This document shows, in pieces, positions 1 to 64,000 of a DNA stretch of 64,000 bases. The stretch spans positions 62,001 to 126,000 of the forward strand of contig NZ_QORW01000012.1 in the NCBI RefSeq assembly GCF_003574735.1, given 5' to 3'. The notes beneath the pieces are model-generated. The model was not told the origin of the DNA, did not search any database, and worked only from the letters and a program-made list of their open reading frames with translations. The translations under genes were made by a program, and so were the position numbers. Every line of letters begins with the position of its first letter. Position 1 is the stretch's first letter. The DNA is from Dongia deserti. GTDB taxonomy: Bacteria; Pseudomonadota; Alphaproteobacteria; Dongiales; Dongiaceae.

Positions 1-36
1 AAGCACTGAGCTTCGGCGCCTGAGGCACCTCGATCC

Positions 37-95
37 TCCGCCGCGTTCCTCTACCCGCTGCATCGCTCATCGCTGATGCAGAGGGACGCGGCGGA
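37..95. repeat. Long inverted repeat (hairpin) upstream of the cytochrome gene
   Basis: Positions 37-52 and 80-95 form a 16-bp stem with one G:T wobble. An alternative inner stem pairs CTGCATC (58-64) with GATGCAG (75-81). There is no T-run, so it is not a typical terminator. It could be an mRNA leader structure or a small palindromic element. Function is unknown. Confidence 0.5.
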
Positions 96-127
96 TGGAT
101 GCCCAACCCTTCCATGTGAGATCGATC

Positions 128-490
128 ATGCACCGATCGTTTGGATTGATGCTCGTCGCCCTCTCGTTCGCGTGCGTGCCCGGCGCATTTGCGGCCAATG
201 CCGTCCGCGGCGAGGAGATCTACAACAGCCGTTGCATCGCTTGTCATTCGCCGGATGCCAACCGCGTCGGCCCCAAACATCGTGGCGTGGTAGGACGCAA
301 GGCAGGTTCCCTGGCCGACTTCAACTCTTCCAAGGCGGTGCGGACCGCCGGCGTGGTTTGGGACGAGGAGACCCTCGACCAATGGCTGGCCGACCCGCAG
401 GGCTTCATTCCGGGTCAGCGCATGAACTTCAAGGTCACCGATCCCACGGACCGGGCCGATCTGATCGCCTATCTCAAGACCCTCCAATAG
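128..490 (+). CDS. Small secreted class I cytochrome c
   Basis: This 120-residue protein begins with a hydrophobic signal peptide (about residues 1-22, ending in an AFA-A type cleavage site), so it should act in the periplasm. One haem-binding CIACH motif lies at residues 36-40, and a Met in GQRMNFK near residue 99 is the likely sixth ligand. The layout matches cytochrome c2/c550-like electron carriers. An in-frame ATG at 95 would add 11 residues ahead of the signal peptide, so the ATG at 128 is preferred. The physiological partner cannot be told from context. The next gene, cysH, starts about 195 bases downstream behind its own regulatory region, so the two are probably not one unit. Confidence 0.85.
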   Translation: MHRSFGLMLVALSFACVPGAFAANAVRGEEIYNSRCIACHSPDANRVGPKHRGVVGRKAGSLADFNSSKAVRTAGVVWDEETLDQWLADPQGFIPGQRMNFKVTDPTDRADLIAYLKTLQ

Positions 491-501
491 CTGATCTAAG
501 A

Positions 502-516
502 TTTCACACTGTGAAA
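502..516. promoter_or_regulatory. Palindromic operator-like site 1 upstream of cysH
   Basis: TTTCACA-C-TGTGAAA is a perfect inverted repeat with 7-bp arms and a single central base. The 11-mer ATTTCACACTG at 501-511 recurs at 595-605. A related GTGA...TCAC pair lies between them (548-562). Repeated half-sites in a non-coding leader of a sulfur operon suggest a transcription factor site. The regulator is not identified. Confidence 0.55.
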
Positions 517-594
517 ACGGTGATGCAGCTAACACATTCTTCGACTTGTGAGATTATTTCACCCACAAACCGGGCAAATCAGAGATATATCTGC

Positions 595-610
595 ATTTCA
601 CACTGCAGAA
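595..610. promoter_or_regulatory. Operator-like site 2 upstream of cysH
   Basis: ATTTCACACTGCAGAA repeats the first 11 bases of the site at 501-516, 94 bases further on, with a degenerate right arm. It lies just upstream of a TTGACA box (616-621), where a bound regulator could activate or block RNA polymerase. Confidence 0.45.
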
Positions 611-615
611 TAATA

Positions 616-641
616 TTGACACTGCCGGCCGCGAGTATGAT
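616..641 (+). promoter_or_regulatory. Possible cysH promoter
   Basis: A consensus -35 TTGACA (616-621) is followed by TATGAT (636-641). The spacer is only 14 bases, shorter than the usual 17, so either the -10 assignment is wrong or the promoter needs an activator. Its position just before the ATG at 685 argues against the in-frame ATG at 637 as the start. Confidence 0.35.
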
Positions 642-684
642 CTATCCGGTTATCGCCCCGCTTGCAGGCAACAGTGTCAAAGTC

Positions 685-1461
685 ATGCAGCCGAAGCCCC
701 TTTTTATCAGCGACCCCCCGCCGGCCGAGAGCTCCCCGTTTGCGCTCGGGAAACTCGCGGTGGCCGCGCGCGCCGAGTGGCTCAACCGCCGCTGGGCGGA
801 TGCGCCGACGGAGCGAATTCTGGCAGAGGCGATCGAGCTAGCCTTCGAGGGCCGCATCGCGGTGGTCTCGTCATTTGGTGCGGAGGCCGCCATCCTGTTG
901 CATCTGGTGGCGCAGGTCGACAAATCCACACCGATCCTATTCCTCGAGACCGGCAAGCATTTCCTCGAGACCCTGACCTATCGCGACATCCTGATCGATC
1001 GCTTCGGCTTCACCGACGCGCGCTCGCTGGAGCCCGATCCGGCCGATCTCGCGCGGGAAGATACTGCCGGCGATCTGTGGTCCAGGAACCCCGACCGCTG
1101 CTGCCACCTGCGCAAGGTCGTTCCGCTCGACAAGGCGCTGCGCGAGTTCGACGCCTGGATCACGGGCCGTAAGCGCTATCAGACAGCGCAGCGTGCCGCG
1201 CTGCCGATCGCGGAAGTCTCGGATGGCAAGATCAAGATCAATCCGCTCGCGACCTGGAACGAGGCGCAGATCAATCAGGCCTTCAGGGATTTCCGTCTGC
1301 CGCGGCATCCCTTGTTCGACGACGGATACGCCTCGATCGGCTGCGCGCCCTGCACACGGCGCATCCTGGAAGGCGAAGACAGCCGCGCTGGCCGCTGGTC
1401 CGGCAGCGAGAAGACCGAGTGCGGCATTCATTTCGGATTTACCGACGGAGAAGGCATATGA
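685..1461 (+). CDS. cysH: Adenylyl-sulfate (APS) reductase, thioredoxin-dependent, CysH family
   Basis: It reduces activated sulfate to sulfite in assimilatory sulfur metabolism. The 258-residue protein has the PP-loop-like SSFGAE segment (62-67), adjacent cysteines CC at 139-140, a CAPC pair (220 and 223) and the C-terminal ECGIHF with the catalytic Cys246. The four cysteines CC...CxxC are the [4Fe-4S] ligands that mark APS reductases and are missing from E. coli-type PAPS reductases. This subtype assignment follows from family knowledge. The ATG at 685 is chosen because the upstream alternative (637) overlaps the promoter. The stop overlaps the cysD start as ATGA (1458-1461), so translation is probably coupled. 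Confidence 0.93.
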   Translation: MQPKPLFISDPPPAESSPFALGKLAVAARAEWLNRRWADAPTERILAEAIELAFEGRIAVVSSFGAEAAILLHLVAQVDKSTPILFLETGKHFLETLTYRDILIDRFGFTDARSLEPDPADLAREDTAGDLWSRNPDRCCHLRKVVPLDKALREFDAWITGRKRYQTAQRAALPIAEVSDGKIKINPLATWNEAQINQAFRDFRLPRHPLFDDGYASIGCAPCTRRILEGEDSRAGRWSGSEKTECGIHFGFTDGEGI

Positions 1462-2252
1462 GCGACCTCGACGCGCTCGAAAACCAGAGCATCTATATCC
1501 TGCGCGAGGCCTATAGCCGCCTGAAGCCGATCGCCATGCTGTGGTCGCTGGGCAAGGATTCCAACGTCATGCTGTGGCTGGCGCGCAAGGCGTTCCTCGG
1601 CCACGTCCCCTTCCCGGTCGTGCATGTCGATACGGGAAAGAAGTTCCCGGAGATGTACGCGTTCCGCGAGCGCTTCGCGAAGACGTGGAACCTTAACCTC
1701 ATCGTGCGCGATTGCCCGCCGGTCGACGAGATCGACCCCAGCCTGCCGCCGGCGGCGCGTTCCGCCGCGCGCAAGACCATCGGCCTCAAGAACGTGCTGG
1801 ACGAGTTCAAGTTCAAGGGCATCATCGCCGGCATCCGCCGCGACGAGCAAGCCACGCGCGCCAAGGAGCGCGTCTTCTCGCCGCGCGCCGAGAGCGGCGC
1901 CTGGAACTTCCGCGACCAGCCGCCGGAATTCTGGGACCACTTCAAGAGCGATCTGCCGGAAGGCGCGCACATGCGCATCCATCCGCTGCTGAGCTGGACC
2001 GAGCTCGATATCTGGCGGTACATCGCGCGCGAGCAGATTCCAATCGTCGATCTCTATTACTCGCGCAACGGCAAGCGCTATCGCTCGCTCGGCGACAGCG
2101 ACATCACCTTCCCGATCGAGTCCAACGCGACGAGCATCAGTGAGATCATCCTGGAGCTCGCGCACACCAAGACATCGGAGCGCGCCGGCCGCGCAATGGA
2201 CCACGAGCGCGAGGATGCGTTCGAGCGCCTGCGCGCGCAAGGCTATATGTAG
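1458..2252 (+). CDS. cysD: Sulfate adenylyltransferase small subunit
   Basis: This is the ATP sulfurylase catalytic subunit, which makes APS from sulfate and ATP together with CysN. The 264-residue protein carries the PP-loop variant SLGKDS at residues 30-35, typical of CysD, and the conserved HVDTGKKFPEM segment. The start is the ATG embedded in the cysH stop (ATGA). A longer in-frame start at 1419 lies inside cysH and adds a basic, non-conserved tail. cysNC begins 5 bases after the stop, which is consistent with one operon. Confidence 0.96.
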   Translation: MSDLDALENQSIYILREAYSRLKPIAMLWSLGKDSNVMLWLARKAFLGHVPFPVVHVDTGKKFPEMYAFRERFAKTWNLNLIVRDCPPVDEIDPSLPPAARSAARKTIGLKNVLDEFKFKGIIAGIRRDEQATRAKERVFSPRAESGAWNFRDQPPEFWDHFKSDLPEGAHMRIHPLLSWTELDIWRYIAREQIPIVDLYYSRNGKRYRSLGDSDITFPIESNATSISEIILELAHTKTSERAGRAMDHEREDAFERLRAQGYM

Positions 2253-2257
2253 GGATC

Positions 2258-4174
2258 ATGGAAATGGACGGGACTGTTCACGCCCTGAAGCAGGTCGAGC
2301 CTGCAAGCGCCACCGTCGCCCTTACCGAGCGCTTCCCCTTCGCGATCGTCGGCCATGTCGATCACGGCAAGTCGAGCCTGATCGGCCGCTTGCTGCACGA
2401 CACCCACTCCCTGCCCGAAGGCAAGTTCGCCGAGCTCAAGGCCGCCTCCGACAAGCGCGGCGGCCAGTTCGAGTGGTCGTTCCTGTTGGATGCGCTGCAG
2501 GCCGAGCGTGACCAGGGCATCACCATTGACACCACGCAGATCTTCTTCCACACCGCCAAGCGGCGCTACGTCATCATCGACGCGCCGGGCCACAAGGAGT
2601 TCCTGAAGAACGCCATCTCCGGCGTCGCGCAGGCGCAGGCCGCTATCCTGGTCATCGACGCCGCCGAAGGCGTGCGCGAGCAGACGCGCCGTCATGCGCT
2701 GATCCTGCAACTGCTCGGCCTCAGGCAGATCGCGGTTGCCGTGAACAAGGTCGACTTGATCGACTTCGATCGGGTGCGCTTCGATGCCATCGCACGCGAG
2801 ATCACGGAGTATCTGGCACAGCTCAAGCTTTCGCCCACCAACATCGTTCCCGTATCTGCGCGGAATGGCGACAATATCGCCGAGCCCTCGGCGAATATGC
2901 CCTGGTATCAGGGTCCGACGATCTTGCAGGCCCTGGATAGCTTCCAGTCCGCACCGGTCGCGACCGATCAGCCGCTGCGCTTGCCGGTGCAGGACGTCTT
3001 CAAGTTCGACGAGCGCCGCCTGGTAGTCGGCCGCATCGAGAGCGGCTCCTTGCGCGTCGGCGATCGGCTGGAATTCGCGCCAAGCTTCAAGCAGGCCAAG
3101 GTCGCCAGCATCGAAACGTGGAACGCGCCGACGCCGCTCACGGCGCATGCAGGCCAATCCGTCGCCATCACGTTGGACGATGAGCTATTCATTGAGCGTG
3201 GCCACGTCGCCGTGCATTCCGATCGGCGCCCGGTCCTGGGCTATCGTGCGAGTCTTCGCATCTTCTGGCTGGACAATCAGCCGCTGAAGGTGGGCCAACG
3301 TCTCAAGCTGAAAGTCGCCACTGCCAAGTATGCCGTCGAAGTCGAACGGATCTCCGCCGTGATCGATGTCGAGAAGCTGCAGCCGAGCGAGGCCAGCGAG
3401 ATCGGCCGCAACGCCATCGCCGAGATCACCGTGCGCAGCCGCGCCTTGATGGCGCTCGACCTCGCTGCCGACATGCAGCGCACCGGCCGCGGCGTGCTAC
3501 TGCGCGAAGGCGACATCGTGGGCGGTGCCCTCGTCCTGAGCGCTGAAGCCAGCGATGTCGACAAGCGTCTCGTTGGCCCCGATCACCTCGTCACACGCGA
3601 CGCGCGCGAGGCGGTCAACGGGCATCGTGGTGCGGTGCTATGGCTGACCGGCCTCTCCGGCTCTGGCAAATCCACGCTTGCCATGGGGCTCGAGCGTTTG
3701 CTGTTCCAGCGGGGTCGGCAGGCCTTCGTTCTCGATGGCGACCTGCTGCGCCAGGGCGTCACAAGCGATCTCGGCTTCTCGCCCAAGGACCGCGCGGAAA
3801 ATATTCGCCGCTCGGCCGAGGTGGCGAAGCTGCTGGCCGATGCCGGCCAGGTGGTCATCGTCTCCCTGATCTCGCCCTATGCCGAGGATCGCGACCGCGC
3901 CCGCAAGATCATCGGCGAGCGCTTCCACGAGATCTATGTGAAGGCAGATCTCGCAACCTGCGAAAGCCGCGATCCAAAGGGGCTTTACAAGGCCGCCCGC
4001 AGCGGCGCGATCAAGAACTTCACCGGCATCGACGCGCCATACGAAGCGCCCCAGCAGCCGGAGCTGGTGATCGACACCACCGCCCAGCCAATGGAACGCA
4101 GCCTCGCCGCCCTCACCGCCTATGTCGAGCCGGCGATCGCACTGCAGTTAGTCAAGGACGCCTGGGCCATCTAG
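2258..4174 (+). CDS. cysNC: Bifunctional sulfate adenylyltransferase subunit 1 / adenylylsulfate kinase
   Basis: This 638-residue fusion has an N-terminal EF-Tu-like GTPase (CysN) with G1 GHVDHGKS (32-39), DAPGH (108-112) and NKVD (163-166). Elongation-factor-type beta domains follow to about residue 440. A C-terminal APS kinase (CysC) has the P-loop GLSGSGKST near residue 466 and the NIRRSAEVAKLLADAG segment. CysN drives APS synthesis by GTP hydrolysis with CysD, and CysC phosphorylates APS to PAPS. The fusion is common in alphaproteobacteria. It is odd beside an APS-type CysH, which does not need PAPS. It is the last gene of the cys operon and is followed by a hairpin at 4228-4250. Confidence 0.96.
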   Translation: MEMDGTVHALKQVEPASATVALTERFPFAIVGHVDHGKSSLIGRLLHDTHSLPEGKFAELKAASDKRGGQFEWSFLLDALQAERDQGITIDTTQIFFHTAKRRYVIIDAPGHKEFLKNAISGVAQAQAAILVIDAAEGVREQTRRHALILQLLGLRQIAVAVNKVDLIDFDRVRFDAIAREITEYLAQLKLSPTNIVPVSARNGDNIAEPSANMPWYQGPTILQALDSFQSAPVATDQPLRLPVQDVFKFDERRLVVGRIESGSLRVGDRLEFAPSFKQAKVASIETWNAPTPLTAHAGQSVAITLDDELFIERGHVAVHSDRRPVLGYRASLRIFWLDNQPLKVGQRLKLKVATAKYAVEVERISAVIDVEKLQPSEASEIGRNAIAEITVRSRALMALDLAADMQRTGRGVLLREGDIVGGALVLSAEASDVDKRLVGPDHLVTRDAREAVNGHRGAVLWLTGLSGSGKSTLAMGLERLLFQRGRQAFVLDGDLLRQGVTSDLGFSPKDRAENIRRSAEVAKLLADAGQVVIVSLISPYAEDRDRARKIIGERFHEIYVKADLATCESRDPKGLYKAARSGAIKNFTGIDAPYEAPQQPELVIDTTAQPMERSLAALTAYVEPAIALQLVKDAWAI

Positions 4175-4227
4175 TCCGTTCGGGTTACCCGTTACAAACC
4201 GTTACAACCCTGCCATGACACGCGCGC

Positions 4228-4250
4228 GCCGGCATGATACCCATGCCGGC
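4228..4250 (+). terminator. Probable terminator of the cys operon
   Basis: GCCGGCATG (4228-4236) pairs perfectly with CATGCCGGC (4242-4250) around a 5-base loop. The sequence ACTACTCTTT follows, giving a modest T-rich tail. Confidence 0.55.
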
Positions 4251-4291
4251 ACTACTCTTTCGGGGATTCCCAAGCTCATTGGCAGGATGTC

Positions 4292-4421
4292 ATGACCGAC
4301 ACGTCCATCGTCGCCACGCCTGAAGCCGGCTTCTGGAAGCATGGGCGCTGCTCGTTGTCGTCATTGGCCGGTCCCTGGCCGGAACGCTTATCCGGTGTCC
4401 CAGGTGACCAATGCCAAGTAG
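4292..4421 (+). pseudogene. Possible decayed small single-span membrane protein
   Basis: An ATG with a good AGGA ribosome site (4284-4287) opens a frame that starts MTDTSIVATPEAGFWK. A hydrophobic stretch ALLVVVIG then appears in a second frame, and a third frame ends YPVSQVTNAK with a stop at 4419-4421. Read together they look like a small membrane protein broken by indels. This is pattern reading only. The uninterrupted first frame gives a non-descript 54-residue product. Apart from this and the hairpin at 4228-4250, nothing else is evident in the 342-base gap between cysNC and sbmA. Confidence 0.25.
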
Positions 4422-4516
4422 CTCGATATCTGCATGCGGTTCGCGCCCCACGGTAAAGAATTGTGGACGACGGCGGCCTTGTGGTGGCCGCCGGTAGCAG
4501 CAATGAGGCGACCATC

Positions 4517-5806
4517 GTGTTCACTTCGTTCTTCCCCAAGCCCAAGATATTCTTCCTCTCCGCGGCGCTCTGGACCGGGCTCTGCATGGCCTTCTGGTTC
4601 CTGCTCGCCCGCAGCCTCGGCCCGAGCCTGAGCCTCGGAGGGCTGATCGGCTTCGGCTTTCCGGCCGAGCAGCTCGAGGGCGCGGACGAGGCCCAGGCGG
4701 CTCTCGTCGCAGCGGCGCGGGAGACCGCGCTCAACGTCTGGCTCTACCAGTACATGATCGTCTGCGGTGTCATCTTCGTCGCTGCCTGGCGCTTGTTCGC
4801 ACCGCATCGATGGTTCCGCTGGTCGGTCGGCGCCTCCTCGGTGATCATCTTCATCACCTGGTTCCAGGTGCAGCTCGACGTGATGATCAACAACTGGTTC
4901 GGCACCTTCTACGACTTGGTGCAGCAGGCGCTGAGCGCGCCGGGCGTGGTGTCGGCGGAGCGCTACTACGGCCAGCTCGCTACCTTCGTCAGCATCGCGC
5001 TGGTCTTCGTCACTGTCGCGGTCGTGACCCACTTCCTGGTCAGCCACTACATCTTCCGCTGGCGCACGGCGATGAATGACTACTACGTCGACAACTGGCC
5101 CAGGCTGCGCCACATCGAAGGCGCCTCGCAGCGCGTGCAGGAGGACACCATGCGCTTTGCCACGGTGATGGAGAGCCTCGGCGTCCGCCTGATTGATTCG
5201 CTGATGACGCTGATCGCCTTCCTGCCGATCCTCTGGGGCCTGTCGGCGCATATTTCGGAAGTGCCGATTCTCGGCGAGATACCGCAGGCGCTGGTGTTCG
5301 TCGCTCTGCTCTGGGCGGCTTTCGGCACCACGATCCTGGCCGTCGCCGGCATCCGCCTGCCGGGCCTGGAGTTCCGCAACCAACGCGTCGAGGCCGCCTA
5401 TCGCAAGGAGCTGGTACTGGGCGAAGACCACGCGGACCGCGCGCAGCCGCCGACGCTTGGCATGCTGTTCAGCGACGTACGGCGCAACTACTTCCGCCTC
5501 TACTTCAACTATCTCTACTTCAACGTCTTCCGCTACGGCTATCTGCAGGCCGGTGTACTGGTGCCCTACGTGGCGCTCGGCCCGAGCATTGTGGGCGCGG
5601 TGATAACCCTCGGCATCATGCAGCAGACCGTGCGCGCCTTCGGCCGCGTCGAGTCCTCGTTCCAGTACCTGGTCCTGTCGTGGACGACGATCATCGAGCT
5701 GATCTCGATCTACAAGCGGCTGCGCGCCTTCGAGGCCACGCTGCATTACGAGCCGCTGGCCAAGATCGAGCACGAGGTGATGCCGGTTCCCGCCAGCGAC
5801 GTATAG
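4517..5806 (+). CDS. sbmA: SbmA/BacA-family peptide and cobalamin transporter
   Basis: This is an inner-membrane, proton-driven importer of the SbmA/BacA family. In known members it takes up proline-rich and other antimicrobial peptides, bleomycin-like drugs and vitamin B12. The 429-residue sequence has many membrane segments and the family blocks FFPKPKIFFLSA (N terminus), FFVSHY-like FLVSHYIFRWRTAMN, HIEGASQRVQEDTMRF, GLEFRNQRVEAAYRKEL and SWTTIIELISIYKRLRAFE. I start it at the GTG at 4517, preceded by GAGGCG, because this gives an N terminus like E. coli SbmA (MF.SFFPKP). The longer open frame from 4463 adds non-conserved residues. It has no ATPase domain, as expected for this branch. It is apparently monocistronic. 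Confidence 0.93.
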   Translation: MFTSFFPKPKIFFLSAALWTGLCMAFWFLLARSLGPSLSLGGLIGFGFPAEQLEGADEAQAALVAAARETALNVWLYQYMIVCGVIFVAAWRLFAPHRWFRWSVGASSVIIFITWFQVQLDVMINNWFGTFYDLVQQALSAPGVVSAERYYGQLATFVSIALVFVTVAVVTHFLVSHYIFRWRTAMNDYYVDNWPRLRHIEGASQRVQEDTMRFATVMESLGVRLIDSLMTLIAFLPILWGLSAHISEVPILGEIPQALVFVALLWAAFGTTILAVAGIRLPGLEFRNQRVEAAYRKELVLGEDHADRAQPPTLGMLFSDVRRNYFRLYFNYLYFNVFRYGYLQAGVLVPYVALGPSIVGAVITLGIMQQTVRAFGRVESSFQYLVLSWTTIIELISIYKRLRAFEATLHYEPLAKIEHEVMPVPASDV

Positions 5807-6027
5807 AACAGCGCGCAGTCGCGCCGGCGGCTCAGAGTGCATTGTCAGCATCGCCCATCGGCCGTCCGTCGCGGCCCATCATCGCCGCCGCCTCGCGATC
5901 AGGCCGGAGCTTCAGCAAGTGCAGTCGACGAGCCTTGCACCGGCGGAATAGCTGCCATCAGCCCATCCTCTGGCGGTGGGGCCGATGGCGTTGCATACTC
6001 GGCCGACACCGAGAATCTGGGGATTGC

Positions 6028-6888
6028 ATGAGCGACAAGGAACTGGTCGATACCCTGCGTACCATCGCCGACAGCCTGAGCCGCATCGCGCCGCCTGCTG
6101 CGCGTGACAACGATCTCGGCCGTGCCGATGCGTTCGTGTGGCAGGCCGAGACCGGCTGGCTGGAGCCGGTTGCGACCGTCTCGCGCGTCCACATCAGCCT
6201 GCTGCGCGGCATCGACCGTTCCAAGGACATCCTACTGGACAATACCCGCCGCTTCGCCAAGGGCTTCCCCGCCAACAACGCGCTGCTGTGGGGCGCGCGC
6301 GGCACCGGCAAGAGCTCGCTCGTGAAGGCGGTGCATGCCGCCATCAACGAGGAGATCACCGACAAGCTGGCGCTGATCGAGATCCATCGCGAAGATCTCA
6401 CCAGCCTGCCCAAGCTGCTCGGCGTCCTCAGGCCGCAGAAGCGGCGTTGCATCCTGTTCTGCGACGACCTGTCGTTCGATGCCGCCGATGCCAGCTACAA
6501 ATCCCTGAAGGCGGTGCTGGAAGGCGGGATCGAAGGACGCCCTCCGAATGTTCTGTTCTATGCGACGTCCAACCGCCGCCATCTGATGCCGCGCGAGATG
6601 ATCGATAACGAACGCTCCACCGCGATCAACCCGTCGGAAGCGGTCGAGGAGAAGGTCTCCTTGAGCGACCGCTTCGGCCTGTGGATCGGCTTCCACAATT
6701 GCGACCAGGAAACCTTTTTCGCGATGGTGGAAGGCTATGTCGACGCGATCGGCATCAAGATCGATCGCGCGCAGCTGCGCCGCGAGGCGAACGAATGGTC
6801 GGTGACGCGCGGTGCCCGGTCCGGCCGCGTCGCCTGGCAGTTCATCCAGGATCTTGCCGGCCGGCTCGGCTACAAACTGGAACTCTGA
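6028..6888 (+). CDS. DUF815-type AAA+ ATPase
   Basis: This 286-residue P-loop ATPase of the DUF815 family has Walker [10 protein letters not shown] at 89-97, Walker B CILFCDD at 141-147, a sensor-like ATSNRRHLM segment and an arginine-rich C-terminal box ([13 protein letters not shown]). The cellular role of the family is poorly defined, and the sequence here gives no partner. The ATG at 6028 is chosen over far-upstream in-frame starts that lie in sbmA. The next gene begins 5 bases after the stop, so co-expression with the CoA-binding protein is likely. The upstream gap (5807-6027) holds nothing I can name. Confidence 0.85.
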
Positions 6889-6893
6889 GCATC

Positions 6894-7340
6894 ATGACCA
6901 CTCGCCCCAACGACGAACTCCTCCGCAGGATCCTGACCGAAACCAAGACCATCGCCCTGGTCGGTGCCAGCAACAAGCCGCAGCGGCCGAGCAACGGCGT
7001 GATGCGTTTCCTGCAGTCGAGGGGCTACCGCGTCATCCCGGTCAATCCCGGCCTCGCCGGCCAGACGCTGAACGGCGAGCTGGTCTATGCCAGCCTCAGG
7101 GACATCCCGCAGGACAAGGTCGGCCGCGTCGACATGGTTGATATCTTTCGCAATTCCGAGGCCGCGGCCAAACCGGCGCTGGAGGCTATCGAGATCGGCG
7201 CCAGGTTCGTGTGGATGCAGCTCGACGTGGTGAACGAGCCGGCTGCCGCGAAGGTGCGCGAGGCCGGCCTGGACATCGTCATGGACCATTGTCCCGCCAT
7301 CGAATATCCGCGGCTGATCGGCGGTCACGCGGAGCATTAA
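6894..7340 (+). CDS. CoA-binding domain protein (YccU-like)
   Basis: This 148-residue single-domain protein has a Rossmann-type CoA-binding fold. The N-terminal [18 protein letters not shown] loop matches the nucleotide/CoA-binding segment of succinyl-CoA synthetase alpha-like proteins. The conserved [17 protein letters not shown] and [12 protein letters not shown] motifs are typical of YccU-family proteins. No enzyme activity is established for the family. It sits 5 bases downstream of the AAA+ ATPase gene. Confidence 0.85.
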
Positions 7341-7425
7341 TCTCCTTCCTTAAGCCTCTATCCTTGCAGCTTATTGATCCGTGGGCGCAATTTGCTAAAG
7401 TGCAATCAAAGAACGGGAGCTGGGG

Positions 7426-7689
7426 ATGGCTATGACAAGGGGACTTCATTCCATTGAAGTGGAGCAGAGGCCGACGGACGCGCAGCGTCATTGGCTGGAG
7501 CGCGGCATCAGGCAACCCGGCGGCAAGCTGCCCCTGTTCGACGAATGGGGCCAGCGCGTGCATGAAGGCATGGTCCGCAGCTGCATCGCCCACGGCTGGG
7601 CCGAACCCTGGTTCACCAATCCGCTGAAGCCCGACTGGCTGGTGTGCAAGCTGACCGAGCAGGGCCGGCAGCTGGTGGACCGGCACTGA
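7426..7689 (+). CDS. Small hypothetical protein
   Basis: I do not recognise this 87-residue soluble protein. It is rich in Trp and charged residues. The C-terminal half (VRSCIAHGWAEPWF...KLTEQGRQLVDRH) reads like a winged-helix wing and recognition region (LTEQGR resembles MarR-type C-terminal helices), which is only a resemblance. The ATG at 7426 follows a GGAG (7416-7419) at 6-base spacing, so translation is credible. It has its own 85-base upstream gap. Confidence 0.6.
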   Translation: MAMTRGLHSIEVEQRPTDAQRHWLERGIRQPGGKLPLFDEWGQRVHEGMVRSCIAHGWAEPWFTNPLKPDWLVCKLTEQGRQLVDRH

Positions 7690-7705
7690 GCCGCTCGCTC
7701 TTTCC

Positions 7706-7816
7706 CGTCATCACCGGGCCGACACGAAGCGTCGACCCGGTGACCCAAGTCTCTTCGAGATACGCACAGGTCAACTTGGATTACCGGGTCGTCGCTTCGC
7801 GCCGCCGGCAATGACG
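7706..7816. repeat. REP-like intergenic palindrome
   Basis: Arms at 7706-7749 (starting CGTCAT) and 7775-7816 (ending ATGACG) are imperfect inverted repeats with matching blocks: CCGG, GAAGCG/CGCTTC, GACCCGGT/ACCGGGTC and CCAAG/CTTGG. The arrangement matches the intergenic palindromic elements dispersed in alphaproteobacterial genomes. It lies between two convergently oriented genes and may also act as a bidirectional terminator. Confidence 0.7.
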
Positions 7817-7836
7817 CGTGGAGAGGTAGTCAGTCC

Positions 7837-8736
7837 CTACGCCGTCGGGTTGCCGATGGTGGCGCGGTTGAAGAGGCTGTTGCGCTGGGCGCTCACGTCG
7901 TCGTCGCGATCGCGGCCGGTCGGCAGAGACGCCAGCGTCACCAGCATGAAGGGCGAGAGAACGCCGCCGGGATTGGTCTGTCCATAGATCGCACCGTCGC
8001 CGACCGCGCCTGCGCCGTGGCTACGCGCTGAGCGCACATCGGCGAACAAGGTTGCACCACCGGCCGAGGTGCCTTCGAGATCGTCATAGGCCGCCATCTC
8101 CGTTGTCATGCGACTTTCGAATCGGTCGTAGATCTCCTGCAGCGTGCGCTGCGATCCGTCCGTGCGATAGAACACGGAGCGATTCGCCGCGGCCGCCTTC
8201 GGGAACAGGCTCGCTGCGCCCTGGTTCGGATTGCTCTCCATGGCGCGCAGGAAGCTGGTCGCGCCGTTGAGGCCAAGGAAATGCGCGAGATAGAGGTCGA
8301 TGGGCTCGACCTCACGGCCGAGCTTCGCCTCGAGCCGCTGCTCGTTGTCGGCGGCATGTTCCGCCGCCATCGCGGCCGCAATCACGGGGTCGCGGCGCAG
8401 ATCCAGGATCTGCTTGCGCAGCGCCTGATCAGCCACGCGCAGCTTGCCGTCTTCGCTGATCTTGATCTTGGATGCCATGTTGCCTAGGCCGTGTTCGGCA
8501 CCATGCTTGCGCACCACCGAAAGCCAGGTCTGTTCCACGAATTGATAGAGGCCGGCGGCACTCGACGACTTGGCCTTCGCGTCGGGATCGAAGCCGCTTT
8601 CCTTGGCCGCCTGTGCCATCAGATAGGCGAAATCCACACCGGTATTGGCGCTGGCCTGCTGGATGCCCTTCAGGACGTCAGCGCGGATGTTGTAGCCATT
8701 CGCCTGGGCGCCCAGCCCGATCGTGCTAGCGGCCAT
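7837..8736 (-). CDS. Lytic-transglycosylase-like (SLT domain) protein
   Basis: The N-terminal third of this 299-residue protein carries an SLT-type lysozyme fold. The catalytic Glu is in AQAAKESGFDPDAKA, followed by SAAGLYQFVEQTWL. This matches soluble lytic transglycosylases that cleave peptidoglycan glycan strands. The middle has a long charged helical region, and the C terminus is low-complexity. No signal peptide is evident, unlike most periplasmic transglycosylases. Related proteins lacking one often accompany flagellar or secretion systems, but no such genes are nearby. The ATG at 8736 has GGGAG just upstream. It directly follows the end of an Rhs fragment. Confidence 0.75.
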   Translation of the reverse strand: MAASTIGLGAQANGYNIRADVLKGIQQASANTGVDFAYLMAQAAKESGFDPDAKAKSSSAAGLYQFVEQTWLSVVRKHGAEHGLGNMASKIKISEDGKLRVADQALRKQILDLRRDPVIAAAMAAEHAADNEQRLEAKLGREVEPIDLYLAHFLGLNGATSFLRAMESNPNQGAASLFPKAAAANRSVFYRTDGSQRTLQEIYDRFESRMTTEMAAYDDLEGTSAGGATLFADVRSARSHGAGAVGDGAIYGQTNPGGVLSPFMLVTLASLPTGRDRDDDVSAQRNSLFNRATIGNPTA

Positions 8737-8737
8737 G

Positions 8738-9550
8738 TCAGTCTCCCTTGAGCGGCAGCCGCACGCTGTCACCCGGCAAATATTGCCGGTCGCCAGTGCC
8801 CTTTCCGGGCTGGATGGCTGCGAAATGGGCCATCTTCGCGCTTCTCCGCGTTGATCCTAATGGAGATAACGCAAGGCCTATGCCAGGCCGATAAGCTGGG
8901 TTAGCCGGGACGATAACGCCGGAGACCTTGAGGGCGATCATCTCCCCGCCCAGCATGACGTAGTCGTTCCAGGTGACGGAGAGACTGGCGCCGACGATCT
9001 TCTCCGCCATGGCCCCGCTGGTGGGATCGTTGAGATAATACTTGGTCGACCCGTCCGAGCTCACCTGCTTCAGCCGCGCATGCTCGCTGTCATAGGTGAA
9101 GGCGACGCTGTTCGTGCCCTGGGTGATCTCGCTCACCATGTCGAAGCTGGTCCAGCTGACGGTGCGGCCCCGGCCCGTCAGCATGTTGCCGTTGGCATCG
9201 TAGGTGTAGCTGGCCGTCACCGTGCCGGTGGCGCCGGGTGTGATGCTGGCGACCGCATGCACGCGCGCGGGATCGTAGCTGTAGGTGCCGACGTCCGACT
9301 TGGCGGTGATGTTGCCGATCGCGTCGTAGTCGACGGTCTTGGTGAGATTGAGCGGAGGCTGGGATTGCTGGTGACCGCCTGGGTCAGGCGGTTGAGGTCG
9401 TCATAGCTCAGCGTGTCGGTGGTCTGCGTGACCGCATCGACGCGCTGGGTCAGGTTGCCCAGCGTATTGAACGTGAAGCCGAGGTTCTGAACCGCGTTGC
9501 CCGAACCGGCCTGGATGGTCGCGATGCGGCCGGTGTCGAGATTATAGCTC
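8738..9550 (-). pseudogene. Rhs core fragment, copy 1 (truncated and frameshifted)
   Basis: The minus strand encodes Rhs/YD-repeat sequence (YNLDTGRIATIQ, LSYDDLNRLTQAV, YTYDANGNMLTGRGR, FTYDSEHARLKQVS, GSTKYYLNDPTSGAM), followed by an unrelated tail that stops at 8738. An in-frame stop sits just upstream of YNLDTG, and there is no start codon, so the 5' part is missing. Compared with copy 2, one base is missing between 9355 and 9356, which breaks the frame. Intact Rhs proteins are over 1000 residues and form shells around toxins. This one cannot be functional as such. Confidence 0.85.
9057..9451 (-). repeat. Direct repeat, Rhs core copy 1
   Basis: These 395 bases match 10165-10560 (396 bases) closely, in the same orientation. 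The length difference is the single deleted base at 9355/9356. Both copies begin at a GAGCTC hexamer (plus-strand left end) and end at GCGCTGGGTC. Confidence 0.85.
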
Positions 9551-9583
9551 TAGCGAAGCAGCCTATGGCCACGATTTGATCGA

Positions 9584-9952
9584 TTACACAGCTTCGCACG
9601 ACGAGATATACAAGTCTCTACACCTGAAAGAGATCACCGAATGCTCGAAATCGCCTATTTCCCAGTTTTGCCTGTCCCATCCTTTCTCCGATATGTCCTG
9701 GATGTAGAGTCCCATTACTTGAGTCAACCCGCCACCAAAATCCTTGACCTTGAGCCCAATCACATTCTCGAACCGGATGGAAACTCGGTATTGCATGGTA
9801 CTTTTGTCCGTCAAGAGGACGATATCGAGATCGTAGCGCGTGCTTTCGACGTCAGCTGCAAAGAACGCAAGCTTTTCAACTATTTTGAAAGCACTTGGAG
9901 AAAACCGACCAAGTTTCGCAGACACTTTTTCAGAGCCGCGTATTTCGGACAT
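9584..9952 (-). CDS. Putative Rhs-associated immunity protein
   Basis: This intact 122-residue acidic protein lies between the two Rhs fragments and is more A+T-rich than its flanks. Its ATG is two bases after the stop of the toxin-like tip (stop codon 9955-9957) and has GGGGAG eight bases upstream. A small gene directly after an Rhs C-terminal tip is the classic position of the cognate immunity gene. The sequence (beta-rich, with VSIRFENVIGLKVKDFGGG and WEIGDFEHSVISFRC) has no catalytic motif. The function is inferred from position and size, and I do not assign an immunity family. Confidence 0.65.
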   Translation of the reverse strand: MSEIRGSEKVSAKLGRFSPSAFKIVEKLAFFAADVESTRYDLDIVLLTDKSTMQYRVSIRFENVIGLKVKDFGGGLTQVMGLYIQDISEKGWDRQNWEIGDFEHSVISFRCRDLYISSCEAV

Positions 9953-9954
9953 TT

Positions 9955-10560
9955 CTAAAACTCCCCTGGCGTTACTGTCTCTTTGCCTTTCGGACCGTAC
10001 CCAGGCCCATATTCCCTCTTGTGGGTATGGGGAACGTCATGGTCTTGCGGGTATCCGTGATCAGTATAATCCGTTCGGTACCTCTGTCGTCCATACTCGT
10101 CATACTGGACCCGTGATTCTTCGAGCTTACCGGTCTTTGGATTGTACGAGTTGGTGGCGCCGTGGAGCTCACCTGCGTGAGGCGCGCATGCTCGCTGTCA
10201 TAGGTGGAGGCGACGCTGGTCGTGCCCTGGGCGATCTCGCTCACCATGTCGAAGCTGGTCCAGCTAACTGTGCGGCCGCGGCCCGTCAGCATGTTGCCGT
10301 TGGCGTCGTAGGTGTAGCTGGCCGTCACGGTGCCGGTCGCGCCGGGCGCGATGCTGGCGACCGCATGCACGCGCATCGGATCGTAGCTGTAGGTGCCGAC
10401 ATCCGACTTGGCGCTGATGTTGCCGATCGCGTCGTAGGTGATGGTCTTGGTGAGATTGAGCGGCAGGCTGGGATTGCTGGTGACCGCCTGGGTCAGGCGG
10501 TTGAGCCCGTCATAACTGAGCGTGTCGGTGGTCTGGGTGACCGCCTCGAGGCGCTGGGTC
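9955..10560 (-). pseudogene. Rhs core copy 2 joined out of frame to a toxin-like C-terminal tip
   Basis: From 10560 to about 10171 the minus strand reads Rhs core (TLSYDGLNRLTQAV, YTYDANGNMLTGRGR, STYDSEHARLTQVSS). At a GAGCTC hexamer (10165-10170) similarity to copy 1 ends. A 71-residue open frame then begins in a different phase: ELHGATNSYNPKTGK, then VQYDEYGRQRYRTDYTDHG, then a His-rich DHDVPHTHKREYGPGYGPKG, stopping at 9955-9957. This resembles His-rich C-terminal toxin tips of polymorphic Rhs proteins. The core has no start, and its 5' end abuts the stop of the ABC permease gene. It is a remnant, or a displaced tip module. Confidence 0.7.
10165..10560 (-). repeat. Direct repeat, Rhs core copy 2
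   Basis: This is the partner of 9057-9451. It retains the reading frame that copy 1 lost. The copies are separated by the tip and the immunity-like gene. Confidence 0.85.
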
Positions 10561-10561
10561 A

Positions 10562-11347
10562 CTATGAGCTGGCGCTGCTGTAGTTCCGGATCGCGAGATT
10601 CCACAGCCAAGTCGCGCCACAGAACACGAACGTCGCGAAGGCAAGCGCGCCCAGCCCCCATTCCCAACTGAGCCGCCCCGTAGCAGCCTGTGCAGGCACG
10701 TTGGTGACGAAGGCCACCGGCAGCACGAAGGTGAAGAGCAGCCTGGCCCACGGCGGATAGGCCGCCACCGGGAAGCTGCCGGCGGTCGAGTGTAGCCAGA
10801 TCATGCTCGCGACCTCTTCGATGCGCGTGAACCAGAACGCGAGCGTGGAGAGCGCAAGGTACAGGCTGTAGATGATGACGACCGAGGCGACCAGGAATAT
10901 CGCAAGCAGCAGGATATTGAACGATGTCACGGATCCGACGCGATGCATGCCGACCCCGATCACGGTGAGTCCGATGACAAGCCCGGTGAGCTCCATCACC
11001 TGCAGATGGCGGAACGTGACGAGGAACTGGGAGGCCACTGGCTTGATCAGCAGCACGTCGAATTCGCCGCGCTGAACATAGGTCGTTATCTTGCTGAGGC
11101 TCGGGTAGAACCAGATCTCCACCACGAACTCGATGGTGGTCACGATGCCGACCAGCACCAGCACCTGGTCGAAGCTCCACCCGCCGATCGACGGGACCTG
11201 CCGGAACATCGCCCACAGCAGCATCACCGACGTGCCTGTGGAGAGGATATTGGCAAGCGTGCGGCCGAAGACACCGGAGCGATATTCGAGCTGGATCTGC
11301 ACCGTCGCGCGGATGAACAGCAGGATGAGCTTCAAATGCCGCTTCAT
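10562..11347 (-). CDS. ABC-2 type transporter permease (DUF990-like), second subunit
   Basis: This 261-residue inner-membrane protein has about six hydrophobic segments and resembles the ABC2_membrane_6/DUF990 permeases. Conserved features include VEIWFYPSLSKITTYVQRGEFDVLLIKPVASQF. It overlaps the preceding permease gene by 4 bases (11344-11347, ATGA) and forms a three-gene exporter with it and the ATPase. The substrate is unknown. The stop codon abuts the Rhs remnant, so recombination may have replaced what was downstream. Confidence 0.85.
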   Translation of the reverse strand: MKRHLKLILLFIRATVQIQLEYRSGVFGRTLANILSTGTSVMLLWAMFRQVPSIGGWSFDQVLVLVGIVTTIEFVVEIWFYPSLSKITTYVQRGEFDVLLIKPVASQFLVTFRHLQVMELTGLVIGLTVIGVGMHRVGSVTSFNILLLAIFLVASVVIIYSLYLALSTLAFWFTRIEEVASMIWLHSTAGSFPVAAYPPWARLLFTFVLPVAFVTNVPAQAATGRLSWEWGLGALAFATFVFCGATWLWNLAIRNYSSASS

Positions 11348-12135
11348 GCGCCCGCCGCCGAGTATTGCCTCAAAGCCTTACGCCAACCCCACGTGAAGAG
11401 CGCGCCAAGCACGGCGATCCAAAACAGCTGGATGCCGAAGCCGGCCAGCACATCAAAGCCTTCGATGCGGCCGATCATGACGCGCACCGGAAAATCCAGC
11501 ACATAGGGAAATGGCGTCCAGGCGAGAATGCTTTGCACGGCCTCCGGGAACAGTTCGACCGGCACCACCACGCCGCCCAGCATGATGTAGAGTTGATAGA
11601 TCACCGTGTCGTAGCCAAGTGCGTTGTCGGACCAGAACGCGATCAACCCGACCGTCATATGGACTGTGAAATTGATCAACCAGGCCATCATGAGCCCCAG
11701 TACGAAAGCCGGCAGATGGGCAAGCAGCGACCAGGACCAGGCATCGGCGATGGTGAGGCCGACGGCGACGATCGGCAGAATGATGGGAAGGCGGCACAGC
11801 AACTCGCCCCAATGCTCGCTGGCATAGTGCCAGACGGGATGCATGGGACGGAGCAGATAGGGCGTGAGCTCGCCGTTCTTCACGCCGCGGTCCATCAGGT
11901 AGATCACCCAGGTCGGCGTCGATTGCCGCGCCAGGAACATGAACAGGAAATATTGCGCGAAGGTGGTCGCATCGTAGCCGCCGATCGGCCCGCCCTTGGC
12001 CAGCTGCAGCCAGATCAGCATCATGATCAGCGGCACCGTGCCGTTGATCATCCACAGCACCGACTGGGCACGGTATTGCAGCGAGATGCCGTAATTCAGC
12101 GCCAGCAAGGCACGGATGGCACGAAAGCTCGGCAT
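11344..12135 (-). CDS. ABC-2 type transporter permease (DUF990-like), first subunit
   Basis: This 263-residue polytopic membrane protein has the family pattern MDRGVKNGELTPYLLRPMHPVWHY between membrane spans. It pairs with the next gene to form a heterodimeric membrane channel. Its ATG shares one base with the stop of the ATPase gene (TAATG at 12135), which points to translational coupling and fixed stoichiometry. Confidence 0.85.
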   Translation of the reverse strand: MPSFRAIRALLALNYGISLQYRAQSVLWMINGTVPLIMMLIWLQLAKGGPIGGYDATTFAQYFLFMFLARQSTPTWVIYLMDRGVKNGELTPYLLRPMHPVWHYASEHWGELLCRLPIILPIVAVGLTIADAWSWSLLAHLPAFVLGLMMAWLINFTVHMTVGLIAFWSDNALGYDTVIYQLYIMLGGVVVPVELFPEAVQSILAWTPFPYVLDFPVRVMIGRIEGFDVLAGFGIQLFWIAVLGALFTWGWRKALRQYSAAGA

Positions 12136-13130
12136 TACTTGGCCGCCTCCGCCATCGGCTTGCGCTGGAACAGGCGGCCCAGCACTTCCTCGATCGGCAT
12201 GTCCTCGATCGCGATGTCGGCAACCGGCACGTCGTTGAGGATGCGCGCTGCGATCTCCGCCACATTGCCGCGCGGCGCCAGCAGCTCCGCCGTCAGCCCC
12301 TCGATCATGCGCACCGGCGCGAACACCGCCAGCCGCTCCGGCGAAACCGGCTGCGCGAGCTGCAGCTTCAGCACTTTGTTCGGCGCCCGCTCAGCCACCA
12401 GGGCGCTGAGGTTGCCGTCGAACGCCAGGCGCCCGCCATCGATCACCAGCACACGTTCCGCCAGCGCCTCGACATCCGCCATGTAGTGCGAGGTGAGGAT
12501 GACCGCAGCACCAGTACGCCTGTTGTAGTCGGCGACGAACGTGCGCACGGCCTGCTGCATGTTGACATCGAGGCCGATGGTCGGCTCGTCCAGGAACAGG
12601 ATCTTCGGTCCGTGTAGCAGCGCCCCCGCCAGCTCGCACTTCATGCGCTCGCCGAGCGAAAGCTTGCGCACCGGCTTCTTGAGCACCGGCTGCAATTCCA
12701 GCATATCCGTCAGCTCGCCAACGCGCTGCCGGAAATCCTGGTCGGGCACGTCGTAGATCGCCTGATTGACCAGGAAGGAATCGCCCGGCGTCATATCCCA
12801 GGCCAGCTGCTGCTTCTGGCCCATGACCATGGTGATGCTCTTGAGAAACTCCGCCTTGCGCTCGTGCGGCGTAAAGCCAAGCACGCTGGCGCGCCCCGAT
12901 GTCGGATAGAGCAGCCCTGATAGCACTTTCAGCGTTGTGGTCTTGCCGGCACCATTGGGCCCGAGGAAGCCGACGATCTCGCCTTGCGCGATCTCGAAGC
13001 TCACGTCCTTGACTGCCGGCACGATCTGGTATTTCCGTCGCACGAACGAACGCAAGGAACCGGCAAGCCCGGGCTCCTTCTGATGGACCTGATAGTCCTT
13101 GCATAAATGATCGACGTGGATGATCGGCAT
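12135..13130 (-). CDS. ABC transporter ATP-binding protein (ABC-2 exporter)
   Basis: This 331-residue ATPase has Walker A GPNGAGKT, Q-loop MGQKQQLAWD, signature LSLGERMKCELAGAL, Walker B ILFLDEPT and H-loop TSH. The signature LSLGE replaces the usual LSGGQ, as in the subgroup paired with DUF990 permeases. A C-terminal domain of about 100 residues follows, as in export ATPases. The ATG at 13130 (MPIIHVDHL) is chosen over a start 20 residues upstream that adds non-conserved sequence. It is divergent from ridA, with the shared 118-base gap likely holding both promoters. Confidence 0.92.
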   Translation of the reverse strand: MPIIHVDHLCKDYQVHQKEPGLAGSLRSFVRRKYQIVPAVKDVSFEIAQGEIVGFLGPNGAGKTTTLKVLSGLLYPTSGRASVLGFTPHERKAEFLKSITMVMGQKQQLAWDMTPGDSFLVNQAIYDVPDQDFRQRVGELTDMLELQPVLKKPVRKLSLGERMKCELAGALLHGPKILFLDEPTIGLDVNMQQAVRTFVADYNRRTGAAVILTSHYMADVEALAERVLVIDGGRLAFDGNLSALVAERAPNKVLKLQLAQPVSPERLAVFAPVRMIEGLTAELLAPRGNVAEIAARILNDVPVADIAIEDMPIEEVLGRLFQRKPMAEAAK

Positions 13131-13248
13131 GAAACGAGGGGACCAGCAATTGGCCCAAAATTCAAGCTGCGTGGGAATTGTGCGCGGCACTGGGCTCGCT
13201 ATGATGCGTACCTTCCTTTCTCACCATCACGAAAATCAGGAGTGAAGA

Positions 13249-13602
13249 ATGACGATTAAGCGTTTCGGCGATGCGACGATGATTGCCGACATGGTCGTGC
13301 ATAACGGCATCGCGTATCTGGCGGGGCAGGTTGCGGAAGACCCGGTCCCCTCCTCCGTCTATGAGCAGACGAAGAACATCCTGAAGCAGATCGACGATCT
13401 GCTCGCGCAAGCCAATTCGGACAAGACTCGCATCTTGAAAACCAACATCTGGCTCACCGACATCTCCACTTTCGCCGAGATGAATAAGGCCTGGGGCGAG
13501 TGGATCCCGAAGGGTCAGGCCCCGGCCCGCGCGACCGTCGAGGCGAAGCTCGCCGGCCCGCAATGGAAGGTCGAGATCATGGTGACCGCCGCCTGCAAGT
13601 AG
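13249..13602 (+). CDS. RidA/YjgF family protein (enamine/imine deaminase-like)
   Basis: This 117-residue protein belongs to the family that hydrolyses reactive enamine/imine intermediates. It shows the conserved GQVAEDP, a helical centre (TKNILKQIDDLLAQANSDKTRILKTN), and PARATVEAKL, where the Arg corresponds to the carboxylate-binding residue of active RidA. It starts at an ATG with AGGAG six bases upstream. The gene stands alone, divergent from the ABC exporter. The exact subfamily (RidA or Rid4-7) is not resolved. Confidence 0.88.
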   Translation: MTIKRFGDATMIADMVVHNGIAYLAGQVAEDPVPSSVYEQTKNILKQIDDLLAQANSDKTRILKTNIWLTDISTFAEMNKAWGEWIPKGQAPARATVEAKLAGPQWKVEIMVTAACK

Positions 13603-13661
13603 CCGCCGTGAGCGTTGGGCGCCGCATAAGGGCGCCCAACAAACGCCTTGACGAGACGCCA

Positions 13662-13676
13662 GAACCAAAATAGAAC
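13662..13676 (+). promoter_or_regulatory. SOS box (LexA operator) 1
   Basis: GAAC-CAAAATA-GAAC is the alphaproteobacterial LexA direct-repeat operator (GTTC-N7-GTTC on the other strand). It lies about 100 bases before the lexA start, as expected for autoregulation. Confidence 0.8.
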
Positions 13677-13686
13677 ATCATCCTGT

Positions 13687-13701
13687 GTTTGTGATTTGTT
13701 C
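13687..13701 (+). promoter_or_regulatory. SOS box (LexA operator) 2, one mismatch
   Basis: GTTT-GTGATTT-GTTC matches the GTTC-N7-GTTC operator with one mismatch. It faces site 1 in the opposite orientation 10 bases away, giving a paired operator upstream of lexA. Confidence 0.6.
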
Positions 13702-13776
13702 TATCGCAATCCCTGGTGACCCGGCCTCCCAACAGGCGCGGACGGCGCCGGAAAGCAGGCGGGAAATGAGGATGTC

Positions 13777-14505
13777 ATGCTGACACGCAAGCAGCGCGAA
13801 TTGCTCAAATTCATCCAGGAGAGATTAGGGGAAACCGGGATTTCCCCGTCCTTTGACGAGATGAAGGAGGCCCTGGGCCTCAAGTCCAAGTCGGGCGTGC
13901 ACCGGCTGATCACCGGCCTGGAAGAGCGAGGATTCATCAAGCGCCTGCCTCACCGCGCCCGGGCCTTGGACGTGGTCCGCTTGCCGGAGGATCAGACGGT
14001 GAAGGCGGTCCAGGTGGCCAGCCGTACCGCCGTGGGCGAGGAGCGGCGCGCAGCCCTCAATGTCATTCGCGGCGATTTCACGCCGTCCCTGCCGGGTGCG
14101 GTGGTGGCGGCGCAGCCCAGCAGCGCCTTGCAGCTTCCGCTCTACGGCAAGATCGCAGCCGGCACGCCGATCGAGGCGTTGCGCGACAATTCAAACTCCG
14201 TGGACGTGCCGGCCACCATGCTGGGCCGAGGCGAGCACTACGCCCTGACGGTCGAGGGCGATTCGATGGTCGACGCTGGGATCCAAGAAGGCGACACCGT
14301 GGTCATCGAGCGCTGCGAGACGGCGGAGAACGGCACCATCGTGGTGGCCCTCATCGACAACAGCGAAGTCACGCTGAAGCGCCTGCGGCGCAAGGGTGAC
14401 TCGATTGCGCTCGAGCCGGCGAACCCCGCGCACAAGACTCGCATCTTCGGTCCCGATCGCGTGCGCATCCAGGGCCGTCTGGTCGGCTTGATGCGGCGCT
14501 ACTGA
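13777..14505 (+). CDS. lexA: LexA repressor, SOS regulator
   Basis: The N-terminal winged helix (residues 1-65, with [24 protein letters not shown] as the recognition region) binds SOS boxes. The C-terminal S24 peptidase domain has Ser163 (EGDSMVD) and Lys201 (VTLKRL) as the self-cleavage dyad. The AAG cleavage site is at 128-129, at the same 34-residue spacing from the Ser as in E. coli. At 242 residues it is longer than E. coli LexA because of a linker, as usual in alphaproteobacteria. GAGGA precedes the ATG. Two SOS-like boxes lie upstream. The 3' end overlaps convergent comEC by 7 bases. Confidence 0.97.
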
Positions 14506-16520
14506 TCCGTTCCCACGTCGTCGGCCGAGAGTCGGGGCGACGCCCAGGGACGGTCGCCGATCGACGCCGCCGCATCGACAATCGTTATCGCGCCATCCGC
14601 GAGATAGATCGCGTGCGCGCCACGCGCAACCAGATCGGCCTGGTCGATACTGCCATCCGGACAACCGACAGCGACTGCGCGCGGCACGACTGAAAGCTGC
14701 GGTGCGCTGCAGTCCGCTGGCACGTCGGACAGAATCACGCGCACACGGCCAGCATAGTCACAGACGCCGTGGTCGCAACGCAGCCAATCTTCCGAACCAT
14801 GCAGATCGCCGATGTCGTCGAAGCGGATCTGCCCGTTGCGGCGCAGCCAGGTGTCGCGCACTAGACGCTCGGCGCGATTGGAGCTCAACATGAGGTCGCC
14901 GTTTGGGGCACGAAAGGCCACCAGCTTGCCGCTTGGCGAGATCAGGATGTCCGGCCGCGGCACCATCCAAGCCGAGGCGATCGCCGCTGCAACTGGTATG
15001 GCACCGAGCGCTCGCCAGCGACCGCGTGCCATGCCGAGCCACAACAGGCCGACTGCCACAACCGGCAGCGCAAGGCTGGGCATCGCTGGCAGGACTGCAA
15101 TCGCGCCTGGCCAGCCGGCAACCCAGTGCGCCACCCACAACAGCAGTTCGCATCCCCATCCCATCACCTGCAACGGCCAATTCTCCAAGCCGAATGGCAT
15201 AAGCAGCAGTGAGAGCGCTGCTGAGGGCATGACCCAGAACGCCGTCAGCGGCACTGCGTTGGCGTTCGCGAACACGCCATAAATCGACAACCGATCGAAA
15301 TGGAACAACGCGAACGGCAAGGTAGCGAGGCCTGCGACGAAGCTGGTGACGACGGTCGCCGCGAGCCACAGCATCGTATTGCCGACCACCGCAAACAGCT
15401 TCGCATCCCAGCTCGCTCCCTCGCCCCATTTCTGGCGCCGCGAAGCAAGCCACGGCCCCAGTCGATCGAACACCACGACCAGCGCGAACACGGCCGCGAA
15501 CGACATCTGGAAGCTGGCGCCGAGCAATGTCTCGGGCTGGAACATAAGGATGAAAGCGGCCGCCCAGGCGACGAGCTGCAGCGAGATCGGCGAGCGATCG
15601 AGCATGATGGCGGTCAGCGCGATCCCCGACATCAGCAGCGATCGCTGAGTTGGCGGCGTCCAGCCGGCAAGTGCCGCATAGAGCGCGGCTGCCAGGATAG
15701 CGAGGGCGGCAGCCCATTTCTTGACCGGATAGCGCAACGCAATCCACGGAATGAAGGCGAGCGCGAAGCGCAGCCCGAAGAAGAACAACCCAGCTGCGAT
15801 ACCGATATGCAGCCCGGAGATCGACATCAGGTGCGCCAGACCGGAATCGCGCATGGCATTGATGTCGGCGGCGCGCAAGGCCGTCTGATCCCCGACGGTC
15901 AACGCAATGGCAGTGGCGCCGGCTCCATCCGGCAACTGGCTACGGATCCGCTGTGCGATGGCCGCGCGCGTCGCACTGATCCAATCGGCGACGGCCGTGG
16001 TGATTCCGGCGAACCCGGTTTCATCCGGCTGCTTGATGACCTTCAAGCGCCCGAATCCAAATCCGGTCGCACCCAGATCGCCGAAGAAGGCCTGCCTGCG
16101 AAAGTTGAAGGCACCGGGCTCGGCAGGGCCTGCGGGCGCGCTGAGGCTGGCAACGCCACCGACCTTCTGGCCGATGCGGAGTTCCGGCTGGGCAACCACT
16201 GTCTTGATCCGCATGCGAAGCGGCGTTGCTTCGCGCGGCAGGTCCTTGATGTCGACCTCCCGCAACGTCACGCGCTGTCCGGCCGGCAGCAGTTCGATCT
16301 GATCGACGATGCCGACGAACAGGGCGCGCTCCATCGGCGCCGGCAGCATGCGCCCCTCGAACTGCGCGGTTCGCATCTGCCCAGCCAGGAACCCCGCTGC
16401 CATCGCTGTCAGCAGGATGCAGGCAGCAAGCACAGTGTCGTGTCGCCTTAGCAGCCAGCCGGCGGCCGCACCCGCCGCGAGCGCCACAAGCCCGACCCAG
16501 ATCGGCGGCTCCGCCGGCAA
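14499..16520 (-). CDS. comEC: ComEC/Rec2-family DNA uptake channel protein
   Basis: This is a large polytopic inner-membrane protein that in competent bacteria moves single-stranded DNA into the cytoplasm. It has an N-terminal soluble domain (about residues 60-160), the competence core with [19 protein letters not shown], and a C-terminal region that lacks the HxHxDH metal site of full beta-lactamase-like ComEC. Position 16520 is a TTG. The frame stays open upstream through WIESLFLEQRRLWPVWLATAFGAGVALYFA to at least a CTG at 16617-16619 that has GGGGGAG upstream, with no in-frame ATG or GTG. The true N terminus is therefore probably longer by about 33 residues. Confidence 0.88.
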
Positions 16521-16763
16521 GGCGAAATAGAGCGCGACGCCCGCGCCAAATGCGGTGGCCAGCCAAACTGGCCAGAGGCGGCGCTGCTCCAGGAACAGGC
16601 TTTCAATCCACTGGCTCAGGTCAGGGCTCCCCCGCTCGCTCGTTACACGTGATAGCTGTATCAGACCAGTGCGGTACTGTCAGTTGCCAAGGACCCGCCC
16701 TCTGGCTAAGAACCCCGGAGCGCGCCTGGACCGGCGCAGAAAACACCATTGGATTGCGACCGA

Positions 16764-18158
16764 ATGACTGTCGTCACCCGCTTTGCCCCCTCGCCCACCG
16801 GGTTCCTCCATATCGGAGGTGCCCGCACGGCCTTGTTCAACTGGCTTTTTGCCCGCCACCATGGCGGCGTCTTCCGCCTGCGGATCGAGGACACCGACCG
16901 GCAGCGCTCCACCAAGGAGGCCATCGACGCGATCATCGACGGGTTGAAGTGGCTCGGCCTTGATTGGGACGACGAGACGGTCTTCCAGTTCGCCCGCGCG
17001 CCGCGTCACGCCCAAGTCGCGCTCGAGATGCTGAAGCAAGGCAAGGCCTACTACTGCTACACCACGCCAGAAGAACTGGAGCAGATGCGCGAAGCCGCAC
17101 GCGCCGCTGGCAAGCCGATGCGCTATGACGGCCGCTGGCGCGACCGCGACCCAAAAGATGCCCCGCCGGGCGTGAAGCCCGTTATTCGCTTGAAGGCGCC
17201 AACCAGTGGCGAGACCGTCGTGCACGACAAGGTGCAGGGCGAGGTACGCGTCTCCAACGAGCAGCTTGATGACATGATCCTGCTGCGCAGCGATGGCAAC
17301 CCAACCTACATGCACTCGGTGGTGGTCGACGATCACGACATGGGCATCACCCATGTGATCCGTGGGGACGATCACCTGACCAACACGTTCCGGCAGTTGC
17401 AGATCTACCAGGCAATGGGCTGGGAGCCGCCGAGCTTTGCTCATATTCCGCTGATCCATGGGCCGGACGGCGCGAAGCTCTCCAAGCGCCACGGCGCGCT
17501 CGGGGTCGAGGCCTATCGCGACATGGGCTATCTGCCGGAAGCCTTGCGCAACTACCTGCTAAGGCTGGGGTGGGGCCACGGTGATGATGAGATCATCTCG
17601 ACTGAGCAGGCGGTCCAGTGGTTCGATCTGGACGGTTGCGGCCGTGCCCCGTCCCGCTTCGATTTCGCCAAGCTCGACAATCTGAACGGCCATTATCTGC
17701 GGCAGGCCGACGATGCGCGCCTAGTCCAGGAGGTCGCACTGCGGCTGGGCGTCACGGGCGATGCGACGACCGAGGAGCGCCTGACGATCGGGATGCCGGG
17801 ACTCAAGGCACGCGCCAAGACGCTCAAGGAACTCGCTGACAACGCACGATTCTATACGTTGAAGCGCCCGCTGGCGCCGGACGACAAGGCGCGGGCACAG
17901 TTGACCGCCGAGGCGTCAAAGGTGCTGAAGGAATTGCGTGGCGTGGTGGCGGGGTCCCAAAGCTGGAGCGGCGCCGATCTCGAGGCGGCGGCGCGGGGAT
18001 TTGCCAAGGCCAAGGGGATCAAACTTGGCCAGATCGCCCAGCCGCTCCGCGCCGCCTTGACGGGTGCTACGACCTCTCCACCGATCTTCGAGGTCATGCA
18101 GGTTCTGGGGCGCGAGGAAACGCTGGGCCGCATCGACGATGTGCTTGCGGGCAGCTGA
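16764..18158 (+). CDS. gltX: Glutamyl-tRNA synthetase
   Basis: This class I aminoacyl-tRNA synthetase of 464 residues charges tRNA-Glu. The HIGH-type motif is FLHIGGAR near residues 14-21, and the KMSKS-type motif is KLSKRH. The C-terminal anticodon-binding helical domain is complete. The ATG at 16764 ([13 protein letters not shown]) fits the family. A TTG five codons upstream is less likely. It is divergent from comEC and followed by gltA after about 107 bases. Alphaproteobacteria often carry two GltX paralogues, and which one this is cannot be told here. Confidence 0.96.
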
Positions 18159-18265
18159 TCGCCTCAGCCATGCTGCAAGGCAAAATAGGTCATCGCAGCT
18201 TCACGGTATCGGTGCTACGGTAACTATTAACCTTTCCAGGGCCCTCGACGGATCAGGATAACACC

Positions 18266-19681
18266 ATGGCAAAAAACAAAATTTCAGCAAAGCGCAAATC
18301 GAAGAAGGGCGGTTCCGCCGCCCTGCAGGCCATGAAGCCGAAGATCAAGGTCGCGGATTCGAAGATCAAGCCGCAGCCGCCGACAGCCCATGCCAAGGTC
18401 ACGGTGAAGGACGGCCGCGACGGCAAGACGTGGGATCTGCCGGTCTTGAAAGGCACGCTCGGCCCCGACGTGATGGACGTCCGCAAGCTTTACACCGAAC
18501 ACGGACTGTTCACCTACGACCCTGGCTATGGCTCGACCGGCTCGACCCAGTCCGCCATCACCTACATCGATGGCGAGGCGGGCGTCCTGATGCATCGGGG
18601 TTACCGCATCGAAGAGCTGGCAGCCTATTCGGATTTCATGGAGGTCTGCTACCTGCTGCTCGAGGGCGAACTGCCGACCGCGGAGCAGAAAGCCAAGTTT
18701 GAGCGGAACATCACCTATCACACCATGCTGCACGAGCAGATCACCCGCTTCTTCAGCGGGTTCCGGCGCGACGCGCATCCGATGGCGGTGATGGTGAGCG
18801 TGGTGGGAGCGCTCTCGGCCTTCTATCATGACAGCACCGACATCCACGATCCGCACCAGCGCATAATCTCCGCGCACCGCCTGATCGCAAAAGTGCCGAC
18901 GATCGCGGCCATGGCTTACAAGTATTCCGTCGGCCAGCCATTCATCTATCCGCGCAACCACCTCTCCTATGCCGAGAACTTCCTCTACATGCACTTCGCG
19001 GTGCCGGCGGAGGATTACGAGATCAACCCCGTCGTCGCGAAGGCGATGGACAAGATCTTCATCCTGCACGCCGATCACGAACAGAACGCCTCGACCTCGA
19101 CCGTGCGCATCGCCGGGTCGAGCGGCGCCAATCCGTTCGCCTGCATCGCGGCCGGCATCGCCAGCCTGTGGGGCCCGGCGCACGGCGGCGCCAATGAAGC
19201 CGTGCTCGCCATGTTGCACCAGATCGGCAGCAAGGACCGCATCCCGGAATACATCAAGCGCGCGAAGTCGAAGGACGACAATTTCCGCCTGATGGGCTTC
19301 GGCCATCGGGTCTACAAGAATTACGACCCGCGTGCCGCAGTGATGCGCCAGAGCTGCCATGAGGTGCTGGATGCCCTCGGCAAGCGTGACGAGCCGCTGC
19401 TCGAGCTCGCGATGGAGCTGGAGCGCATCGCGCTGGAAGACGACTACTTCGTCTCCCACAAGCTGTTCCCGAACGTCGATTTCTATTCCGGCATTATCCT
19501 GCAGGCGATCGGCTTCCCGACCTCGATGTTCACCGTGCTGTTCGCCGTTGCGCGCACCGTCGGCTGGGTGGCGCAGTGGAAGGAGATGATCGAAGATCCT
19601 ACGCAGCGCATCGGCCGTCCGCGGCAGCTCTATACCGGATATGGCGAACGGCCGTACCTGCCGATCGAGAAGCGGAAGTAG
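18266..19681 (+). CDS. gltA: Citrate synthase, type II, with basic N-terminal extension
   Basis: It condenses acetyl-CoA and oxaloacetate to citrate at the entry of the TCA cycle. The 471-residue protein has the catalytic histidines in [13 protein letters not shown] and [13 protein letters not shown] and the Asp in NVDFYSG. Residues 1 to about 45 form a Lys- and Ala-rich extension ([12 protein letters not shown]...) not found in typical 430-residue bacterial enzymes. The first conserved residues, [19 protein letters not shown], begin near 55. An upstream AT-rich GGTAACTATTAACC (18220-18233) could hold the promoter. ilvD follows 6 bases after the stop, so they may be co-transcribed. Confidence 0.96.
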
Positions 19682-19687
19682 CGAGAC

Positions 19688-21553
19688 ATGCCAGCCTACC
19701 GTTCACGGACCACGACCCACGGCCGCAACATGGCCGGCGCGCGCGGCCTATGGCGCGCCACCGGCATGAAGGACGACGATTTCGGCAAGCCCATCATCGC
19801 CGTGGTGAACTCGTTCACCCAGTTCGTGCCTGGCCATGTCCATCTGAAGGATCTCGGCCAACTGGTTGCGCGCGAGATCGAAGCGGCCGGCGGCGTGGCG
19901 AAGGAGTTCAATACGATCGCGGTCGATGACGGGATAGCGATGGGCCATGACGGCATGCTCTACAGCCTGCCCTCGCGGGAGCTCATCGCTGACAGCGTCG
20001 AATACATGGTGAACGCGCATTGCGCCGATGCCATGGTCTGCATCTCGAATTGCGATAAGATCACGCCGGGCATGCTGATGGCGGCGTTGCGTATCAACAT
20101 CCCGGTCGTATTCGTCTCCGGCGGCCCGATGGAAGCCGGCAAGGTCAATCTCAAGGACAAGGTAGTGGCGCTTGACCTGGTCGATGCCATGGTCGCTGCC
20201 GCTGACGACAAGTATTCGGATGCCGAAGTCGCGACCATCGAGCGGTCCGCCTGCCCCACCTGCGGCTCCTGCTCCGGCATGTTCACCGCCAATTCGATGA
20301 ACTGCCTGACCGAAGCGCTGGGCCTCTCGCTGCCGGGCAACGGTTCGGTGCTGGCTACGCATGCCGATCGCAAGGGCCTGTTCCTGGAGGCCGGGCGTCT
20401 GATCGTCGACATCACGCGCCGGTACTACGAGGAGAATGACGCCAGCGTGCTGCCGCGGAGCATCGCCAGCTTCGCAGCGTTCGAGAATGCCATGAGCCTC
20501 GACATTGCGATGGGCGGTTCCACCAACACGGTGTTGCATCTGCTTGCCGCCGCTCATGAAGCGGGTGTCGACTTCACCATGAGCGACATCGACCGGCTGT
20601 CGCGCAAGGTGCCCTGCCTCTGCAAGGTGGCACCCGCCAAGTCCGACGTGCATATGGAGGACGTGCACCGCGCCGGCGGCATCATGGCGATTCTCGGCGA
20701 ACTCGATCGGGCCGGCTTGCTGCATCCCGACATGCCGACCGTGCACAGCAAGACCCTCCGCGATGCGCTGAAGCGCTGGGATATCCGTCAGTCCAACAGC
20801 ACGAGCGTACAGCAGTTCTATCTGGCGGCACCAGGTGGCGTGCCGACGCAAACGGCCTTCAGCCAGGACCAGCGCTGGAAGGAACTCGATCTCGACCGCG
20901 CCAGTGGCGTGATCCGTGATGCCGAGCACGCCTTCTCGCGCGAGGGCGGCCTTGCGGTCCTCAAGGGCAACCTCGCGCTCGATGGCTGCATCGTGAAGAC
21001 CGCCGGCGTCGACGAGAGCATCCACGTCTTTGCGGGTCCGGCACGCGTATTTGAGAGCCAGGATGACGCTGTTTCCGGCATCCTGCTTGGACAGGTGAAG
21101 AGCGGCGAGGTCGTGGTGATCCGCTACGAAGGCCCGCGTGGTGGGCCCGGCATGCAGGAGATGCTCTATCCGACCAGCTATCTGAAATCGAAAGGCCTGG
21201 GCAAGGCCTGCGCCTTGATCACGGACGGCCGATTCTCCGGCGGCACTTCCGGCCTATCGATCGGCCACGTCTCGCCGGAAGCGGCGGAAGGCGGCTTGAT
21301 CGCCCTGGTCGAGGATGGCGACCGGATCGAGATCGACATCCCCAACCGCGCGATCAAGCTCGCGGTCTCCGACGCCGTGCTGGCGGAACGCTGCAAAGCC
21401 ATGGAAGCGCGCGGCACCGCTGCCTGGAAGCCCGCAACGCGCAAGCGGAACGTCTCGCCGGCGCTGAAGGCCTACGCCGCCTTCACGACCAGTGCCGCGC
21501 GTGGCGCGGTGCGAGATGTGGAGCAGCTCGCCTCTTCGAAGCGGCCAAACTGA
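19688..21553 (+). CDS. ilvD: Dihydroxy-acid dehydratase
   Basis: It dehydrates 2,3-dihydroxy acids in valine, leucine and isoleucine synthesis. This is the full-length 621-residue enzyme, with iron-sulfur cysteines in [10 protein letters not shown] and in [13 protein letters not shown] and the C-terminal [21 protein letters not shown] signature. It starts 6 bases downstream of gltA. Convergent asnB ends 39 bases beyond the stop. No clear terminator is visible in that short gap. Confidence 0.97.
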
Positions 21554-21592
21554 TCCAGGCTGCTGCTCGATCCGCACCCTACCAGATCAGCA

Positions 21593-23530
21593 TCACCGAA
21601 CCGGCGCGCCCAGGCGGAAACGGTCGTGCAACACGCAGACGCTGGCAAGGAACATCAATGTCTGATCGTTGGCGACGCGGCCGCCGTCGTCCATCTCGTC
21701 AATTCGATCCAGAATCTCGATGACCTTGGCCCGGTCAAGGAATGGGATCGAAGCGAGCGTCGGGCCGCGCAGCGTGTCCTGAACGAATGCGTTCAGCCGC
21801 CCCTGGGGATCGAGGCTCGCCGGCGGTGCGAGGAACGGGTGCTTCTGCCGGCGATAGATCGTGTCGGTGATAGTATCGCGGGCAGCTTCGCGCAGGACGT
21901 ATTTCTCCGTCATGCCGCGTATCTTCTGATTGACCGGCTGCGAGCGGATCACCTCCACGACGTGATGATCAAGAAACGGTACCCGCCCTTCGATCGAATG
22001 TCCCATCTCCATGCGGTCGCCTAGCATGGTCAGGACGTATTGAGGCAGCGCGGTTTTCGACCATAGATACAGCGACTGATGCACCGGCTCACGGCCAGAC
22101 AGCTGGCGCAGCACATCAATCTCGCTCAAAAGCAGCCGATATCCCTGACGGTGGTCCACAGCGGCGAGGCAGTCCTTGGCCAGCACGCTGCGCAGCTTGA
22201 TCGCCCGGGATGAAAAGGTCTCCATCCAGGACGGGACGAATCCAAGAATCCGCCTGACGTCATCCAGAGACCCTCGTTCGCCATCCGGCAACAGCAAGCC
22301 GCGTGACACGGGGTTGAGCGTTTCCAGCTCCTCGAGAAGCTTCGCAACGACCTTCGGGTCCTGACCGGCCCGGTTGTAGAGCAGCATGTCGCGCCTGAAA
22401 TGGGCATAGCCGCCGAGGATCTCGTCCGATCCCTCTCCCGTCAGGACAACCTTGTATCCGGCGTCCCGCACGGCGCGGCTCAACAGGTATTTGGCGACGC
22501 CGTGCGCGTTGACGCACAAGGTCTCCGACTGCGCGATGGCGTCGGCGAAGTTGTCCGCCAAGTCGTCTTGCCGAATTGGAATTGGATAGAACTCCGCGCC
22601 GACTCTTGCGGCCATCTCCCTTGCCTGCGCTTCTTCATCGTATTCCGCGCGATCGAAGGTGAGCGTGAACGCCCGGATCGGATCGGAATGATGGCGTGCT
22701 GCCAGGCCAAGGACCGAGCAGGAATCCAGGCCACCGCTCAGATAGCAGCCCACCGGAACATCGGCACGCAGGCGAATCCGAACCGCCTCTTCCAGCACCG
22801 CGCGAAACTCGGCCTTGTATTCTTCGTCGGAACGCCGAGTTCCGTCTCTATCCGCGACGGGATAGTCAAAATCCCAGTACCGGTTGACCTGCAGATGCGC
22901 ATCCGTTGCGATGAGGTAATGGCCGGGCGGCACCTGGAAGACCCCGTCGAACAGGGTTCGCGCCTGGTAGCCGCCTAGCTCTACCATCGGGTAGAAGTTG
23001 TCGGGGTCCCATCGGGCCGGTACCCCCGCGGCAAACAGCGCCTTCACTTCCGAGGCCAGATAGAGCGTGTTCTGGTGGATTGCATAGAACAGCGGCTTGA
23101 TGCCGAAGCGATCGCGCGCCGCGAACAGCAGACGGTTCGCCGCATCCCAAATGACAAACGCGAACTCGCCGCGCAGCCGATGCAGGCACTGCGGACCGAG
23201 ATCTTCGTAGAGATGCAAGGCAATCTCGCTATCGGAGCGCGTCCTTAAGCGGTGCCCTGCAGCTTCCAGCTCGGTTCGAATCGCCTCGTAGCCGTAAAAT
23301 TCGCCATTGGCGACGATCCAGCTCTGGTTATCCTCGCTGGCAATCGGCTGATCGCCGATCGTCAAGTCGATAATGCTCAGCCTGGCATGTCCGAGGGCGA
23401 CGCGCCGATCCGCGCTGATCCAATGGCGCTGTCCATCGGGACCTCGATGTCGAAGGCACTGAACGGCCCTTTGAACGGTCTCGATACCGACTGGGGTCCG
23501 GCGTGAGAAGAGCGCAACTATCCCGCACAT
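21593..23530 (-). CDS. asnB: Asparagine synthase (glutamine-hydrolysing) family protein
   Basis: This 645-residue amidotransferase has an N-terminal class II glutaminase with nucleophile Cys2 (MCGIVALF) and the RHRGPDGQ and NGEFYGYEAIR boxes. A synthetase domain follows with PP-loop SGGLDS and the TGEGSDEILGGY and EGRVPFLDHHVVE motifs. It could make asparagine or amidate another carboxylate, since the family is broad and some members modify secondary metabolites or cell-surface sugars. The ATG at 23530 is chosen because Cys must be residue 2 and AAGGA lies seven bases upstream. Longer in-frame starts would bury the nucleophile. Confidence 0.88.
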   Translation of the reverse strand: MCGIVALFSRRTPVGIETVQRAVQCLRHRGPDGQRHWISADRRVALGHARLSIIDLTIGDQPIASEDNQSWIVANGEFYGYEAIRTELEAAGHRLRTRSDSEIALHLYEDLGPQCLHRLRGEFAFVIWDAANRLLFAARDRFGIKPLFYAIHQNTLYLASEVKALFAAGVPARWDPDNFYPMVELGGYQARTLFDGVFQVPPGHYLIATDAHLQVNRYWDFDYPVADRDGTRRSDEEYKAEFRAVLEEAVRIRLRADVPVGCYLSGGLDSCSVLGLAARHHSDPIRAFTLTFDRAEYDEEAQAREMAARVGAEFYPIPIRQDDLADNFADAIAQSETLCVNAHGVAKYLLSRAVRDAGYKVVLTGEGSDEILGGYAHFRRDMLLYNRAGQDPKVVAKLLEELETLNPVSRGLLLPDGERGSLDDVRRILGFVPSWMETFSSRAIKLRSVLAKDCLAAVDHRQGYRLLLSEIDVLRQLSGREPVHQSLYLWSKTALPQYVLTMLGDRMEMGHSIEGRVPFLDHHVVEVIRSQPVNQKIRGMTEKYVLREAARDTITDTIYRRQKHPFLAPPASLDPQGRLNAFVQDTLRGPTLASIPFLDRAKVIEILDRIDEMDDGGRVANDQTLMFLASVCVLHDRFRLGAPVR

Positions 23531-23860
23531 CAGCATATCCTTCGAGTACAGTCTTGCAATCAGAGCCGGGCGGCAAATTGCGAACGCCGCCGGTTCTTTC
23601 AAGATCACGCAAGATCGGGAATGGTCCGTTGATGGCCGATATCGTATCGACGTGATCCTCTCGATAGCGCCGATCTAACGAACCGGCCATGGATCTGCTG
23701 TGAAGGGCTTCACAAGGGTCGCGGTCGCCACAGAATCATCACAGCGCAATCGCGCTCTGCGGCCCATTGCGCTGAAGGTCTACGCCCTCCTTCGCGGCGG
23801 CGCCGCTGCGGCGCGGATCCATATGTCGAGCAGGTCGAGGAAGAGATCGAGCTAGGTACA
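23531..23860 (-). other. 330-base gap between gloA and asnB
   Basis: No convincing gene was found. It contains a 16-base inverted repeat, TGTGAAG-GG-CTTCACA at 23699-23714, which is operator-like and about 170 bases upstream of the asnB start. A GC-rich near-palindrome near 23800-23815 has no T-run. It presumably holds the asnB promoter. A continuous frame antisense to gloA here is compositional. Confidence 0.5.
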
Positions 23861-24271
<411 letters not shown>

Positions 24272-24291
24272 CTCCAGCTCCTTCGTGAGTC

Positions 24292-24756
24292 CTATACGTC
24301 GCGGATCATGGCCGCGAAATCGGCTTCAGCCACCACCTGCTCGCCCACCTTGGCTACGCCGTTGAATTTCCAGACTGGTCCGCGATGGCGGTCCTTTTTC
24401 ACTTCGAGCCGCAGCTGGTCGCCGGGCACCACCGGCCGGCGAAAGCGGGCGCTGTCGACGCTCATGAAATAGACCAGCTTGCCGTGAAAAGCTTCGCCCA
24501 GCGTGTGGACGACCAGCACGGCAGCGGTCTGCGCCATCGCCTCGATGATGAGGACGCCGGGCAACACCGGGTCGCTCGGGAAATGGCCCTGGAATATCCC
24601 CTCGTTCATCGAGACGTTCTTGATGCCGACGCAGCCCTTATCGGCGACCGCATTTTCGACGCGGTCGATCATCAGGAACGGATAGCGGTGGGGAATCATC
24701 TTCATGACGCCCTTGGCGTCAATGTCGAGTCCCTTCTCCGATGGCGCTTCGCTCAT
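24292..24756 (-). CDS. fabZ: 3-hydroxyacyl-ACP dehydratase FabZ
   Basis: It dehydrates 3-hydroxyacyl-ACP in fatty acid elongation. The 154-residue hot-dog-fold protein has IPHRYPFLMIDRV near the N terminus and the active-site block GHFPSDPVLPGVLIIEAMAQ with catalytic His and Glu. It follows skp by 16 bases. lpxD, which normally separates skp from fabZ, is absent. Confidence 0.96.
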   Translation of the reverse strand: MSEAPSEKGLDIDAKGVMKMIPHRYPFLMIDRVENAVADKGCVGIKNVSMNEGIFQGHFPSDPVLPGVLIIEAMAQTAAVLVVHTLGEAFHGKLVYFMSVDSARFRRPVVPGDQLRLEVKKDRHRGPVWKFNGVAKVGEQVVAEADFAAMIRDV

Positions 24757-24772
24757 GATCGTTGTGCCTCGA

Positions 24773-25336
24773 TCAGATGCTGACTTTCGGCAACTTGGTG
24801 TCGAGGCCCTTCTGGACCTCCGTAGTGATATCCCAGTTCTCTGCCGCCAGGACGACCAGCGACTTGTTGATGATCAAAGTCAGACCCCGCTTCTCAGCAA
24901 TGTCGCGGATCACGATGTCCAGCGTCTTCGAGATCTGCTCGAGACCCTTGTTGCGCGCCAGCTCCAGCTCCTTGCGTTTGGCGCTCGCGCTCTTGCGCAG
25001 CGCGTCAAACTCCTTCTCGAGCTGGGCAAGCTTGGCCTGGAAGTCGGCCGGCGGCAGCGAGCTGCGCTGTTGCTCCAGCTGCTGGCGCTTGGCGCGCAAT
25101 CCCTGCTCCGTCTTGCCGATCTCCGCGTTGATCGCCTTGCTTTTCGCAAGCAGCGCCTGCTCCAGCGATTGACCGGCCTTGGATCTCTTGAGGATCGTCT
25201 GGAGGTCCAGCGTTCCAACCACCAGGGGCACATCCTTTGCGGCTGCGGTCTGTGCAATGGCGGAATGAACAGGAACGGCGATACCGCCGCCAATTGTCGC
25301 GGTCGCAACAATCAAGGCGATGATCCAGGTTCTCAT
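24773..25336 (-). CDS. skp: OmpH/Skp family periplasmic chaperone
   Basis: This 187-residue secreted protein has a signal peptide (about residues 1-30) and a long charged coiled coil (about 55-135), the tentacles of the Skp fold that hold unfolded outer-membrane proteins. The C-terminal GLTLIINKSLVVLAAENWDIT strand is typical of the OmpH family. The ATG at 25336 gives a compact signal peptide, while a TTG at 25360 would add eight charged residues. It lies 44 bases downstream of bamA, matching its role in delivering clients to BamA. Confidence 0.9.
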   Translation of the reverse strand: MRTWIIALIVATATIGGGIAVPVHSAIAQTAAAKDVPLVVGTLDLQTILKRSKAGQSLEQALLAKSKAINAEIGKTEQGLRAKRQQLEQQRSSLPPADFQAKLAQLEKEFDALRKSASAKRKELELARNKGLEQISKTLDIVIRDIAEKRGLTLIINKSLVVLAAENWDITTEVQKGLDTKLPKVSI

Positions 25337-25380
25337 CGAGCGCACGTTATCCGACTCCAATTTTCGCAGTTTGGGTCCGC

Positions 25381-27669
25381 TCAGAACGACGTACCGATGC
25401 TGAAGCGGAAGAGTTCTTCTTCGTCAAACGGTTCCTTCAGGACCGGATAGGCCAAATCCACGGCCAGCGGCCCGAACGGCGACACCCAGGTCAATCCGAC
25501 GCCCAGCGAGACACGCAGGGAGGAGGAATCGTTGAGATCGATATCGTCCTCAAAATCGGTCCCCGTCAAGGTCCCGAAATCGCTGAAAACACGACCGCGG
25601 ATCCCGTACTCCTCCGGCAGGCCAATCGGGAAGGCGGCCTGAACGGTGCCCTCCGCCCGGAACTTGCCGCCGAGGGAGTCGTCCGTGTCCGAATCCCGGG
25701 GGCCGACACCGCCTGTGGCAAAACCGCGCAGGTTTTGGCCGCCGAGGAAGAAGGCATCCGTGACCCGGATGTCGTCGCCGATGCCGAACATATACCCAAG
25801 CTCACCGGTCGCGCCGATCGTTACTTCCTTGGTGATGGGAATGAAATATCCACCGCCCAGGGTGTTGCGAAGGTAACGCACCGTTCCGCCCAGGCCGGCG
25901 AAATCCTGGCCGACCTGCAGGTAATAGCCGTCGCGCGGATCGGTCCTGCTGTCGCGCCGGTCATAAATGACGTCGTGGCCGATGATAGAGCGGAATTCCG
26001 AGCCTTCCTCGTTCTGGATGACGTCCGACGCGTCGTCATCCACGTTCTTCACCTCATCATATGAGAAGGTGTACGCGACCGTGTGGCGGGTGTATTCACT
26101 GAGATCATATCCCATACGCACACCGGCGCCCGTGTTGTTTTCCTGGAACGAGCTTTCCCTGCGGTCAAAGCGGCGGTGGAACACGTCGAAACCGGCCGAT
26201 AGTTCCTTGTCCAGGAAGTAGGGATCGGTAAAGCTGACGTCGATGGTGGATCGCCGTCCGGAAATGTTGAACTGGGCGCGGAGGTCATATCCCTTGCCGA
26301 GCAGGTTGCGCTCGCGTACGCCGACGTTGCCCAGCGGGCCGTCCGCGGTGGAGAACCCGGCGCCGAACGACAGTTCGCCGGTCGACTTCTCCGCAACCTT
26401 GACCCTGATCACCGTCTTGTCGGGACTGTCGGATGCAACGGCTTGGATGTCGACGGATTCGAAGAAGCCGAGATTCTTCAGCCGCTGCTCGGTGCGGCGC
26501 AGCTTGGAGGTCGAGAAGGCATCACCTTCCGCAAGTCGAAATTCACGGCGGATGACCTTATCCTGCGTGCGGACGTTGCCCACAATGTCGATCCGCTCGA
26601 CGTAGACCTTGGGCCCTTCCTGAATGTCGTAGGTCAGGTTCAGGACCAGATTCTCGGCATCCCGTTCGATGCGCGGCCGCACGTCCACGAACGCATAGCC
26701 GAGGCTGCCAACGCGGTCACTGATCGCCTGCACGGTCTCATCGACTAGGTCGGCGTTGTACCAGTCCCCTTCATCCGTCTCCACGAGTTCGCGCAGCGAC
26801 TCGGGATCCAGGTCCTTGAGCGTCGTCTTGATGTCGACAGTGCCGAGCTTGTAGCGCTCACCCTCTTCGACCGTGAAGGTGATGAAGAAGGCCTCCTGGT
26901 CCGGAGATAGCTCCGCGACCGCCGACACCACGCGGAAGTCGGCATAGCCCTCGGACAGGTAGAACTTGCGCAGCGCTTCCTTGTCGAGCGTCAGCCGGTC
27001 GGGGTCATAGGTATCGGTAGTGCTCAGGAATCGGTAAAAGGCCGCTTCCTGCGTCACGATCTCATCCCTGAGGTCGCCGTCGCTAAAGACCTTGTTGCCG
27101 ATGAAATCGATCCGGCGAACCTCGGTGACGTCGCCTTCATTGATCTCGAACACCAGATTCACGCGATTCTGGTCCAGGTTAATGATCTTCGGCTCGACCG
27201 TTGCCGCGAACCGGCCGCTCCGCCGATACAGGTCCAGAATGCGCTTCACATCTGCCTGGACCCGAGCTTGGGTGTAGACGACGCGCGGGCGCAGCTGAAC
27301 CTCCGCCTGCAGCGCTTCGTCATCGATGCGCCTGTTCCCCTCGAACGCCAGCTTGTTGATGATGGGGTTCTCGGTCACGTTGACAACCAGCGCATCGCCC
27401 TCACGCCGGAAATTGACGTCGGCGAACAGTCCGGTTCCGAACAGGTTCTTCAGCGCCTGGTCGATTCGCCTGGCGTCGAACGGATCACCGGGATTGATCT
27501 GCATATAAGAGCGGACAGTCTCCGCCTCGATACGCTGATTGCCCTCGATGCGGATCTCCTGGATCGGATCGCCCGAGGAGATGGACTGCGCGCTTGCCTC
27601 AGGCAGGGCCACGGCCAGGGTGCAGAAGAGCAGCCCTGCGAACAGCGCAAGCCATCGTACAAACGCCAT
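25381..27669 (-). CDS. bamA: Outer-membrane protein assembly factor BamA
   Basis: This Omp85 protein folds and inserts beta-barrel proteins into the outer membrane. The 762-residue precursor has a signal peptide (about 1-27), five POTRA domains (about 30-355) and a 16-strand barrel. The barrel carries the conserved NLRGF segment near residue 640 and ends in aromatic Phe (FRFSIGTSF), the usual C-terminal beta-signal. Its place between rseP and skp is the standard envelope-biogenesis order. It is probably part of the long rpsB-fabZ transcription region. Confidence 0.97.
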   Translation of the reverse strand: MAFVRWLALFAGLLFCTLAVALPEASAQSISSGDPIQEIRIEGNQRIEAETVRSYMQINPGDPFDARRIDQALKNLFGTGLFADVNFRREGDALVVNVTENPIINKLAFEGNRRIDDEALQAEVQLRPRVVYTQARVQADVKRILDLYRRSGRFAATVEPKIINLDQNRVNLVFEINEGDVTEVRRIDFIGNKVFSDGDLRDEIVTQEAAFYRFLSTTDTYDPDRLTLDKEALRKFYLSEGYADFRVVSAVAELSPDQEAFFITFTVEEGERYKLGTVDIKTTLKDLDPESLRELVETDEGDWYNADLVDETVQAISDRVGSLGYAFVDVRPRIERDAENLVLNLTYDIQEGPKVYVERIDIVGNVRTQDKVIRREFRLAEGDAFSTSKLRRTEQRLKNLGFFESVDIQAVASDSPDKTVIRVKVAEKSTGELSFGAGFSTADGPLGNVGVRERNLLGKGYDLRAQFNISGRRSTIDVSFTDPYFLDKELSAGFDVFHRRFDRRESSFQENNTGAGVRMGYDLSEYTRHTVAYTFSYDEVKNVDDDASDVIQNEEGSEFRSIIGHDVIYDRRDSRTDPRDGYYLQVGQDFAGLGGTVRYLRNTLGGGYFIPITKEVTIGATGELGYMFGIGDDIRVTDAFFLGGQNLRGFATGGVGPRDSDTDDSLGGKFRAEGTVQAAFPIGLPEEYGIRGRVFSDFGTLTGTDFEDDIDLNDSSSLRVSLGVGLTWVSPFGPLAVDLAYPVLKEPFDEEELFRFSIGTSF

Positions 27670-27683
27670 TTGGTAAACACCCC

Positions 27684-28817
27684 TTAGGTAAACAGGGCTC
27701 GTAATTTACCGATGACGTCCAGAAAAACCAAGTCATTCCAAGTCGCAAAGAGCATAAGCCCGAGCACGAAGGCGATGCCGATCCGGAATCCCCACTCTTG
27801 GATCCGCTCCCCAAGGGGTTTCCCCCGTGCCGCTTCGATTGCGTAGTAGGTCAGATGCCCGCCATCGAGCAACGGGATGGGGAAAAGATTGACGAGCCCC
27901 AGGTTGACCGAGAGCATCGCGGCGAAGGTGATCAGCTGCCAGACGCCGATCTGCGCAATCTCGCCGGACAGATAGCCGATGCGGATGACACCACCCAGCT
28001 CGTCGGCTGGCCGGACCCCTGTGATCATCTGCCAGACGCCCTTCAACATGGCGCCGCTGATCTCGAAAACACGCTTGACGCCTGCGACCACCGATTCGGC
28101 CACCCCCATATCCACGGGCTCGGCCTTGCCTGCGGCCATGATGCCCAGGCGCCCCAGACGCATCTCATTGCCCCGTGCATCCTTTTCGATGACGATGGTC
28201 GGCCGGGCCACGACCGTCTCAACGGCTCCGTCCCGATCGAACGTAACGGCGATTTCCTGGTCGAGATTGAGCTGCACGAACTCGCGGATGTCGTTGAAGT
28301 CGTCGATGGCCGTACCGTTCAACGAAAGCACCCGGTCGCCCGGCTGCAGACCGGCTTCAGCCGCAGCCGACGCCGGCTGGACGCCGCCGATGATGGGCGC
28401 AGCCACGTCCTTGCCATGGACCGCAAAGATCGTGGCGAAGACAACGGCTGCGAAGATATAGTTGGCAATCGGGCCGGCGGCGACGATCGCCATGCGCCGC
28501 CACACGCTCTTGTAGTCGAAAGCGACCTGACGGTCGGCCTCCGTCATGGCCTTGCCCGCCTCGCCCTCCAGAAGGTTGGCGCCCTGCCCGAACATCTTGA
28601 CATAGCCGCCAAGCGGTATGGCGCTGAACTTCCAGCGCGTGCCGTGCGAATCGGTCCGGCCGAACAGCTCGGGGCCGAAGCCGATGGAGAAAACCTCCAC
28701 ACGGACACCGCACCAGCGCGCGACGATGTAGTGCCCATATTCGTGGACGAACACCAGCGCGGTGAGCAGCACCAGAAACCAGAAGCCGTATTGTGGGATC
28801 GCGGCCAGAATGTCCAT
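27684..28817 (-). CDS. rseP: RIP metalloprotease RseP
   Basis: This site-2-type intramembrane zinc protease cleaves anti-sigma factors and remnant signal peptides. The 377-residue protein has the HEYGH zinc motif at 25-29 in the first membrane segment, one PDZ domain (about 125-200, where E. coli RseP has two) and the third zinc ligand region NLFPIPLLDGGHL. It lies between dxr and bamA and ends 14 bases before the bamA start. Confidence 0.95.
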   Translation of the reverse strand: MDILAAIPQYGFWFLVLLTALVFVHEYGHYIVARWCGVRVEVFSIGFGPELFGRTDSHGTRWKFSAIPLGGYVKMFGQGANLLEGEAGKAMTEADRQVAFDYKSVWRRMAIVAAGPIANYIFAAVVFATIFAVHGKDVAAPIIGGVQPASAAAEAGLQPGDRVLSLNGTAIDDFNDIREFVQLNLDQEIAVTFDRDGAVETVVARPTIVIEKDARGNEMRLGRLGIMAAGKAEPVDMGVAESVVAGVKRVFEISGAMLKGVWQMITGVRPADELGGVIRIGYLSGEIAQIGVWQLITFAAMLSVNLGLVNLFPIPLLDGGHLTYYAIEAARGKPLGERIQEWGFRIGIAFVLGLMLFATWNDLVFLDVIGKLRALFT

Positions 28818-28853
28818 TGGGCGGTGGGTCCGGAGTTCGAGGTTGTCGGAACG

Positions 28854-30059
28854 TCAGTCGGTCGTGTTCCTGCGGCGCGCCAAGACCGCATCAGTCGCGC
28901 GCCGCCTGGCCTCGGCGTCCAAAGCCAGAATTTGGTCCAGCCGCTCGATCTGGCCGTCCGGCAATTCGCCGAGCACTTGTTCGGCGATTGCTGCGATATC
29001 CGTGAAGCGGATCTTGCGAGCAAGGAAGGCCGCGACAGCAATCTCGTTGGCAGCGTTCAGCACGGAGCTCGCGCCACCGCCCGCCCGCAGCGCCTGGCGC
29101 GCAATTCTGAGCGCCGGGAAACGCACCTCGTCAGGTGCTTCGAACGTTAGCTGCTTTACCTTGCTGAAATCTAAACGATCGGCCGGCGCCGCGATGCGCT
29201 TTGGCCAGCCCAAGGCATAGGCGATCGGCGTGCGCATGTCCGGGCTGCCGAGCTGCGCTAATACCGATCCGTCGCGATAGGCGACCATGCTGTGAATGAC
29301 AGACTGCGGATGCACCAGGATGTCGATCTGCGTATCCGGCAACCCGAATAGGTGATGCGCCTCGATCAGTTCCAGGCCCTTGTTCATCATGGTGGCGGAA
29401 TCCACCGAGATCTTGGCGCCCATGCTCCAGTTCGGGTGGGCGACCGCCTGCTCGGGCGTCATCTCCGCCATCTCCGCCAATGTCTTCTGGCGAAATGGTC
29501 CACCCGACGCGGTAAGGATAATCTTCTCGACCGCCTCCGCGTTGTTCTGCTCCAGGCACTGGAAGATCGCGCTGTGTTCGGAATCGACCGGCACCATGAC
29601 GGCGTTGCAGCGCGCCACTTCGCGCATCACCACCGAACCCGCGCAGACCAATGTCTCCTTGTTGGCGAGCCCGATGACCGCTCCGCGCTTGACCGCCGCC
29701 AGCGTCGGTTCGAGCCCTGCCGCCCCGACGATCGCGGACATCACCCACTCCGCCGGGCGGGCTGCCGCCTCAATCACCGCCGCGCGGCCGCTTCCGACCT
29801 CGATGCCGGTTCCCGCCAAGGCGTCCTTTACCGCGGCGTAGTGAGCCTGGTTGCCGATCGCGACGAAGCGCGGCCGCAGGGCCTTTGCCTGCTCGATCAG
29901 CAGGACTGCATTGTCCTGCGCCGTCAGCGCCTCAACCACATAGGCCGCCGGGTCGCGGGAAATGATGTCGATAGTGTTGCGGCCCACCGATCCCGTGGAA
30001 CCGAGGATGGCGACACGACGCGGCGAAGGCGCGGGCCTGAGGGCCTCTCTCGTCACCAT
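28854..30059 (-). CDS. dxr: 1-deoxy-D-xylulose-5-phosphate reductoisomerase
   Basis: This is the second enzyme of the MEP isoprenoid pathway, and it supplies precursors for UppS encoded just upstream. The 401-residue protein has the NADPH-binding GSTGSVGRNT loop, LANKETLVCAG, the metal-binding VPVDSEHSAIFQCL region and the HPQSVIHSMV block. The ATG at 30059 overlaps the cdsA stop by 7 bases, so coupling is likely. A longer start at 30083 lies inside cdsA. Confidence 0.96.
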   Translation of the reverse strand: MVTREALRPAPSPRRVAILGSTGSVGRNTIDIISRDPAAYVVEALTAQDNAVLLIEQAKALRPRFVAIGNQAHYAAVKDALAGTGIEVGSGRAAVIEAAARPAEWVMSAIVGAAGLEPTLAAVKRGAVIGLANKETLVCAGSVVMREVARCNAVMVPVDSEHSAIFQCLEQNNAEAVEKIILTASGGPFRQKTLAEMAEMTPEQAVAHPNWSMGAKISVDSATMMNKGLELIEAHHLFGLPDTQIDILVHPQSVIHSMVAYRDGSVLAQLGSPDMRTPIAYALGWPKRIAAPADRLDFSKVKQLTFEAPDEVRFPALRIARQALRAGGGASSVLNAANEIAVAAFLARKIRFTDIAAIAEQVLGELPDGQIERLDQILALDAEARRRATDAVLARRRNTTD

Positions 30060-30946
30060 GCCAGCACGCTGCCTCCCACCCATTTGTTCATGACCACGAC
30101 CACTAGAGCCACCGCCAGCAAGCCATCGACGCGGTCCAGCACGCCGCCATGGCCAGGTATGATTTGGCTGGTGTCCTTAACGCCAAAATGCCGCTTAAAT
30201 GCCGACTCCACAAGGTCTCCAGCCTGTTCCACAACACCTAGCCCGGCGCTCATCAAAGTTAATATTAATACGTTGGTGTGATTTAGGATAAATCCCGTCA
30301 ATAATCCTACCAGGGCGGTTCCGGCCACTGCGCCGCCCAAACCAGCCCAGGTCTTGTTAGGGCTGATTCGCGGTGCGAGCTTCGGACCGCCGACGCTCCG
30401 ACCGACCAGATAGCCGCCGGTGTCGGCGGCGACCACCATGGCGATCGTCCAGAACAACATCTCTTCCCCGAACCGGGGGTCGGCTCGGATCGCCAGCAGA
30501 GCCAACGCCGGCAAGGTTACGTAAATGGTGCCGACCGAAAACCATGCTGCCCGGGACCGGTGGTGGGTCAGCGCGAGCAGGCCGGAGAGAGTCGCGCCGA
30601 CTGCAATGATCGCCCCAGCCACAAGGCCGCCTTGGCCAAACCCGGTCGCCAGTACTGCCGCCACGGCAGTGAGGATGGAAACCAGGCCGGGCGCCAGCCA
30701 AGCCTCGGCCGCGAGGCGAGCGGCGGGGGTCGGATCGGCGGGATTGCGCCGTCGCGCGCACACCCGTGCCCATTCCCAGGCCATGATCCCTACGAAGACC
30801 GCAATCAGAAGGTCGAAATAGGGATGACCGAGCAGAATCTCGACGACCACCAGCGGCAGCAACACGGCCGCCGACAGGATGCGCTTCTGAAGGTTGGTGA
30901 GGCCGCCTGTTGGTTTAGATGGTGGGCGATCAGCCGGCTGCGCCAT
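30053..30946 (-). CDS. cdsA: Phosphatidate cytidylyltransferase
   Basis: This inner-membrane enzyme makes CDP-diacylglycerol, the branch point of phospholipid synthesis. The protein has 297 residues with about eight membrane segments, and its C-terminal signature covers SAFKRHFGVKDTSQIIPGHGGVLDRVDGL. The ATG at 30946 has GGAAG upstream and overlaps the uppS 3' end by 17 bases. A start at 30976 is possible but adds only a short tail. Confidence 0.93.
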   Translation of the reverse strand: MAQPADRPPSKPTGGLTNLQKRILSAAVLLPLVVVEILLGHPYFDLLIAVFVGIMAWEWARVCARRRNPADPTPAARLAAEAWLAPGLVSILTAVAAVLATGFGQGGLVAGAIIAVGATLSGLLALTHHRSRAAWFSVGTIYVTLPALALLAIRADPRFGEEMLFWTIAMVVAADTGGYLVGRSVGGPKLAPRISPNKTWAGLGGAVAGTALVGLLTGFILNHTNVLILTLMSAGLGVVEQAGDLVESAFKRHFGVKDTSQIIPGHGGVLDRVDGLLAVALVVVVMNKWVGGSVLAW

Positions 30947-31691
30947 ATCGCCGCTTCCGGCCGCCGAACTCGGCAATGGCCGTCTTCAGATCCTCGCCTG
31001 CGAAATCCGGCCACAGCTTATCCATGAAGACATATTCGGCGTAGGCGCTCTGCCACAGCAGGAAATTGCTGATCCGCTTCTCTCCGCTGGTGCGGATCAC
31101 CAGGTCCGGATCCGGCATGTCGGCAGTGAACAGGTGGCGGTGGAACGACGCCTCGTCGATATCTTCGGGATCCAGCGAACCGGCGCGCACGGCCTTGGCC
31201 AGCTGCTGAGCCGCCCACACGATCTCTGCCCTGCCGCCATAGCTTAGCGCTACAGTCAGATTGAGGCGTGTATTGCCGGCGGTGCGTTCCTCCGCATCCT
31301 CGATCAACTGGATGATATCGGCGGAGAGGCGATCACGATCCCCGATCACGCGCAGGCGCACGCCGTTCTCGTCGATCTCGGCGATCTCCTTGCGCAGATA
31401 CAGCCGGAGCAATCCCATGAGGTCCGTGACCTCTTCCGGCGGCCGTTTCCAGTTCTCCGACGAGAAGCCAAACACCGTCAGATAATCGATGCCGAACTCG
31501 GCCGACGCGCGCACCACGCGGCGCAACGCTTCGGCGCCTTCGCGGTGCCCAACCGTGCGTGGCAGGCCGCGTGCCCTGGCCCACCGGCCATTACCATCCA
31601 TGATGATTGCGACGTGGCGTGGGATAGCGCCGCCGTCCGGCGCTTCCCCCGCAGTTCCAATCTTGACCGCCGTGGAAATCGGCTGGCTCAC
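30930..31691 (-). CDS. uppS: Undecaprenyl diphosphate synthase (polyprenyl transferase)
   Basis: This cis-prenyltransferase makes the C55 carrier lipid for peptidoglycan and other surface polymers. The 253-residue protein has IIMDGNGRWA (catalytic Asp), the FSSENWKRP region and RTSGEKRISNFLLWQSAYAE. It uses a GTG start one base after the frr stop (TGA-T-GTG). The ATG overlapping at 31693 is out of frame. A short non-conserved N-terminal tail of about 25 residues precedes the core. Confidence 0.95.
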   Translation of the reverse strand: MSQPISTAVKIGTAGEAPDGGAIPRHVAIIMDGNGRWARARGLPRTVGHREGAEALRRVVRASAEFGIDYLTVFGFSSENWKRPPEEVTDLMGLLRLYLRKEIAEIDENGVRLRVIGDRDRLSADIIQLIEDAEERTAGNTRLNLTVALSYGGRAEIVWAAQQLAKAVRAGSLDPEDIDEASFHRHLFTADMPDPDLVIRTSGEKRISNFLLWQSAYAEYVFMDKLWPDFAGEDLKTAIAEFGGRKRRYGAAG

Positions 31692-31692
31692 A

Positions 31693-32250
31693 TCAGACCT
31701 GCATAATCTCTTTTTCTTTGGTAGCGAGCGCCTCGTCGACCTTCTTCACATGCTCGTCGGTCAGCTTCTGCACCTGGTCGTGCAGGTCGCGATGCTCGTC
31801 CTCCGAAATCTTCCCGTCTTTTTCCTGCTTCTTCAGGAATTCCATGCCGTCGCGCCGGACATTGCGCACCGCGACGCGGGCCTGCTCCGCATATTTATGC
31901 GCGATCTTCGTCAGCTCCGTGCGCCGCTCCTGGCTCAGCTCCGGGATCGGCACGCGCACGAGCTGGCCGTCGCTGGCGGGATTGAGGCCGAGACCGCCAT
32001 CGCGGATCGCCTTTTCGACGGCGCCGACGAGCGATCGGTCCCACACGTTGACGGTAATCATGCGCGGCTCTGGCACGTTGACCGTGCCGACCTGGTTGAG
32101 CGGCATCGGGCTGCCATAGGCCTGGACCACGACCTGGTCGAGCAAATGCGCAGACGCGCGCCCGGTCCTGAGGCCTCCGAACTCCTTGCGCAGCGCCTCC
32201 AGCGCGCCGTCCATGCGGCGGCTGAATTCGTTCAATCTGGCGTCAGTCAT
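31693..32250 (-). CDS. frr: Ribosome recycling factor
   Basis: With EF-G it splits post-termination ribosomes. The 185-residue protein matches the family's usual length, with [14 protein letters not shown] near the N terminus, VNVWDRS in the middle, and the C-terminal helix [17 protein letters not shown]. It lies 42 bases downstream of pyrH in the conserved rpsB-tsf-pyrH-frr order. Confidence 0.97.
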
Positions 32251-32292
32251 GATGCTTCACCCTGACAATACCCCTGTTGATCTGGCTCATTC

Positions 32293-33048
32293 CTATGCGT
32301 TGACGGCGCGGGGCGGCGCGTCGGCGATGATCGTATGTTTGCCTTCGCCCAGCATCACCCGCGCGAAGTTCCCCGGCTTGTGGATAGAGAAGACGATGAC
32401 CGGAATCTTGTTCTCACGCGCCAGGGAAATTGCCGCCGCATCCATGACCTTAAGGTCGCGCGACAACACATCATGGTGCGTCATGTGCGTGAAATGCGTC
32501 GCCTCCGGATGCAGCTTCGGATCTGCGCTGTAAACACCGTCGACCTTCGTGCCCTTCAGCAGTGCTTCACAACCCATTTCGGACGCCCGCAGAGCGGCCG
32601 CGGTATCTGTGGTGAAGAACGGGTTGCCGGTGCCCGCGGCGAAGATCACCACCCGACGCTTTTCCAGATGCCGGATGGCGCGCCGGCGGATGTAGGGCTC
32701 GCAGATCGACTGCATGCTGATGGCGGATTGGACGCGGGTATCGACTCCGATCTGCTCCAGGGAGTTCTGCATGGCGAGCGCATTCATGACGGTCGCCAGC
32801 ATGCCCACGTAGTCGGCGGAGGCGCGCTGCATGCCCTGCGACGCGCCCGCCAGCCCGCGGAAGATGTTCCCGCCGCCGATGACGAGGCAGCATTCCACGC
32901 CCAGGGCGTGGACCTGCTTCACCTCTTCAGCGACTCGGTTGATGGTGGCGGGATCGAGGCCGAACTCACGCTGCCCCATCAGGGCCTCGCCGGAGATCTT
33001 CAGCAAGACCCGCTTGTAGAGCAGTTTCGTGGGTTCTTCCGTCACCAT
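32293..33048 (-). CDS. pyrH: UMP kinase
   Basis: This amino-acid-kinase-fold enzyme phosphorylates UMP to UDP. It shows [15 protein letters not shown] (nucleotide loop), [10 protein letters not shown], and the ATP-binding [19 protein letters not shown] choose the ATG at 33048 (250 residues), as GGGAGGT lies about seven bases upstream. An in-frame start at 33090 would overlap the tsf stop. Confidence 0.96.
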
Positions 33049-33089
33049 CCGTCGACCTCCCGCCCCAACAACCCGATTCGCCTCAGACA

Positions 33090-33989
33090 CTATTGAGCCG
33101 CGTCAGCCTGCTCCTTGTCGATGCCCTCGCCCAGGGCGAAGCGCACGAAGCCAGTAATCTTGATCGGCGCGCCAAGTTCCTTGCCCGCCTTCTCGACCGC
33201 TTGCTTCACGCGAAGATCCTGATCGTGGACGTAGACCTGCTCGAGCAGCACCACTTCCTCATAATACTTGCGGAGGCGGCCTTCGACCATCTTGCCGATG
33301 ATCTCCGCCGGCTTGCCCGAGGTCTTGGCCTGCTCAGCCAGGACTGAACGCTCCCGCTCCAACGCGGCGGGGTCGACCGCTTCGATGGTCAGGGCCTGCG
33401 GATTGCTGGCCGCCACGTGCATCGCGACCTGCCGGCCGAATGCCGTCAGCTTGGCTTTGTCGCCGGTCGATTCGAGTCCGACTAGCACGCCGATCTTGCC
33501 CAGACCCGGAACCACGGCATTATGCATGTAAGCGGCCACCGCACCGTTGCTGACGCCGAGCTTCGCCGTCCGGCGCAGCTGCATGTTCTCGCCGATAGTC
33601 GCCACCAATTGCGTCAGTTTTTCGGCGACGGTCAGGCTCTCGCCGGACAGCTGCATGGCTTTCAGCGCCTCGACATCCGAAGTCTTCAGGGCCAGCTTGG
33701 CCACGGCTGCCACAAAGCCCTGGAACTGCTCGTTACGGGCAACGAAATCGGTCTCGCAATTGACCTCGACTAGGGCGCCTTCATTGCCATCGGCCACAAT
33801 GCCGACCAAGCCGTCCGCCGCCACGCGGCCAGCTTTCTTGGCCGCCGCTGCCAAGCCCTTCTTGCGCAACCAATCCACCGATTGCTCCAAGTCGCCGTTG
33901 TTCTCAACCAGCGCCTTCTTGCAGTCCATCATTCCGGCACCGGAGATCTCGCGCAGCTCCTTGACCAGCGCCGCAGTAATCTCGGCCAT
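33090..33989 (-). CDS. tsf: Elongation factor Ts
   Basis: This is the nucleotide-exchange factor of EF-Tu. The 299-residue protein has the N-terminal UBA-like domain ([25 protein letters not shown]), the [10 protein letters not shown] core motif and the dimerisation domain. AAGGACAAGGAC precedes the ATG. It is separated from rpsB by about 129 bases containing a TTGGGTT-C-AACCCAA palindrome (34093-34107) that might attenuate read-through. Confidence 0.97.
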
Positions 33990-34118
33990 GTCCTTGTCCT
34001 TTCAGCTCTTTTATCTCAGTCGTTCAATCTCAGAGATCATGCCCTGAGGCCATATGTGCCAATGGGGCACTGTGCGTTGCCGCCCAGCACCCCATTGGGT
34101 TGAACCCAACAGCGCGCG

Positions 34119-34910
34119 TCAGGCGTTCGCCGCCTGGGCCGCTTCCTCCTCGCCAGCCGGGGTCGGCAGGGTCTCTCCAGGCAGTTCCTCTGCCTCGCCG
34201 ATGTCCTTGCCGCGGGAGATCGCCTCCTGCTGCAGGCCGTCGAGAACGGCGCCCGCGAACAGATCGCAATACATCGCGATCGCGCGGGTGGCGTCGTCAT
34301 TGCCCGGGATCGGGTAGGTGACGTTGGTCGGATCGGAGTTGCTGTCGCACACCGCCACGACTGGGATGTTCAGCACGTTGGCTTCCTGGATCGCGATCTG
34401 CTCCTTGAGCGTATCGATCACCACCAGGATGTCGGGCTGACCGCCCATATCCTTGATGCCGCCCAGCGCCCGCTCGAGCTTGTCGCGGTCGCGTGTCAGC
34501 ATCAGGAGCTCTTTCTTGGTCAGTCCCTGGGTGTGGCTCTCCAGGCGGTCCTCCATCTCGCGCAGGCGCTTGATCGACTGGGAGATGGTCTTCCAGTTGG
34601 TCAGCATGCCGCCCAGCCAGCGGTGATTGACGTAATACTGACCGCAGCGCTTCGCCGCCTCGGCGATCTTGTCGGAGGCCGCCCGCTTGGTGCCGACGAA
34701 CAACACGCGACCGCCTGAGGCCGCCACGTCGCGGACCGCCTTCACGGCCTGGTCGAGCATCGGAACCGTCTGTTCCAGATCGATGATGTGAATGCCATTG
34801 CGCACGCCGAAGAGGAACGGAGCCATCTTCGGATTCCAGCGGCGGGTATGGTGGCCAAAGTGCACGCCAGCTTCGAGGAGCTGGCGCATGGAGAAATGCG
34901 GCATCGCCAT
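34119..34910 (-). CDS. rpsB: 30S ribosomal protein S2
   Basis: The 263-residue S2 has the family blocks [53 protein letters not shown] and [13 protein letters not shown]. The acidic, alanine-rich C-terminal tail is normal for alphaproteobacteria. The ATG at 34910 is preceded by AAAAGGA at eight-base spacing. The open frame continues much further upstream through the leader, but that part is not conserved. Confidence 0.96.
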
Positions 34911-35047
34911 TGAGAACGTCCTTTTCCGGTTAAGCCTCTGCGGGTAAGTGACCGGCCCCTGATCTGCTGACCTGGCCGGCACCGGAGCGAACCGGCGGGA
35001 TTTCTCCCCGCCAGCGCGCGAACCCGCATGGGGTTTCAAGCGCGGGT

Positions 35048-35076
35048 TAAGTAGCGGCTTAGGTGCTGATTTGCAA
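35048..35076 (-). promoter_or_regulatory. Candidate rpsB promoter
   Basis: On the minus strand TTGCAA (35071-35076) and TACTTA (35048-35053) are separated by 17 bases, matching sigma70-type boxes at 4 of 6 positions each. The predicted leader to the rpsB ATG is about 130 bases and GC-rich, which would leave room for S2 autoregulation. Confidence 0.35.
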
Positions 35077-35164
35077 GGCCAAAAGCGAGTTTCTACTGCT
35101 TCGCGTGTCACCCGCGATATGAAGAAAATATCATAAATTCATATGCTTGGTGCGCATTGTAAAG

Positions 35165-38608
<3,444 letters not shown>

Positions 38609-38636
38609 TCTGGTCGTTGATCGATGCCCAGTTTAA

Positions 38637-38651
38637 CGACTCGCCGAGTCG
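38637..38651. repeat. Perfect palindrome upstream of dnaE
   Basis: CGACTCG-C-CGAGTCG has 7-bp arms, with its near end 29 bases from the dnaE start. It could be an operator or a leader hairpin. The owner is unknown. Confidence 0.5.
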
Positions 38652-38668
38652 AATCTTAAGGAAAAAAG

Positions 38669-38705
38669 GGCGCCCACCGCGTCAGGGGTAAGAACGATGG
38701 GCGCC
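38669..38705 (-). terminator. Rho-independent terminator 2 between phoX and dnaE
   Basis: Read leftwards, GGCGCCCA (38698-38705) pairs with TGGGCGCC (38669-38676) around a 21-base loop and is followed by CTTTTTTCC. It would stop leftward transcription before dnaE. Confidence 0.6.
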
Positions 38706-38803
38706 GTCAAGGGGGAGAGGCTTACCTCGTCAGGCACACTGACGGACGCTGAAGGCCATTGCATGGCGGCAATGTGAAAATCCGGTGACGTGAAGGAAGA
38801 AAA

Positions 38804-38827
38804 GCCCCTCTTCCGAAGAAGAGGGGC
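38804..38827 (-). terminator. Rho-independent terminator of phoX
   Basis: Read leftwards, a perfect 10-bp stem GCCCCTCTTC/GAAGAGGGGC has a TTCG tetraloop and is followed by TTTTCTTCC. It starts about 60 bases beyond the phoX stop. Confidence 0.85.
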
Positions 38828-38889
38828 GAGGACAGGACAGGGGGAGCGTCCGCGCCGATCGCCGGCGCGGAGCTCCTCGGGGAACGAAA

Positions 38890-40854
38890 TCAGCTGCCGA
38901 TTTCGCCGCCGCCCTTTTTCACGATGGCGAGGACGGACGGCCGCGGCGGCACACCGTCCGCGAAGTCCGGCCAGCGCGTGGTGGGTTTGTCGAAGTTCGA
39001 CTCGTCCTCTTCGGCCGGGTGCTGGACCGCCACGAACAAGGTTTGTCCGTCGGGTGTGAAGACCGGGCCGCACAATTCCGCGCCGCGCGGGCAACCGAGG
39101 AAGTGCTTGGTGATGGCCCGGCCGGCACCATCCAAATCAGCCGCCCAGACACCATCATGAATGCCGAAATCGGGGAAGCCGTCGGTGGCGATCCAGATAC
39201 GCCCTTTCGGATCGAAGGCGACATTGTCCGGACACGCGAACCAGCCACTCTCGCTAACCTCGCCGCCATACTTGGCACCCTGAGCCGCGTCCTTTGGATT
39301 GCCCGCCTGGATGAAGATGTTCCACGCGAACTTGGCGGCGGCATGGTCTAGCTTGCCGTCTTTGGTGGGCGGCGTCAGCTCGACGATATGGCCCCACTTG
39401 TTATCGGCCCGCGCGTTCACCGCATCGACCTGCTCCGGCTTGCGCTTGTCGTTCTTGGTAAGGACGAGATAGACCTTGCCAGTCTTCGGATCGGCTTCGA
39501 TGTCTTCTGGGCGATCCATCTTGGTGGCGCCGAGCAGGTCGGCGGCCCGACGCGCTTCAATCAAGACATCGGCCTGCGACTTGAAGCCGTTGGCCTCGGT
39601 CAGCTCGCCCTGCCCATGCACCAGCGGCAGCCAGTCCACGTTGCCGTCATCGGAGAACTTCGCGACGTGCAGCACTCCGTCGTCGAGCAGCGCGGAATTT
39701 GCGACGCCCGCGGCGGGATCGAAGGTGCCGTTGCTGACGTACTTGTAGACATACTCGAAGCGTTCGTCGTCACCGGTATAGGCGACCACACGTCCATCCG
39801 CACCGACGACAGCTTGGGCCCCTTCATGCTTGAACCGGCCCAGCGCTGTGCGCTTCACGGGCGCCTGGTCGGGCTCGTATGGGTTGACCTCGACGATCCA
39901 ACCGAAGCGGTTCGGTTCATTCGGCTCCTTCGTCACGTCGAAGCGATCGACGAACTTGCCCCAGGGATAGCTCGGCTCTGCCTTGATGCCGTAGCGCTTG
40001 TGGTTGGTGGCCTCGGCTGTGCCCGCTGGATCCCCGCCGAAGTACTGATGGAAGTTCTCTTCCCCGGTCAGGATGGTGCCCCAGGGGGTCCAACCGCCGG
40101 CGCAGTTGTTGATCATGCCCAGCACCTTCCTGCCGGTCGGGTCGGCCGAGGTCTTCATCCGGTCGTGGCCGGCGGCGGGCCCGCCGATCTCCATCTCGGT
40201 GTTCAGAGTGATGCGGCGGTTGTATTTGCTACCGTCGACCACCTTCCAGGCGCCAGCTTCCTTCTTCACCTCCACCACTGTGCCGCCGTGCGCCTCGAGT
40301 TCGACCGCGGTACTGTCGGCAGTTGTTCCTTCGAAAGCCGCCTTGTCGTCCGCGAAGCCGGGGAACATCAGATGCGGGATGGTGTATTCATGGTTTATGA
40401 ACAGCAGGCCGTTTTCGCTGTTGTCGGATCCGGCCGGCAGCGGCATGTAGCCGATGAAGTCGCAGTTGTAGCCGAACTGCTTCGCTTGCGCTTCGGCGGT
40501 CAGCTTGCCCGGCGTGAACTCCGGAGCATCAGCCAGTACCTTGTCGCCCCAACGCAGCAGGATCTGCGCTTCGTAACCGTCGGCGACATGAAACTCGGCA
40601 TCATAGGCGTGCGGGATCTCGCTGAACTTCAGGGTCGACTCACCGGCCGCCGCGTGCGCCTTCTGCAGCGGCGCGAGTGCCGTGCCGACCGCCGTCAGGG
40701 CACTGGTGGCAAGCAGACCTTTCAGCGCAGCACGGCGGCTGAAGCGGATCTCGGCGATGTCCTGGAATGTGGCGCCCGGACTCGGGTTGCTCGGGTTCAG
40801 ATCATCCTCATCCTTGAGGACGCGCGGGATGCGATAGTGGCGATCTTCGGTCAT
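38890..40854 (-). CDS. phoX: PhoX-family alkaline phosphatase (DUF839), Tat-exported
   Basis: This 654-residue periplasmic phosphatase of the PhoX/DUF839 family in other bacteria uses Ca and Fe to release phosphate from organic esters. A twin-arginine signal (SRRAALKGLLATSALTAVG) lies near residues 39-57 after a 35-residue hydrophilic leader, and AHA-A is the likely cleavage site. Conserved segments include FINHEYTIPHLMFPG, NNCAGGWTPWGTILTGEENFHQYF, MDRPEDIEADPKTGKVYL and CPDNVAFDPKGRIWIATDG. The ATG at 40854 has GGGAGAG upstream. A Pho box at 40952-40969 points to PhoB control under phosphate limitation. Confidence 0.92.
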   Translation of the reverse strand: MTEDRHYRIPRVLKDEDDLNPSNPSPGATFQDIAEIRFSRRAALKGLLATSALTAVGTALAPLQKAHAAAGESTLKFSEIPHAYDAEFHVADGYEAQILLRWGDKVLADAPEFTPGKLTAEAQAKQFGYNCDFIGYMPLPAGSDNSENGLLFINHEYTIPHLMFPGFADDKAAFEGTTADSTAVELEAHGGTVVEVKKEAGAWKVVDGSKYNRRITLNTEMEIGGPAAGHDRMKTSADPTGRKVLGMINNCAGGWTPWGTILTGEENFHQYFGGDPAGTAEATNHKRYGIKAEPSYPWGKFVDRFDVTKEPNEPNRFGWIVEVNPYEPDQAPVKRTALGRFKHEGAQAVVGADGRVVAYTGDDERFEYVYKYVSNGTFDPAAGVANSALLDDGVLHVAKFSDDGNVDWLPLVHGQGELTEANGFKSQADVLIEARRAADLLGATKMDRPEDIEADPKTGKVYLVLTKNDKRKPEQVDAVNARADNKWGHIVELTPPTKDGKLDHAAAKFAWNIFIQAGNPKDAAQGAKYGGEVSESGWFACPDNVAFDPKGRIWIATDGFPDFGIHDGVWAADLDGAGRAITKHFLGCPRGAELCGPVFTPDGQTLFVAVQHPAEEDESNFDKPTTRWPDFADGVPPRPSVLAIVKKGGGEIGS

Positions 40855-40951
40855 TTTGGCTCTCCCAGGGAAATGGCCAGCGCTGACGATTCTGCTGTCA
40901 ATGTGGCCTTCGCTAGTTAATGAGCCTGCATGACTCTCGTATTGTTCGTAG

Positions 40952-40969
40952 ATGACAGATTTGTGACAA
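40952..40969 (-). promoter_or_regulatory. Pho box (PhoB binding site) upstream of phoX
   Basis: The minus strand reads TTGTCAC-AAAT-CTGTCAT, two 7-base direct repeats with a 4-base spacer. This nearly matches the proteobacterial Pho box (CTGTCAT-N4-CTGTCAT). It lies about 100 bases before the phoX ATG, with a CAATAC -10-like box about 10 bases downstream. Confidence 0.8.
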
Positions 40970-41005
40970 ACGCCGTACCGAGACGATGACGATCCACAGC
41001 CATCG

Positions 41006-41689
41006 TCACGCCGCGACCAGCACCCCGTCCTGAATTGTAACAGCGCGGTCCATGCGGCGCGCAATCTCGAGATTGTGGGTCGCGATCAGTGCCGCCACGC
41101 CATCCTCACGCACTAGGTGCTCCAGCATGTCGAACACGTGCTCGGCGGTATGCATGTCGAGGTTCCCGGTCGGCTCATCGGCCAGCACGATGGCGGGGCC
41201 GTTTGCCAGCGCCCGCGCGATGGCGACCCGCTGCTGTTCGCCGCCGGACAGCTTGGCGGGGCGATGGTCCAGGCGCTCGCCCAGACCGACCCGCTTCAGC
41301 AAGACGGTTGCCCGGGTGCGGGCCTCGGCGCGTGACTTGCCGGCGATCATCTGCGGAATGACCACGTTCTCGAGTGCCGAGAATTCCGGCAGCAGGTGAT
41401 GATACTGGTAGACGAAGCCCATGGTCGTGCGGCGCAAAGCTGTGCGCTTGTCGTCGCTGAGCGCGCGGGTCGGCGTGGCCTTGATGACGACGTCGCCATC
41501 CGCCTGATGCTCCAGCAGGCCGCAGATGTGCAGCAGGGTCGACTTGCCCGAACCCGACGGCCCGACCAAAGCCACCATCTCACCCGGGCGCAGCTGCAGA
41601 TCGGCGCGCTTGATGACTTCCAGCCAGCCATTGCCGGCCTGGCGGAAGCGCTGCTGCACGTTCCTGAGCTCGAGCGCCGGCTCACTCAT
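41006..41689 (-). CDS. lolD: Lipoprotein-releasing ABC transporter ATPase LolD
   Basis: This ATPase powers extraction of lipoproteins from the inner membrane for transfer to LolA. The 227-residue protein has Walker [10 protein letters not shown], signature LSGGEQQR, Walker [13 protein letters not shown] and H-loop ATHN. The ATG at 41689 overlaps the end of the permease gene by 8 bases. A start 12 residues upstream is within the permease gene. Many alphaproteobacteria have dnaE next. Here phoX intervenes. Confidence 0.93.
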
Positions 41690-42929
41690 AGCGCAGCGCC
41701 TCCACCGGATCGAGCCGCGCGGCACGCCAGGCCGGGTAGAGCGAGGCCAGCAGCGTCAGTACCAGCGCCATGATCACGATCAGCGTCACTTCCACCGGGT
41801 CCACGATCGCCGGCAGCTTCGACAAGAAGTAGATCGTCTCGTTGAACAACGGCACGCCGGTCAACCCTTCCAGCCAGCGGCGGATGGTCTCGATATTGTC
41901 AGCGAACGCAGTGCCGAGCAGGCAGCCGAGGAACGTGCCGATCACGCCGATGCTGGCGCCGGACAGCAGGAACACCCGCAGGATCGCGCCGCGCGTTGCG
42001 CCCATGGTGCGCATGATGGCGATGTTCCGCCCCTTTTCCTTCACCAGCATGATCTGCCCGGAGATGATATTGAACGCGGCGACGATGATGATGAGGGTGA
42101 GGATGAGGAACATCACGTTCCGCTCCACCTCGACTGCGCCGAACAGATCGGCATTCAGCGCCTGCCAATCCGTGAGGCGGAATCCGGCCCCGAGCGTCTT
42201 GGCGAGCTCCCGCTTGACCAGTCCGACATCCTCGATGTTGTTGACCATCACTTCCATGGCGCTCGCGGCACTCTTTTGCTGGAAGTAGAGCTGTGCCGCC
42301 TCGAGCGGGATGAAGGCGAAAGACGCGTTGTATTGCGACATGCCGACATCGAAGATGGCGACCACGCGGAACTCCTTGATGCGCGGGATCGTGCCCATCA
42401 TGGTGGCCTGCGTCTTCGAAGAGATCGCCTTGAACTCCGATCCGACGGTGAGGCCGAGATTGCGGGCCATGCCGACGCCGATCATCGCGGCGTCCTCGCC
42501 CTTGAAGTCGTCGAGCGAGCCTTCGATCACGCCGTTCGCGATCAAGGTGCGATTGCGCAGATCCTCCGCCCTGTAGCCGCGCATATAGGCGCCGTTGCCC
42601 ACGCCGTTGGCGGATATGAACACTTCGCCGTCGATCATCGGCGCGACGCTCTGCACGCCCGGCAAACCCTTCACCCGATCGACGATCTCCTGATAGTTCT
42701 TGAGCGGCCCCTGCATGGAGTTGATGGTGATGTGGCTCTGCACGCCGAGGATGCGGCCAAGCAGCTCGGCTCGGAAGCCGTTCATCACGCTCATGACCAC
42801 GATCAGCGTGCCGACGCCGAGCGCGATACCCAGCAGCGAGAAGCCAGCGATGACGGAGACGAAGCCCTCCTCGCGGCGCGCGCGCAGATAGCGGAAGGCG
42901 ACGAGGCGTTCGAACGCGGAAAAGATCAT
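41682..42929 (-). CDS. lolC: Lipoprotein-releasing ABC transporter permease (LolC/LolE)
   Basis: This 415-residue MacB-fold permease has one N-terminal membrane segment, a large periplasmic domain (about residues 50-265) and three C-terminal spans. [23 protein letters not shown] and the final [18 protein letters not shown] are family hallmarks. Only one permease is present, as usual in alphaproteobacteria, so it likely homodimerises with LolD. It overlaps proS by 4 bases (ATGA at 42926-42929). Confidence 0.93.
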
Positions 42930-44254
42930 GCGCCCAGCCGCTCGAGCGCCGCGTCGACGCTGAGCTCGACCTTCTCGCCCGTCTTGCGGTTCTTCATCTC
43001 GACCAGGCCCTTGGCCGCGCCGCGCGGGCCGACCACGAACTGCCAGGGCAAGCCGATCAGGTCCATCTCCGCAAACTTGGCACCGGCGCGCTCGTCGCGA
43101 TCATCATAGAGCACCTCGACGTTCGCGTTCCTGAGCTTGGCGTAGATGTCCTCGCACATCCGGGTCGCGGCAGCGTCGTCGACCTTGATGTTGATCAGCC
43201 CGACCTTGAACGGCGCCACGCTCTCCGGCCAGACGATGCCGTTCTCGTCATGGCTGGCCTCGATGATGGCTGCCGGCATGCGCGAGACGCCGATGCCGTA
43301 GGAGCCCATGTGGACGGTGAGCGGATTGCCGTCCTTGTCCTGCACCTGTGCCTTCAGCGGCTCCGAATACTTGGTGCCGAAATAGAAGATATGGCCCACT
43401 TCGATACCGCGCCCGACATACCGCTGCCCCGCATCGGCCACCTCCTTCTCGAATGCCGACTGGTCGTGCTTTTCATCGGTGCGCGCGTAGAGCGACGTGA
43501 AGTGTTTCACCACGCCTTCCACCTCGGAAGGATTCTCGTAGTTGATGTCCTTGCCGAGCACGTCGTAGTCCAGGAACTTGCGGTCGCAATAGACCTGGCT
43601 CTCGCCGGTGTCGGCCAGGACGATGAACTCGTGGCTGAGATTGCCGCCGATCGGCCCGGTTTCCGCTTCCATCGGAATCGCGTGCATGCCCATGCGCGCG
43701 AAGGTGCGCAGATAGGCGACGAAGAACTTGTTGTAGGAGCGCTTGGCACCCTCGTAATCCATGTCGAAGGAATAGGCGTCCTTCATCAGGAACTCGCGCC
43801 CACGCATCACGCCGAAGCGTGGCCGCACCTCGTCACGGAACTTCCACTGAATGTGATAGAGCATCTTCGGCACATAGCGATACGACTTGATCGAATCGCG
43901 GAAGATCTGCGTGATCTGCTCTTCGTTGGTTGGGCCGTAGAGCATCTCGCGGTCGCGCCGGTCCTTGATGCGCAGCATCTCCTTGCCGTAGGCATCGTAG
44001 CGGCCGGACTCCTTCCAAAGGTCGGCCGACTGGATGGTCGGCATCAGCACCTCCTGGCAGCCGGCGCGGTCCTGCTCTTCCCGCACGATCTGCTCGACCT
44101 TCTTCAGCACCTTGAAGCCGAGCGGCAGCCACGAATAGATGCCCGCGCTCGCCTGGCGGATCATGCCGGCGCGCAGCATCAGACGATGCGAGACGATCTC
44201 GGCCTCGGCTGGATTTTCCCGGAGGGTGGGCAGGAAGAACTGGGATGAACGCAT
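42926..44254 (-). CDS. proS: Prolyl-tRNA synthetase (short alphaproteobacterial type)
   Basis: This class II synthetase charges tRNA-Pro. At 442 residues it lacks the roughly 180-residue insertion (editing) domain of E. coli ProRS, as expected in alphaproteobacteria. Motifs seen are [56 protein letters not shown] and the anticodon-binding domain with the [14 protein letters not shown] segment. It is the first gene of the proS-lolC-lolD unit. The 168 bases upstream contain its promoter region and the boundary to the A+T-rich island. Confidence 0.96.
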
Positions 44255-44422
44255 CTGGCCTCGCTAACGGCGCCTTTGAGAATTAACAGGAATCCGGGCG
44301 GAATTTAGGCAAACGGCGCTGCCCTGTCCACGAGTTATGCTTCGAAATTTAGTGTCTTCCTGAAGCGCGCTCTGGTTGTATAGTTTTTAGCGTTGCACGT
44401 TGCTCAATCGCAAGGGTCTCAA

Positions 44423-45049
44423 ATGTCTGTTACTGTCAGGCCAGATACTGCTAAGCGGGACTACTCCGGCGCCATCGCGGACCTTGTAAAAGCAATTGCT
44501 GCAGCCGGGATGACGGCGTTTACCGCCGACACCATTACTGCCGGACAAGCAATTGCAGCTGCGGTACCGCGTCTAATCGACATGACTCTTGCACTCACGA
44601 AAAGGAAAGACATCCCGCTCGGTGCTACAGTATGGACCCTGATAAGAGCGGCGTACGTCGCTAGTCTTACTAGGTTTTTGGGTAATGCTGAACTTGCTCG
44701 TCGGCCGAAGGGCAAGGAATTGGAAACCCTTGTCGCAAGTTTGCTGCAGCGGATCGACATACTTGCAGACCAATCACCGCAAGTAATATCGGCGGATTGC
44801 CTTCAGTCACCTCTGAAGATAGCGGTGCTCCGCGATGCGGCAAGCCAAATTCCTCACGAACTAAAGCCATTCAATCCAAAGATGAGTCCAACCGAACTCC
44901 GGAAGAAGTTCGAGTCGAACCTCTTTGAGGGATTGGCGGATGTTAGAGACCGCCAGCCAGATGAGTTTCGGAAGCTGGAGGACTCTCTTTCCGGCCCTCT
45001 GTCGCTAGAAATCGATCGCCGCAAAGCCAAGGTCAGACACCATGAATAA
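44423..45049 (+). CDS. Uncharacterised protein, first gene of a two-gene accessory module
   Basis: I do not recognise this 208-residue protein. It is soluble and mostly helical by composition, with a hydrophobic amphipathic stretch around residues 15-60 (AIADLVKAIAAAGMTAF...AIAAAVPRLIDMTL) but no clear signal or membrane anchor. The C-terminal third is charged and may be a coiled coil. The ATG at 44423 follows AAGGG, and a TTG ten codons upstream is less likely. Codon use is visibly more A+T-rich than in neighbouring proS and rnj. It overlaps the pentapeptide-repeat gene by 8 bases, so the two products are made together. Confidence 0.65.
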   Translation: MSVTVRPDTAKRDYSGAIADLVKAIAAAGMTAFTADTITAGQAIAAAVPRLIDMTLALTKRKDIPLGATVWTLIRAAYVASLTRFLGNAELARRPKGKELETLVASLLQRIDILADQSPQVISADCLQSPLKIAVLRDAASQIPHELKPFNPKMSPTELRKKFESNLFEGLADVRDRQPDEFRKLEDSLSGPLSLEIDRRKAKVRHHE

Positions 45050-46337
45050 TCTATTGGCAGAAATGGTGTGCTGCTACAGGTTTAGACAGCGAAGCTTTGA
45101 GCTTCTCCGAATTGCCCACCACGGGCCACTCACTAATGAGATCCATCGGTTCTTTTCCGATGAAGTCCGACTTCGATTCAATGGCTGGAGGAACGCGCGA
45201 AATCAGCTTGAAGGTCAAGTCGTCCCCTTGGTCAACTGGGTTCTGAAGAATGGCATGCCTGTACACCGCGTCCTCTCTGCTGCGGATGAGACACCTTTTG
45301 TCGTTTATGATCGCGCTGAGCGGCGCGCTACAGATGTATTGTGGGCTTTCTTCCAGGATTTAGCAGATCAAAGCTTTCAGGCAGGGAGCTTTCGCAAGCA
45401 AACGGCGGGCGGATGGCAGTCAGGGCCCGTTTCGCTGCAGTGGCCAGCAATAAGCAGCTTCTCCTCTCTACTCTTTAGGCTATGCGATCATACTCACGCT
45501 GCCAACACAGGGCGTATTGCAACTTTCAACTACCTTGATCTACGAAACCAAGATGTAAGCGCCTTGAACAACCGCACTATTCTGTCTCTGAGATCGCCGA
45601 GAAGCAGCTCGCCTACAATGTGGCTTGAGCTTTCACTTGGGGCTGTCAACCTGAGCGGCACACGGTTGTTTAGCGCAAGTCTGCAGGGTGTCAATTTGGC
45701 AAGGTCAGATCTCAGTGGAGCGCGCCTTGGCCGCTCCGACTTAAGCGGCGCAAGTCTTGAGGAGTCTGATCTACGTGAGGCCGACTTAACACTGGCGAAG
45801 TTGGAAAGCGCAAACCTAATCAAAGCCGACCTCTCAGGCGCCAACCTAAGTGGTGCTTGGATTGCTGGAGCAAGACTCAATCATGCGAAACTTGCGAAGT
45901 GCAGGTTTTCCCCGTCGTTTCTCGTCTTGGTAACATTTCGAATGTCCGATGTATCGCGGGTCGCATACTTTAGAAGAACCGATCTGAGATCTGCCGACCT
46001 TCGAAATGCGGATCTTAGTGAATGCGATTTCAAAAATTGCATACTTCATAATGCCTTTCTCTCTGCAGCAAACTTAAGCAATTCGAACCTGGCATTAGCT
46101 TCGACGACCAAGACGCATTTTTCTGACGCGAATATCGCCGGAGCCCAAATACCTAAGTCTACCTTGAGCTCTGCGAATTTCTCTGAAAGCCAAATTGCTC
46201 AAGCTTTGATCTTGGACGAATCAGCAGTTGAGGAGCAGCGTAAGCAGCTCAGAAAATCAATGAACGATGAGATTGAGAGATTTCCTTTGAGGAATGTTTC
46301 CGTCCTAACCATAAGCGACGAAGAGGTATTTGCTTGA
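45042..46337 (+). CDS. Pentapeptide-repeat protein with N-terminal domain of unknown type
   Basis: In this 431-residue protein, residues 1 to about 160 form a Trp/Arg/Phe-rich globular domain I cannot place. Residues about 197-390 are tandem pentapeptide repeats of A(D/N)LxX type (for example SDLSGARLGRSDLSGASLEE and SADLRNADLSECDF), interrupted near 285-312. Such repeats fold as a right-handed quadrilateral beta-helix, which can mimic DNA (as in gyrase protectors) or serve as a scaffold. There is no ATPase, nuclease or membrane motif. It overlaps the upstream gene by 8 bases and is A+T-rich like it, consistent with joint horizontal acquisition. Confidence 0.75.
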   Translation: MNNLLAEMVCCYRFRQRSFELLRIAHHGPLTNEIHRFFSDEVRLRFNGWRNARNQLEGQVVPLVNWVLKNGMPVHRVLSAADETPFVVYDRAERRATDVLWAFFQDLADQSFQAGSFRKQTAGGWQSGPVSLQWPAISSFSSLLFRLCDHTHAANTGRIATFNYLDLRNQDVSALNNRTILSLRSPRSSSPTMWLELSLGAVNLSGTRLFSASLQGVNLARSDLSGARLGRSDLSGASLEESDLREADLTLAKLESANLIKADLSGANLSGAWIAGARLNHAKLAKCRFSPSFLVLVTFRMSDVSRVAYFRRTDLRSADLRNADLSECDFKNCILHNAFLSAANLSNSNLALASTTKTHFSDANIAGAQIPKSTLSSANFSESQIAQALILDESAVEEQRKQLRKSMNDEIERFPLRNVSVLTISDEEVFA

Positions 46338-46383
46338 GTGAAGTCAGGACAACTTCCAAGAGGAGCAACGACCGGAACGAATT

Positions 46384-46794
46384 TCAGTCTGGCTCGCCCC
46401 GTTCCCGGCAAGCCTCTTCCAGGGCGGCGATCTCCGGGTCGGCCAGCACCTGGTCCTGGAAATAGACCTGATTGCCCCTGACCGAGACCACCCCGACCAG
46501 GGCAGTGGCGTCGTACAGCACCGAATTGGCGGGAATAGCGAATTTGTCCTGAATCAGCACTTCGATGGGGATATAGATCACGTCCGGCAGCTCGATCTGC
46601 GCACCGCCGCCGAGATCCGCCGGCATCACCGGCTGGCCGTGCACATCGACGCCCGGCTGATACGTGACGTCAGCCGCCGGTTCGTGCCGCACCAGCCGCT
46701 CGCAGTCTCGGCGCGAAATGGCGATCTCCGCGTTGGCCGGAAGGGCCCACGTGAGCGCCAATAGGACCAGTGCGATGGATCCCGCTATCCGCAT
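46384..46794 (-). CDS. Small secreted protein of unknown function
   Basis: This 136-residue protein has a clear signal peptide (about 1-22, ANA-E cleavage), so it is probably periplasmic. The mature part holds two cysteines (in RRDCERL and EEACRERG) that could form a disulfide, and a central segment (IELPDVIYIPIEVLIQDKFAIPANSVLYDATALVG). I know no function. It is convergent with the pentapeptide gene (46-base gap) and upstream of nothing in its own direction except the island, so it may mark the right edge of the native backbone. Confidence 0.75.
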   Translation of the reverse strand: MRIAGSIALVLLALTWALPANAEIAISRRDCERLVRHEPAADVTYQPGVDVHGQPVMPADLGGGAQIELPDVIYIPIEVLIQDKFAIPANSVLYDATALVGVVSVRGNQVYFQDQVLADPEIAALEEACRERGEPD

Positions 46795-46830
46795 GGCGTT
46801 GATGCTAGCATGCAGCCGGGAAGCGCGCGA

Positions 46831-48501
46831 TCACAGTCGCACGACGTGGACTTTGGTGACCGGCTTCTTGTCGTAAGCCTTGTGGAACCATCGGCGCGCC
46901 GCCAGGCGGCAGACCTCCGTCAGCTCCTCGGTATCTTGCAGCTGACCGCGCGACAGCCCTTCGATGGCGTCGGTGACCGCCTCGGACATCCGTGCGGATG
47001 CGTCGTCTGCCAGCCCTGCGCCGTCCAGCAGCCCTTCCAGACTGACCTGCGGCAGCGCGAGCAGCGCCCCCTGCTTGTCCAGCACCACCGACACCATGAT
47101 GAGGCCGTTGAAGCTCATGCGATGGCGATGGCGCAGAATATCCCCTTCCAGCCGGACCAGCGCCTTGCCGTCGAGCCCTAGCCGCCCGCACGGGACAGCG
47201 GCGACGATCTCCGCCGGCCCGGGGGCCAAGCGGATCATCGCGCCGTTGGCGGCCTCCAGCGCCTGCGGCACCTGGCATTCCCTGGCCAGCGCCACATGTT
47301 CCTTGATGTGGCGCGCTTCGCCATGGACCGGGATCGCGATCTGCGGCCGGACCATCTGGTACATCTCGATCAGCTCATCGCGCGCCGGATGGCCGGAGAC
47401 GTGGACGGCTTCCTCGCGGTCGGTGATGACCCGCACATCGAGGTGCGTCAGCTCGTTCTGCAGACGCGCGATCGCCTTCTCGTTGCCCGGTATGGTGCGC
47501 GAGGAGAAGATCACCGCATCGCCCGGGTCCAGCGTCACGTGCGGATGCTCCTTGCGTGCGATGCGGGCCAAGGCGGAGCGCGGTTCTCCCTGGCTGCCGG
47601 TGCAGATCATCAGGATCTTGTCGCGTGGAAAATAGCCGACATCGTGCTCGGCCACGAACTCCGGCAGTCCCTTCAGATAGCCGTTCTCCTGCGCCGAAGC
47701 GACCATGCGCCAAAGCGAGCGGCCGACCAACGCCACCTGCCGTCCATGCTCCATCGCGACATGGGTGATGGTTTCCAGACGTGCGACATTGCTGGCGAAG
47801 CAGCCGACGGCGATTCGGTTTTTCAGCCCACCAATGACCTCGCGCAGCGACTCCCGCACGTCCCCTTCCGAGCCGGAGGCACCCTCGACGAACACATTGG
47901 TGGAATCGCAGACCATCGCCAGCACGCCGCCTTCGCCCAGCCTGCGCAAGGCCGCTTCGTCCGTCACCTCGCCGACCAATGGCGTCGGGTCGAGCTTCCA
48001 GTCACCGGTGTGCAGAACGGCGCCCAATGGCGTGCGCACGACCACCGCGTTCGGCTCCGGAATCGAATGCGTAAGCGTGATGAGCTCGACCTCGAACGGC
48101 GCCAGCGACACCTTGCCCGACATCGGAATGAGCGTGATCGGCGCCTCGCGCGCCAGACCCGCTTCCTCCAGCTTGCGGCGCAGGACCGACGCCGTGAATG
48201 GCGTCGCATAAAGCGGGCATTTCAGCTGTGGCCAAAGGTACGGCACCGCGCCGATGTGATCCTCGTGCGCGTGGGTGAGGACAAGGCCGACCAGGTCCCT
48301 AGTGCGCTCCTTGATGAAGGAGATGTCGGGCATGATGACCTCGATGCCCGGCGTCGATTCATCGCCGAAGGTGACGCCGAGATCGACCATCAACCATTTG
48401 CCGGCATGACCGTAGAGATTGAGGTTCATGCCGATTTCGCCCGCCCCGCCCAGGGCGAGGAACAGCAGCTCGTCGGACTTGGGCGAGAAGGCGTCGGTCA
48501 T
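46831..48501 (-). CDS. rnj: Ribonuclease J
   Basis: This beta-CASP metallo-beta-lactamase RNase (5'-3' exo- and endonuclease) of 556 residues acts in rRNA and mRNA maturation. It carries the LTHAHEDHIGAVPYLW metal motif, a CTGSQGEPRSAL beta-CASP segment and HVSGHPARDEL near the end of the catalytic core. The C-terminal domain is complete. The ATG overlaps the coaX stop as ATGA (48498-48501), so the two are coupled. Confidence 0.95.
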   Translation of the reverse strand: MTDAFSPKSDELLFLALGGAGEIGMNLNLYGHAGKWLMVDLGVTFGDESTPGIEVIMPDISFIKERTRDLVGLVLTHAHEDHIGAVPYLWPQLKCPLYATPFTASVLRRKLEEAGLAREAPITLIPMSGKVSLAPFEVELITLTHSIPEPNAVVVRTPLGAVLHTGDWKLDPTPLVGEVTDEAALRRLGEGGVLAMVCDSTNVFVEGASGSEGDVRESLREVIGGLKNRIAVGCFASNVARLETITHVAMEHGRQVALVGRSLWRMVASAQENGYLKGLPEFVAEHDVGYFPRDKILMICTGSQGEPRSALARIARKEHPHVTLDPGDAVIFSSRTIPGNEKAIARLQNELTHLDVRVITDREEAVHVSGHPARDELIEMYQMVRPQIAIPVHGEARHIKEHVALARECQVPQALEAANGAMIRLAPGPAEIVAAVPCGRLGLDGKALVRLEGDILRHRHRMSFNGLIMVSVVLDKQGALLALPQVSLEGLLDGAGLADDASARMSEAVTDAIEGLSRGQLQDTEELTEVCRLAARRWFHKAYDKKPVTKVHVVRL

Positions 48502-49274
48502 CCGCCGCTATTCCGGCGATAGATCTCAATGAGGCCGCGCGTGGTGATCTCCTGGTCCAGGTGCTGCAGCACCGGCGTGCCGCCGTGGAACAGGGGCGCC
48601 AGGCCGCCGGTCGCGATCACTTCAAGGGGCGCGCCGAATTCCGCCCGGATGCGCGCGACAATGCCCTCGATCAACCCGACATATCCGAAGAAGATACCGG
48701 ATTGCATGGCCGTCAGCGTGTCCTTGCCGATGGCCTTGGCCGGCCGCTCCACGGCGATGCGCGGCAGCTTCGCCGTCATGCTGTGCAGGGCTTCGAGACT
48801 GAGGTTGATGCCTGGCGAGATCGCGCCGCCCACGTAGTTGCCGTCGCCGTCGACCACGTCGAACGTCGTGGCGGTTCCGAAATCCACCACGACCAGCGGC
48901 TTCATGTAGCGCACGTGGCCGCCGACGGCGTTGGCCAGGCGATCCGCCCCGACATCCTGGGGCGACATATCCATCAGCACCTTGATGCCGAGCTTCACCG
49001 CGGGATCGCCGACTACCAGCGGCGTCGTCTTCAAGTGCTTCTCGCACAGCATGGTCAGGTGAAACAGGCTTTGCGGCACGACCGTTGCAATGATCGCGCC
49101 ATCGATCTGGCCGAGCGACATGCCCGACATCTGCATCAGCTGGTTCAGCCAGACCACGTACTGGTCCGCGGTGCGCGCGGGATCCGTCTTCAGCCGCCAA
49201 TCGGTGACCATGCGATCGCCTTCGCAGATCGCAAACTTGACGTTGGTGTTGTTGGCGTTGATCGTCAGCAGCAT
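48498..49274 (-). CDS. coaX: Type III pantothenate kinase-like protein
   Basis: This 258-residue ASKHA-fold protein belongs to the family that phosphorylates pantothenate, the first step to coenzyme A. GADRLANAVGG and VVDFGTATTFDVV match motifs 2 and 3. Motif 1, normally DxGNT with a catalytic Asp, reads NANNT at residues 6-10 here, so that Asp is Asn and the Gly is Asn. Whether this is a lineage variant or an inactive enzyme is open. The gene sits 3 bases downstream of birA and overlaps rnj, the usual alphaproteobacterial order. Confidence 0.88.
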   Translation of the reverse strand: MLLTINANNTNVKFAICEGDRMVTDWRLKTDPARTADQYVVWLNQLMQMSGMSLGQIDGAIIATVVPQSLFHLTMLCEKHLKTTPLVVGDPAVKLGIKVLMDMSPQDVGADRLANAVGGHVRYMKPLVVVDFGTATTFDVVDGDGNYVGGAISPGINLSLEALHSMTAKLPRIAVERPAKAIGKDTLTAMQSGIFFGYVGLIEGIVARIRAEFGAPLEVIATGGLAPLFHGGTPVLQHLDQEITTRGLIEIYRRNSGG

Positions 49275-49277
49275 GCC

Positions 49278-50012
49278 TCAGTCCTTCCGCAGCGCCGGGA
49301 AGTATACATCGCCCGCGGCGATGCGCCGCTCCGTCCCGTCGGCCAGCACCAACCGCAAGGTCCCGTCCGGCTCCAGGTCCTGGAATATGCCGGTGAGGGT
49401 CTCGCGCTCCAGGCGTACTTCAATCGTGCCGCCAAGGCCAGCTGCGCGGCGGCGCCAGGCAGGCAGCACAGCCGAGAAGCCATCCGCCTCCCACACGTCA
49501 TGGAGCGGCGCGAAGGCTGCCAGGAGGCGTTCGAGCAACGACTGGGCGGAGATCGGCGGCGCACCTTCGGCGACCAGGTCCGTTGCCGGATAAGGCGTGT
49601 CTTCCGGGTGGCCGACGATGTTGACGCCGACGCCGATCACGACAAATCCCTGCTGGGCTTCCAGCAAGGTGCCGCTCGCCTTGCGGACGTTGATCAGGAG
49701 GTCGTTGGGCCATTTGTGCTGGACCAGCGTGTCGGCTGGCAGCAGCGCTTCGGCGACGTCGCCCATCGCGGTGACGGCGGCGAACCCCAGCGCCGCGACT
49801 TCCGCGATCGGCCGCGCCGGCCGCAGCAGGAGCGAGGCATGGAGATTGCCCGCGGGCGACGTCCAGGAACGGCCGCGCCGGCCACGGCCCGAGGTCTGGC
49901 GATCGGCCCGAATCACCAGGCCGGCAGCCTCCCCCGTCAAGGCACGCAGGCGGCAGGCTTCGTTGGTGCTGTCGATCTCCGCAACCTGTTCGATCCGGAA
50001 AGCGAAGCTCAT
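49278..50012 (-). CDS. birA: Biotin--[acetyl-CoA-carboxylase] ligase
   Basis: It attaches biotin to the carboxyl-carrier protein of acetyl-CoA carboxylase. The 244-residue catalytic form has TSGRGRRGRSWTSPAGNLHASLLLRP (biotin/AMP loop), KWPNDLLIN and GVGVNIVGHP. There is no N-terminal DNA-binding domain, so unlike E. coli BirA it should not repress bio genes. The ATG overlaps the nuoN stop (ATGA at 50009-50012), which makes it an appendage of the nuo operon. Confidence 0.95.
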   Translation of the reverse strand: MSFAFRIEQVAEIDSTNEACRLRALTGEAAGLVIRADRQTSGRGRRGRSWTSPAGNLHASLLLRPARPIAEVAALGFAAVTAMGDVAEALLPADTLVQHKWPNDLLINVRKASGTLLEAQQGFVVIGVGVNIVGHPEDTPYPATDLVAEGAPPISAQSLLERLLAAFAPLHDVWEADGFSAVLPAWRRRAAGLGGTIEVRLERETLTGIFQDLEPDGTLRLVLADGTERRIAAGDVYFPALRKD

Positions 50013-51454
50013 TCCGGGAAGAGCGAGGCCGCCGCCGCGATGGCGGAGTTCTGCAGCGGATTGATGAAGAGAATGCCGATCACGACCACCGCCAGCGAGC
50101 TCGCGAGCACGAGCTTGAGCGAACCGTCCACCCGGTCAAAGGCGGTCACCGCCTCGTCGAAATACATCACCTTGATGACCCGCACATAATAATAGGCAGA
50201 GACCACACTGGCGACGACGCCGATGACGGCCAGCACATAGAGGCCCTGATTGACGGCGGCCGCAAACACCATCCACTTACCGAAGAAGCCAACCAGCGGC
50301 GGGATGCCGGCCATCGAGAACAGTATGGCGGCGAAGATGTGCGCGAGCCACGGCTGGCTCTTGGCGAGGCCGGAGAGGTCGGCGATCTCTTCCACCATCT
50401 GGCCCTTCTGGCGCATCGCCAGGATCACGGCGAAGGAGCCGAGCGTCATCGGCACATAGACCGCCATGTAGAACAGCAGTCCCGAGACCCCCTGCGGCGT
50501 GCCGGCAGCCAAACCGACCAGCGCATAGCCGATGTTGCCAATGGAGCTGTACGCCATCAGGCGCTTGATGTTGCGTTGACCAATGGCGGCGAAGGCGCCG
50601 AGCAGCATCGAGGCAACCGAGACCGCGAAGATGATTTGCTGCCACTGCGGCGTCAGGCCGCCGAAGGCATCGACCAGCACGCGGGTGAACAAGGCAATCG
50701 CGGCCACTTTCGGGGCCGCCGAGAAGAACGCGGTTATGGGCGTCGGCGCGCCTTCATAGACGTCCGGCGTCCACATATGGAACGGAACCGCCGAGATCTT
50801 GAAGGCCAGACCTGCGCACAGGAACACAAGACCGACAATGAGGCCGAGGGACGGCTCCGTCGCTCCGCTCAACGCCGTCGACAGCCCGGCGAAGCTGACC
50901 GTGCCCACGAAGCCATAGATCATCGAAGCGCCGTAGAGCAGCATGCCCGAGGACAACGCGCCGAGGACGAAGTATTTGAGGCCGGCTTCGGTCGACTTCA
51001 CCGTATCGCGCCGGATGGCAGCCGTGACATAGAGCGCCAGGCTCTGCAGCTCGAGACCGACATACAGCGAGATCAGGTCGTTGGCCGAGATCATCAGCAT
51101 CATGCCGAGGGTCGCGAGCAGCATCAGCAGCGGCAGCTCGAACCTGGCCATCCCTTCCCGCTCCGCATAGGAGAACGACATCCACACCGACGCCATGGCG
51201 GCGATCAGCGCCAGCACCTTGGCGAACACCGCGAACCTGTCGACGATGAAGTGACCGTTGAAGGCGAGCTGCGGCACGGTCGAGACGTCGATGCCAAGCA
51301 TCGCCACGATGGCCACGCCCATCACGAGCATCGACAGCAGCCCGATCAGCCGCATGGCCCGGTCGCCGGTGTAGGCGCCCACGAGCAACAGCACCATCGC
51401 GGAGACGGCGACCCATATTTCCGGCAAAGCGGCGTGGAGATTGAGCTCGGCCAT
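50009..51454 (-). CDS. nuoN: NADH-quinone oxidoreductase subunit N
   Basis: This antiporter-like membrane subunit of complex I (481 residues, about 14 spans) takes part in proton pumping. Conserved elements include LELQSLALYVTAAIRRD and the Lys/His-bearing MWTPDVYEGAPTPITAFF. The start is the ATG that shares one base with the nuoM stop (TAATG at 51454). The open frame continues far upstream in nuoM but is not conserved there. Confidence 0.96.
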   Translation of the reverse strand: MAELNLHAALPEIWVAVSAMVLLLVGAYTGDRAMRLIGLLSMLVMGVAIVAMLGIDVSTVPQLAFNGHFIVDRFAVFAKVLALIAAMASVWMSFSYAEREGMARFELPLLMLLATLGMMLMISANDLISLYVGLELQSLALYVTAAIRRDTVKSTEAGLKYFVLGALSSGMLLYGASMIYGFVGTVSFAGLSTALSGATEPSLGLIVGLVFLCAGLAFKISAVPFHMWTPDVYEGAPTPITAFFSAAPKVAAIALFTRVLVDAFGGLTPQWQQIIFAVSVASMLLGAFAAIGQRNIKRLMAYSSIGNIGYALVGLAAGTPQGVSGLLFYMAVYVPMTLGSFAVILAMRQKGQMVEEIADLSGLAKSQPWLAHIFAAILFSMAGIPPLVGFFGKWMVFAAAVNQGLYVLAVIGVVASVVSAYYYVRVIKVMYFDEAVTAFDRVDGSLKLVLASSLAVVVIGILFINPLQNSAIAAAASLFPE

Positions 51455-53055
51455 TATTGCTGTCCCTCTGCCGGTGCCGCCGGAGCAGGCCCTGGGGTGG
51501 CCGGCTCGGTCGTTGTCGGTTCGGCCGGCGCGGCTTCGGCCGGCGCAATGAGCGACCCCGGCTGCGTCGGGCCGACCGCCACCTCGTAGTTGGAGATCAG
51601 CTGATCGATCGTCGGGCCAGTGATGGCCGTGAAGCTCGACGGATAGATGCCCATCCACAGCACGATCAGGATCAGCGGCACAAAGATCGTCACCTCGCGT
51701 GGGCTCAAATCCAGCATCGCCTTGACGTCGTCCTTCTCCAGCTTGCCGAAGATGACGCGGCGATAGAGCCACAGCATGTAGGCGGCACCCAGGATGATGC
51801 CCGTCGTAATGAAGAAGGCAACCCAGGTGCTGGCCTTGAACACGCCGACCATCACCAGGAACTCGCCAATGAAGCCGCTGGTGCCCGGCAGGCCGACCGA
51901 GGCCATGGTGAAAATCATGAAAGCGAAGGCATAGCGCGGCATGTTGTTGACCAACCCGCCATAGCGCGCGATCTCGCGGCTGTGCAGCCGGTCATAGACC
52001 ACGCCGACGCAAAGGAAGAGCGCGCCGGAGACGATGCCGTGGCTCAGCATCTGGATCATCGCGCCTTCGACTCCTTGTCGGTTGAGCGCGAAGGTGCCCG
52101 CGGTCACGAAGCCCATGTGCGCGACTGATGAATAGGCGATCAGCTTCTTCATGTCGGTCTGCGCCAGCGCCACCAGCGATGTGTAGATGACGGCGACGAT
52201 GCTGAGGCCGAACACCAGCGGCGCCAGGGTAGTCGAGGCGTCCGGCAGCATCGGGATCGAGAAGCGCAGGAAGCCGTAGCCGCCCATCTTCAGCAGCACA
52301 CCGGCCAGGATCACGGAGCCCGCCGTCGGCGCCTCGACATGCGCATCCGGCAGCCAGGTGTGCACCGGCCACATCGGCACCTTCACCGCGAAGGAGGCGA
52401 AGAATGCCAGCCACAGCCAGATCTGCAGCTGCGGATCGAACTTGGTGGTCATCAGGGTCGGAATGTCAGTCGTGCCCGCCTGGTCGTACATGGTCAGGAT
52501 CGCGACCAGCATGAGAACGGAGCCGAGCAGCGTGAACAGGAAGAACTTGAACGCCGAGTAGACCCGGCGCGGCCCGCCCCACACGCCGATGATGATGAAC
52601 ATCGGGATCAGCACGCCCTCGAAGAACACGTAGAAGGCGACGAAATCGAGCGCGCAGAAGGTGCCGACCATGAAGGTCTCAAGCACCAGGAACGCGATCA
52701 TGTATTCCTTCACGCGCGTCTCGATCGCTTCCCAGCTCGCCAGCACGCAGATCGGCGTCAGCAGCGTACAGAGCAGCACGAACGGCATGGAAATGCCGTC
52801 GACGCCCATGCGGTAGGTGATGTTGAGCGCCGGGATCCACTCGGCGCGCTCCTCGAACTGGAAGCCGGGATTGGAGCGATCGAAGCCGAACCACAGCAGC
52901 AGGGACAGCAGGAAAACGGCGCCTGAAGTCCACAGCGCGACCCAGCGGGCGTTGCGCGCGACATGCTCGTCCTCGCCGCGGATGCCGGCGATGAAGATCG
53001 CGCCCACCAGCGGCAGGAAGGTGAGGATGGTCAGGAGATGAGGAATATTGGTCAC
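51454..53055 (-). CDS. nuoM: NADH-quinone oxidoreductase subunit M
   Basis: This antiporter-like complex I subunit (533 residues, about 14 spans) has [19 protein letters not shown] and the [10 protein letters not shown] helix. It uses a GTG start (53053-53055). The last 40 or so residues are an Ala/Pro/Thr-rich hydrophilic tail ([17 protein letters not shown]...) beyond the normal end of the family. The stop overlaps the nuoN start. Confidence 0.96.
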
Positions 53056-53062
53056 GACGATC

Positions 53063-54988
53063 TCACCAACCGCTGCCGAACAGATACCAGGTGACGAGGA
53101 TAACGACGCCGATCAGCATCGCGAACGCATAGTGATAGACATAGCCGGACTGCAGCCTGGTCGCCTGCCTGGCGACGTCCTGCGAGACGTTGGCGATGCC
53201 GTCGGGGCCCAGGCGGTCGATGATCGCGCCGTCCCCGCCCTTCCACAGGCCGAAGCCGAGGCGCTTCGCCGGCTCCACGAAGATGGCCTCGTAGAGCTCG
53301 TCGAAATACCACTTGTTGAGCAGGAAGCGGTACAACCCGCCGAACGTCCCGGCGAGCCGCGCCGGCAGGTCTGTCCTGAACATGTAGAAGAGGTACGCGA
53401 GCGCGATCCCCGCAATGCCGACAACCAGCGGCGAGAGCTTCACCCACGTCGGCACGTCGTGCGCGTGGTGGGTGACCTCGTTCCCCTCCGCGAACAGGAT
53501 CGAGGCGCCCCAGAACGCTTCCATCGTCTCGCCTACGAACTTGTCGTAATAGACGAAGCCCGCGAATACCGCGCCGATCGCCAGCACGATCAGCGGCGCC
53601 AGCATCACCCACGGGCTCTCATGCACGTGGTGGTAGGTCTCGTGATCGGCGCGCGTTTCGCCGTGGAACGTCATCAGGATGAGGCGCCAGGAATAGAACG
53701 CCGTCATCATCGCCGCGCTGACGCCGAGCCAGAACGCGAAGGTGCCCGCGCCGGTATGCGCCGCGAAGGCCGACTCGAGGATGATGTCCTTGGAATAATA
53801 GCCGGCGAAGAACGGAATGCCAGCCAGCGCCAGGCTGCCGATCCACATGAGGCCGTAGGTCCAGGGGATCAGCTTCCAGATGCCGCCCATCTTGCGCATG
53901 TCCTGCTCGTCCGACATGGCGTGGATGACGGAACCCGCGCACAGGAACAGCAGCGCCTTGAAGAAGGCATGGGTGAAGAGGTGGAACATGGCGGCGCCAT
54001 ACGCGCCGACACCCGCCGCGAAGAACATGTAGCCGAGCTGGCTGCAGGTCGAATAGGCGATGACGCGCTTGATGTCGTTCTGCACTAGGCCGACGGTGGC
54101 CGCGAAGAACGCCGTCGCGGCGCCGACGATGGTCACGATCATCTTGGCGTCCGGCGCGTATTCGAACATCGGCGACAGGCGGCACACCATGAAGACGCCC
54201 GCTGTCACCATGGTCGCGGCATGGATCAGGGCCGATACCGGCGTCGGGCCTTCCATTGCGTCCGGCAGCCAGGTGTGCAGGAGGAGCTGCGCCGATTTGC
54301 CCATCGCGCCGATGAACAGCAGGATGCAGAGCGTGGTCAGGATGTCGACGTCCCAGCTCAGGAAATGGAACGTCTGGCCGACCTTCTCCGGGGTCGCGGC
54401 GAACACGGCATCGAAGCCGACCGTCCCGAACAGCAGGAACACGCCCATGATGCCGAGGGCGAACCCGAAATCGCCTACGCGGTTGACGATGAAGGCCTTG
54501 ATTGCCGCGGCATTGGCGCTCGGCCGGTGGAACCAGAATCCGATCAGCAGATACGAGCAGAGGCCGACGCCTTCCCAGCCGAAGAACATCTGCATGAAGT
54601 TGTCTGCCGTCACCAGCATCAGCATGCAGAAGGTGAAGAGGCTGAGGTAGGCCATGAAGCGCGGCTTGGACTCGTCGTGCCCCATATAGCCGATGGAATA
54701 GACGTGCACCATCGACGACACAGTGGTGACCACCACCAGCATGACCGCGGAAAGCTGGTCGACGCGGACCGCCCAGCTCGCCTCGAACGTGCCGCTCTCG
54801 AACCAGGTGAAGAGCTCGGTCACGCGCGGATTGCCGTCGTAGCGCAGGAACACGATCCAGGACAGCACGAACGACACCAGCATCAAGCCGCTGGTGATCC
54901 AGTTCGCCCCACGATCGCCGAGCCGGCGATTGCCGAGGCCCGCGATCAGCGCGCCGAGCAGCGGCAGTGCAACAATTGCGACGTCCAT
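53063..54988 (-). CDS. nuoL: NADH-quinone oxidoreductase subunit L
   Basis: This is the distal antiporter-like subunit with the long lateral helix (641 residues, about 16 spans). It shows [41 protein letters not shown] and [12 protein letters not shown]. The C-terminal part from about 540 contains the amphipathic lateral helix and a final membrane anchor. It lies 7 bases downstream of nuoK and 7 upstream of nuoM. Confidence 0.97.
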
Positions 54989-54995
54989 CGCGCCC

Positions 54996-55307
54996 CTACC
55001 CCTTCATCACGTTGAGATCTTCGACGGCGATGGAGCCGCGATTGCGGAAATAGACCACGAGGATGGCAAGGCCGATCGCCGCCTCCGCCGCGGCGACGGT
55101 GAGGACCAGCATGGCGAAGACCTGCCCCACCATGTCCCCCAGGAAGCTCGAGAACGCCACCAGGTTGATGTTGACCGAGAGCAGGATGAGCTCGACCGAC
55201 ATCAGGATGATGATGACGTTCTTGCGATTGAGGAAGATGCCGAACACGCCGATCGTGAACAGGATGGCGGCGACGGTCAGGTAGTGCGTCAGCGTGATTT
55301 CCCACAT
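54996..55307 (-). CDS. nuoK: NADH-quinone oxidoreductase subunit K
   Basis: This small three-span complex I subunit (103 residues) has conserved membrane glutamates in [14 protein letters not shown] and [14 protein letters not shown]. The ATG at 55307 (MWEITL) is chosen because the longer frame runs into nuoJ. It starts 4 bases after the nuoJ stop. Confidence 0.96.
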
Positions 55308-55311
55308 GGCG

Positions 55312-55917
55312 TCAGATCCCCGTCCCGGTCGGCACTTTCTTGATCTCGACGGAGCGCCGGTCGCGCGCCAGCTGGGCGGCGATACGCTGCCGCCTGACAC
55401 CTTCGCGCTCGCGATGCGTCAGCACGATGGCGCCGATCATGGCGATCAGCAGCACCACGCCCGCCGCCTGGAACAGATAGAAGTAGTCGGTGTAGAGGAT
55501 ATTGCCCAACGCCTCGGTATTCGTGACGCCGGCCGGCATCGGCGAGCCGCCGAGCGCCCCGGCCGCCGGGCTCATCGCGCCGCTCGACACCACGAAGATG
55601 ATCTCCGCCACCAGAACGATGCCGACAACGGCGCCGATTCCCGCATAGCGCACAAAGCCCTGGCGCAACTCGGCGAAATTGATGTCCAGCATCATGACCA
55701 CGAACAGGAACAGGACGGCGACCGCGCCGACATAGACCACGACCAGCATCATGGCCAGGAACTCGGCGCCCAGCAGCACGAACAGGCCGGCGGCATTGAA
55801 GAAGGTCAGGATCAGGAACAGCACCGAATAGACCGGATTGCGGTTCGCAACAACCAGCACGCCGCTCACGATCAAGACCGCGGCGAACACATAGAAGGAG
55901 AGTGCCTGAACGATCAT
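55312..55917 (-). CDS. nuoJ: NADH-quinone oxidoreductase subunit J
   Basis: This five-span membrane subunit (201 residues) forms part of the quinone-proton coupling channel. It has [46 protein letters not shown], the typical NuoJ block. The hydrophilic C-terminal tail of about 30 basic residues faces the cytoplasm. It lies 27 bases downstream of nuoI. Confidence 0.96.
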
Positions 55918-55944
55918 CCCGTTCCCCTCAGCATCGTCCGCCGA

Positions 55945-56433
55945 TCAGCGGTACGGCGAGTCCGACTGCAGGTTGGCAGCGATTTCCGCTTCCCAGCGAT
56001 CGCCGTTCGCCAGCAGTCTTTCCTTGTTGTAGAAGAGCTCTTCCCGCGTCTCGGTCGCGAACTCGAAGTTCGGCCCCTCGACGACGGCATCCACCGGACA
56101 GGCCTCCTGGCACAGGCCGCAATAGATGCACTTGGTCATGTCGATGTCGTAGCGCGTGGTGCGCCGGCTGCCATCCGCCCGCGGCTCCGCCTCGATGGTG
56201 ATGGCGAGCGCCGGGCACACCGCCTCGCACAGCTTGCAGGCGATACAGCGCTCTTCCCCGTTCGGATAGCGGCGCAGCACATGCTCGCCGCGGAAGCGCG
56301 GGGACAGCGGCCCCTTCTCATACGGGTAGTTGATGGTCACTTTCGGCCGGAACACGTATTTGAGCGTCAGCCACATGCCGCTCAACAGTTCCTGGAGCAG
56401 GAAGCTCTTAGCCGTGCGATTGAGGACGGTCAT
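55945..56433 (-). CDS. nuoI: NADH-quinone oxidoreductase subunit I
   Basis: This peripheral-arm subunit (162 residues) carries two [4Fe-4S] clusters (N6a/N6b) bound by [12 protein letters not shown] and [12 protein letters not shown], relaying electrons to N2 in NuoB. The N-terminal amphipathic helix ([19 protein letters not shown]) docks on the membrane. It lies 9 bases downstream of nuoH. Confidence 0.97.
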
Positions 56434-56442
56434 GACGCTCCC

Positions 56443-57474
56443 TCACTTGTTCGGCAGCAGATCGAAGAACACCAGCACGCCGGACGTCACCACGACGGCG
56501 GCGAGCGAAACCGGCAGGAACACCTTCCAGCCGAGGCGCATGAGCTGGTCATAGCGGTAGCGCGGGAAGGTCGCGCGCACCCACAGGAAGCAGAAGGCGA
56601 CGAAGCCGATCTTGGCCGCGAACCACAAACCGTGCCAGATGATCTGTCCGACGCTGCCATCGGCGAACGGCTCCCATCCGAAGATCGGCAACCAGCCGCC
56701 GAGGAACAGGAGCGAGGTCATGGCGCTCATCAGCCAGATGTTGGCGTATTCGCCAAGGAAGAACAGCGCGAAGGTCATCGCCGAATATTCGGAGAAGTAG
56801 CCCGCCACCAGCTCCGATTCCGCTTCCGGGAGATCGAACGGCGGGCGGTTGGTCTCGGCCAGGGCCGAGATGAAGAAGATCACCGCCATCGGCAGCAGCG
56901 GGACCACAAACCAGATGCTCTGCTGAGCCCGCACGACGTCGGACAGATTCAACGACCCGACGCACAGCAGCACCGTCACCAGCACGAAGCCGATCGAGAC
57001 TTCGTAGCTCACCATCTGCGCGGCCGAGCGCAAGGCACCCAGGAATGGGTATTTCGAGTTGGACGCCCATCCGGCCACAACCACGCCGTAGACACCAAGC
57101 GACGAGATCGCGAACAGATAGAGGATGCCGACATTCAGGTCGGCGATCACGATGCCCTCACCGAACGGAATCGCCGCCCAGGCGATCAGGCTCAGCGTGA
57201 AGGTGATCATCGGCGCAACCAGGAACGGAATGCGGCTGGCGCCCGAAGGAATGATAGTCTCCTTGAACATCAGCTTCAGGCCGTCGGCAATCGGCTGCAG
57301 CAGGCCCCACCACCCCACCACGTTCGGACCGCGACGCATCTGCATCGCCGCCATCACCTTGCGCTCGGCATAGGTGAGATACGCGACCGCCAGCAGCAGC
57401 GGCAGCACGATCGCGAGGATCTGGATCAGGATGATGACCGTCGGCCAGGCGTAGGAGGACCAGAAATCAACCAT
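56443..57474 (-). CDS. nuoH: NADH-quinone oxidoreductase subunit H
   Basis: This eight-span membrane subunit (343 residues) forms the quinone chamber with NuoB and NuoD. It shows [57 protein letters not shown] and [24 protein letters not shown]. It overlaps the nuoG stop by 8 bases. Confidence 0.97.
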
Positions 57475-59527
57475 GGGTGCCGGTCCCCGTCATGGGCGCC
57501 ACGAAGGCGTCGGTGCATCTGGCCATGGTCTCGGATGCGCGGCTGATTGGATCGGTCATGTAGTAGTTCGCGATCGGCAGGTGGAAGGCGCGCGCCGTCA
57601 CGGCGCCGGTCCTGCCGAAGGTCTCCCACTTCGCCGGCACGATCGCGCCCAGTTGCTGGAGATTCGGCGCTGCCTTGAACAAGGCGCGGCGCAACTGCTC
57701 CAGGGTGTCATAGGGCAACGTATGTCCGAGCTTTTCCGACAAGGCACGCAGGATCGCCCAATCCTCCTTGGCCTCGCCGAGCGGTTCGATAGCGGGTTCC
57801 GCAATCTGCGCCCTACCCTCGGTATTCATGTAGATGCCGGACTTTTCAGTATAAGCCACACCTGGCAGCACCACGTCCGCGCGATGCGCACCGGCGTCGC
57901 CATGGTGGCCCTGATAGACCACGAAAGCCTTGCCCAGCCTGGTCATGTCGATCTCATCGGCGCCAAGCAAGTAAACGAAATCGATCTCGCCCTTCGCCGT
58001 CCCCTCCAGGATGCCGGCGACGTTGCGGCCGTTCGGCTGCGGCACGAACCCGATCTCCATGCCGCCGACGCGCGCCGCTGCAGTCTGGAGCACGCTGAAG
58101 CCGTTCCAGTCCTCGCGCACCAGATTGCAGGTGTCGGCCAGCTTACGCGCGGTGCCGAGCATCGCCGCACCTTCCGGACCGCGCAGGGCGCCCTGCCCCA
58201 GGATCAGCATCGGGGACTTGGCGTTCTTCAGCACGTCCGCGAAGGCATGCGCGCCCGACGCAACCTGTCCCAGCACATCGGCGGTCTGGCCGAGATGCTG
58301 ATACGGATAGGTCAGGTCGAGCTTCGGCCCAATCACGCCGATCTTGAGCCCGCCCTTCAGATACCGCTTTCGGATGCGAGCGTTCAGCACCGGCGCTTCC
58401 CAGCGCGGATTGCTGCCGACGATCAAGATGGCATCGCCCTTCTCGATGCCGGCGATGGTCGAATTGAACAGCCAGGATGCGCGCGCATTGGGATCGAGCG
58501 CTGCGCCGTCCTGGCGGCAGTCGAGGTTGGGCGAGCCGAGTTCGGTCATCAGCCCCTTCAGCGCGAACATCGATTCGGCATCGGCGAAGTCGCCGGCGAT
58601 CGCCGCCATGCGATTGCCCGGCAGGCCGGTCACGCGGTTCGCGATCGCCTCCAGGGCCGCCGGCCAGGTCGCCGGCGTCAACTTGCCATCGACGCGCAGA
58701 TAGGGCCGGTCCAGCCGCTGCCGCCGCAGACCGTCCACGGCATAGCGCGACTTGTCCGCCAGCCATTCCTCGTTCACGTCGTCGTTGACGCGCGGCAGGA
58801 TGCGCAGCACCTCGCGACCGCGCGAATCGATGCGGATCGCCGAGCCGACCGCATCCATGACGTCGATCGACTGCGTCTTGCGCAGCTCCCACGGCCGCGC
58901 AATGAAGGCATAGGGCTTGGAGGTCAGCGCACCGACCGGGCAGATATCGACCAGGTTGCCGGAGAGCTCCGAGTTGATCGTCTTCTCGACGTAGGTCGTG
59001 ACCTCCATGTGCTCGCCACGACCGGTCGCGCCAAGAATCTCGACGCCCGCCACCTCGGTCGCGAAGCGGATGCACCGCGTACACTGGATGCAGCGGGTCA
59101 TGATCGTCTTGACGATCGGCCCGAACTCCTTGTCGGGGACCGCGCGCTTCTCCTCGCGATAGCGCGAGGAGTGATAGCCGTAGGCCATCGCCTGATCCTG
59201 CAAGTCGCACTCACCGCCCTGATCGCAGATCGGGCAATCGAGCGGGTGGTTGATCAGCAGGAATTCCATCACGCCCTGGCGCGCCTTCTTCACCACCGGC
59301 GAATCTGTCTTGATCACCATGCCCTCGGCGACCGGCATGGCGCAGCTGGCGATCGGCTTCGGCGCCTTCTCTTGCTCGACCAGGCACATGCGGCAATTGC
59401 CGGCGACCGACAAGCGCTCGTGATAGCAGAAACGCGGGATCTCCTTGCCGGCCATTTCGCAGGCCTGCAGCACGGTAATGCCAGCCGGCACTTCGATCTC
59501 GATCCCGTCGATGGTCATCTTTGGCAT
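57467..59527 (-). CDS. nuoG: NADH-quinone oxidoreductase subunit G
   Basis: This is the largest peripheral subunit (686 residues). The N-terminal 2Fe-2S ferredoxin domain ([19 protein letters not shown]) is followed by a His/Cys-liganded 4Fe-4S site ([20 protein letters not shown]) and [17 protein letters not shown] molybdopterin-oxidoreductase-like domain follows from about 220 to 600. No CxxCxxxC cluster N7 motif is seen near its start, as in mitochondria-like complex I. It sits 10 bases downstream of nuoF. Confidence 0.96.
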
Positions 59528-59537
59528 GGGTTCGCTC

Positions 59538-60836
<1,299 letters not shown>

Positions 60837-60843
60837 GATCGGG

Positions 60844-61470
60844 TCACTCAGCCGGCGCGCCAGTCGGGCGCGCGATCTCTTTCAGCGTGGTCGGGCCACC
60901 TGCGGGCTCGGCACCCTTGCGGCCGCTCTGCGAGCCGAACGGCGGCACGCGCCCGGCGGCAAGCTCGTCCAGGATCCATTCCAGCCTCTTGGGGTCGAGG
61001 TCCTCGTAGAAGTCGTCGTTGATCTGCACCACCGGCGCATTCGCGCAGGCGCCGAGGCACTCGACTTCGATCAGCGAGAACAGACCGTCCTTCGTGACTT
61101 CCTTGAGGCCGATGCCGAGCTTCTTCTTGCAGGTTTCCGTCATCTGATCTGCGCCGCGCAGCCAGCACGGCGTGGTGCGGCAGACCTGCAGGTGATACTT
61201 CCCGACCGGCTCCAGGTGGAACATGGTGTAGAAGGTCGCGACCTCGTAGACACGGATCGGCGCCATATCGAGGATCTCGGCGACGTGGTCCATCGCCGCG
61301 CGCGGCACCCAGCCAACCTGGCGCTGCGCCAGATAGAGCAACGGCAATACGGCGCTCGCCTGCCTGTCGGTCGGATACTTCGCGATGATACGATCCGCCT
61401 CCGCCCGGTTCTCGGGCGTGAAGGCGAAGTTCGCCGGCTGCAGCACGTCCTTGTTGTCGCCGCCACTCAT
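60844..61470 (-). CDS. nuoE: NADH-quinone oxidoreductase subunit E
   Basis: This thioredoxin-fold 2Fe-2S (N1a) subunit of 208 residues has cluster ligands in [11 protein letters not shown] and [10 protein letters not shown]. The C-terminal tail of about 30 residues ([10 protein letters not shown]...) is hydrophilic and variable. The ATG overlaps the nuoD stop (ATGA at 61467-61470). Upstream continuation of the frame is not conserved. Confidence 0.96.
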
Positions 61471-62645
61471 CGATCGACCTCGCCAAACACAATGTCCATG
61501 GAGCCGAGGATCGCCACCGAATCCGCCAGCATGTATCCCTTGGAACAGAATTCCATCGCCTGCAGATGCGCGAATCCCGGCGCGCGGATCTTGCAGCGAT
61601 AGGGTTTGTTGCTGCCGTCGGAGATGAGATAGACGCCGAATTCGCCTTTCGGCGCTTCGATCGCCGTGTAGGTTTCGCCCGCCGGCACATGGAAGCCCTC
61701 GGTATAGAGCTTGAAATGGTGGATCAGCGCTTCCATCGAGCGCTTCATCTCCGACCGCGGCGGCGGCGTCACCTTGCGGTCGACCGACGTTGCGGGACCA
61801 CCCGGCATGTTCTGGATGCACTGGTGCATGATCTTCAGCGACTGGCGCATCTCTTCCATGCGCACGAGGTAACGATCGTAGCAGTCGCCGTTTTTGCCGA
61901 CCGGGATGTCGAAATCCATCTTGTCATAGACGAGATAAGGCTGCGCCTTGCGGAGATCCCACGGCACACCGCTGGCGCGCAGCATCGGACCCGTGAAGCC
62001 CCAGGCGATCGCATCTTCGGCGCTGACCACACCGATATCGACCAGGCGCTGCTTGAAGATGCGGTTTTCCGTCAGCAGTTCTTCGAGATCGTCGACGACC
62101 TTCGGGAACTGCTCCGTCCAAGCCCAGATGTCATCGAGCATGCCTGCAGGGAGATCCTGATGCACGCCGCCCGGACGGTAGTAGTTGGCGTGCATGCGCG
62201 CACCGCTGGCGCGCTCATAGAACTCCATCAGCAGCTCGCGCTGCTCGAACGCCCAGAGGAACGGCGTGACCGCGCCGACATCCATCGCATATGCGGGGAT
62301 GTTGAGCAGGTGATTCAGGATGCGCGTGATCTCATCGAACAGCACGCGGATATACTGCCCACGTGCCGGCACCTCGACGCCAAGCAGCTTCTCGATGGCC
62401 AGCACGAAAGCATGCTCTTGCGCCATCGGCGACACGTAATCGAGGCGATCGAAATAGGGAATCGCCTGCAGATAGGTCTTGTATTCGATCAGCTTCTCGG
62501 TGCCGCGGTGCAGGAGGCCGATGTGCGGGTCGATGCGGCGCACCACCTCGCCATCCATTTCCATCACCATGCGCAACACGCCGTGCGCAGCCGGGTGCTG
62601 CGGCCCGAAATTCACGGTGAGCGGCTTGATCAGGGTCTCGGCCAT
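61467..62645 (-). CDS. nuoD: NADH-quinone oxidoreductase subunit D
   Basis: This 49-kDa-type subunit (392 residues), related to hydrogenase large subunits, lines the quinone site. It has [55 protein letters not shown] and the C-terminal [11 protein letters not shown]. The ATG at 62645 lies one base after the nuoC stop. nuoC and nuoD are separate genes here, not fused as in E. coli. Confidence 0.97.
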
Positions 62646-62646
62646 C

Positions 62647-63252
62647 TTACGGCGCCTTCTCGTCGCCCGGCAGGCGGCGCGGATGCAACATGCCTTCCCA
62701 CGGGCTCTCAAAATCGAATGTGCGGAACTCCTGCCGGAGCTTCACCGGCTCATAGATCACACGCTTCTGCCTCACGTCGTAGCGGACCTCGACATAGCCG
62801 GTGAGCGGGAAATCCTTGCGGAACGGATGCCCCTCGAAGCCGTAATCGGTCAGGATGCGGCGCAGATCCGGATTGCCTTCGAAGAAGACGCCGTAGAGGT
62901 CGTACGCCTCGCGCTCGAACCAGCCTGCAGTCGGCCACAGATCGACGACCGACGGGACCGATTCGTCCTCGTTCGCCGGCACCTTCACGCGGATGCGGTA
63001 GTTGTGCTTGAGGCTCAGCAGATGGTAGACGACGTCGAAGCGCTGCTCGCGGTCGGGATAGTCGACACCGCAGATGTCGAGCAGCATCTCGAAGCGGCAG
63101 TTGCTGTCGTTGCGCAGGAACTTCATCACCTTGATGAGATTCCGGGGCGCGCAGGTGACCATCAACTCGCCGAGCTTCACGTCGACCGTGTCGATCGACG
63201 GGCCAAGCGCCGCCGCGATGAAATCGCCAAGTTCGCGATAGACAGTGCTCAT
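62647..63252 (-). CDS. nuoC: NADH-quinone oxidoreductase subunit C
   Basis: This 30-kDa peripheral subunit (201 residues) has [23 protein letters not shown] and the family signature ERETYD-like [38 protein letters not shown]. It lies 27 bases downstream of nuoB in the standard order. Confidence 0.97.
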
Positions 63253-63279
63253 GCGTGTCCGCCCCGCCCCAACCTCTGC

Positions 63280-63840
63280 CTAACGCGCGATAGTCGTCGT
63301 GCGGCGGATCTTCTTCTGCAGTTGCAGAATACCGTAGACCAACGCCTCCGCGGTGGGCGGGCAGCCTGGCACATAGATGTCCACCGGAACGATTCGGTCG
63401 CAGCCGCGCACGACCGAGTAGGAATAGTGATAGTAGCCGCCGCCATTGGCGCAGGAGCCCATGGAGATAACCCAGCGCGGCTCCGCCATCTGGTCATAGA
63501 CCTTGCGCAAGGCCGGCGCCATTTTGTTGCACAGCGTGCCCGCGACGATCATCACGTCGGACTGGCGCGGCGTGCCACGGGGCACCACACCGAAGCGATC
63601 GAGGTCGTAGCGCGCCATGTAGGCGTGCATCATCTCGACCGCGCAGCAGGCCAGGCCAAAGGTCATCGGCCAGAGCGAGCCGGTGCGCGCCCAGTTCACG
63701 AGCTTGTCGAGCTGCGCGACCACGAAGCCGCGATCGGAGAGTTCATCCGTGACCGCCTTCAGGACCAGGTCCTGATCCGCGCCGGGGGGTAGCGGCTGAG
63801 GCGCTCGCACGAGGTTTACGCTTACTTGGGCATTCGCCAT
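63280..63840 (-). CDS. nuoB: NADH-quinone oxidoreductase subunit B
   Basis: It carries terminal cluster N2 ([4Fe-4S]), which reduces quinone. The 186-residue protein has the adjacent ligand cysteines in [12 protein letters not shown], the further Cys in [12 protein letters not shown], and [14 protein letters not shown]. The ATG at 63840 gives the typical N terminus. It lies 4 bases after the nuoA stop. Confidence 0.97.
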
Positions 63841-63844
63841 TTCG

Positions 63845-64000
63845 TTACTCCCACTCCAGCGCGCCCTTCTTCCACTCGTAGATAAATCCAATGGTGAGCA
63901 CGCCGAGGAAAATCATCATCGACCAGAAGCCGAACATCCCGATGTTGCTGAGCGAAACAGCCCAGGGGAACAGAAATGCCACTTCGAGGTCGAAAATGAT
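63845..64000 (-). CDS. nuoA: NADH-quinone oxidoreductase subunit A (3' part, cut by window edge)
   Basis: The last 51 codons are present: [15 protein letters not shown], a membrane segment through [19 protein letters not shown], then WKKGALEWE and a stop at 63845-63847. The acidic [11 protein letters not shown] motif is diagnostic of NuoA. The start and the operon promoter lie beyond the window. Confidence 0.95.

Follow-up and report, generated by a model that had tools for sequence, protein, structure and literature searches.

A probable two-gene derivative, without NACHT, of a bacterial NLR-related protein in an acquired insert of Dongia deserti

Results

Two overlapping genes in the window, the 64,000-nucleotide stretch of Dongia deserti contig NZ_QORW01000012.1 analysed here as a whole, very probably form a NACHT-less derivative of a bacterial NLR-related protein with the architecture NNH3–NACHT–helical domain–pentapeptide arm. 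This assignment, made by sequence comparison, follows from two ends that are homologous to, and collinear with, those of intact relatives and from the absence of the NACHT: the part missing from the pair is the central NACHT and winged helix, ~400 residues in length. Because the pair has no NTPase, the defining feature of NLR-related proteins, we file it as a derivative rather than a member of that group. Its parts also lie in two frames with an 8-nt overlap and not in one polypeptide. The features of the locus are collected in Table 1.

Table 1 Positions of the insert, its genes and its flanks in the window
Feature	Position	Strand	Basis or remark
proS, left flank	42926–44254	-	
Low-GC insert in the interval between proS and the gene before rnj	44333–46395	.	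2.06 kb; empty-site homology limits, composition
Gene 1, 208 aa, putative divergent NNH3 domain, probable effector-side end of an NLR-type protein	44423–45049	+	Pfam, L051 alignment, profile N7
Junction zone, place of the relatives' NACHT and winged-helix part, absent here	45004–45105	+	Homology ends of genes 1 and 2; other frames by eye
AAGG resembling a Shine-Dalgarno sequence, 9 nt upstream of the gene-2 ATG	45029–45032	+	Read from the sequence, consensus match only
Gene 2, 431 aa, putative post-NACHT helical domain and pentapeptide arm, probable sensor-side end	45042–46337	+	
Gene-2 residues 22–170, counterpart of the domain that separates the NACHT module from the repeats in relatives	45105–45551	+	L051, L085, profile C6
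Gene-2 residues ~196–390, pentapeptide repeats in two registers	45627–46211	+	PF00805, spacing count
Conserved gene before rnj, right flank	46384–46794	-	Last codons altered by the insert

An acquired insert between proS and the gene before rnj

Both genes are intact and lie on the plus strand, running from ATG to stop at 44423–45049 for gene 1 (218 aa if the in-frame TTG at 44393 were the start) and at 45042–46337 for gene 2, with an 8-nt overlap (ATGAATAA), as a preliminary description of this DNA had it. That description also noted a base composition unlike that of the flanks, which is borne out by a GC content in 500-base windows of 48–54% in the insert vs 58–70% in the scanned flanks, and by a GC3 of 0.53 in gene 1 and 0.51 in gene 2 vs 0.80–0.87 in four neighbouring genes. 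The label "A+T-rich" is true only relative to the host.

The proposed insertion point is likewise upheld by an empty site in two genomes of the same genus (L011 and L012). Homology to these sites ends on the left at 44332 (L011) or 44335 (L012) and restarts at 46396 or 46397, and 14 and 22 native bases stand in place of the insert at the two sites. Across the order, the gene before rnj, which has no Pfam match at E 1, is present in 16 of the 17 genomes, own genome counted; the one without a match (G001) is 68% complete. Among the 15 loci that the other genomes of the order provided, 14 have proS next to this gene (the exception being L021), and a match to gene 1 or gene 2 was found at none of the 15 (E 1e-5), so that the pair is not core. 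Within the genus, gene 1 is carried only by its own genome among the four examined. Taken together, the low GC and GC3, the empty sites, the absence from all 15 order loci and the restriction to one of four genus genomes lead us to conclude that the gene pair is an acquired insert.

The gene before rnj had its final codons altered by the insertion, at 46384–46395, and was parted by it from proS; an effect on proS expression is possible. A repeat search revealed no obvious terminal repeats of the insert, no recombinase gene was seen within it, and scans for promoters and terminators stayed at or below chance. The earlier reading as a compact mobile two-gene module stands as far as compactness and lateral acquisition are concerned.

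Gene 1 and the NNH3 domain

Gene 1 had been described as matching nothing known, a statement that has to be revised. Its sole Pfam match is NNH3 (NACHT N-terminal helical domain 3, PF22735; E 1.3e-4), which scores 22.5 bits, below the curated cut-off of 27, and is missing from the reversed protein and from three shuffles; profiles built independently of Pfam later recovered the same domain (see below). PADLOC, NCBIfam and PHROGs returned nothing for gene 1 at E 1, and no housekeeping family was matched. When aligned to individual proteins, residues 27–194 of gene 1 paired with residues 27–190 of the NNH3 protein L051 (z 7.7, 0 of 300 shuffles); the comparison with L050 reached z 5.9, those with L047–L049 were weak or null (z 1.8–3.0), and that with L085 was null (z 0.5). 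The end of gene 1 falls inside the last NNH3 helix. A search of solved structures gave one match for gene 1, at E 1.8, and single-sequence AlphaFold2 yielded mean pLDDT values of 46 for gene 1 and 32 for gene 2, neither model being usable.

Gene 2: a post-NACHT-like domain and a pentapeptide arm

For gene 2, the layout first proposed, an N-terminal domain followed by pentapeptide repeats, was confirmed, with ~195 non-repeat residues preceding the repeats at ~196–390. PF00805 scores 107.7 bits. In the first repeat block (residues 199–304), a hydrophobic centre recurs every 5 residues, 22 in succession; the second (315–390), after a register break, has hydrophobic residues at 15 of its 16 centres. 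The structure search gave 27 matches for gene 2, all on the repeat part.

The length and regularity of the pentapeptide region, and its weak matches to the Qnr and MfpA models, could speak for a Qnr/MfpA-type protein, protecting gyrase by DNA mimicry with an accessory partner. We consider this highly improbable, since the scores (Qnr 46.4 bits vs a cut-off of 240; MfpA 42.8 vs 360), the net charge of about -1 over the repeat region and the separate N-terminal domain of NLR type all speak against it; the gyrase protection raised in the preliminary description thus finds no support.

The N-terminal part of gene 2 points instead to the region that follows NACHT in NLR-related proteins. Its residues 28–176 align to residues 649–787 of L051, just before the L051 repeats (z 6.6, 0 of 300 shuffles), and the comparison with L085 reached z 7.8, a likeness that can also be followed by eye (VNWVLKNGMPVHRV in gene 2 vs MDWTLTNGMPVHHL in L085). 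Values were lower for L047–L050 (z 0.3–2.4), and the comparison with a Skermanella half-gene was null (z 0.4).

Both ends probably belong to one architecture

The two ends were evaluated with profiles from which the window had been excluded: N7 for the NNH3 part (seven members) and C6 for the post-NACHT part (six members, repeats trimmed). The test set of 967 sequences consisted of 965 decoy ORFs and the two queries, and left out all ORFs of family loci, the insert's own two frames and loci repeating the window's insert. With N7, gene 1 ranked first of the 967 at 28.4 bits, the runner-up reaching 10.6; with C6, first place went to the gene-2 N-terminus at 36.5 bits, the runner-up reaching 4.0. 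NNH3 is therefore called in gene 1 by N7 and not by the Pfam cut-off, while the post-NACHT domain and the pentapeptide arm are both found in gene 2. The hhalign probability was only 61 for gene 1, and 96 for the gene-2 N-terminus. Since each end came first of 967, and in the right order, we take both to belong to one architecture.

Earlier versions of the profiles, with five and four members, had given 28.4 and 23.3 bits vs 4.2 and 8.5 for the best shuffles, among the 396, 381 and 431 out of 500 shuffles listed by hmmsearch in these controls. An untrimmed post-NACHT profile was confounded by its repeat columns: the 16 matches listed did not include the gene-2 N-terminus, and a plasmid pentapeptide protein (45.6 bits) outscored the full gene-2 frame (34.0 bits). 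Some pentapeptide proteins also reached 5–12 bits with an early post-NACHT profile.

These results bear directly on a further reading, namely that the pair is an unrelated two-gene defence or toxin-antitoxin-like module whose resemblance to NLR ends reflects convergence of helical sequence. Such a module would account for the NNH3 score below the curated Pfam cut-off, the low identity to relatives and the direct searches without an orthologue, but it is improbable given that each of two independent ends is recognised, at first rank and in the correct order, as part of the same architecture, that shuffle controls scored far lower, and that the gene-2 N-terminus alone had already picked a NACHT-pentapeptide protein (L027/L085). 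The classical toxin-antitoxin pair considered in the preliminary description is unsupported, as neither Pfam, PADLOC, NCBIfam nor PHROGs gave a match to one, and no known anti-phage family in PADLOC-DB was matched by gene 1 or gene 2 up to E 1.

The missing NACHT part

Pfam found no NACHT in gene 1 or gene 2, and neither NACHT nor winged helix was seen by eye in the other reading frames around the junction. Elsewhere in the same genome, ten NACHT-like matches were obtained (117 scored of 227 candidates); when these ten were scored with the family's own NACHT profile, none was a separated copy of the missing NACHT. The best reached 25.2 bits and belongs to a different, complete NACHT protein, and the others stayed at or below 10.3, vs 124.8 bits for the Skermanella half used as a reference. 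For comparison, Pfam NACHT scores fall below the cut-off (26.7) even in L051 (25.3) and L048 (24.0).

The same genome contains a separate complete 976-aa NACHT protein (L083:3441–6371, minus strand; G000:C3:48000–58000) with neither NNH3 nor pentapeptide repeats. Its gene lies in a block of ~54% GC, beside a 269-aa HNH-like ORF and a 193-aa ORF containing a membrane-like stretch, both read by eye. At another locus of the same order (L084:2678–5553, plus strand), a 214-aa ORF shares 4 nt with a 744-aa ORF whose NACHT match lies above the cut-off; with a GC of 47–49% in flanks of 65–68%, this is another two-gene low-GC insert.

Full-length and broken relatives

The founding paper on bNACHT proteins is reportedly that of Kibby et al. 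2023. Relatives of the present pair came mainly from five foreign NNH3 loci in the phylum search (L047–L051), all with open frames holding NNH3 and NACHT and four of the five also holding pentapeptide repeats. L051 (6759–9548, plus strand) is a complete NNH3-NACHT-pentapeptide gene with a GC of 0.48 within flanks of 0.66. Among the 199 genomes searched of its own family, its NNH3 part was found in L051 itself only; from this rarity and the low GC, L051 also looks like a lone inserted gene. The exception without repeats is L050 (6536–8113, minus strand), an NNH3-NACHT gene that ends at 525 aa with no pentapeptide match and no long open frame within the 700 bases read after it.

Two further relatives were recovered. 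L027 was the best foreign match of the gene-2 N-terminus used alone (E 0.0068, 299 phylum genomes), and its frame (L085) encodes a true relative, a 1062-aa NACHT-pentapeptide protein in which Pfam did not call NNH3 at E 0.05. On the Skermanella mucosa plasmid pSM-3 (L040:2359–6498), an NNH3-NACHT-pentapeptide gene is interrupted by an IS256 transposase gene; its NNH3-NACHT half scores 29.2 bits with NNH3, over the cut-off, and its pentapeptide half scores 82 bits with the post-NACHT profile.

Distribution

No second NACHT-less pair was found across our searches of genomes, plasmids, phages and viral contigs. For gene 1, none of 53 pattern matches in genome contigs was confirmed, and it was detected in its own genome only, both among 61 relatives and among the 17 genomes of the order. 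Six marginal matches in 385 class genomes (E 0.004–0.008) were treated as noise. Plasmids gave no gene 1 match at E 0.01 or at E 10, phages none at E 1, and viral contigs none that was confirmed. The gene-2 N-terminus was found in one of the 17 order genomes, its own, and in no plasmid, viral contig or genome contig; the three marginal foreign matches among 299 phylum genomes were L027, L028 and L029, the latter two with stops inside the match.

NNH3 itself is rare: in overlapping genome samples it was detected in 1 of 385 genomes of the class (own genome only) and in 6 of 398 of the phylum (the own genome and five others), each at E 0.001, and in 3 of 18 of one family. A further set of nine loci gave 2 of the 8 searched, including plasmid W07 at 14.3 bits. 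NLR queries revealed no relative in viral contigs, and in phages an NLR query matched repeats only, among the 15 matches listed of 456. Plasmids showed no match to the NNH3 or post-NACHT parts of L051, nor to the post-NACHT part of L085.

Small-gene and pentapeptide pairs of Nostoc and Bordetella plasmids and a CHAT-pentapeptide pair of Azospirillum were rejected as relatives; the partner genes of these pairs gave z 0.2–0.9 against gene 1, and their pentapeptide proteins z 0.1–1.1 against the gene-2 N-terminus. On an Azospirillum brasilense plasmid (L038:3001–11503, plus strand), genes for PAS, CHAT, pentapeptide, DUF4231 and TIR proteins stand in a row between IS genes, forming a conflict-type cluster with a pentapeptide gene.

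Discussion

Working pair or deletion remnant

For NLR-type receptors, the step from sensing to action is generally held to require the NTPase. That a pair of NLR descent could be active without it, as an NTP-independent sensor-effector pair rather than a remnant, is a plausible reading which we hold to be nearly, if not quite, probable. In favour of activity, both frames are open over ~640 codons, the repeats are regular, and the NNH3 score of gene 1 (22.5 bits) is similar to that of intact L051 (23.5). The gene-2 ATG moreover overlaps the gene-1 stop, with the Shine-Dalgarno-like AAGG 9 nt upstream. When out-of-frame deletions were simulated in three intact relatives, 18.5%, 4.1% and 1.3% of cases had an ATG between -15 and +20 nt relative to the stop, and 0.1%, 0.2% and 0.0% had such an ATG together with an SD-like 4-mer, figures that are only indicative as few independent start codons were available.

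Alternatively, an internal out-of-frame deletion may have removed the NACHT from an NNH3-NACHT-pentapeptide gene, either before this gene reached the genome or afterwards, leaving two open ends that persist without function. We regard this as almost equally likely. The NACHT-less pair is a single example, its genes lie in different frames as they would after a random deletion, gene 1 stops within the last NNH3 helix, and other genes of the family are broken (L050 at 525 aa; the Skermanella plasmid copy with its IS256 element). A functionless remnant is harder to reconcile with the long stop-free frames, the regular repeats and L051-like NNH3 score, and the coupled ATG and AAGG that were rare in the simulated deletions. 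In another defence protein, DS-8, defence was lost on mutation of a residue that is probably critical to the ATPase activity of its NACHT, according to the portion of the report consulted (PMC13092281), which counts against activity of a NACHT-less pair.

For bNACHT proteins, the sections available of one account describe a C-terminus that senses, a NACHT module that oligomerises and transmits, and an N-terminus that acts as effector (PMC12169576). If the pair is active, then gene 2, with its helical platform and pentapeptide arm, might serve as a sensor that binds the NNH3 chain of gene 1 and keeps it inactive. When the pentapeptide arm met an invader or damage signal and bound it, the NNH3 chains would be freed or clustered and in turn would arrest or kill the cell, the switch being set by binding and dose and not by NTP. 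The most far-reaching form of this proposal, a working two-chain NLR-descended receptor without NTPase in which NTP-driven oligomerisation would be dispensable, is put forward more tentatively, as a possibility that falls well below probable.

Either outcome would be informative. If the pair works, it represents a natural experiment parting sensor and effector from the switch, with each testable alone. If it is a remnant, an orphan-looking helical hypothetical and a pentapeptide gene can be the two ends of one NLR, and this may help the annotation of similar pairs elsewhere. No report of a NACHT-less bacterial pair was found in the parts of the open-licence literature that our search returned, nor was a paper on NNH3, or the NACHT N-terminal helical domain, found in the open-licence literature searched.

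Comparison with known systems

Several known systems share elements with the pair. Qnr and MfpA have pentapeptide repeats in common with gene 2, which differs from them in scoring far under the family cut-offs, in its extra N-terminal domain and in its near-neutral charge. Truncated plant NLRs such as TNx, as presented in the excerpts available (PMC9786959), resemble the pair as NLR-type proteins without part of the usual domain set; TNx is, however, a plant protein, and is likened here by description only. In split conflict systems, effector-associated domains, pentapeptide scaffolds and a STAND NTPase are encoded by separate genes, according to the passages available of two studies (PMC7159879, PMC8195603). 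Judging from the same passages, these systems resemble the pair in combining a helical or adaptor module with a pentapeptide scaffold in a multi-gene conflict locus, but they use TRADD-N, EAD1 and vWA modules and include the NTPase, and the likeness is one of description only (PMC7159879, PMC8195603). The bNACHT NNH3-NACHT-pentapeptide proteins (PF22735, PF05729, PF00805) have the NNH3, post-NACHT domain and pentapeptide arm in the same order as the pair, and their member L051 and the pair are alike in being a single low-GC insert between host genes. Whereas these proteins are one chain with a NACHT NTPase and winged helix, the pair consists of two chains without either.
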